IMG/VR virus record: IMGVR_UViG_3300006329_000010
Coordinates: 1 to 32,255 of that record
Direction: 5' to 3' (one strand)
Source of the DNA: a virus
DNA: 32,255 nt
Positions 1-32,255 of this stretch are shown one piece after another. The notes under the pieces are model-generated. The model saw nothing but the letters and a program-made list of their open reading frames with translations. It had not been told where the DNA came from and ran no database searches. Numbering within the stretch: position 1 is the stretch's first letter; the number at the start of each line of letters is the position of its first letter. Position numbers and translations under genes: made by a program.

Positions 1-54
1 CCTTGGATAGCAGTTTCTGCTACAGCAGGTTCGTTTATTGGTATAATTACCTAG
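1..54 (+). CDS. 3' end of an unidentified small (membrane?) protein
   Basis: Frame 1 is open from the window edge to a TAG at 52-54 and encodes 17 hydrophobic residues ending TAGSFIGIIT. Only the tail is visible, so the family cannot be named. The ending resembles that of the 33-residue micro-ORF at 396-497 (TAGSMGLI), which suggests two related small membrane proteins; this is an inference from very few residues. Confidence 0.5.
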   Translation, partial: PWIAVSATAGSFIGIIT

Positions 55-70
55 TCCAAAACTTAACATA

Positions 71-78
71 ACTAAATA
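71..78 (+). promoter_or_regulatory. possible T4-type late promoter element (ACTAAATA)
   Basis: ACTAAATA lies 31 bases upstream of the start at 110 and differs at one position from the NATAAATA form of the T4-like late promoter. Weak on its own. It is listed because the same motif recurs before other genes in the window. Confidence 0.25.
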
Positions 79-109
79 ATTACTCGTAACTATCAGCATA
101 TCCAAATAA

Positions 110-295
110 ATGAGCGAATTTCAGGTAGCAGCAGATACATTCCCAATATGGAAAGCAGTCCTATGGATCTTTTATCCTATGGCAGCACTTGTAATGGTGG
201 AACTACTGCTACGTGGATTTGATGACGATGATGATGACGATGGTGGTAAGGGTATTAGAGTATCCAATTTACAAGCCGTCCCATCAGGTGCTTGA
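110..295 (+). CDS. small single-pass membrane protein with poly-Asp run
   Basis: A 61-residue protein of unknown function. Residues about 14-35 form one hydrophobic, probably membrane-spanning segment (WKAVLWIFYPMAALVMVELLL). It is followed directly by seven consecutive aspartates (residues 38-44) and a short polar tail ending VPSGA. The Asp run comes from alternating GAT and GAC codons, so it is a protein-level feature rather than a simple DNA slippage tract. The stop TGA is embedded in the -35 box of the next promoter (292-297). A role in the host thylakoid or cytoplasmic membrane fits the neighbourhood of psbA, but nothing in the sequence proves it. Confidence 0.75.
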   Translation: MSEFQVAADTFPIWKAVLWIFYPMAALVMVELLLRGFDDDDDDDGGKGIRVSNLQAVPSGA

Positions 296-320
296 CTAAG
301 AGTAGAAATACCTATATAAT
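292..320 (+). promoter_or_regulatory. sigma70-type promoter TTGACT-N17-TATAAT
   Basis: TTGACT at 292-297 and a perfect TATAAT at 315-320 are separated by an ideal 17-base spacer. The expected start near 327 gives a leader of about 17 bases before the ATG at 344. The -35 box contains the TGA stop of the preceding gene. The -10 box sits in the loop of the inverted repeat at 300-339, which suggests repressor binding or supercoil-sensitive control. Use by host RNA polymerase is inferred from the consensus match. Confidence 0.7.
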
Positions 321-339
321 ACTGTAAGTATTTCTACTC
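300..339. repeat. 12-bp perfect inverted repeat around a -10 box
   Basis: The left arm at 300-311 (GAGTAGAAATAC) is perfectly complementary to the right arm at 328-339 (GTATTTCTACTC), with a 16-base spacer that holds the TATAAT box. No T-run follows the right arm, so it is not a typical intrinsic terminator. An operator for a dimeric regulator is the most natural reading. Confidence 0.7.
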
Positions 340-343
340 AGTC

Positions 344-421
344 ATGACCCAAGTAATTCTATTCGTTTCAATTGTAGCAGTATACTTTTATAGCAATGTC
401 TCTCAATTCATTTTTGCATAG
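344..421 (+). CDS. 25-residue hydrophobic micro-ORF
   Basis: The ATG at 344 opens a 25-codon frame encoding MTQVILFVSIVAVYFYSN and a short tail, ending TAG at 419-421. Residues 3-16 are hydrophobic enough for one membrane helix. It is the first start codon after the promoter at 292-320, with a leader of about 17 bases and no clear Shine-Dalgarno sequence. It overlaps the next micro-ORF by 26 bases in another frame. Its size and shape resemble low-molecular-weight photosystem subunits, but it does not match one I recognise. Coding status is uncertain. Confidence 0.4.
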   Translation: MTQVILFVSIVAVYFYSNVSQFIFA

Positions 422-497
422 TCCATACAGAGAACTCTATGAGTTTGGTTTTTTTGTCTGTATTGGTATTACAGCAGGTTCAATGGGTTTAATATGA
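396..497 (+). CDS. 33-residue micro-ORF with hydrophobic C-terminus
   Basis: The ATG at 396 encodes 33 residues beginning MSLNSFLHSPYRELYEF, followed by a hydrophobic stretch FFVCIGITAGSMGLI. The stop TGA overlaps the next start as ATGA at 494-497, a typical translational-coupling arrangement in this genome, which supports it being real. Its C-terminus resembles that of the truncated protein at the window edge. Function unknown; probably a small membrane protein. Confidence 0.55.
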   Translation: MSLNSFLHSPYRELYEFGFFVCIGITAGSMGLI

Positions 498-634
498 AAC
501 AAGAATGTATAACAATTTTAGAAAGGTTTGGTTACTCTGGTAAGAGTGCAGAAGAATGTGCTGAAGAGTGGTCAAGCAAATTCAATGTAACATTTGGTCT
601 GGTAAAATACTACGAGACTTATTTTAATAAATAA
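494..634 (+). CDS. 46-residue unknown protein
   Basis: This ORF begins in an ATGA overlap with the preceding micro-ORF and encodes 46 soluble, mixed-charge residues (starting MKQECITILERFGYSGKSAE) with two cysteines at positions 5 and 22. It ends TAA at 632-634. The sequence reads as a compact helical domain, but I recognise no family. The coupling to the upstream ORF and the lack of any other frame here support it being a gene. Confidence 0.6.
   Translation: MKQECITILERFGYSGKSAEECAEEWSSKFNVTFGLVKYYETYFNK
626..633 (+). promoter_or_regulatory. possible late promoter AATAAATA
   Basis: AATAAATA matches the relaxed T4-type late motif NATAAATA. It overlaps the stop codon of the 46-residue ORF and lies 21 bases before the ATG at 655, a suitable distance for a late transcript with a short leader. 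Confidence 0.35.
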
Positions 635-654
635 CTGAAGATTGAGTTAAGATT

Positions 655-846
655 ATGAGTGCAGACACAGAACACGCTATCAACTGGGTAGCAACTCGCA
701 AGGTAGATGGCGAGCTTGAATATTTAATTTCTAATGCTCCAACATGGGGACCAGATAAAAGATTTGCAAAGATATTTGATACCAAATCAGAAGCAAGGAA
801 ATACGTTAAAGGTTGTGGAGAGAAAGGAACCATAAGAAAGTATTGA
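655..846 (+). CDS. 63-residue hypothetical protein
   Basis: A small soluble protein with the sense of a compact alpha/beta domain. An N-terminal segment (INWVATRKVDGELEYLIS) looks like a beta-hairpin, followed by a helix rich in Lys and Arg (SEARKYVKG). No family recognised. It ends one base before the next ATG at 848, so the two are likely co-transcribed. A possible late-promoter motif lies at 626-633. Confidence 0.6.
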   Translation: MSADTEHAINWVATRKVDGELEYLISNAPTWGPDKRFAKIFDTKSEARKYVKGCGEKGTIRKY

Positions 847-847
847 T

Positions 848-1531
848 ATGTCTTGGTGCTCTCCTATTATGTGGCATGACAATGTAAGTCTGCCAAGGGA
901 TTTGTATGACAAAATTTGTTCTATTGTTTCGGATAAACTGGTAGGTACTAGAACTGTACACGTTAGTAATAATGATACAGGTAAATTATATTACACAACT
1001 TATGGTGAGGATGGTAGTGACTGGCCAGAAGATGTCATAGAACAGATATCAGAATTCTATGAACAACTTTTTGTATCTAAAATGATGTTCCAATTAGGAT
1101 TGTTGGAGAGATCTGAATGGAAGTTTAACTATTGGATACAAGGTAGTAACTGTGATACTATAGGGCATAAACCTCATACTCATTTCTCTGGTAATGAGAT
1201 TATATCTTGGTGTCATATAATTAAAGCACCAATACCAGATGAACCATGCTTTCATTTCTTTAGGAACACACCTGAAGGAACAATAGATGGTGAAGGTTAT
1301 AGGACTGTCTTCGGGTCTGTGTATGAGAAATTATATCCAGAACAAAAGACTGGTGATATAAATGCTTGGCCTGCTTGGTCAATGCATGCGGTAGATGCAA
1401 CAAGCAGTAAAGAAACTAGAATAGTTATCGCAGGTAATATTTCTTTAGAAAAAATGACCGATGGGGAATCTTTAATGCAGCACAAGCGTGATGGGATGAC
1501 AGTCACTTGGAATATAAAAGAACTCTCTTGA
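848..1531 (+). CDS. 2OG-Fe(II) oxygenase-like protein
   Basis: A 227-residue protein with the layout of the double-stranded beta-helix 2-oxoglutarate/Fe(II) oxygenases common in cyanophages. The likely metal site is the HxH at residues 110-112 (HTHFSGNEIISW) with a distal His at 180 (WSMHAV). Arg191 (ETRIVIAGNI) is placed to bind 2-oxoglutarate. It is more divergent than the other three oxygenases here, with Cys- and Trp-rich surroundings. The substrate (protein, nucleic acid or small molecule) cannot be read from sequence. The stop TGA is part of the psbA -35 box. Confidence 0.65.
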   Translation: MSWCSPIMWHDNVSLPRDLYDKICSIVSDKLVGTRTVHVSNNDTGKLYYTTYGEDGSDWPEDVIEQISEFYEQLFVSKMMFQLGLLERSEWKFNYWIQGSNCDTIGHKPHTHFSGNEIISWCHIIKAPIPDEPCFHFFRNTPEGTIDGEGYRTVFGSVYEKLYPEQKTGDINAWPAWSMHAVDATSSKETRIVIAGNISLEKMTDGESLMQHKRDGMTVTWNIKELS

Positions 1532-1557
1532 CAAAACTTCATACTTGCATATATAAT
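1528..1557 (+). promoter_or_regulatory. psbA promoter TTGACA-N18-TATAAT
   Basis: Perfect TTGACA (1528-1533) and perfect TATAAT (1552-1557) hexamers with an 18-base spacer. The -35 box overlaps the stop codon of the preceding gene. This near-ideal sigma70 promoter would let host RNA polymerase transcribe psbA early in infection. Confidence 0.8.
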
Positions 1558-1560
1558 GTT

Positions 1561-1576
1561 AGTGTCTTCGGACATT
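1561..1576 (+). other. cUUCGg-capped hairpin at the psbA mRNA 5' end
   Basis: AGTGTC and GACATT flank TTCG, giving a 6-bp stem (one G-U pair) closed by the exceptionally stable C(UUCG)G tetraloop. It lies at or just after the predicted transcription start (about 1564), where it could protect the 5' end of the psbA transcript. The rest of the roughly 90-base leader up to 1653 shows no other feature I can support. Confidence 0.45.
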
Positions 1577-1653
1577 CATCTTACTGCCGTTACCAAGACT
1601 AGGCAGATCAATCCGTCTTTATTTTACCGTTCACATAACGTTCTATTAATTCA

Positions 1654-2736
1654 ATGACAACCTTACAAAAGAGAGACCAAGGTCTCCTTTCTGGATGGAG
1701 TGAGTTTTGTGAGTGGGTAACAAGTACGAACAACCGCATCTATGTTGGTTGGTTCGGAGTCTTAATGATTCCTTGTTTGCTTGCCGCAACAACTTGCTTC
1801 ATTATAGCATTCATCGCTGCTCCTCCTGTGGACATCGATGGAATCAGAGAACCTGTTGCAGGTTCATTCTTATATGGTAACAACATCATCTCTGGTGCTG
1901 TCGTTCCATCTTCCAACGCTATTGGATTACATTTCTACCCTATATGGGAAGCTGCCACACTAGATGAGTGGTTGTATAATGGTGGTCCTTATCAGTTGGT
2001 TATCTTCCACTTCCTTATTGGAATCTCTGCCTACATGGGTAGACAGTGGGAGTTATCATATCGTTTAGGTATGAGACCTTGGATCTGTGTTGCATATTCT
2101 GCACCAGTTTCTGCTGCTTTCGCAGTCTTCCTAGTGTATCCTTTCGGACAGGGATCTTTCTCTGACGGAATGCCTCTAGGTATATCAGGTACGTTCAACT
2201 TTATGTTCGTGTTCCAAGCAGAACACAACATACTAATGCACCCCTTCCACATGGCAGGTGTTGCAGGTATGTTCGGTGGTAGTCTCTTCAGTGCAATGCA
2301 CGGTTCTCTAGTTACATCTTCTCTAATCAGAGAGACAACAGAGAACGAGAGTCAAAACTACGGATATAAGTTCGGACAAGAAGAAGAGACATATAATATT
2401 GTTGCTGCTCATGGATACTTCGGTAGATTAATCTTCCAGTATGCATCATTCAACAACAGTAGAAGTCTTCACTTCTTCCTTGCTGTATTCCCTGTAGTCT
2501 GTGTATGGTTAACCTCTATGGGTATCTGTACAATGGCATTCAACCTTAACGGTTTCAACTTCAACCAAAGTGTCGTAGATGCTAACGGTAAAGTTGTTCC
2601 TACATGGGGTGACGTGCTTAACAGAGCAAACTTAGGTATGGAAGTAATGCACGAGCGTAATGCTCATAACTTCCCACTTGATTTAGCATCTGCTGAGTCA
2701 ACTGAAGTTGCATTAACCGCACCTAGTGTTGGCTAA
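1654..2736 (+). CDS. psbA: photosystem II reaction-centre protein D1
   Basis: Encodes a full-length, intron-free D1 protein of 360 residues. Electron-transfer and Mn-cluster ligands are present, shifted by one from usual numbering: Tyr162 (TyrZ), Asp171, Glu190, His191, His199 (P680), His216 and His273 (non-haem iron/QB). The C-terminal extension after DLA (residue 345) is kept, so host CtpA should process it. It would replace photodamaged host D1 in the thylakoid and keep photosynthesis supplying energy for phage replication, a well-established role of cyanophage psbA. It has its own promoter (1528-1557) and terminator (2760-2784). No sign of a homing endonuclease insertion. Confidence 0.99.
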
Positions 2737-2759
2737 TTCCTATACATATGTTATAGTTG

Positions 2760-2784
2760 GAGGGTCTAACGACCCTCTTTTTTT
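2760..2784 (+). terminator. intrinsic terminator of psbA
   Basis: GAGGGTC (2760-2766), loop TAAC, GACCCTC (2771-2777), then seven T residues (2778-2784). A perfect 7-bp GC-rich stem with a U-run. The T-run ends two bases before the next start codon at 2787. Confidence 0.9.
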
Positions 2785-2786
2785 AT

Positions 2787-3959
2787 ATGAAAGTAGCAAT
2801 CATCGGAAAAGGATTAGCAGGTATACTAACTGCAATGGCATGGAAAGCACACGTCCCTTCCTCCGAGATAGAAATTTATTACGACCCCGATGCACCTATT
2901 GAACCTGTAGGGTCGGGGTCATGGCCTAATCTGTTAGATCTTATCACACAGTTTGAAGAGAGATCACCAGAGTCTTGGTCATCTATTGGTCCTATGTTGT
3001 ATAATAATTGGCGAGATGCCAAGTGGGATCAAACAGTTAAGACAGGTATAAGTTACAGTGGATGGGGTGGTAAGGATTGGTTCCATGACTTTGGTATTAA
3101 CAGAGTGGCAATGCACTTTGATCCTCAGATGTTTTGTGAGGACATGTCACAATACTTTAAGTGCATCCCTAAGAAGGTAGGATATAATATTGATGCTGAT
3201 TACATCTATGATTGTGGAGGGTCACCCTTCAGTGGAAGAGAGTGCTCAAGTGAGTCATGGGATCGCTATACACTGCTGCAAAATCCCCTCAACAGAGTAC
3301 TACTGGCCGAAACTGACCCATATACTAGAGTCTATTGCACCACTGATAATGTTGCCACTAAAGATGGTTGGTGTTTTGTTATCCCACTACAGAGTAGGAC
3401 ATCAATGGGATATCTTTTCAACAGTGACATCACAACTGATGAAGAGGCACTAGAGAATTTTCATGAGCAGTTTGGTGAAGCAAAGGTAACTGGTTGGAGA
3501 TCATTCCATAACTATTGTGCAAAGAATCCTGTCATGGATGGTAGGATCTTTATGAATGGAAACAAATACTTCTTTATTGAACCACTAGAAGCAACAAGTA
3601 TTACAGGATATATGGTGTGGATTGAGAGAACCTTGCGTTATATTATGCAAGGTGCTAGTATACAAGAGATGGTTGCAGATAATCAGCGAGACATCTGTGA
3701 GAATGCTAACTTCCTTCTCTATCATTATGCACATGGATCTAAGTATGACACACCTTTCTGGGACTATGCTAAGAGTCTTTGGAAACCTACTGATACTTGG
3801 AATAATATATTAAAGGATGCAAAGCAAGGTAACTGGAAGCATAGGGTGCAAGGCACAGCATATAATTACAGTTACTTTAGTTTCTTATCAGTGATTGCTA
3901 CCTACTGCAACATGGAAACACAACAAGACTTCAAGTCTTTATTAAGGAATAATTGGTAA
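2787..3959 (+). CDS. flavin-dependent tryptophan-halogenase-like protein
   Basis: A 390-residue protein of the flavin-dependent halogenase family. It has an N-terminal FAD-binding GxGxxG (GKGLAG, residues 7-12) and a WxFxIP at 195-200, a variant of the family WxWxIP. Lys85 (TVKTGISYSGW) aligns with the catalytic lysine region, and Glu268 (IEPLEATSI) with the catalytic glutamate of PrnA-type enzymes. The Ser that follows that Glu in PrnA is Ala here. The start at 2787 is chosen because it begins the Rossmann strand MKVAIIGKG; the upstream in-frame ATG at 2757 would translate through the psbA terminator. Known family members use FADH2, chloride or bromide and O2. The substrate here is unknown and need not be free tryptophan. 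Confidence 0.8.
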   Translation: MKVAIIGKGLAGILTAMAWKAHVPSSEIEIYYDPDAPIEPVGSGSWPNLLDLITQFEERSPESWSSIGPMLYNNWRDAKWDQTVKTGISYSGWGGKDWFHDFGINRVAMHFDPQMFCEDMSQYFKCIPKKVGYNIDADYIYDCGGSPFSGRECSSESWDRYTLLQNPLNRVLLAETDPYTRVYCTTDNVATKDGWCFVIPLQSRTSMGYLFNSDITTDEEALENFHEQFGEAKVTGWRSFHNYCAKNPVMDGRIFMNGNKYFFIEPLEATSITGYMVWIERTLRYIMQGASIQEMVADNQRDICENANFLLYHYAHGSKYDTPFWDYAKSLWKPTDTWNNILKDAKQGNWKHRVQGTAYNYSYFSFLSVIATYCNMETQQDFKSLLRNNW

Positions 3960-4039
3960 TGATTCATTCAATAGCATTAATTTTAATCATAGTTTTATCA
4001 GTAACTATAATAGTATTAAAGGTATACAACCCTCACTAA
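3959..4039 (+). CDS. 26-residue membrane micro-ORF
   Basis: The ATG at 3959 overlaps the halogenase stop (TAATG) and encodes 26 residues, of which about 20 are Ile, Leu, Val or other hydrophobics (SIALILIIVLSVTIIVLKV), then YNPH and a stop. It looks like a single transmembrane helix with a short polar end. The tight overlap supports translation by coupling. No family recognised; coding status moderately supported. Confidence 0.5.
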   Translation: MIHSIALILIIVLSVTIIVLKVYNPH

Positions 4040-4042
4040 ATA
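4035..4042 (+). promoter_or_regulatory. possible late promoter ACTAAATA
   Basis: ACTAAATA, one mismatch from NATAAATA, is fused to the stop codon of the micro-ORF and lies 21 bases before the ATG of the giant structural gene at 4064. Position and context fit late transcription of a virion protein. Confidence 0.35.
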
Positions 4043-4063
4043 AAGTGTAGGTGTATGTAATGC

Positions 4064-7000
4064 ATGGCTGGCGAAACCATAAGAGATATAGTAGAGAGGT
4101 GTTACTCAACACCGAGTGGGATACTGGCAGCGAATCCATTAGACCAGTTAAATCCTAGTGTACCTACTTCTGGATCGTCAGGTAATGTTGTACCTCCTGT
4201 CAATCCTGGTGATGCAATAAGAAATATAGTTGGGAGATGTTACAGTGTCCCAGTTTATAACCTACCTAACGTATTGGATGAACAGAATCCAATACCAGTA
4301 CAGATCCCTCCTACGGTACCACCCGACCCTAAACCTGGTGATGTCATAAGAAGGATAGTTGAGAGATGTTACTCTACTCCACCAGAATTACCACAAATAA
4401 TAGATCCACCAACACCCCCTGATATTGGATGGGGTTGGGAGTTACCTCCTTGGGGACCGTGGATGCACAGAGAGTTTGGATGGCTCCCTCCAATAAAAAT
4501 AACACTTCATCCACCATACAAAGGTGGGTCAGCAATCATAGTCAAGACTGGACCTGAAGACCAGTGTGATAAGGTTAGGAAGTTATTAGAATTAAATTTA
4601 CTCAGAGCATTAAAAGATTACAGTGAACCTGGATTCCCTTCACCTGGATGGTGGGAGCACATAGAAACTGGTGAGAAATATTATTGTGATTTAGATCAGG
4701 GATTACCTGGTGACCCATTCAAAACTTGTGTTAGGAATGCATTAGACTGTCTCTTTAGACCTTACCTTGGTGGTCAATGGGAACCACCCAAGGCAAACTG
4801 TGATGCTTACTGGCCTAATGGATGGAGTGGTAACCAGACTGAGGTATGTGTAGAGAATTGTTATCCAGATAGGATACCAATCTATGAATCAACCATGTCC
4901 ACAGGGACATTAGCATTCTCATTTGATGGGTCGGGTAATCTAGTTGCTACTGGTAGTGGTACTGCTGTTGCGGTACTAAAACTACAGTGGAATGATAACC
5001 CCAACACATATAATGTTGCCATCAATAACATTCAGATGGGAGGACAGCAGTGGACAAGGACAGGTAGATCTGGTGAAGAGATTCATACACTTAACATCAG
5101 TGGTCCTGGTACCACATCTATCACTATGAATGGTAACTCTGGTGGGTTTACTATCGTTGATAACAACACCAGAATATGCATGAAGGATCTGGATGGTAAT
5201 GATTGTAATGCTAACTTCAGTATCGTATCTATTAACACTGGTTCTGACCATGCATACGATCCTAATGGTGCCAAGTCAGGTTACACTTTAACTAATTCTA
5301 AACCAGCATTCTATATCCTTGCACAACCTATAGAAAATGTAACTGTCCCACTGTTTAGATTCTACTCAACAACACAGCAAGATACATTCTTAACTACTAA
5401 CCCAGGTCAACCTGATACTGCTGGTGCAGGTGAGAGAGCAACCATGAATGCTTCAGGTATGGCAGGTGGTGAAGTCTTAGGACATGTATTCCCAACTGCT
5501 AGTGCAATGAGAAGTTATCTACATGATGATGAGCAAGCAGAGGCACTCCATAGATTCTGGAGTACTAGTCCTTTCGATCACAAGTATACTATTGATGGTG
5601 AGATAGTAGGTGGTAACCCTCAGAAGATACCTAAGAGGTGGTGCTATCGTATACCTATAGAATCTAAGGCAGACCTTAACATCTCTATGGATGTTGAGAA
5701 AGGAGGAGCAGGATATGATAATGCACTTGGATTCTACCTAGCAGATGCTACTGGTCCTAAGTATGGACGCATCGTTGTAACTAGTGCTAGGAATGGTACC
5801 AATCTATACAACGCATGGATGACCAGTCTAAAACTCAACGAGTATGCTGGAGGGACGATGGGATTTTTCCTCATCCCTAATGGTGGTGGCCAGAATTCAC
5901 TCAGCATCATGCAAGAGGTAACATTCAGTCCACTTAACTCTCCTTACTCAGGTGGTTTCAGTGCAGTAGGTATCAATACAGCACAGAATAACTACTGTCT
6001 CTTCAGTGATAAGACATGGAATCCTATGCAGAAGGATCAAACTAAGTGGCAAGGAAAGAACAATCAATTCTGGGAAGACCTTATCGCTGGTGACGATGAC
6101 TATGATGATCTAAGACTATGGCACAGGTTAGGGTGGACGTATGGTGGTTACACCTACGAGGGTATCCAATGCTATTTGTATGAGGGTGCTGCACCAGAGA
6201 AGGTGATGAGAAAGATAGACCCTACTACAAAATGCGATGCTAGAATATTAAAGGCCAGCTTTAAGGATGTAATTATGAGACGCATGGACTGTGGTAACAA
6301 AGTCCCTGCTGTCTTTGGTAACGATGTGGAATGGGAGTGTGGCACATGTAATGGTGAATACTCAGTCAAATTAAATACCAACCAGAGTATTAAAGCAGCA
6401 GTCGGTGGTACCTTTAGGTTTGTATCTATGGGTGGTATTAATGGTGGTCTCTTCGGAGCATGTATGAAATTTACTGTGGAGATGAGGAAGAAGGACAAGG
6501 ATGATGTTGTTACAACTCTATTCAATAAACAGTTTGAAGCACAGTATTGGCCTGCAATAGGTAGAGACTTATACGATCAGGATATTATTTTAGAACCAAC
6601 TGATGAGTTAACCTTTGAGGTAGTAAGTATTGATACAGGTGCAGTTACAGGTGACATATCACTAGAGGCAGCACTCTATGCTCTTGACACTACTATGTTT
6701 GAGGGTGCATTTAAGATCATGCTTGGCACTCAGTCACATGACAGTGTGATAGCAGCTCAAACAGGTAACCCAACACTTAACCCAATTACTAAAGAGGGTG
6801 GACTGATAGAAGGATTTGCATTCTCATATAATCCTACCAACAGACTAGAGTTTGAGTGGGAAGCAGGTAGTAAACTGTCTGAGACATGGAGTGAGGACAA
6901 CGTGCCTGATCCAGGAGATCCATACACATATGTCTGGGCAAATAATATACCAGTGGCAATGCATGGATCACTCCAAGCAAACCCAGAGATACCAGGACAG

Positions 7001-7858
7001 AGTAGGATCATAGGTAACACTGCGATGCCTACATTACCTGGTGCTTACATAGACACAGGATATCTTTATGATGTTGAGTCTAACTACTTCTCTGCTACAG
7101 TACTAGAGTCTTATAACTATAGGAATCTCTCAGGAGTATACAATCACCTTGTTGAGGACTATCTCTTCACTAGGTTTGAAACTCTGAGTGGTACCAATAT
7201 ATCACAGGGATACAGAGACATCCTCAGTGAAGCAGCCCCCACCACGTTTGCAAGAGGAAGCAAACCGTGGTATACTATTGGTGCTAACTCTGTTGGCAGT
7301 CATTACCTCACTGTGGTGAATAATATATGGGATGGTGCAGCACAAGCACCACAAAGAGATACATACTTCTCTCCTATCACATTCATACAGGACTATACCC
7401 TTGATAACTATCATGGTACAGGTGGTGGTAACTATGCTGACGCTGCTAAGATACGTGTAGGTATCACATTCTACCCAGTTATCTTTGATCAGACTACCTC
7501 ATCTAAACAGGTACACTACTGGCAAGCAATGATACATGTCATTGATGTTATAGATCAAGGTAAAGGATACACTAAAGGGTCAGAGTTTGTGTTAACATGG
7601 CCTCCGATGAGAGATAGAGCGAGTGAGGATCCCTCACAGACACCATACTATCCTGATCAGGAAGCAGGTTTCTCATTCCCATTAGGTAAACAACTAGCAT
7701 GGTGGGAGAATGAAGACCTAGTAAGAAGAAGTCTTAAGGAAGCCTTCTATCAAGAGTCACACAATAAAGACTCAGTTGTATGGTATTCAGGTACCGACAA
7801 AGCAAAATTCAGAGTTAGATTTAAAGTAACTCTCACACAATGTACAGATCCACCTTAA
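4064..7858 (+). CDS. giant tail-fibre/adhesin-like virion protein
   Basis: A 1264-residue protein, the largest in the window and probably a virion surface or fibre component. Three copies of the motif G(D/E)xIRxIVxRCYSxP occur at residues 3-17, 49-63 and 92-106, separated by Pro/Asn-rich linkers. Residues about 425-530 carry paired aromatic motifs (FRFYSTTQQDTFLTT, HRFWSTSPFDHKYTI) resembling the DUF5648 repeat of secreted and cell-wall proteins. The rest is rich in Gly, Asn, Thr and Tyr, as expected for beta-structured fibres, with scattered cysteines. No membrane segment or signal peptide. It begins in TAATGC 25 bases after the upstream micro-ORF, behind a late-promoter-like motif. Fibre function is inferred from size, composition and context; no T4 homologue is recognised. 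Confidence 0.75.
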   Translation: MAGETIRDIVERCYSTPSGILAANPLDQLNPSVPTSGSSGNVVPPVNPGDAIRNIVGRCYSVPVYNLPNVLDEQNPIPVQIPPTVPPDPKPGDVIRRIVERCYSTPPELPQIIDPPTPPDIGWGWELPPWGPWMHREFGWLPPIKITLHPPYKGGSAIIVKTGPEDQCDKVRKLLELNLLRALKDYSEPGFPSPGWWEHIETGEKYYCDLDQGLPGDPFKTCVRNALDCLFRPYLGGQWEPPKANCDAYWPNGWSGNQTEVCVENCYPDRIPIYESTMSTGTLAFSFDGSGNLVATGSGTAVAVLKLQWNDNPNTYNVAINNIQMGGQQWTRTGRSGEEIHTLNISGPGTTSITMNGNSGGFTIVDNNTRICMKDLDGNDCNANFSIVSINTGSDHAYDPNGAKSGYTLTNSKPAFYILAQPIENVTVPLFRFYSTTQQDTFLTTNPGQPDTAGAGERATMNASGMAGGEVLGHVFPTASAMRSYLHDDEQAEALHRFWSTSPFDHKYTIDGEIVGGNPQKIPKRWCYRIPIESKADLNISMDVEKGGAGYDNALGFYLADATGPKYGRIVVTSARNGTNLYNAWMTSLKLNEYAGGTMGFFLIPNGGGQNSLSIMQEVTFSPLNSPYSGGFSAVGINTAQNNYCLFSDKTWNPMQKDQTKWQGKNNQFWEDLIAGDDDYDDLRLWHRLGWTYGGYTYEGIQCYLYEGAAPEKVMRKIDPTTKCDARILKASFKDVIMRRMDCGNKVPAVFGNDVEWECGTCNGEYSVKLNTNQSIKAAVGGTFRFVSMGGINGGLFGACMKFTVEMRKKDKDDVVTTLFNKQFEAQYWPAIGRDLYDQDIILEPTDELTFEVVSIDTGAVTGDISLEAALYALDTTMFEGAFKIMLGTQSHDSVIAAQTGNPTLNPITKEGGLIEGFAFSYNPTNRLEFEWEAGSKLSETWSEDNVPDPGDPYTYVWANNIPVAMHGSLQANPEIPGQSRIIGNTAMPTLPGAYIDTGYLYDVESNYFSATVLESYNYRNLSGVYNHLVEDYLFTRFETLSGTNISQGYRDILSEAAPTTFARGSKPWYTIGANSVGSHYLTVVNNIWDGAAQAPQRDTYFSPITFIQDYTLDNYHGTGGGNYADAAKIRVGITFYPVIFDQTTSSKQVHYWQAMIHVIDVIDQGKGYTKGSEFVLTWPPMRDRASEDPSQTPYYPDQEAGFSFPLGKQLAWWENEDLVRRSLKEAFYQESHNKDSVVWYSGTDKAKFRVRFKVTLTQCTDPP

Positions 7859-7861
7859 ATT

Positions 7862-8230
7862 ATGGCAGGTTTTAATCCAAGAGAGGTCAATGCAGAAAGA
7901 TCTCTAGAGAAATCATCAAAAGAGTTAAGGACTCTTAAGAAGGTCATCGAAAAGTATAAGGATGATCCGAAGGGTAAGAAGAAGATGCTCAAACAGATGC
8001 AGAAGTACTGGAGGAGTCCTTTGGCAGAGGTGAGGTCTCTCGACTACAAACCGAAGGGACCTAACTGGACACCGCCTAAAGATCTTGAGGCAAATCTGGA
8101 GGCAATGGCCGAATATGTTGACCCACGTAAGGAATGTGATGAAACCGAGATAAATAACAGTTCGTTAACACCTGACCAAGAACAGGAGTTACGTGCTAAA
8201 CTGTCCAAAACAAACAAAACCGATGATTAA
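7862..8230 (+). CDS. Lys-rich helical hypothetical protein
   Basis: A 122-residue protein starting three bases after the giant gene's stop. The first 60 residues are highly charged and Lys-rich (KELRTLKKVIEKYKDD, KGKKKMLKQM) and likely helical or coiled-coil. The C-terminal part is Pro- and Glu-rich. No family recognised. Close spacing after the fibre-like gene suggests a chaperone or accessory structural role, which is only an inference from position. Confidence 0.7.
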   Translation: MAGFNPREVNAERSLEKSSKELRTLKKVIEKYKDDPKGKKKMLKQMQKYWRSPLAEVRSLDYKPKGPNWTPPKDLEANLEAMAEYVDPRKECDETEINNSSLTPDQEQELRAKLSKTNKTDD

Positions 8231-8474
8231 TCTGGAGGAGAAGTATGGGTCTTACATAGGAAGCAGTAAGACTTTTAAAATTGATGGAGTAAGAGAACCA
8301 GTAACAGGGTATGGATACCACTGTGATGGGTCAGATATAAAAGGTTACTGGGTTAACACTCGTAACTATAAATTATTCTACAATTTGAATGAACAATTCA
8401 TTAAGATGGTACCATTAAATGACGTGGAATATACAGAACCTATTTCCGAAGCCCCTAGCATCGTCGAAGATTAA
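8223..8474 (+). CDS. 83-residue hypothetical protein
   Basis: Starts at the ATG at 8223, overlapping the end of the previous gene by 8 bases; an upstream in-frame ATG at 8193 would create a longer overlap and adds only a basic, non-domain-like peptide. The protein (MINLEEKYGSYIGSSKTF...) alternates polar and aromatic residues and looks like a small beta-rich domain. Function unknown. It overlaps the following oxygenase by 56 bases. Confidence 0.65.
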   Translation: MINLEEKYGSYIGSSKTFKIDGVREPVTGYGYHCDGSDIKGYWVNTRNYKLFYNLNEQFIKMVPLNDVEYTEPISEAPSIVED

Positions 8475-9012
8475 TCCAGAGGTCTGTGACATTCTTACTG
8501 AGATGTTACAGGACTATGATTTCTCAGAGGATGAGGGTGGACTGAGTGCTGTTACTGTTAATAAGCATGTCTTACAAAACAAAACAGCAGTCCACGACTA
8601 CCTTTATAGGAAGGTGCGACAGGTTATATGTGAGTTAGGATATCATTGTGATGTCCAGATCACTACCTCTTGGTTTACTGCTACACTTAGTGGTGGGTCA
8701 GCAGATGAGCATGCACATTGCAACTCTTGGTTTTCTGCTGTAGTATATTTTGATGAGTATGATAAAGATACTTCTCCAATCCAGTTTGTAAACCCTCCAC
8801 AAGGGGTCTACGTGAGTCCTTCACAGGACAATGATTATAATGCTACGGATGAGGTTATAGTACCTGAAAAGGGTACTATATTATTGTTCCCTAGCAATGT
8901 AAGACATCGAGTGTTAAAGAATTACTCTCAGTATGAGAGATACTCACTAGCATTTAATGTGTTACCAAAAGGTTATGTAGATGTAGGTGATTCATCCTAC
9001 ATGTATCAGTGA
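8419..9012 (+). CDS. 2OG-Fe(II) oxygenase family protein
   Basis: A 197-residue double-stranded beta-helix oxygenase. The start at 8419 gives the N-terminus IQNLFPKPL, matching the usual beginning of cyanophage members of this family, so the 56-base overlap with the upstream gene is probably genuine. Likely iron ligands are in EHAH (His98/His100) and His163 (VRHRVL). Arg174 (YERYSLAFN) would bind 2-oxoglutarate. The conserved GTILLFPS strand precedes the distal His. The substrate is unknown; related proteins are candidates for hydroxylating protein or nucleic-acid targets. It ends shortly before a promoter region. Confidence 0.85.
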   Translation: MTWNIQNLFPKPLASSKINPEVCDILTEMLQDYDFSEDEGGLSAVTVNKHVLQNKTAVHDYLYRKVRQVICELGYHCDVQITTSWFTATLSGGSADEHAHCNSWFSAVVYFDEYDKDTSPIQFVNPPQGVYVSPSQDNDYNATDEVIVPEKGTILLFPSNVRHRVLKNYSQYERYSLAFNVLPKGYVDVGDSSYMYQ

Positions 9013-9032
9013 CACAACTGTCACAAGGGGGG

Positions 9033-9062
9033 TTGACGGATAACCCTAATGTATACTATTAT
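9033..9062 (+). promoter_or_regulatory. sigma70-like promoter TTGACG-N18-TATTAT
   Basis: TTGACG (9033-9038) and TATTAT (9057-9062) with an 18-base spacer. The predicted start near 9069 would produce the folded leader below. The -10 box overlaps the late element at 9060-9067. Confidence 0.5.
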
Positions 9063-9067
9063 AAATA
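9060..9067 (+). promoter_or_regulatory. T4-type late promoter TATAAATA
   Basis: A perfect match to the T4 late promoter element in an intergenic region, in the direction of the gene at 9188. The two promoter types share bases and would start transcription at nearly the same place, so the downstream unit could be used both early and late. Confidence 0.7.
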
Positions 9068-9068
9068 C

Positions 9069-9157
9069 TTCTTAACAAAGGACTCGAAATTATCGTAACC
9101 CTGTGTTGGAATTAAAAGACTCCCATGTCGGGGAAGTCTATCATCCGCAGGGTTTTT
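9069..9157 (+). ncRNA. folded leader or small RNA, with possible attenuator
   Basis: The 120-base leader before the gene at 9188 folds into two nested elements. The outer stem pairs AACCCTGTG (9097-9105) with CGCAGGGTT (9146-9154), 9 bp with one G-U. The inner hairpin pairs AGACTCCC (9117-9124) with GGG-A-AGTCT (9131-9139), 8 bp with a one-base bulge. The outer stem runs straight into five T residues (9153-9157), which resembles an intrinsic terminator or attenuator. It could be a short stand-alone RNA of about 90 bases or a cis-acting leader. No tRNA or known riboswitch class is recognisable. The folding was done by eye. Confidence 0.45.
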
Positions 9158-9187
9158 CTATGCCCATGCGAGAAACTAAAATCAAAA

Positions 9188-9544
9188 ATGATTAAATCAA
9201 CAATCGCAGCTCTTGCTGCATCACCTCTACTACTCTCTGGAGCCGCTTTTGCTGGTCCATATGTGAATGTAGAAGCTTCAGGTTCATATCCAGACGGAGC
9301 ATACTCATCTGGTACAATTGAAACAGTAATCGGATACGAAGGAGAAACTCCAGCTGGTCTTGGTTGGTATGTATCTGGTGGTCCTACAGTAACTCACAGT
9401 GAGTCTACAGATGACTTCGGTGACGTTGAATTAGTAGGTTACCTTGGTGGATCTTACGATAAGTTCTACGGAGAAATCTCTGGTACAACTAACGAAGATG
9501 ACATCGACTGGGGTGCTAAAGCAGGAGTTAAGTTTACTTTCTAA
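9188..9544 (+). CDS. small secreted beta-barrel (porin-like) protein
   Basis: A 118-residue protein. The start at 9188 is chosen because it begins a clean signal peptide (MIKSTIAALAASPLLLSG, cleavage likely after AAFA); the in-frame ATG at 9125 would run through the leader hairpin and add a basic, Cys-containing extension. The mature part has alternating polar/aromatic residues, many Gly and Ser, acidic turns and a terminal Phe (GVKFTF), the signature of outer-membrane beta-barrels. At this length it would give about six to eight strands. It may be inserted into the host outer membrane during infection. Own promoter pair and strong terminator: an isolated transcription unit. Confidence 0.75.
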   Translation: MIKSTIAALAASPLLLSGAAFAGPYVNVEASGSYPDGAYSSGTIETVIGYEGETPAGLGWYVSGGPTVTHSESTDDFGDVELVGYLGGSYDKFYGEISGTTNEDDIDWGAKAGVKFTF

Positions 9545-9568
9545 GTTAAACTCCATACTAAATACAAA

Positions 9569-9591
9569 GGGTCACAGAGTGACCCTTTTTT
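9569..9591 (+). terminator. intrinsic terminator after porin-like gene
   Basis: GGGTCAC (9569-9575), loop AGA, GTGACCC (9579-9585), then TTTTTT (9586-9591). A perfect 7-bp stem preceded by AAA. Confidence 0.92.
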
Positions 9592-9607
9592 CTTTCCCAC
9601 TTATAAT
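9579..9607 (+). promoter_or_regulatory. possible promoter for the glutaredoxin operon
   Basis: A perfect TATAAT at 9602-9607 has, 17 bases upstream, GTGACC (9579-9584), a 4/6 match to TTGACA that coincides with the 3' arm of the terminator. Transcription would begin at about 9611-9614, on or just past the ATG, implying a leaderless mRNA. Confidence 0.4.
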
Positions 9608-9610
9608 AAT

Positions 9611-9862
9611 ATGGCTAAACAACCAGGTAACACCGCAATTTATACACGAGAAGGATGTGGATTTTGCACAAAGATTAAGGAACTTTACAAAAGTAAGGGT
9701 TGGTCCTTTGCAGAATACAAATTAGATGTTAACTTTACTAGAGAGCAGTTCAAACAAGAGTTTGGTCAACGTGCTACCTTTCCTCAAGTTATCATTGCTG
9801 GATATAAAATGGGTGGATGCACGGAAACTGTTAAATACCTCCGAGAAAACACTTATCTATGA
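9611..9862 (+). CDS. nrdC: glutaredoxin
   Basis: An 83-residue glutaredoxin with the dithiol active site CGFC at residues 16-19, the cis-Pro segment ATFPQVIIAG and the GG(C)TE glutathione-binding end. It transfers electrons from glutathione to substrates such as ribonucleotide reductase, supporting deoxynucleotide supply in the host cytoplasm. It heads the long co-directional operon running to gp32 and overlaps the next gene by ATGA. The in-frame start at 9611 sits directly after a -10-like TATAAT. The symbol follows T4-style usage; the exact reductase partner cannot be seen here. Confidence 0.9.
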   Translation: MAKQPGNTAIYTREGCGFCTKIKELYKSKGWSFAEYKLDVNFTREQFKQEFGQRATFPQVIIAGYKMGGCTETVKYLRENTYL

Positions 9863-10215
9863 CATACATGGACCCCAACTCCGAAGAGCTTTATACTATT
9901 ATTGATCGAGCAATCGATGAAGCGATGCTCAATGGTAGGTTCCTCTTTAATATGAAGTCGTATCTAACTGGCAACAAGTGGACACGCAAACAAACAAAAG
10001 AATTAATAGACTCATCCTCTATGGTTGAGTTGACACAAGTAGTGGATGAGTTATCTCAATACATTGCTCGTGATAAGTATATGTCTGAGGCATATGGTAA
10101 CGTACCTAAACCACAGGCAAGGAAGATCAGGAAATATTTCGAGACGGTTATAAATGATGCTAAAGAATATTATGAACACCGTAGACCAGGCAGACCTAAG
10201 AAATCTGCTAAATAA
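9859..10215 (+). CDS. hypothetical protein with AT-hook-like tail
   Basis: A 118-residue, mostly helical protein overlapping glutaredoxin by ATGA. The C-terminus reads RRPGRPKKSAK, which contains the GRP core flanked by basic residues typical of AT-hook DNA-minor-groove binding motifs. The body (e.g. ARKIRKYFETVINDAKEYYE) is charged and alpha-helical. DNA binding is inferred from the tail only; no other domain recognised. Confidence 0.7.
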   Translation: MTYMDPNSEELYTIIDRAIDEAMLNGRFLFNMKSYLTGNKWTRKQTKELIDSSSMVELTQVVDELSQYIARDKYMSEAYGNVPKPQARKIRKYFETVINDAKEYYEHRRPGRPKKSAK

Positions 10216-10226
10216 AAAAAATTAGT

Positions 10227-10233
10227 AAGGGAG
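10227..10233 (+). promoter_or_regulatory. strong Shine-Dalgarno AAGGGAG
   Basis: AAGGGAG lies 7 bases before the ATG at 10241, one of the few clear ribosome-binding sites in the window and decisive for that start. Confidence 0.7.
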
Positions 10234-10240
10234 AAATCTT

Positions 10241-10483
10241 ATGTCCGACATGTCATTCATGTACATTGCTTTCTTCCTAACAATAGGTAGTTTTTTATTA
10301 GGTTTTGTGCTATCATGGAACCTAAAGGATGTCTTTGATACATGGAGAGAGGACGCAGAGTATGCCGCAATCGTTATGCATCCTGAGATGCAGACCGATG
10401 ATGGACCTGTTGACCCTAGTGAGTTACTATACTTGCGTATTCATGACGAAGATGATACAATGTATGATGACGAGACTGAGTAA
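10241..10483 (+). CDS. small membrane protein with acidic tail
   Basis: An 80-residue protein with one hydrophobic segment at residues about 6-26 (FMYIAFFLTIGSFLLGFVLS), followed by a soluble acidic domain ending DEDDTMYDDETE. Preceded by a strong Shine-Dalgarno, so well translated. Function unknown. Topology is probably a short N-terminus outside and the acidic domain in the cytoplasm, an inference from charge distribution. Confidence 0.75.
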   Translation: MSDMSFMYIAFFLTIGSFLLGFVLSWNLKDVFDTWREDAEYAAIVMHPEMQTDDGPVDPSELLYLRIHDEDDTMYDDETE

Positions 10484-10485
10484 CT

Positions 10486-10926
10486 ATGAGACTTATGATT
10501 TCTGAGGTGCTTCAGAAGGCTCACAATGCCAAGACGAAAGCACAGAAGATAAAGATCCTACAGGATAACAATACTCCTGGACTACGATCTGTCTTCATTA
10601 TGAACTTCGATGAAAGTTTAGAAGCACGTGTCCCATTAGGTGAGGACGTACCTTACCGCAAGAATGAGGCACCAAAAGGCACAGAGCATACACTACTAGA
10701 GAAGGAGTCTAAGAAACTCTATAGATTCTTTAAGGGTGGTGATGATACACTGAAACCTATGAAGATAGAGAGTATGTTTATACAACTACTAGAAGGACTT
10801 CATGAGAGTGAAGCAGAGGTAGTAGTAAAAGCAATTAACAAGTCGTTGCATAAGAGATATAGAATCACTAAAGCAACAGTGCAAGAAGCATTCCCTTCTA
10901 TAGAATGGGGTGGCAGAGGTAGATGA
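10486..10926 (+). CDS. DUF6433-like conserved phage protein
   Basis: A 146-residue soluble protein starting two bases after the previous stop. Its N-terminus (ISEVLQKAHNAKTKAQKIKIL, then LRSVFIMNFD) matches my memory of the DUF6433 family, widespread in T4-like marine phages and of unknown function. The family assignment is from recall, not a search. The C-terminus is basic (GGRGR). It is coupled to the next gene by ATGA at 10923-10926. Likely part of the early/middle metabolic operon. Confidence 0.7.
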   Translation: MRLMISEVLQKAHNAKTKAQKIKILQDNNTPGLRSVFIMNFDESLEARVPLGEDVPYRKNEAPKGTEHTLLEKESKKLYRFFKGGDDTLKPMKIESMFIQLLEGLHESEAEVVVKAINKSLHKRYRITKATVQEAFPSIEWGGRGR

Positions 10927-11237
10927 AGTTAACTGAAGAGCAGATCCTTCAGATTAATGAAGCAGGACAGGGTTGCTCCATCATTAAGACTGGATGCACA
11001 CCTGATGCAGCTAACGATAAGACGTTGCCAACTAATGCATATCTGCTAGAATTAAAGGTGAAGGATGATACATGGTTTGACATAGTAATGGGTGAATCTG
11101 TTGGAATCTTTGACACCTACTATGATATGTTTGGTGACTGCATGCAGAAGATGTCCTATACCAAGGGCACCAGACAACCAGGCATGTATAATAATCCTTT
11201 GACTACACTTCCTAAACCAAAAAAGAAAAAGAAATGA
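10923..11237 (+). CDS. hypothetical protein with poly-Lys tail
   Basis: A 104-residue protein with ATGA overlaps at both ends. It has four cysteines (CSIIKTGC, GDC) in the first three quarters and a terminal KPKKKKK encoded by an A-rich tract. No family recognised. Position between the DUF6433-like gene and pyrE places it in the nucleotide/DNA metabolism operon. Confidence 0.7.
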   Translation: MKLTEEQILQINEAGQGCSIIKTGCTPDAANDKTLPTNAYLLELKVKDDTWFDIVMGESVGIFDTYYDMFGDCMQKMSYTKGTRQPGMYNNPLTTLPKPKKKKK

Positions 11238-11782
11238 CAGAAGATAAGCATAGATCAACTCTACTTCATCTACTGAAGGAGAGAGCATATAGATATGGGG
11301 AATATTTTCTATCATCTGGACAGAAGTCACACCATTACGTCAACTGTAAGCCTGTGACTCTATCGTGTGAAGGTAACGCACTTCTATCACATCTAATGAT
11401 CGACTTGATTGATCCTGATGCAGTAGCAGTGGGTGGACTGACACTAGGAGCAGACCCATTAGTCTGTGGTGTAGCACAGAAGGCATACTACACAGGTAAC
11501 AAGCACATCGATGCTTTAATTGTTAGAAAGAATGCCAAGGGATATGGTACAAAAGAATACATTGAGGGTAATAAACCACCCGAAGGATCAGTTGTAACAG
11601 TCCTAGAAGATGTCACTACCACAGGTAGTAGTGCAATGCAGGCAGTCAGAGTGCTACGCAAGGCAGGTTATATTGTTAACCGTGTCGTTGCTATCGTTGA
11701 TAGGATGGAAGATCATAAGACATGGAAGGATAATGATCTAGAATTTGTATCAATATTTAAGTTGGAGGACATTATAGAATGA
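11234..11782 (+). CDS. pyrE: orotate phosphoribosyltransferase
   Basis: A 182-residue type I phosphoribosyltransferase. The PRPP-binding motif VVTVLEDVTTTGSS spans residues 120-133, with adjacent acidic residues Glu125-Asp126. The flexible catalytic loop contains RKNAKGYGTKEYIEG (98-112), typical of PyrE. It converts orotate and PRPP to orotidine monophosphate, feeding pyrimidine synthesis for phage DNA. The N-terminus carries the usual (Y)FLSSGxKSxxYVxC segment that contacts orotate. ATGA overlap with both neighbours; thyX follows two genes downstream, so the two pyrimidine enzymes are co-expressed. Confidence 0.93.
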   Translation: MTEDKHRSTLLHLLKERAYRYGEYFLSSGQKSHHYVNCKPVTLSCEGNALLSHLMIDLIDPDAVAVGGLTLGADPLVCGVAQKAYYTGNKHIDALIVRKNAKGYGTKEYIEGNKPPEGSVVTVLEDVTTTGSSAMQAVRVLRKAGYIVNRVVAIVDRMEDHKTWKDNDLEFVSIFKLEDIIE

Positions 11783-12024
11783 CAGTATATTTTGACCCTC
11801 GGAAGGCAAACAAACCTGTCGAGGAAATGACAGAAGAAGAGAAGAATCAGGAGCTTGGTAAGCAAGCTGTGCAAGCAATCGCTAACCTAACTCTATCACC
11901 TTTGGTTCTTATGTTAGTATGGAATGCATGTATTCCAGGTATATTTGGACTAGCAACCCTAGGTTACTGGTCAGCAATGGGACTCTATATAGTCTCAAGA
12001 ATATTATTGAGGAAGTATGACTAG
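11779..12024 (+). CDS. small two-pass membrane protein
   Basis: An 81-residue protein with a charged N-terminal third (VEEMTEEEKNQEL), then two hydrophobic segments at about residues 36-54 and 57-76. ATGA overlap with pyrE and an 8-base overlap (ATGACTAG) with the next small gene. Unknown function; probably a cytoplasmic-membrane protein expressed with the nucleotide genes. Confidence 0.7.
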   Translation: MTVYFDPRKANKPVEEMTEEEKNQELGKQAVQAIANLTLSPLVLMLVWNACIPGIFGLATLGYWSAMGLYIVSRILLRKYD

Positions 12025-12184
12025 ATGGTGGAGGGTATGGAAGTATGCTTTGGGTTCGTTCTCTGATGAATCGACGAAGCGGTATGATAATCTTGTATTG
12101 CTTGTACGATCTGGCATCTTTCTCACTTATCTCATTACTAATTGTTTTATTATTAGCGGAGTAATCAGGCATTGGAATGACTAA
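12017..12184 (+). CDS. 55-residue membrane protein
   Basis: A complete ORF beginning MTRWWRVWKYALGSF, with an aromatic, basic N-terminus and a hydrophobic segment at residues about 27-51 (LVLLVRSGIFLTYLITNCF...). It overlaps the upstream gene by 8 bases (ATGACTAG) and thyX by 8 bases (ATGACTAA), filling what would otherwise be a gap in a tightly packed operon. I recall similar short proteins in other T4-like cyanophages, without a function. Confidence 0.75.
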   Translation: MTRWWRVWKYALGSFSDESTKRYDNLVLLVRSGIFLTYLITNCFIISGVIRHWND

Positions 12185-12884
12185 AGTATGTTTAGTGAGC
12201 GTCACACCTGACGCAGAAAAAACTATTGGATATGTTGCAAGAGTATCCAATCCAAATAATCAAGACAATCCAAAGGTAGATAAACTACTAGCGTATTGTA
12301 TCAAGCATGGACACTGGTCTATCTTTGAGCAAGCACACATGACGTTGGAGATTAATACGACACGTGGTATTGCAGCACAGATACTAAGGCATAGATCATT
12401 TACATTCCAAGAGTTTAGTCAGAGATATGCTGACACTAATCTACTTGATCAACCAGAGGTACCTGACCTTAGAAGACAGGATGATAAGAATAGACAGAAT
12501 AGTATAGATGACATCGCAGAAACCGAGAAGGCGTACTTACAAGGCCGAATTTCGCAATATTTCAAAGAAGGGATGGACTTATACAATGACCTTCTATCTA
12601 AGGGCATTGCGAAGGAGTGTGCGAGGTTTGTTCTCCCCCTAGCAACACCAACTAGGATCTACATGACTGGCAGTGCTAGGTCATGGATGCACTACATACA
12701 GTTACGTACCGCTAACGGTACGCAGAAGGAACACATGGACATAGCAAACCTATGTCGTGACCACTTCATCTGCAACTTCCCAACCATTGCTAAGGCATTG
12801 GACTGGTGTCCCCAAGTAGAAGACGACTGTGACTGTCGCTACGATGGGTGGGATGACTTACAACCTTGTTTACGAATAGACTAA
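12177..12884 (+). CDS. thyX: flavin-dependent thymidylate synthase
   Basis: A 235-residue ThyX. The signature RHRX7S is at residues 71-81 (RHRSFTFQEFS), continued by QRY. The enzyme makes dTMP from dUMP using methylene-tetrahydrofolate and reduced FAD, providing thymine for an A+T-rich phage genome. The C-terminal half keeps the substrate-binding helices (e.g. RSWMHYIQLR). Length is normal for the family. Overlaps its upstream neighbour by 8 bases and the next gene by TAATG. Confidence 0.95.
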   Translation: MTKVCLVSVTPDAEKTIGYVARVSNPNNQDNPKVDKLLAYCIKHGHWSIFEQAHMTLEINTTRGIAAQILRHRSFTFQEFSQRYADTNLLDQPEVPDLRRQDDKNRQNSIDDIAETEKAYLQGRISQYFKEGMDLYNDLLSKGIAKECARFVLPLATPTRIYMTGSARSWMHYIQLRTANGTQKEHMDIANLCRDHFICNFPTIAKALDWCPQVEDDCDCRYDGWDDLQPCLRID

Positions 12885-13114
12885 TGCCAACATACCCTGT
12901 CATAAATAAAGATACAGGAGAGAAAAAAGAACTCTCTATGTCTATGTCCTCTTACGATCAGTGGAGGAAGGACAATCCCGAATGGGATAAAGACTGGTCT
13001 GAAGGGACTGGTGGAATAACATACGGAGATCCGAAACAATCGGATGGATTCAAAGAAGTAATGAGTAAAGTCCAAGAGAAACATCCACGTGCTAACCTTT
13101 CGAGGTTTACTTAA
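12884..13114 (+). CDS. 76-residue FmdB-like N-terminus protein without cysteines
   Basis: The start at 12884 (TAATG with thyX) gives MPTYPVINKDTGEKKEL, resembling the N-terminus of FmdB-type and related phage proteins (MPTYxF...TGE); the upstream in-frame ATG at 12866 lies inside thyX. The zinc-ribbon cysteines of FmdB are absent. The middle (SSYDQWRKDNPEW) fits the family's helical segment. Function unknown. Confidence 0.65.
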   Translation: MPTYPVINKDTGEKKELSMSMSSYDQWRKDNPEWDKDWSEGTGGITYGDPKQSDGFKEVMSKVQEKHPRANLSRFT

Positions 13115-13116
13115 CT

Positions 13117-13875
13117 ATGGCAGTAAAGAAAAGGAAGAATGGTAACGGTAACGGAAACGGTACTGTGTCAAGAGCAATGAAGAGAAAACCACCCATCAAC
13201 CTTGAGCATCTCAGGGTCATCGAACCTTTGACACCCAGTCAAGAAGATGTCTTCGCTGCGTTCAAGAGTGGCCAGAATCTAGTACTACATGGGTCAGCAG
13301 GTACAGGTAAGACATTTATCAGTCTCTACCTAGCATTACAGGCAGTATTGGAACCATCTTCTCCTTATGATAGAGTATATATTGTCAGGTCTCTTGTTCC
13401 TACAAGAGAGATCGGATTCCTACCAGGTGATGAGGAAGACAAGTCTTGTCTCTATCAGATCCCTTACAAACATATGGTACGATATATGTTTAACATGCCT
13501 GATGAGGGAGCATTCAAAGTATTATATGAAAACCTAAGAAACCAAGGATCAATAGATTTTTGGTCTACTTCTTTCTTGCGTGGCATAACACTTGACAGAG
13601 CCATTATAATAGTAGATGAGTTCTCTAACCTAAACTTCCATGAGTTAGACAGTATTGTCACTCGTGTTGGTCAGGATAGTAGAATCATATTTTCTGGAGA
13701 TTACACACAGTCTGACCTCGTTAAGTCACATGAGAGGACTGGTGTGCTAGACTTTATGAAGATCACTCAGGCAATGGAGTCATTCACTTGCACTGAGTTC
13801 GGTATCAATGATATCGTGAGGTCTGGTTTCATACGAGACTACCTCATCTGCAAACATGAAATGGGATTTGATTAA
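13117..13875 (+). CDS. phoH: PhoH-like P-loop ATPase
   Basis: A 252-residue PhoH-family ATPase. Walker A is GSAGTGKT at residues 59-66 and Walker B is AIIIVDEFSN around 162-171. The family arginine/TREIGFLPGD segment follows (97-106). Phage PhoH is widespread and used as a marker gene; proposed roles involve RNA metabolism or phosphate stress, not settled. The N-terminus is a basic stretch containing NGNGNGNG, from a short tandem repeat. Overlaps the downstream nuclease by one base. Confidence 0.92.
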   Translation: MAVKKRKNGNGNGNGTVSRAMKRKPPINLEHLRVIEPLTPSQEDVFAAFKSGQNLVLHGSAGTGKTFISLYLALQAVLEPSSPYDRVYIVRSLVPTREIGFLPGDEEDKSCLYQIPYKHMVRYMFNMPDEGAFKVLYENLRNQGSIDFWSTSFLRGITLDRAIIIVDEFSNLNFHELDSIVTRVGQDSRIIFSGDYTQSDLVKSHERTGVLDFMKITQAMESFTCTEFGINDIVRSGFIRDYLICKHEMGFD

Positions 13876-14543
13876 TGTTTAATTATGTTGGTCCTGCTAA
13901 ACCTCTTGAGGAGGTTGAGAGTAGGACTCTTGACTCTGGAAGATTCTATAAGATAGATGACAGATGGTGTCCTAGTGTCACCACAGTGTGTGGAAACCAA
14001 TCGAAGCATGGTATACTAGCATGGCAGAAGCGTATTGGATTTGCTGAAGCAGAAAAGATCAGACGATCATCTGCATGGCGAGGCACACAGTACCATAACT
14101 TAGTGGAGAAGTATCTTAAAAATGAATTGGAAGAAGATAAGAAGAGCGAGGGTCTTCCCACATACCTTTTTAGGTCTGCTCGTGAGACTCTTGATAGGAT
14201 TAATAATATTCATGCTATTGAAGCCCCTCTTTTTTCTCGTAATTTATTTCTGGCTGGTCGTGTTGATGCTATTGCTGAGTTTGATAGGGAGCTTGCTATA
14301 ATAGATTTCAAGACCACAAAGAATCTTAAAAAGGAAGAGCACCTTGATAAGTTCTTTGTCCAAGAAGCAGCGTATGCTTACATGTATTACGAGCAGACTG
14401 GTGTAGAGGTTGACAAACTTGTTACAATATCAGTAGCAGAAGACGGAAGCATGCAAGTGGTAGAAAAGTATGATAAAATACCATACATAGACACTCTTAT
14501 TGATTGGATAAGAGACTATTACAATGAGAAAACTGTAGCATGA
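13875..14543 (+). CDS. PD-(D/E)XK nuclease, RecB-like
   Basis: A 222-residue protein with the RecB-type PD-(D/E)XK core: Asp131 (AGRVDAIAEF), Asp144-x-Lys146 (AIIDFKTTK), and the downstream QEAAYAYMY motif (Gln near 168). An upstream Glu116 and His74 (GTQYHNLVE) complete the usual pattern. It probably acts as a DNA exonuclease in host DNA degradation or recombination. It lies between phoH and the oxygenase in the DNA-metabolism operon, coupled by ATGA to the next gene. Confidence 0.87.
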   Translation: MFNYVGPAKPLEEVESRTLDSGRFYKIDDRWCPSVTTVCGNQSKHGILAWQKRIGFAEAEKIRRSSAWRGTQYHNLVEKYLKNELEEDKKSEGLPTYLFRSARETLDRINNIHAIEAPLFSRNLFLAGRVDAIAEFDRELAIIDFKTTKNLKKEEHLDKFFVQEAAYAYMYYEQTGVEVDKLVTISVAEDGSMQVVEKYDKIPYIDTLIDWIRDYYNEKTVA

Positions 14544-15169
14544 AGCAGGAAGTATTAGGTATCCCTTTCTTTAAGTTTGATATTAATCCAGACAAGATTG
14601 AGGAGATTGCTAAGATACTTACACTCCTACCTTGGAGAGAGAATGACACCAATCTAATTTGGGAAGGTGTTAGTCTTGATGGTCAAGGAGGAAGTGACCT
14701 CTATAAGAACCCAGACCTCGCCTATCTTTTCGACTGGATGCAAGACTGCATGGCCGAAGTGTGTGATGAGATGGGTATACCGAATAAATTGGTATGTAAT
14801 GCTGCATGGGCAAATCTAAATAAAAAAGGTGATTGGTTTTACGACCATACTCATTCCAACTGTTTCATGAGTAGTAATTACTTTGTATCGGGTAATAGTG
14901 GTACTACTAAGTGGTATTATCCTAACCCATATTATGATAAGAGTAACATCTGGCCCTTTAATTCTAAGGACTGGGATGATAAATTTAATCTAACTCATGA
15001 AGAACCAACTGTACCTGGTAGGTATATGGTTTTTCCACCTACTATTAGACACAGAGCTACCCCAAACAATGGTACTTGTGATAGAATAACAGTAGCAGCA
15101 AATTGGTTCCCGACAGGGATCATCAACTCAAGTGGTGTATCCCACCTTAACATTCAGGTTATACAATGA
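14540..15169 (+). CDS. 2OG-Fe(II) oxygenase family protein
   Basis: A 209-residue member of the putative 2OG-Fe(II) oxygenase family. Iron ligands are probably in DHTH (His103/His105) and His171 (TIRHRATPN). Arg182 (DRITVAANWF) is the expected 2-oxoglutarate ligand, preceded by the GRYMVFPP strand. ATGA overlaps at both ends place it firmly within the nuclease/gp33/gp32 operon, which hints at a nucleic-acid or DNA-binding-protein substrate. That hint is only contextual. Confidence 0.87.
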   Translation: MKQEVLGIPFFKFDINPDKIEEIAKILTLLPWRENDTNLIWEGVSLDGQGGSDLYKNPDLAYLFDWMQDCMAEVCDEMGIPNKLVCNAAWANLNKKGDWFYDHTHSNCFMSSNYFVSGNSGTTKWYYPNPYYDKSNIWPFNSKDWDDKFNLTHEEPTVPGRYMVFPPTIRHRATPNNGTCDRITVAANWFPTGIINSSGVSHLNIQVIQ

Positions 15170-15411
15170 AAGAAATTGAAGAGAAATTTATGACACAAGG
15201 TAAATTCACCTCGCTCGTTGAGGACAGGGTAAAGGACAGTAATGGTCTTATAAATTATATCGAGGGTGTAGCCTCAGTATGTGAAGAGTTTGAGATTGAG
15301 GTGGAGACAGTAGGTAAACTGATCTCTAAACCATTAAAAGACAAGATCAAATGGGACGCACAACAATTAAACTACATTAAACGGACAAGTAAAGGTATTT
15401 TAAACCTATGA
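15166..15411 (+). CDS. 33: gp33-like late-transcription accessory protein
   Basis: An 81-residue protein whose core (INYIEGVASVCEEFEIEVETV, then KLISKPLKDKIKWDAQQLN) lines up with the middle of T4 gp33 (SYLEATTAFLEENSI, then IPSGIIEKIQSEAIDEN) and with cyanophage gp33 as I recall them. Gp33 bridges host RNA polymerase and the sliding clamp to activate late promoters, consistent with TATAAATA elements in this window. Short as is usual in cyanophages. ATGA overlaps on both sides. Assignment by motif order, not by a search. Confidence 0.75.
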   Translation: MKEIEEKFMTQGKFTSLVEDRVKDSNGLINYIEGVASVCEEFEIEVETVGKLISKPLKDKIKWDAQQLNYIKRTSKGILNL

Positions 15412-15773
15412 ATGAAAATTTCTTCCAATCAGACGTAGTGCAACAGGAACTAGAGTCAATTCAAGAGTGTTATACTGAACTCTTGAAGATGTCTGCTGGT
15501 TTGAAAACATTTAATCCACATGAAAGACTTGAGCACATCGAGAAGACATTAGAGTTAGTAGCGAAGCAAAAAGTATTCTATGCACGGTTACAATTAGCAG
15601 CTAATGAGTTACAAGATGATGACTCAGCAAAAGAAATAAAGAATAGAATTGAGATGATGTCCACCGAGTATAGTGGTGGTCTTAACCTCAATATGGTACT
15701 AGATCAGATGGAAACAAAACTACGTCAGTGGAGAAAAGATCTTAAAGATGAGGGTGTTGACAAGCCTAAATAA
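15408..15773 (+). CDS. DUF1825 family protein
   Basis: A 121-residue, largely alpha-helical protein. FFQSDVVQQELESIQECYTEL, a central KQKVFYARLQLA helix and a terminal MVLDQMETKLRQWRKDL match the pattern of DUF1825, a family found in cyanobacteria (typically FFDSEIVQQE...). Its function is not established. It lies between gp33 and gp32, where T4-like phages may carry recombination mediators; it does not resemble T4 UvsY. It may be host-derived. Confidence 0.7.
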   Translation: MNENFFQSDVVQQELESIQECYTELLKMSAGLKTFNPHERLEHIEKTLELVAKQKVFYARLQLAANELQDDDSAKEIKNRIEMMSTEYSGGLNLNMVLDQMETKLRQWRKDLKDEGVDKPK

Positions 15774-15788
15774 CTATGCTACTATAAT
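15757..15788 (+). promoter_or_regulatory. possible gp32 promoter TTGACA-N20-TATAAT
   Basis: A perfect TTGACA (15757-15762) and perfect TATAAT (15783-15788), but the 20-base spacer is longer than ideal. It would start transcription near 15795, 35 bases before gp32. A late-like CCTAAATA also lies at 15766-15773. Confidence 0.4.
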
Positions 15789-15815
15789 CCAGTAGCAATA
15801 TCACAATACAAATTC

Positions 15816-15820
15816 GGAGA
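15816..15820 (+). promoter_or_regulatory. gp32 Shine-Dalgarno GGAGA
   Basis: GGAGA stands 9 bases before the ATG at 15830, fitting a highly translated single-stranded DNA-binding protein. Confidence 0.6.
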
Positions 15821-15829
15821 CAAATACGA

Positions 15830-16747
15830 ATGTCATTTGCAAGTCTAAAGAGTAAGTCAGGTAAATTTGCCAAGCTTACACAACAGATAGAAAACCTTTC
15901 CAAGCCTCAAGGAAGGGGTCCAGACGAAAGACTCTGGAAACCAGAGGTAGATAAAAGTGGTAACGGTTATGCTGTTATCCGTTTCCTACCAGAGCCAGAT
16001 GGAGAAGATCTCCCTTGGGCACAGGTATGGAGTCATGCATTTCAAGGACCAGGTGGTTGGTACATAGAGAATTCTCTTACCACACTTAACCAAAAGGATC
16101 CTGTAGGTGAATTAAATAGGACACTATGGAATAGTGGACTAGACGCAGATAAAGATACTGCACGTAAGCAAAAGCGTAAGCTTTCTTATTACAGTAACAT
16201 CTATGTTGTAAAGGATCAACTTCATCCAGAAAATGAAGGTAAAGTATTCTTATATAAGTATGGTAAGAAAATTCATGACAAGATTGCATCAGCGATGCAA
16301 CCGCAGTTTGAAGATGAAACTCCAATCAATCCTTTCGACCTATGGAAGGGTGCTAACTTCAAGATCAAGATTCAGACCATTGGTGGATACTGGAACTATG
16401 ATAAGAGTGAGTTTGACTCACCCTCAGTGTTAGGTGGATTGGAAGATGATGCACTTGAGAAAGTGTGGAAGTCACAGTACTCTCTTAAAGAGTTTACTGA
16501 CCTTAAGAATTTCAAGTCCTATGAGGATTTATCATCACGTTTGAATATTGTGCTTAACAAGTCAACAAGACCTGTAGTACAAACTAATGAAGAGGACGAA
16601 GAACTAGCTCCTCTTACTAGTCCAGTTGTCAAAGCGGACCCTCCTGCACCCACAAAGTCAGGTTTTGGTGCTAAGATAAAGGAAGTTGAAGAGGCAGGTG
16701 ATTCACCTGATTTATCCTACTTCGCTGCCCTTGCTAACGAAGACTAA
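15830..16747 (+). CDS. 32: single-stranded DNA-binding protein gp32
   Basis: A 305-residue T4 gp32 homologue. The basic N-terminal segment (LKSKSGKFAKLTQQI) mediates cooperative binding. The core begins AVIRFLPEPDGEDLPW and contains many aromatic residues for base stacking. The C-terminus is acidic and Pro-rich (TNEEDEELAPL, SYFAALANED), as expected for recruitment of replication partners. The protein has no cysteine at all, so the zinc-binding site of T4 gp32 is absent. It coats ssDNA during replication and recombination. Clear Shine-Dalgarno and possible own promoter; TAATG overlap with the next gene. Confidence 0.93.
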   Translation: MSFASLKSKSGKFAKLTQQIENLSKPQGRGPDERLWKPEVDKSGNGYAVIRFLPEPDGEDLPWAQVWSHAFQGPGGWYIENSLTTLNQKDPVGELNRTLWNSGLDADKDTARKQKRKLSYYSNIYVVKDQLHPENEGKVFLYKYGKKIHDKIASAMQPQFEDETPINPFDLWKGANFKIKIQTIGGYWNYDKSEFDSPSVLGGLEDDALEKVWKSQYSLKEFTDLKNFKSYEDLSSRLNIVLNKSTRPVVQTNEEDEELAPLTSPVVKADPPAPTKSGFGAKIKEVEEAGDSPDLSYFAALANED

Positions 16748-17076
16748 TGAAGAAACTACTACTGCTCCCACTTCTACTGATTGGTGTTGCTACACCAGTC
16801 CGTGCAGAAGCATTAACTTGGAAGGAATTCTGGGAGCCGTTTGTAGAATCTTATCATCATGGACATGATCATGGAGGTGGACACTGGCATGACTGGAAGT
16901 ACGATCATCGTCATGGACACCGCCATCCTCATTATGGACCTTATCGTAGGAGATGTGAAGTTACAATCACAAAGAAATACTGGGTACCAGGTCATTACCT
17001 AGGTCATGGCAACACATGGGTACCAGGATATTATGAGCGACGTGATGTGATTGAGTGGGAGCGTTGTAGACGCTAA
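16747..17076 (+). CDS. secreted His-rich protein with WxxGxW-like repeats
   Basis: A 109-residue protein with a strong signal peptide (MKKLLLLPLLLIGVATPVRA, cleavage likely after VRA). Residues about 36-63 are extremely His-rich (HHGHDHGGGHWHDW, DHRHGHRHPHY), suggesting Ni, Zn or Cu binding in the periplasm. Two copies of a WVPGxY motif (YWVPGHY, TWVPGYY) resemble the WxxGxW repeat family (PF12779), common in bacterial secreted proteins. It overlaps gp32 by TAATG, so it should be co-translated with a replication protein, an odd pairing. It ends before a bidirectional terminator. Function unknown. Confidence 0.75.
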   Translation: MKKLLLLPLLLIGVATPVRAEALTWKEFWEPFVESYHHGHDHGGGHWHDWKYDHRHGHRHPHYGPYRRRCEVTITKKYWVPGHYLGHGNTWVPGYYERRDVIEWERCRR

Positions 17077-17110
17077 CTCGTATATTATTCGACTTTTTGA
17101 ACAAGCAAAA

Positions 17111-17138
17111 CCCCCGAAAAAATCGGGGGTATTTTTTT
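17111..17138. terminator. bidirectional intrinsic terminator
   Basis: CCCCCGA (17111-17117), loop AAAAA, TCGGGGG (17123-17129), followed on the plus strand by T-A-T7 (17130-17138) and on the minus strand by TTTT (17107-17110). It separates the convergent gp32 operon and gp53-gp48 unit. Confidence 0.93.
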
Positions 17139-17152
17139 GCTCTGTAGGTTTT

Positions 17153-18019
17153 TTAAGAACTTCCGTATTGATTAGTTGTAGATCCATCATCACTCACACC
17201 TGCTGTAGTATTTGATGTTACTACTGTACTGCCATCTGATAATACATCTCCTGCTTCAATACTAGCAGCAGAGGTGTCAAACTCTCTAGATGAGTAATCT
17301 GCCTCTGAAGCAAATTCGATAGAACTCGTTTCACCGATATTTGTGCTATAAGTCGGTTTAACGGTCTGAAACTGCTCTTGGGTAGTATTGAGTGATTTCT
17401 TAGCTCCTGTTGTACTGTCAGTTTCGCTATTTGGAAGATATCCGCATAAAGTGCTAAATTCTTCAATAAACCCATTTATGAATTCTTTCTTTAAAAGGTA
17501 AATATTGCGTTTATAGTCATTTTTCATAGTTTCGTGGTCATAGACAGAAATGGGTCTAACTGTCTCTTCCTTTGGTATTAGTGTACCGTCAGGTCTGGTA
17601 TATGTGTAATCTTCACCCACAACACGATCTTCTTTAACAAGAATACGTCCTCTTGTATCTGTGATTCTTTGAGTTACCCAATGATGAATTGAATCAGCAT
17701 CCTCTTCATATGTGTTGTCAATATACCTTTCTAACTCATCTTCTGCCATGGGCCATTCATCATATACGTTAGTTATGTTATTGCATAGCAAAACAATCCA
17801 ATCAAATTGCATATTGCCATATTTCTTATAAGCAACTTGATCAGGTCTTTCATTGATGCTAATGGTATATTGGTCAAATCCCAATATGACATCTTCCAGT
17901 TTTTCACGTATTTTAATCCTTCTAAAGAGGTTTTTAGCAAGTTTATAAGGATCTACATTATTCTGACGATAACTAGATGTCCTGACCATTACGTCAGGTA
18001 AGTAAGTAAAATATGCCAT
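17153..18019 (-). CDS. 53: baseplate wedge protein gp53
   Basis: A 288-residue homologue of T4 gp53. The N-terminal third contains the family segment ISINERPDQVAYKKYGN, then FDWIVLLCNNITN. In T4 this wedge protein joins the baseplate wedges. T4 gp53 is about 196 residues; the extra length here is a Ser/Thr-rich low-complexity C-terminus (after about residue 200), likely flexible or surface-exposed. Its start overlaps the gp48 stop by TAATG on the minus strand. It ends near the bidirectional terminator. Confidence 0.88.
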   Translation of the reverse strand: MAYFTYLPDVMVRTSSYRQNNVDPYKLAKNLFRRIKIREKLEDVILGFDQYTISINERPDQVAYKKYGNMQFDWIVLLCNNITNVYDEWPMAEDELERYIDNTYEEDADSIHHWVTQRITDTRGRILVKEDRVVGEDYTYTRPDGTLIPKEETVRPISVYDHETMKNDYKRNIYLLKKEFINGFIEEFSTLCGYLPNSETDSTTGAKKSLNTTQEQFQTVKPTYSTNIGETSSIEFASEADYSSREFDTSAASIEAGDVLSDGSTVVTSNTTAGVSDDGSTTNQYGSS

Positions 18020-19047
18020 TATGCAGTAGAATTTGAATTGTATGAATTACCATAATTTAGAAGATCTCTTCGATTCAATTCATCTGTAGAAAGAGTTGAA
18101 AGATATTCATTCTCCCTTTGTGTATATGCTTCTTTGGCATCGAAACCGTATGTTTCCTTTGTAAGGAATTCAGTCTCTTTGAAGTCTAATTTTAATGAAT
18201 ACTTTAAAGCACCAAAATCAAAGAATCTTTGGTTGCTCATTGCAGATCTCAAAGAAGTGAAATCTGGCATATTGACAGAAACACCAGTGCAAACCATTTT
18301 GGTTGGGAATTGCATTACTTGACTTAAGATACCTTTTTGATCTCCTTGCTCAGGGTTAGCGATTTCTTCATTACCACCACCTTTATCAACATATCTGACA
18401 GTAGTAAGACGGAAGTATTCTGGTAATGTTAACCAGTTATCTCCATCTTTACCAGGTAGTGAGTATCCTCTAAATTTACGAATAATGTCATATATGGTTA
18501 AAGCATCATCAGTGCTCTTTGGTACCATTTCCCAAGTCCAAGAATGTCCCCTGAATTCACCCTGACCTGAATATGTTGCTTCTGCATATGGGTTGAATAT
18601 CGTTTTATTAACTATTGAGCTTAATTGATTCTTATTAAGACTTGTATCACCACCAGCAGTAGCAATAGCAGCATTAATTACCTTACTTGCTGCTGTATAA
18701 CCTAATTGTGGTAGTGCTGCTTCTGCTGCATCCTGAATATCATCAGCAATCGAATCAGTGTTAATACCGCCATCAGCACCAACTACTTCACCTGCCATAC
18801 CCATTAATGCATTTCCAAATTTTCCAAGTTCTACCTTACCCCACCCTTGTGAATGACTTTCACTTAGCGACTTGGGTAAATAGAGATATATCGTATCTAA
18901 CAGCGTTTCTTCTTTATGGTGATATACATCAAATTTTAGATAATCGATTACTTCAGTCGGAAAAGCCGCACCATCTGTAATTGTTTCTCTACTATTTGCT
19001 GAATTGACACCTAGGGGTTTAGCTTTTGGAAATACTAAAGTTGACAT
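18019..19047 (-). CDS. 48: baseplate tail-tube cap gp48
   Basis: A 342-residue protein assigned to gp48, the cap linking baseplate and tail tube. It has the SWTWEMVPKSTDDALTIYDI segment, equivalent to the FTWDLTPRSTEDLMAI region of T4 gp48, and ends with a strand-rich part (FDFGALKYSLKLDF). The start at 19047 (MSTLVFPKAKPLG) is preferred; the longer frame from 19092 runs into gp4 coding sequence and adds no family-like sequence. The start codon overlaps that of gp4 on the opposite strand. A late promoter lies at 19111-19118. Next to gp53, as expected for a baseplate unit. Confidence 0.85.
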   Translation of the reverse strand: MSTLVFPKAKPLGVNSANSRETITDGAAFPTEVIDYLKFDVYHHKEETLLDTIYLYLPKSLSESHSQGWGKVELGKFGNALMGMAGEVVGADGGINTDSIADDIQDAAEAALPQLGYTAASKVINAAIATAGGDTSLNKNQLSSIVNKTIFNPYAEATYSGQGEFRGHSWTWEMVPKSTDDALTIYDIIRKFRGYSLPGKDGDNWLTLPEYFRLTTVRYVDKGGGNEEIANPEQGDQKGILSQVMQFPTKMVCTGVSVNMPDFTSLRSAMSNQRFFDFGALKYSLKLDFKETEFLTKETYGFDAKEAYTQRENEYLSTLSTDELNRRDLLNYGNSYNSNSTA

Positions 19048-19480
19048 GGCATACAAAGGAAATTTTAGACCATCAAATAAACATAAGTACAAAGGTGATC
19101 ACACTAATGTTATTTATAGAAGTTTGTGGGAAAAGAAGTTTATGATGTGGTGTGACCGCAATACCAACGTATTGGAGTGGGGTAGTGAAGAGATTATTAT
19201 TCCTTATAGGTCTCCCTTGGATAATAGGGTTCATCGTTATTATCCTGATTTCTATGTCAGAGCGAGGACCAAGGATGGAAGAATCGCCAAATCGATCATC
19301 GAGATTAAACCAGATGCACAAACTAAACCCCCTAAGCGTAAATCGCAGAAGGCACGGACTTTTATAACAGAAGTTAAGACTTGGAATGTAAATAGTGCTA
19401 AGTGGAGAGCAGCAAGACAGTATTGTGCTCATAAGAATATGCAATTTATTATACTGACCGAAAAACACTTAAATGTATGA
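19046..19480 (+). CDS. 4: head completion protein gp4 (PD-(D/E)XK-like nuclease fold)
   Basis: A 144-residue gp4 homologue. FRPSNKHKYKGD, then VIYRSLWEKKFMMWCDRN and SEEIIIPYRSPLDNRVHRYYPDF, parallel T4 gp4. The PDF and EIK residues (YYPDFYV ... SIIEIKP) match the PD-(D/E)XK layout, consistent with the head completion nuclease role proposed for this family. The start at 19046 gives MAYKGNFRPSN; the alternative ATG at 19004 lies deeper in gp48 and adds no conserved sequence. It is divergent from gp48, sharing two bases of start codon. The next gene overlaps by 4 bases. Confidence 0.88.
   Translation: MAYKGNFRPSNKHKYKGDHTNVIYRSLWEKKFMMWCDRNTNVLEWGSEEIIIPYRSPLDNRVHRYYPDFYVRARTKDGRIAKSIIEIKPDAQTKPPKRKSQKARTFITEVKTWNVNSAKWRAARQYCAHKNMQFIILTEKHLNV
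19111..19118 (-). promoter_or_regulatory. late promoter TATAAATA for gp48-gp53
   Basis: Plus-strand TATTTATA reads TATAAATA on the minus strand, a perfect T4-type late element. It lies inside gp4 coding sequence, 64 bases before the gp48 ATG, giving a leader of about 58 bases that is antisense to the start of gp4. Confidence 0.7.
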
Positions 19481-19956
19481 GTATCTTCACAGACGTAAAA
19501 GACTTAGCAGGTGGTAAGTCACAGTCTAAACAATGGTATAGAGAGCAACTACAGTATGGACTGGAGTCATATCAAGGTGGATTTATTGTGGGTGATATCA
19601 TATTCTTCAATTATTCAGCCCAGACACCAGATCTTAAATTTTGGGATACCTTCCCTATGGTACTAATCACAGATGTAGATTATGGGAATAGGCAGTTCTC
19701 TGGCGGTAATATGCACTATTTGAGACCTAATAGTAGAAAGAGTATGGCAAATACCTGGGCTGCTGGTAGTATTTCATATCCTATGCGTTGCCATCATAAA
19801 TACTTTATGAATAGTGTCACATCAGCATATAATGTACCTCAAGAAGAGTTGCGAGAGATGACACCTCTCCCAGTGGAGCAATTTGTTATTAGACCCAAAG
19901 GACTTGGAAGAACTATGGAAGTGCCAAGTAGCATAATCTGGAGTAGATTAAAATGA
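19477..19956 (+). CDS. conserved phage protein, beta-rich (unknown)
   Basis: A 159-residue protein. The pattern GDIIFFNYSAQTPD, then FWDTFPMVLITD and GNMHYLRPNSR resembles a widespread phage family with MYFFxYDxK, YYDxFPLV and NLHYLPPxxR motifs, probably a small beta-barrel. I have seen such proteins labelled DNA end protector, but cannot confirm that here. It sits between gp4 and the gp54-like gene with ATGA overlaps on both sides, supporting a late structural or packaging role. Confidence 0.65.
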   Translation: MSIFTDVKDLAGGKSQSKQWYREQLQYGLESYQGGFIVGDIIFFNYSAQTPDLKFWDTFPMVLITDVDYGNRQFSGGNMHYLRPNSRKSMANTWAAGSISYPMRCHHKYFMNSVTSAYNVPQEELREMTPLPVEQFVIRPKGLGRTMEVPSSIIWSRLK

Positions 19957-20711
19957 GTCAAGAATTAGAAACCTTTAGTAACCCGAATAGCTTTGATAAA
20001 TGGAGGACTCAAGTCCAGTCTGGTAAACTTGAACCCTCTAGATCTAACCTGTACGGAGTTAGGTTATTTCTACCTACATGCTTGAAGGAAAACACTCAAT
20101 TTATAATGCAAGACCAGAGACATGCATTTGATTCCATGAATTACATGGCAGATCAAGTTACTATACCTGGTAAGAGGATACAAGATCAAAAGGTAGCAGC
20201 AGCATGGCAAGGTGCAGCATATTCACATGCTAGGACTCAGCAACATGGTGATCTGGATATTACCTTTATAACAGACAAGTATCAATACCATCGTCAATTC
20301 TTTGAGCATTGGATGAACTGGGCAGCACCAGACATGGAGAATAGATCAGGGATATATGAGGAGTATATTTGTAACCTAATAATAACAAAGTGGGAAGTTG
20401 GATCCCCTATTAGTTGGGAAGGTCTTACAGAGTCAAATGCAACATATAGGACAAGACTTAATGCATCTATGGCAGTTTGGCAATTCTTTGGAGCATGGCC
20501 CTATGACATGGGTGGAGCATCATATAGTAATGGTCCTACCAATTTAGTTAAGTTTAGCGTTAAGTTTAAGCACGAGAGATATAGATTTGATGGAGTAGGA
20601 ACAGAAGGACTGGGAATTAATACACCAGATAGATACATAAACACTTCATCAGGATTAGGTACTACTGGCGTTGCAGACGAACAGAATGCAGCAGCTGGAT
20701 TTGGTGTCTAA
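19953..20711 (+). CDS. 54: gp54-like baseplate tail-tube initiator
   Basis: A 252-residue protein in the position and style of cyanophage gp54. N-terminal SNLYGVRLFLPTCLKE and FDSMNYMADQVTIPGKRI resemble tail-tube/gp54-type proteins. The central HGDLDITFITDKYQYHRQFFEHWMNW region is the beta-sandwich shared by tube-like folds. In T4, gp54 sits on gp48 and starts tail-tube polymerisation. The C-terminus is Gly/Ala-rich. gp48 is nearby on the opposite strand. Assignment between gp54 and another tube-fold protein rests on context. Confidence 0.72.
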   Translation: MSQELETFSNPNSFDKWRTQVQSGKLEPSRSNLYGVRLFLPTCLKENTQFIMQDQRHAFDSMNYMADQVTIPGKRIQDQKVAAAWQGAAYSHARTQQHGDLDITFITDKYQYHRQFFEHWMNWAAPDMENRSGIYEEYICNLIITKWEVGSPISWEGLTESNATYRTRLNASMAVWQFFGAWPYDMGGASYSNGPTNLVKFSVKFKHERYRFDGVGTEGLGINTPDRYINTSSGLGTTGVADEQNAAAGFGV

Positions 20712-20736
20712 ATAGAATTATAATAATGCAATCGTT

Positions 20737-21441
20737 ATGCCATTACCTAAGTTAGCCATACCTGAGTATGAAGCGACCCTGCCTGTAACAGGCACTAAAA
20801 TATCATATAGACCATTCCTAGTTAAGGAAGAGAAACTACTCTATCTCGCTATGGAGTCGCAAGACAACAAGCAGATGGTCAAAGCAGTGAAGACTATTAT
20901 TAAAAACTGCACTAACCTAAAGACTAAGGTTGAGTCACTCTCTACTTTTGAGATTGAATATATCTTCCTTAAGATTAGATCTGTTGCTGTTGGTGAGACA
21001 AGTGAATTTAAAGTCACATGTCCAGATGATGAGAAAACTCAAGTGGATGTCAGTATCCCTCTTGCAGAAGTCAACGTTGAGATCCCTGATGATCACAATG
21101 CTGAGATTGATTTAGATGGGAATGTAGGTGTGAAGATGAAGTATCCTTCATTGGATGTCTTTATTCAACAAAACCTATCAGATAACCCTGATATAGAGGA
21201 TGTATTTGAATTAGCTGCAGGATGTATTGGTCAAGTATATGATAAAGAAGAGGTTTATGATTCTTTCACTAAGAAGGAAGCATTAGAATTCTTAGAAGAT
21301 CTGAATGCAGACCAGTTTGGTAAGATTCAGCAATTCTTTGAGACTATGCCTAAACTATCTTATAAATTAAAGGTAACAAACCCAAATACAAAGGTCGAGA
21401 GTGAATTAGTGCTTGAGGGACTAGCAAGTTTTTTCGAGTAG
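20737..21441 (+). CDS. 26: baseplate hub protein gp26
   Basis: A 234-residue protein of the T4 gp26-type baseplate family. LPVTGTKISYRPFLVKEEKLL, a helical TFEIEYIFLKIRSVAVGE and the following VTCPDD segment are characteristic. In T4, gp26 is a hub component or assembly factor. The cyanophage form is usually followed by a short gp51-like gene, as here. Starts 25 bases after the gp54-like stop. Confidence 0.82.
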   Translation: MPLPKLAIPEYEATLPVTGTKISYRPFLVKEEKLLYLAMESQDNKQMVKAVKTIIKNCTNLKTKVESLSTFEIEYIFLKIRSVAVGETSEFKVTCPDDEKTQVDVSIPLAEVNVEIPDDHNAEIDLDGNVGVKMKYPSLDVFIQQNLSDNPDIEDVFELAAGCIGQVYDKEEVYDSFTKKEALEFLEDLNADQFGKIQQFFETMPKLSYKLKVTNPNTKVESELVLEGLASFFE

Positions 21442-21446
21442 CGTTA

Positions 21447-21632
21447 ATGCATGACAGTCTTGAGAATTACTATAAGACTAACTTCGCATTAATGCAACAT
21501 CACAAATACTCTCTGACTGAGTTGGAAAATATGATACCGTGGGAACGTGATGTATACGTGAACCTTCTTATCGCTCATATTCAAGAGGAAGAAAGAAGGC
21601 AAAAACAAGACGAAAATAAAATGTCTCTCTAA
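21447..21632 (+). CDS. 51: gp51-like baseplate hub assembly protein
   Basis: A 61-residue helical protein with LMQHHKYSLTELENMIPWERDV then NLLIAHIQEEERRQ. The pattern aromatic-SLxExExMxxWE followed by a charged helix is that of small tail-assembly proteins, and cyanophage genes at this place are called gp51 (hub assembly catalyst). It overlaps the next large gene by one base and follows gp26 by five. Too short to assign by motif alone. Confidence 0.65.
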   Translation: MHDSLENYYKTNFALMQHHKYSLTELENMIPWERDVYVNLLIAHIQEEERRQKQDENKMSL

Positions 21633-23956
21633 TGGCAATTAAGAGTTACGTCAAAATTAAACCCATCAAGGATGATGGTGCTTATTCTGGAACTTTCAAT
21701 CAGATTCGGAAGGGTATCAATCGTACAGGTAAGACAGTAACTAGTATTAGTCATAATCAGGTAGAGACAGAGAAACTTATTACATTTGAAAGAGATTGGT
21801 TACGTACCAAATCTTTTAAAGAGGTAGATGAGGATCAAAAGGAAGAGAAAGAAGATCTGAATGTGTTCCAGAAATGGAGAAAAGGTTTCTTGGGCATGTT
21901 CAAGTTTGAGCAGAGGAATAAGAAAGAAAATAAAGCAGAGACGAAAGGTACTAAAGGAAAAGAAGAAAGTCCAATACAGAAGAAGGCAAAGAAAGCAGCT
22001 CTGAGCTTTCTTGAGGTTTTATCTGGGTTCTTGACACCTATATTTGATGTCTTTATTAAGATGTCATTATTTTCGTGGTTAGCTAAGCCAGAGAAAGCAA
22101 AGAGAGCTGCGAAGGTGTTCAAGTTACTTAGTGCTATAGGTAAGTTTGGATTCGCTATATTGGGGTTTGGTGTCTTTAATATTGCTAGAGGTATTACTGA
22201 TCTCTTTGGTGCTAGTAATAAGACAGGTATTGCTAAGGTATTAGCACCACTTACAGGATTCCTACAGTTAATTGCAGGTTTTGCTACACTTCGATATCTA
22301 TTAAATCCATTAAAACTATTCAGTGATGGTAAGAAGGTAAAGAATCTCTTCCGAGATACTTCTGTGAAGGAGTTGGAATGGAAGAAACAAGAGCAATGGC
22401 GTAAGTTTGGTTATAAGGATGCAGAGTCAGGTAAGATATACACTGAAAAAGAATATAAAGCGATGAAGAAGTCTGTCGAGAGACAGCAGAAGAAGTTAAG
22501 ATTACAGGGTAGAAACGATCAAGCAAGAAAGATTGGTGGTAAGTTTAATGCGAGGATGAAGAATCCTACCAGATTACAGTCTGGTAAGAACTTTGGTAGA
22601 AAGATGGGGAAACCTGGCATGCAGAAGGGACTTGCAATAGCAGGTGGTCTTACTCGTATGATGTCTGGTATTGCAATGGGTGAGGATAAGACTGAAGCAG
22701 TCGGTGCAGGTGTTGGACAGGCAGCAGGTGGAATGATAGGTGCTGCAATGTTAACACCATTCTTAGGACCATTTGGACCTATAGTTGGTAATGCATTAGG
22801 TGGTTTCTTAGGTGAGTGGGTAGGTAAGACATTCTTACCAGTAATCAAACCACTATTTAAACCTATTAAGCAGTATTTTGAAATGATGTGGGGATTAGTT
22901 CAGGGTATTGCTAGTGAAACAGGTGTAACAGAGTTTCTTGGTACCTTATTTGATTTTATAGGTCAAATTGGTAAGGTAATGTTTGACATTATAGGGTGGA
23001 TAATGAAACCTATCGGTTGGTTATTAGGTGGTGTCATTAAAGTACTGGCAGGTACAATCAAGTTTATTATAAGTGCTGCTAAGAATATATTTGCGTTTAT
23101 GACGAATCCCATAGGATTCGCATGGAAAATTATAAGGGGTAAGGATCCTGGAAAGGATGTAAAACTGGAGGAGATGGCAAAGGGTGGACCTTTGAAACTT
23201 CCTCAATATTTCCTTGGTGGTTTATTTAAGAAGAAAGAGAAGTGGGAAGTAACGGATGAGGTTCATGTTGAGGGTGTATTAAGGTCTATAGAATGGCAGG
23301 ATATGAATGCACTGCCGAAATACAAAAAAACTAGATCAACAATACTAGAAGGTAATACATATCCAGAATTTGATGCAGAGCAAATTCGTCTAGGTTTGCA
23401 TAAAGCACAAAAAGATGGACAGGAACCTGGTGAAACTGGTGAGAAAGGAGAAAAACGTGGTTGGAAAGGTGTATTAGGTGGTGTTGCTGACACTCTAACA
23501 GGAGGTATATTTGACTTCGATGGTAGGGGTAATAATGCTTTGCAGAATATACAACAACTTCCATTGAAGTTGGCAAGTATGGCAGCTAAGGGAGTAATAG
23601 GTACTGGTAAGAAAATAATTGGTGGTATAGGTAATGTTGCTAAGGGATTATGGGGTGGTGTAAAGGGACTCTTTGGAGGTAATAAGAAGGAAGAGATAAC
23701 ACCTACACCAACTCAAGAAACACCTGCATATTCAGATATGGATATAAGGTCACAGATAGAGCAGCAGGTACTTCAACAGCAAGCACGACATGATGCTCTT
23801 GAATGGAAGAAGAAAAAGGATGCATCAGTTCAGGATGTAATATTACCACCTAGGACAGTTGTACAGAGGGTGACGGTACCAACGATAAATACTATCAAAA
23901 CTGGTACTAGATCTAGAAGGGTTACTAAAGTCCCAAGTCCAATGTTTGTTTGTTAA
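21632..23956 (+). CDS. large hub/tape-measure-like virion protein, paralogue 1
   Basis: A 774-residue protein with a Lys/Glu-rich N-terminal part, a hydrophobic helical region (LEVLSGFLTPIFDVFIKMSL ... FKLLSAIGKFGFAILGFG), and a Gly/Ala-rich glycine-zipper-like segment near residue 365 (GAGVGQAAGGMIGAAMLTPF). A C-terminal part contains ADTLTGGIFDFDGRG. The same order occurs in the next gene. Helical, hydrophobic and Gly-zipper features resemble tape-measure or hub proteins that insert into host membranes. No T4 counterpart such as gp29 is recognisable by eye. Overlaps gp51 by one base. Confidence 0.72.
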   Translation: MAIKSYVKIKPIKDDGAYSGTFNQIRKGINRTGKTVTSISHNQVETEKLITFERDWLRTKSFKEVDEDQKEEKEDLNVFQKWRKGFLGMFKFEQRNKKENKAETKGTKGKEESPIQKKAKKAALSFLEVLSGFLTPIFDVFIKMSLFSWLAKPEKAKRAAKVFKLLSAIGKFGFAILGFGVFNIARGITDLFGASNKTGIAKVLAPLTGFLQLIAGFATLRYLLNPLKLFSDGKKVKNLFRDTSVKELEWKKQEQWRKFGYKDAESGKIYTEKEYKAMKKSVERQQKKLRLQGRNDQARKIGGKFNARMKNPTRLQSGKNFGRKMGKPGMQKGLAIAGGLTRMMSGIAMGEDKTEAVGAGVGQAAGGMIGAAMLTPFLGPFGPIVGNALGGFLGEWVGKTFLPVIKPLFKPIKQYFEMMWGLVQGIASETGVTEFLGTLFDFIGQIGKVMFDIIGWIMKPIGWLLGGVIKVLAGTIKFIISAAKNIFAFMTNPIGFAWKIIRGKDPGKDVKLEEMAKGGPLKLPQYFLGGLFKKKEKWEVTDEVHVEGVLRSIEWQDMNALPKYKKTRSTILEGNTYPEFDAEQIRLGLHKAQKDGQEPGETGEKGEKRGWKGVLGGVADTLTGGIFDFDGRGNNALQNIQQLPLKLASMAAKGVIGTGKKIIGGIGNVAKGLWGGVKGLFGGNKKEEITPTPTQETPAYSDMDIRSQIEQQVLQQQARHDALEWKKKKDASVQDVILPPRTVVQRVTVPTINTIKTGTRSRRVTKVPSPMFVC

Positions 23957-23959
23957 TAG

Positions 23960-26272
23960 ATGGCAAAAGTATCTGCAAAAGTTAAAAAGGCATCGATGTA
24001 TAAGATGATCTCTTATAAAGGGATCACTGGTGTTCAGTCAAAGTATACACCTATAACTGCTGCAGCAAGATTACCAAAGGTTGAGAAGAGTATAGGTAGA
24101 GGACTACAATCGATTGTATCTGGTCTTAACTCATTAGGATCTACTCTTAATAGTATTGCTGCTAATACACAGAATTCTCTCACCAGTTGGAGAGATAATA
24201 TTAGGACTCAGGTTAAGAGTGCTGATAAGATAGCTAAACAAGAAGCTCTTACTGATAGGAAAGACAGGAAGAGAAAAGCATTTAAAGATAAACAGACAAA
24301 GAAGAGAAGACTGTTTCAACTAAGGAATAGTAAGGAAGAGAAGGCAGAGAAGAAGAAGGGTAAGAAAGCAGGATTTGGTGAGGGTGTTATTGGTGCAGCT
24401 AAGAAAGCAGGTGGTGGTATCTTTGGTGCTCTTTTTCAATTCTTTGGTGTATATCTTGCCTTGGTTAAGTTCAAGATATTTGAATGGATAGCAAAGAATC
24501 CTAAGACAGTAGCAAAATTAGGGATGATACTGGGTGGTATAGGTAAGTTTGTATTCAATGTGTATTCATTCCTAGGTGGAATGGCACTTGATGGACTTGT
24601 CTCTTTCTTGGAGAATCCTATTAGTTTGAAAGGATTCTTTGGTGCAATCAAGTTTGTTCTTGGTGCGGTACCTATATTTGGTACCATGCTATTCTTGAAG
24701 AATCCTAAGCTGATGCTTGATGGTGCTAAGAAGGTAATAGGAGGTATAGTAGGAGGTCTGAGGAGACTATTTGGATTCCAAAGTAAAGACCAAAAGTTTA
24801 GAGACTTTAAACTTAAGAAATTAAAAGGTGGTAAAGGCAACTGGTTTGGTAGTAAAGTAGGTAAGATTGCTACTGGATTAGGTGCTGGTGCCTTGGCATT
24901 TACAGCAGTAAAAGGTGAAGGTGGTAGTAATGCTGAAGCAGCAGGTGCTGGTGCAGGTGCTGCTGGTGGTCAGGCACTTGGTGCTAAATTAGGTGGAATG
25001 GTTGGTGGACCTGCGGGTGCTGCTGTTGGTGGTCTTGTTGGTGGTTTGGCAGGTGGTAAGGTAGGTAAGGCGATTGGTGGTCTTATAGAACCTATTGTTA
25101 AACCTATAGGTGATTTCTTTAAGATGATTGGTGATACATTTAATGGTGTTATTAAAGAGATAAAGGAACCATTGGAGGAATTCTTTAGTACTCTTGGAAA
25201 ATTCCTAAGTGGAATTCTTGATGCAGTAGAACCTCATATGCCCATCATCACTAAGATTTTAGGTATTGGATTTAAGGTACTATTCTGGCCTCTATTCTTA
25301 GGGATGAAAGCATTAACCGCAGTCCTTAAACTCTTTACAGGTGGTGAGAAAGGGGAGGATCCTGGTAAGGGAGATGGGAATAAGAAAGAGGATGGTACTA
25401 AAACTACCCACTATTCTACTACTGATCCGTTTGAAGCTGGTACTTTTGATAATGTTAGGGTTACTACAAAAGATGGCAAAACACTTAAGAAAGGTGATGA
25501 AGGTTGGAAAGAAGCAGTAATAGAAAGTCGGGAGAAATTCAGACAAATGATGCAAGATCCCTCGGATAATCCCCCAAAGGCAGCTGGTGGAGAATTACCT
25601 AAGAAAGCTAAAGGTGGTTGGATCAATGGTCCTCAGTCAGGGTATCCAGTAACATTAAATGGTATTACACCAGCATTTATAGGTCATGGTCTTGAGTGGG
25701 TAGGAAATAAGAAGGCATCTGGTGGACAATATATTGTTCCATTTGATACTCCTGCTACTAGGAGTGATAAGGGTCTAACATCTAGACGATTAAAGCAAGC
25801 AAAGAGAGCAGGTTACAGTACTCCATTTGCTGCTGGTGGTGAGTATAAAGTAAAACATCTACACTCTTATGAGAAAGGTGGAGAATCAAAGGATGATACT
25901 AAACCACAAGGTATATGGAGATGGTTAGCAGGTGCTGCTGATCATATGACTATGGGTCTGACTGATTTTGATCAACGTGGTAGCATGCTTGATGGTGCTA
26001 GAAGATTAAAGGATAATATAGGTCAGAAGTTAGAAGATTCAAAACAGAAAGAGCAGCAAGTAAGATATGAGAAGTTGAAGAATGCTCTTCAAGATAGTTC
26101 TTCTACTGTTATTATAAATGGAGAGACAGCAGAAGTAGGAAGTAGTGTTGATGCTTCAGAAGATAACCCTATCATTGTTCCTGGTAAGGAGCACCATGAT
26201 GCTGATAAGTATATCTATCCTAAGTTTGGTATTATCAATGAGTTTATGACAGATCCTGTGGAGTTTATGTAA
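23960..26272 (+). CDS. large hub/tape-measure-like virion protein, paralogue 2
   Basis: A 770-residue protein three bases after its paralogue. It shares a Lys-rich N-terminus, a hydrophobic block (FFGVYLALVKFKIFEWIAKN), a dense Gly-zipper (GGMVGGPAGAAVGGLVGGLA) then PIVKPIGDFFK, and ADHMTMGLTDFDQRG near the C-terminus. It also has a domain with AKGGWINGPQSGYPVTLNG, FIGHGLEWVG and PFDTPATR, a set of motifs I associate with large marine phage tail proteins. It probably forms part of the hub or tape measure with its neighbour. Function inferred from features and position. Confidence 0.72.
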   Translation: MAKVSAKVKKASMYKMISYKGITGVQSKYTPITAAARLPKVEKSIGRGLQSIVSGLNSLGSTLNSIAANTQNSLTSWRDNIRTQVKSADKIAKQEALTDRKDRKRKAFKDKQTKKRRLFQLRNSKEEKAEKKKGKKAGFGEGVIGAAKKAGGGIFGALFQFFGVYLALVKFKIFEWIAKNPKTVAKLGMILGGIGKFVFNVYSFLGGMALDGLVSFLENPISLKGFFGAIKFVLGAVPIFGTMLFLKNPKLMLDGAKKVIGGIVGGLRRLFGFQSKDQKFRDFKLKKLKGGKGNWFGSKVGKIATGLGAGALAFTAVKGEGGSNAEAAGAGAGAAGGQALGAKLGGMVGGPAGAAVGGLVGGLAGGKVGKAIGGLIEPIVKPIGDFFKMIGDTFNGVIKEIKEPLEEFFSTLGKFLSGILDAVEPHMPIITKILGIGFKVLFWPLFLGMKALTAVLKLFTGGEKGEDPGKGDGNKKEDGTKTTHYSTTDPFEAGTFDNVRVTTKDGKTLKKGDEGWKEAVIESREKFRQMMQDPSDNPPKAAGGELPKKAKGGWINGPQSGYPVTLNGITPAFIGHGLEWVGNKKASGGQYIVPFDTPATRSDKGLTSRRLKQAKRAGYSTPFAAGGEYKVKHLHSYEKGGESKDDTKPQGIWRWLAGAADHMTMGLTDFDQRGSMLDGARRLKDNIGQKLEDSKQKEQQVRYEKLKNALQDSSSTVIINGETAEVGSSVDASEDNPIIVPGKEHHDADKYIYPKFGIINEFMTDPVEFM

Positions 26273-27817
26273 ATGTCAGTAGTAGAAATAGTTAATAATA
26301 TTGCTCAGACATGGGAGTCTATCACCTATGGTATAACAGAGGGTGATGGATCAGGCACGTTCGATAAAGATAATGCTAGAGACTTTGAGATTCAGAAGTT
26401 ACAACTAGAGACAGCAGATGGTAGCACAGTATATGATATGACTGAGATGGTATTGGAATTTCAATACCATGAATCTATTGAGTCTTCTTTCTTGAGATGT
26501 GATATCAGTATATTAGATGCTATTGACTGGAATAAGAATTTACAGGGTGGTGAGAAAGTTACTATTAAGATACTAACTGGTACTTCTCTTAGAAAGGATT
26601 ACTTAGATACTGAGTTAACAGTATATAAGATTGGTAGTGTATCTAAGACTGAGAGAGGACAGTTATATGTCTTACATTGTGTATCTCCAGAGATGTATAA
26701 GGATGAGGGTAATAAGATCTTTAAAGCATTTGGACCTGGAGAGAAGTCTATTGATGCTGACAATGTACCAAAGTATATTTGTGATAATTATCTTGGGACT
26801 GCTGGAACTAAGAAGGCAAACAAGTTTAATTTTGAGAGTCATTCCAAATATACATTCATAGCATGTAGTTGGAAACCCAGTGATGCTATTCACTTCTTAT
26901 CTGATAAGGTAACTAGACTTACTGGTAGTAGTGGTAGTAATAAACAGTCTGGATTCCTATTCTGGTCAAATAGAAATGGATTTAATTTTAGATCTATTGA
27001 TAGTATTGCTAAGGGTGAGGCAACTAGGAATGGTGTCTACACATACACTTATGTTCAGGGTGCTCAGGAAGGAGCAGATCAAAGGTATGCTATTGAGTCA
27101 GTAACATATCCTGATAAAGCAAATCATTTATCTAACATGAGGATGGGTACCTATAAGACATCTGCTATAGGTATATCAATGGGAGTACAGAAGGATAGTT
27201 ATACACCTGTCTCTGGTGCTAAGGATGAAGCAGATGCAGAAGAGTCAGTGGATGCTGTCACCAGTGAAGGTGGTGTGGTTTCAGGGACTGGACTTTCACA
27301 GGTACCTAGTGGTACCATCAGTGATCTTAAGGTACTCACATTTAATATGGTATTTGGTAAGGCAGATAAGGTGGTAGATGGTATAGATGGTAAAGGTAGA
27401 CAATCACAACCACCATTTGTTATGCCAGCATTTTTTGATGTAGAGAAGGCACAACCTACTAGGATGAAGATAAGAGCATTACCTGGTGCAACTCATCAAA
27501 CTAGTACTGGAAATGTGAATAACGGAACAAACTCTAATGTTGATGTCATGGCAGTTGCACAATATGCAGCAGCAAGGTATAATTTATTCAAGGCAATCAA
27601 GTTGAATATAACTGTCGCTGGTAATACAGCATTAACAGCAGGTAATGTAATTGATATAAAGATCCCTTCTTCTACACAGGAAGGTGAAACAGTTTTAATG
27701 GATAGGAAGTTCAGTGGTAAGTTTATTATTGCGGGACTAACACATATCTACCAAAGAGTAGGCATGACTACCAAATTATACCTAATTAGAGACTCGATAC
27801 CGAAGAATATAACATAA
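26273..27817 (+). CDS. gp27-like baseplate hub protein
   Basis: A 514-residue protein with the order of a gp27-type hub. An N-terminal beta domain (VLEFQYHESIESSFLRCDIS, then GGEKVTIKILTG) is followed by a YVLHCVSPEM segment, a helix with WKPSDAIHFLSDKVTRL, and a C-terminal barrel ending GKFIIAGLTHIYQRVGMTTKL. The last matches gp27/gpD-type hub ends, where a VxHxxxxxxxxT pattern is usual. It would form the threefold hub that receives the gp5-like protein encoded at 29197. It overlaps nothing but starts one base after the upstream stop. Confidence 0.68.
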   Translation: MSVVEIVNNIAQTWESITYGITEGDGSGTFDKDNARDFEIQKLQLETADGSTVYDMTEMVLEFQYHESIESSFLRCDISILDAIDWNKNLQGGEKVTIKILTGTSLRKDYLDTELTVYKIGSVSKTERGQLYVLHCVSPEMYKDEGNKIFKAFGPGEKSIDADNVPKYICDNYLGTAGTKKANKFNFESHSKYTFIACSWKPSDAIHFLSDKVTRLTGSSGSNKQSGFLFWSNRNGFNFRSIDSIAKGEATRNGVYTYTYVQGAQEGADQRYAIESVTYPDKANHLSNMRMGTYKTSAIGISMGVQKDSYTPVSGAKDEADAEESVDAVTSEGGVVSGTGLSQVPSGTISDLKVLTFNMVFGKADKVVDGIDGKGRQSQPPFVMPAFFDVEKAQPTRMKIRALPGATHQTSTGNVNNGTNSNVDVMAVAQYAAARYNLFKAIKLNITVAGNTALTAGNVIDIKIPSSTQEGETVLMDRKFSGKFIIAGLTHIYQRVGMTTKLYLIRDSIPKNIT

Positions 27818-27820
27818 ATA
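27813..27820 (+). promoter_or_regulatory. possible late promoter CATAAATA
   Basis: CATAAATA matches NATAAATA, overlaps the stop of the hub gene, and lies 23 bases before the cp12 ATG at 27844. Confidence 0.45.
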
Positions 27821-27843
27821 ACTACACACTCTCAATAGGAACT

Positions 27844-28071
27844 ATGACAACTATAGAGCAACACATACAGCATGATAAAGAGATTCTTGATGATCCTCTA
27901 ACTAATCCTGCTGCTCGTCGTCACTTTAAAGAAGAGTTGCACGACCTTATAGATTATGCTGACCACCATAAAGCAGAGATAGAAGCTGGTGATCACCATG
28001 ATCCAAATGCACTGGAACTATTTTGTGATCAGCATCCAGATGAACCCGAATGCTTAGTTTATGACGATTGA
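27844..28071 (+). CDS. cp12: CP12-like Calvin-cycle regulator
   Basis: A 75-residue protein whose C-terminus ELFCDQHPDEPECLVYDD carries the CP12 signature: two cysteines (61 and 70) able to form the loop that enters the GAPDH active site. The rest is charged and probably disordered or helical, as in CP12. The N-terminal cysteine pair, which binds PRK in many CP12 proteins, is absent. Cyanobacterial CP12 inhibits GAPDH and PRK in low light; phage copies are thought to divert carbon from the Calvin cycle to the pentose phosphate pathway for nucleotides. It lies inside baseplate genes, behind a late-type motif, and overlaps the next oxygenase by 11 bases. Confidence 0.88.
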   Translation: MTTIEQHIQHDKEILDDPLTNPAARRHFKEELHDLIDYADHHKAEIEAGDHHDPNALELFCDQHPDEPECLVYDD

Positions 28072-28732
28072 TCTTTGGTTTCCAACCGCAATATATCATG
28101 AAGACTTAAAACCTACTCAACATACTAAAGATCGAATGATCGAGTATTTTGATAGTATACATCATGAAACAGACATAAAGGACGGTAGATATTCTGGTGA
28201 CATTCATCAGAATTATCAACTGTTCAATGATTCGAGATTTCATTGGTTAAACACTGAGGTCTCTTTTCATTGTAAGAAATTTCTTAGTGCTTTTAATGTT
28301 GATGTAGATAAGATTTCAATCTACGCATCTAAGGCATGGCCTGTGATTATAAAACAGGGAGGAGATATATTCAGACATACACATCCAAACTCAGTATTAT
28401 CTGTAGTATATTATCCTCAGTCATCTAATCCTTTGAATGGAGGTAAACTTAAATTCCATTCACCTAATCCTAGGCATATGCCTGTGCATCCAGAAGAATT
28501 AAATGACCTTACTTATAGTGACACACTATACGTACCTGAGGAAGGTAGACTATTCATATTCCCATCTCACATAGAGCATGAGGTAGAAAAGTATCATGGC
28601 ATGACTCCCCGATATTCTATATCATATGATATAATAGTTACATCATCTAATAGTAAACATAATAATGAATTTGCTATTATAGATCCATATACTTGGAAAA
28701 ATATTGATCCAGTGAATACGAATGCTATTTAA
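28061..28732 (+). CDS. 2OG-Fe(II) oxygenase family protein
   Basis: A 223-residue oxygenase of the putative 2OG-Fe(II) family (PF13759-like). It begins with the typical DLWFPTAIYHEDL. Iron ligands are likely in RHTHPN (His106/His108) and His173 (SHIEHEVEKY); Arg184 (TPRYSISYDI) would hold 2-oxoglutarate. GGKLKFHSP and EGRLFIFPS form the expected strands. It is the clearest of the four oxygenases in this window. Overlaps cp12 and cpeT by 11 bases each, forming one translationally linked cassette. Confidence 0.9.
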   Translation: MTIDLWFPTAIYHEDLKPTQHTKDRMIEYFDSIHHETDIKDGRYSGDIHQNYQLFNDSRFHWLNTEVSFHCKKFLSAFNVDVDKISIYASKAWPVIIKQGGDIFRHTHPNSVLSVVYYPQSSNPLNGGKLKFHSPNPRHMPVHPEELNDLTYSDTLYVPEEGRLFIFPSHIEHEVEKYHGMTPRYSISYDIIVTSSNSKHNNEFAIIDPYTWKNIDPVNTNAI

Positions 28733-29177
28733 TGAAGTAGTAGGTCACTATAGGAATAGAAATCAGGCATTCTCTAATCCCTCACAGTGGCCTCAGATAG
28801 ATATAAGAATAACTGAACCTGAATACGGTAGATTACATGTTAAGTCATGGTATAAGTATAAGGGAGAAGATGATCCATATAATCATATTGAATATCAGTG
28901 GGCAAAAATGGATGAAAACATCGTCTATACTAAAACTACTAATCTTATCACCAATACTCCTAGTTGTCCTTTCATTTGGAACTGGGATGGAGTTTGGTGG
29001 AATGGTAATACTGATGGAGAATGCATCCAAGGTGATACAAGGATGGACTCAAGAATAAGATTCGATGGACTCAGGTATCGTGCTATAGATACTGGTTATG
29101 ATCTAAAGACTGGAGACTTTCGATGGGGCAAGCCACCTGAAGAAGGTGAATTTCTCTTTGAAAGACTTGATAAATAA
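28722..29177 (+). CDS. cpeT: CpeT-like phycobiliprotein lyase
   Basis: A 151-residue protein of the CpeT/CpcT lyase type. VVGHYRNRNQAFSNPSQWP matches the family's N-terminal G-x-(Y/F)-x-N-x-x-Q-A...P pattern. SCPFIWNWDGVWWNGNTDGEC gives the paired-cysteine segment, and TGYDLKTGDFRWGKP ends with the usual D-x-x-T-G-x-x-x-W-G. Host enzymes attach bilins to phycobiliproteins; phage copies bind chromophores and may modify host phycobilisomes. Shorter than host CpeT/CpcT (about 200). It overlaps the oxygenase by 11 bases. Confidence 0.82.
   Translation: MLFNEVVGHYRNRNQAFSNPSQWPQIDIRITEPEYGRLHVKSWYKYKGEDDPYNHIEYQWAKMDENIVYTKTTNLITNTPSCPFIWNWDGVWWNGNTDGECIQGDTRMDSRIRFDGLRYRAIDTGYDLKTGDFRWGKPPEEGEFLFERLDK
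29169..29176 (+). promoter_or_regulatory. possible late promoter GATAAATA
   Basis: GATAAATA matches NATAAATA, overlaps the cpeT stop and lies 20 bases before the gp5-like ATG at 29197. Confidence 0.45.
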
Positions 29178-29196
29178 AAGAAACAATTAATATACT

Positions 29197-31905
29197 ATGG
29201 GCGTACGTACCGACTATCTTGGAAGAGATACATTTACTTGGTGGGTAGGAGAAGTCGAAGAGATTCGAGATCCTGCTGAGCTGGGTCGTATTAAGGTGCG
29301 TATCCTTGGTTGGTATACTGGTAACAGAGAAGGACAGGCATATTTAAAAGAAGTCCCACCAGAGATATTACCTTGGGCAACAGTATTACTACCAACTGAC
29401 CAACCACAAACCAAGGCGGCTGGTACCACAACAGAATTACAACCAGGAGCATGGGTATTAGGTTTCTTCCTTGATGGTGAAGAAGCACAACTACCAGTTG
29501 TTATGGGTGCATTCAGAGGATTTGCACAAGAAAAATCTGATGGTGCCACAACTATTGCTGATGCTACTGCTGCTGTAGAATTACAGACTGATACACCACA
29601 ACAGACTGACCTTACTAATGTTAATGCAATGTCTGGTAATCCATTCCCTAAGAATGAGAATACATCTGCATCTTTAGAAGGAGCACAAGAGGAAGCAAGA
29701 GGTGGTGGTATTAATATGGCAGAGGCAGTTACACCTGGTAACTCTGTAACAAATAGTATTAAACCACCCACTGAGATGATGGGTATTGGTGATGGTGTTG
29801 CTGGACCTGCTGGTGGTGGATTTGAGAAAGATTTAAAGAGAATGCTGACTGAATTAGGTAATATGTCAGCAGCATTAGGTAGAGCTGAGAATGGATTGAT
29901 ATCCTTAATTAGTGGTAAGACTATTGCAGGAGATAAGATTAGAGAGCACCTAGGGAAGACAATGAACTTCCTCTCTGGTGGTATAGCAGGTATTCTTGCA
30001 CCTTTGAAAGAGGTGATGGCAAAGTTAATTGCTGAGGTTGTAGGAATGTTAGTGAAGATTATATCTTCATTCGTACCACTGATAGTTGTTAACCTACTAA
30101 TGTCATTCTTGGATCAGATCTTCGCACTATTCTGTGCTAAGACACCAATGTGGTTAGGACTGGTGAAGGGAGCACTGAGTGATACGGCGAACTTCGCTAA
30201 CCAAATGGCGAGCCTTGCAATAGATAAGATAGCTACGTCTAAATTAGGTCAGAAGATTGACTCTGCTGTTAAAGGAGTAAGCAACCGTATACTTGAGGGT
30301 ATCACTGGAGCAATGAATCGTGTTAAGGACGTTGCTGGTGATGTTATCTCTGCTATCAGCACTGCCAAAGGAATGCTAGGTAAGGCAATGGCACTGGGTG
30401 AGACCGTGCAGAGTATATTTGAATTTGATTTCACCTCACTAGACTGGGGTAGTCTCCTTCAAATCCTTATGGCAATACTAGGAGCACTATTTAAAAAGAG
30501 TTGTAACAGGAAGATAAAGAGGCCGAAGTCCAAAGGGTGGTTCCCACTGATAGGATCCACCGAGTGTGACAACATAGAAGATGCTATTAAAGGTACTCCC
30601 TATGCAAATGTAGATGACCTTATTAATAAGGAATCAGGGGCAGATTTAACGTCATTAAATATGTCTGCTACTCCTACCTCATCAGGTGAGATGGGTAGTT
30701 ATATCGATCAGATGTTTAAGGATACTAATCCATATCTGATGCAGGTTACCAGTCACCTTAGTGGTACTAGAATTATAGATGATGCTACTCCTAAGAAAGA
30801 GAAGAGGGTAGTAACTGGACCTGGTGGTGTTAGTAGTTTTGAAGATAAGTTTGGTAATGTTCACTGGAATGTACCTAACAATGAGACTAAGATCATTGCT
30901 AAGGATAAGTGCGAGAATATTAAAGGTAACTATTGTTTAACAGTAGAGGGTGACTTCTATGTTAAGGTCATGGGTAACATGCACCAAGAGGTAGCAGGAT
31001 CATGGAATGGTCACTACTCTCAAGGTCCACAGTCAGAGGCAGAAGGATCCTCTAGTTCACCAGATCTTACTGGTACTGGTGCTGCTATGGCAGCAGTTGA
31101 TACTAATGTTACTCAAGGTACAGTATCTGCTGATGTGGTATCACAGGCACAAGACATAGCAATGTATGGTCAGAAATCAAGGGATAGGGTACTAAAGAAA
31201 GAGAATCTAGGTGGTTTCTATCCAGTAGAGGAGATACCATTCGATCCTGGTGCTGACCACATGGGTAGGACACAGTTTGGACCTCAGTTATCAGGAGGTC
31301 TACAAGATTCAACTGAGCAGAAATCTTCTGAAAGATTTGAGGGTGACAGAGACATCGCAGTTAGTGGTGAGTTGAAGGTACAAGCAGCGAAGACAAGTTA
31401 TGCTGCTATTGAATCGTTGATGATTAACTCACAAAACGTCAAGATAGAAGGTAATACTATTGAATCGGTTGCGGACGGTGAAATTATACAACAGGCCAAC
31501 TGGATATCATCATTCTTAAACTCAGGTAGATTTGAGTTTATTGCACTATTCAATATGACTGCAACTTCCTTGACTGGACAATTCTCTATGGTTAAGGGTT
31601 GTATCGTTGATATTACTACAGACTTACCATTCCCAGGTGTTGCACCACCAACACAGGTTAGGATCTCAGTGGGTCAGCAAATGCCTAGTAGTATGGCAGA
31701 CATTCTTGCTGGTAGTACCAATGCATTCCATGCGACGTTTATCTCAGCACCTACTGGTGTCATTGCAGAGTTTGTCCCACAGGGTGCTATTATTAACCAG
31801 TGTAACAATGGTCTAGGAGCATACGTCGTCAACAACGGTTACATGGCAGTCGGTTGTGCAGCTGGACCTTGTCAGGTCTTTGGCTTGCCAGTTCTGCTAA
31901 ACTAG
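29197..31905 (+). CDS. 5: gp5-like baseplate hub/spike protein without visible lysozyme domain
   Basis: A 902-residue protein. Residues about 1-115 match the gp5 OB-fold start (DPAELGRIKVRILGWYTG, LPWATVLLPT, LQPGAWVLGFFLDG, PVVMGAFRG). The middle (about 200-430) is helical and hydrophobic, including IAGILAPLKEVMAKLIAEVV and FVPLIVVNLLMSFLDQIFAL. Residues about 545-620 carry VgrG/gp5-type beta repeats (FGNVHWNVPNNETKIIAKD, CLTVEGDFYVKVMGN), followed by a long C-terminal domain. I see no T4-lysozyme domain. In T4, gp5 sits in the gp27 hub and forms the cell-puncturing spike. Here the hydrophobic insertion takes the lysozyme's place. Starts behind a late-type motif. Confidence 0.75.
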   Translation: MGVRTDYLGRDTFTWWVGEVEEIRDPAELGRIKVRILGWYTGNREGQAYLKEVPPEILPWATVLLPTDQPQTKAAGTTTELQPGAWVLGFFLDGEEAQLPVVMGAFRGFAQEKSDGATTIADATAAVELQTDTPQQTDLTNVNAMSGNPFPKNENTSASLEGAQEEARGGGINMAEAVTPGNSVTNSIKPPTEMMGIGDGVAGPAGGGFEKDLKRMLTELGNMSAALGRAENGLISLISGKTIAGDKIREHLGKTMNFLSGGIAGILAPLKEVMAKLIAEVVGMLVKIISSFVPLIVVNLLMSFLDQIFALFCAKTPMWLGLVKGALSDTANFANQMASLAIDKIATSKLGQKIDSAVKGVSNRILEGITGAMNRVKDVAGDVISAISTAKGMLGKAMALGETVQSIFEFDFTSLDWGSLLQILMAILGALFKKSCNRKIKRPKSKGWFPLIGSTECDNIEDAIKGTPYANVDDLINKESGADLTSLNMSATPTSSGEMGSYIDQMFKDTNPYLMQVTSHLSGTRIIDDATPKKEKRVVTGPGGVSSFEDKFGNVHWNVPNNETKIIAKDKCENIKGNYCLTVEGDFYVKVMGNMHQEVAGSWNGHYSQGPQSEAEGSSSSPDLTGTGAAMAAVDTNVTQGTVSADVVSQAQDIAMYGQKSRDRVLKKENLGGFYPVEEIPFDPGADHMGRTQFGPQLSGGLQDSTEQKSSERFEGDRDIAVSGELKVQAAKTSYAAIESLMINSQNVKIEGNTIESVADGEIIQQANWISSFLNSGRFEFIALFNMTATSLTGQFSMVKGCIVDITTDLPFPGVAPPTQVRISVGQQMPSSMADILAGSTNAFHATFISAPTGVIAEFVPQGAIINQCNNGLGAYVVNNGYMAVGCAAGPCQVFGLPVLLN

Positions 31906-31934
31906 TGTATACTGAATCCAAGTAGACTCTTACT

Positions 31935-32138
31935 ATGGCAAAAATCACAGGTGACAACGAAACTTATCTAGAGCATATCTGGGTGAACGTTGCAAAACGA
32001 GAAGTTAAAATTATGGATAATGAAGGTTATGATGAGATCGTAACATGGGAATTCAGTCCAGACGGAGTGGATGGTTTCACTGAGACCTTGAAGCACTTCC
32101 GAGAGATGGTACCCGAAGAGCAGATCACATACCTATGA
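31935..32138 (+). CDS. 67-residue hypothetical protein
   Basis: A small acidic soluble protein with a likely beta-hairpin (HIWVNVAKREVKIMDNEGY) followed by EIVTWEFSPDGVDGFTETLK. No family recognised. ATGA overlap with the next, truncated gene. Confidence 0.65.
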   Translation: MAKITGDNETYLEHIWVNVAKREVKIMDNEGYDEIVTWEFSPDGVDGFTETLKHFREMVPEEQITYL

Positions 32139-32255
32139 ACATCATAAATTTAACACAAGAAGAATTTCAAGAGAATGTACCCTTCTCACTTAGATTAGTG
32201 GAGAAAGGAAATACATTAAAGGTAACTACAGTCAATGGTATCGTCTGTATTATAT
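32135..32255 (+). CDS. 5' end of an unidentified protein
   Basis: The ATG at 32135 (ATGA overlap) opens a frame that continues to the window edge. About 40 residues are visible (MNIINLTQEEFQENVPFSLR...), mixed polar and hydrophobic, with no recognised motif. Confidence 0.6.
   Translation, partial: MNIINLTQEEFQENVPFSLRLVEKGNTLKVTTVNGIVCII

Follow-up and report, generated by a model that had tools for sequence, protein, structure and literature searches.

What is the role of an inverted repeat that encloses a promoter and ends just ahead of a start codon? The question is raised by the first few hundred nucleotides of the window, by which we mean the whole analysed stretch of 32,255 nt (IMG/VR record IMGVR_UViG_3300006329_000010). 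This T4-like cyanophage fragment carries psbA at 1654–2736, and its nearest annotated DNA belongs to Prochlorococcus and Synechococcus phages. A first-pass annotation had reported a sigma70-type promoter, TTGACT-N17-TATAAT (292–320), with perfect 12-bp arms (300–311/328–339) and the upstream stop codon inside the −35 box. These coordinates were confirmed (Table 1); the stop is the TGA at 293–295, which ends the ORF 110–295. The −10 box, said to lie exactly in the loop, is indeed located inside it but does not fill its 16 nt. With one mismatch allowed, the arms reach 15 nt and form the longest inverted repeat within 60 nt in the window. Absent from the annotation were a lower stem, TGACT/AGTCA, and a downstream ATG frame of 25 codons. 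The ATG (344–346) follows the right arm, and its A belongs to the lower stem.

Table 1. Features of the promoter-containing inverted repeat and the adjoining genes (window coordinates)
Feature	Position	Strand	Remarks
Upstream gene, 61-aa protein, P-SSM2 T4-GC 273 type, phrog_7843	110–295	+	
−35 box TTGACT	292–297	+	TTGACA/T in nearly all relatives
Lower stem, 5′ side, TGACT	293–297	+	RNA fold; pairs with 340–344 after 2-nt bulge (298–299)
Left arm GAGTAGAAATAC, within promoter spacer	300–311	+	Conserved in relatives
Loop, 16 nt, with −10 box and predicted transcription start	312–327	+	15–20 nt in relatives
−10 box TATAAT	315–320	+	TATAAT/TATACT/TATAGT in relatives
Predicted transcription start, 7 nt past −10	327	+	Inferred from promoter geometry
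Right arm GTATTTCTACTC, leader of internal transcript	328–339	+	
Lower stem, 3′ side, AGTCA, includes A of start codon	340–344	+	RNA fold
Micropeptide gene, 25 aa, MTQVILFVSIVAVYFYSNVSQFIFA	344–421	+	Family 24–28 aa, dN/dS 0.34

Taken singly, neither the repeat nor the promoter is remarkable. In a window of the same composition, chance should produce 0.24 perfect 12-bp repeats with a 3–60 nt loop (28 of 200 shuffled sequences had one) and about two promoters with a score of 11/12 or better. What stands out is that the two occur together and that the arrangement is conserved; by itself, the window is no more than suggestive. A chance palindrome was ruled out by conservation in relatives, though the single-window statistic is weak. 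A search with the exact arms returned 8 IMG/VR contigs, and the loop was 16 nt long in each of them. The same element occurs in the isolate P-RSM6, and a compensated version of it in P-TIM68 (GTAAAAATAC...GTATTTTTAC). Searches with left-arm and right-arm patterns revealed more than 100 distinct related sites on marine T4-like cyanophage contigs.

All these sites share descent, so counts of them are not counts of independent events. Moreover, most were retrieved with arm patterns, and statistics on their arms are therefore biased. The exception is a set of loci that were retrieved by means of the upstream protein alone and filtered for a sigma70 promoter and a frame of 22–30 aa; it comprised 30 sites, of which one (L030), an unrelated chance match, was set aside. 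Both arms were at the expected place in 27 of the 29 remaining sites; in the other two (L085, L094), the left partner had moved and overlapped the −10 box. Loss of the arms beside a retained promoter, the outcome that the first-pass annotation had named as adverse, was not found in this set. Each of 6 large phage records held one copy of the element. A single near-match to the left arm in P-SSM2 (180808) had neither the right arm nor the micropeptide layout and was taken as chance. A pattern scan of 84,980 genomes gave one Clostridia contig and one contig labelled Rhodospirillaceae, and no match in cyanobacterial genomes. The site labelled Rhodospirillaceae (L254, PAQA01000006.1, 5119–5260) has promoter, arms, and micropeptide of the cyanophage type and is probably on a misbinned phage contig. 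A broad scan for further promoter-in-hairpin sites yielded mostly unrelated repeats, and positions 1–1700 had no Rfam match up to an E value of 1.

At nearly all related sites, the loop contains a near-consensus sigma70 promoter. Among 105 sites, the −10 box was TATAAT in 69, TATACT in 24, and TATAGT in 8; the −35 box was mostly TTGACA or TTGACT, at a spacing of 17–18 nt (17 nt in the window). The upstream genes vary, and their stop codon usually falls within the −35 box or the left arm. The symmetry of the region also suggested a bidirectional promoter with a shared −10 region and a leftward antisense RNA, and the window does have a weak overlapping minus-strand match, ATGACT-N18-TATTAT (9/12). 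In relatives, however, the forward promoter mostly scored 11–12/12 as compared to 7–10 for the reverse one, and the reverse −10 box is removed by the TATACT and TATAGT variants. We rejected this very improbable reading on reverse scores close to those of shuffled sequence (mean 8.0).

Several other elements were observed in passing. At L057, L060, and L070, the T4-GC 273 gene is followed by TTGACA and a late-like TTATAAATA motif, with no matching arms. Approximately 100 nt ahead of psbA, the window has a perfect consensus promoter without a hairpin, TTGACA-N18-TATAAT (1528–1557). Two symmetric hairpins that resemble terminators, with runs of T on either strand, are located at 9566–9588 and 17110–17130, the latter between convergent reading frames.

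At 103 of 105 sites, an ATG lies 2–8 nt after the right-arm core. The frame comprises 24–28 codons in every member of the codon-analysis set, and the predicted hydrophobic products form a single recognisable family (e.g., MPQLVFFGLVSAYLYFNGPISSIVFQ), with a dN/dS of 0.34 for 300 pairs. The micropeptide had no above-cut-off match among PHROGs or Pfam families, no CDS is annotated at its position in the P-RSM6 and P-TIM68 records, and tblastn and family searches found no relatives in annotated phages. No Shine-Dalgarno sequence is present in the leader. A second micropeptide type (MRLFYQTMFLAVIFLSAAYLPRFAYA, MTKLFYQLCFLALVFSSIAYLPRFAYA) is located behind the same promoter and hairpin at L135, L136, L109, L106, and L176.

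Folding predictions separated the two transcripts that the locus could give rise to. The predicted fold of the read-through RNA (285–375) has an energy of −26.1 kcal/mol (z −4.5, reached by none of 200 shuffled sequences) and places the AUG within the stem, whereas the RNA starting at 327, which according to promoter geometry lacks the left arm, is predicted to be open (−0.8 kcal/mol). The predicted cost of opening the start region of the window gene was 12.2 kcal/mol in the read-through versus 3.2 kcal/mol in the promoter-started RNA. The corresponding means for 45 non-redundant sites were 10.0 and 2.9 kcal/mol, and the median for the other genes of the window was 4.8 kcal/mol. Shuffling of just the part upstream of the predicted start resulted in a mean closure z of 2.68 (48 sites), with p ≤ 0.05 at 65% of the sites; at about a third, closure was not significant. 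At several sites behind hli genes, closure was independent of the left arm and was provided by other upstream sequence. At L064 and L174, the coding end of hli (GGTGTGATAGGTG) can pair with the 3′ end of the right arm and the ATG, which can be another way of hiding the start.

We compared these values with those of 12 related micropeptide genes that have no internal promoter between them and the preceding gene. This set was limited to family scores of at least 28 and excluded L093 and L031, which have a promoter with a weak −35 box, as well as a second, longer reading of L082. The promoter-less genes showed no closure, with a mean z of −0.65 versus 2.68 at the promoter sites (Mann–Whitney p 7e-7). 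Thus, the hairpin goes with the promoter and not with the gene.

This joint absence of hairpin and promoter is left unexplained if the stem is an RNA processing or 3′-end protection element, for instance an RNase III or RNase E site separating the upstream and micropeptide messages, with the promoter placed there by convenience. Such an element would agree with a stem that comes directly after the upstream stop codon and stays while the upstream genes differ. It does not explain a start codon 2–8 nt from the right arm, and no terminator-type U tract follows the stem. We regard this reading as improbable.

The conserved sequence layout, together with the predicted folds and the difference from the promoter-less relatives, points instead to a translational switch for a phage micropeptide, of the kind described for T4 e, soc, and I-TevI, with the promoter inside the hairpin and of sigma70 type instead of late type. 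We consider this reading probable. If, as we infer, RNA reads through from upstream, it would carry both arms, and the hairpin would bury the leader and the start codon and lower translation of the micropeptide. The promoter in the loop, if used, would start an RNA just before the right arm; such an RNA could not form the hairpin, would have an open leader of approximately 17 nt, and would be translated.

The arms allow this translational switch to be weighed against readings at the DNA level. Loop lengths in the relatives run continuously through 15, 16, 17, 18, 19, and 20 nt. At L220 and L250, the left arm (AGGTAAAAATAC) is located upstream of the −35 box, with the whole promoter in the loop, and the same right arm by the ATG is still paired. 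L218 is a weaker third case, in which the micropeptide start codon is apparently lost. Including L085 and L094, five relatives have a moved left arm, and the right arm keeps a partner. The first-pass annotation had proposed an operator-regulated switch with a dimeric protein bound to both arms. Retention of the arms in relatives shows that they matter and makes a switch plausible, but the dimer fits poorly with an inter-arm distance of 15–20 nt that does not follow helical turns and with the left arm upstream of the −35 box at L220, L250, and L218. A rigid dimer on one DNA face would not accommodate a loop that takes 15–20 nt.

In its broader form, with a host or phage dimeric protein on one or both arms blocking or shaping the open complex, a DNA operator would account for GTA and TAC at the arm ends, which are conserved past pairing needs, and for the −10 box and predicted start being flanked by the arms. 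A MarR-type factor of the Prochlorococcus podovirus P-SSP7 does act on a promoter (PMC9692554). Against it stand an inter-arm spacing that shifts by single bases, at odds with fixed helical spacing of half-sites, a left arm that can sit outside the promoter, and the single copy in each of the 6 large phage records, in which no regulon of many sites per genome was seen. In addition, the promoter-less relatives have no arms and an open start region. The operator is possible but unlikely, and we rank it second best after the translational switch.

The annotation had alternatively suggested that the promoter responds to supercoiling through cruciform extrusion, and the arms are indeed perfect over 12 bp and A+T-rich. 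A loop of 16 nt, however, disfavours cruciform extrusion. G-T and other arm mismatches are common in relatives, and the promoter-linked closeness of the start codon would be unexplained. We give this reading hardly any credence. Overall, an RNA-level switch explains more than either the dimer or the cruciform.

Compensatory changes in the arms of relatives, which the annotation had proposed to look for, were present (GTAGAAATAC/GTATTTCTAC, GTAAAAATAC/GTATTTTTAC, GTAATAATAC/GTATTATTAC). In 43 sequences, both sides were changed with pairing kept in 24 cells, a number reached in 0 of 500 shuffles, but these double changes were confined to 3 of the 12 pairs. RNAalifold detected no consensus structure in the alignment. 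Among 45 sites, the paired core (pairs 3–12) favoured G-U over A-C (17 vs. 2). We gave this asymmetry little weight as proof of RNA pairing, as the second outermost pair behaves oppositely, with more A-C mismatches than G-U, and column composition explains part of it. Since covariation is limited to 3 of 12 pairs, the arm sequence is conserved beyond pairing; the ends GTA...TAC hardly vary, and this holds also for the sites that were retrieved independently of arm patterns. Other causes may account for some of this conservation: the left arm doubles as promoter spacer and at some sites includes the stop codon of the upstream gene (TAG or TAA), and the right arm forms a leader rich in U, which may help ribosome loading.

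In the T4 genes e, soc, 49, and I-TevI, the fold of long early RNAs covers the ribosome binding site, and RNA from a promoter located between the two arms lacks the 5′ arm (PMC3014915, PMC2988022). The cyanophage element resembles these genes in having its 3′ arm at the translation start region, a predicted start to the right of the left arm, giving RNA without the 5′ arm, and an AUG region that is predicted to be closed by a stem, here with no Shine-Dalgarno sequence to sequester. It differs in that the T4 genes use a late promoter (TATAAATA) and are kept off early, whereas the promoter here is of sigma70 type, the gene encodes a micropeptide of 24–28 aa, and the timing may be reversed. An RNA hairpin and a local promoter likewise gate embedded genes in phage Aeh1 (mobE) and T4 (segB; PMC2988022), but these are homing endonuclease genes with late promoters and different arm sequences.

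The excerpted text of PMC2984593 describes the early promoters of the cyanomyoviruses S-PM2 and Syn9 as sigma70-like. The −35 and −10 boxes found here match the early type of that excerpt, which, unlike the present case, mentions no hairpin around the promoter. According to the same excerpt, sigma70-type promoters of T4-like cyanophages are thought to be read early by the unmodified host polymerase, and NATAAATA promoters late. The timing could therefore be reversed relative to T4. More tentatively, and with more doubt than confidence, we propose a widespread module of ocean cyanophages in which a membrane micropeptide is preceded by a sigma70 promoter in a start-hiding hairpin and the T4 logic is turned around, the gene being expressed while the host polymerase works from the early promoter and off upon later read-through. 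If the element is a translational switch, with either timing, the T4 hairpin switch would reach beyond phages of the E. coli type to cyanophages abundant in the ocean, and would include a promoter of sigma70 type. The analysis also exposed a conserved micropeptide gene family that is unannotated in the records of P-RSM6 and P-TIM68; as both phages carry the element, direct testing in infected Prochlorococcus is possible.

Some left-arm variants, TA[AGT]AAATA, resemble the late motif, and an exact TATAAATA is present in a minority of left arms. At L106, L113, L125, L144, L168, and L179, the left arm is GTATAAATAC, which includes this T4-type motif, and pairing is lost at that base. Early and late promoters may overlap at these six sites.
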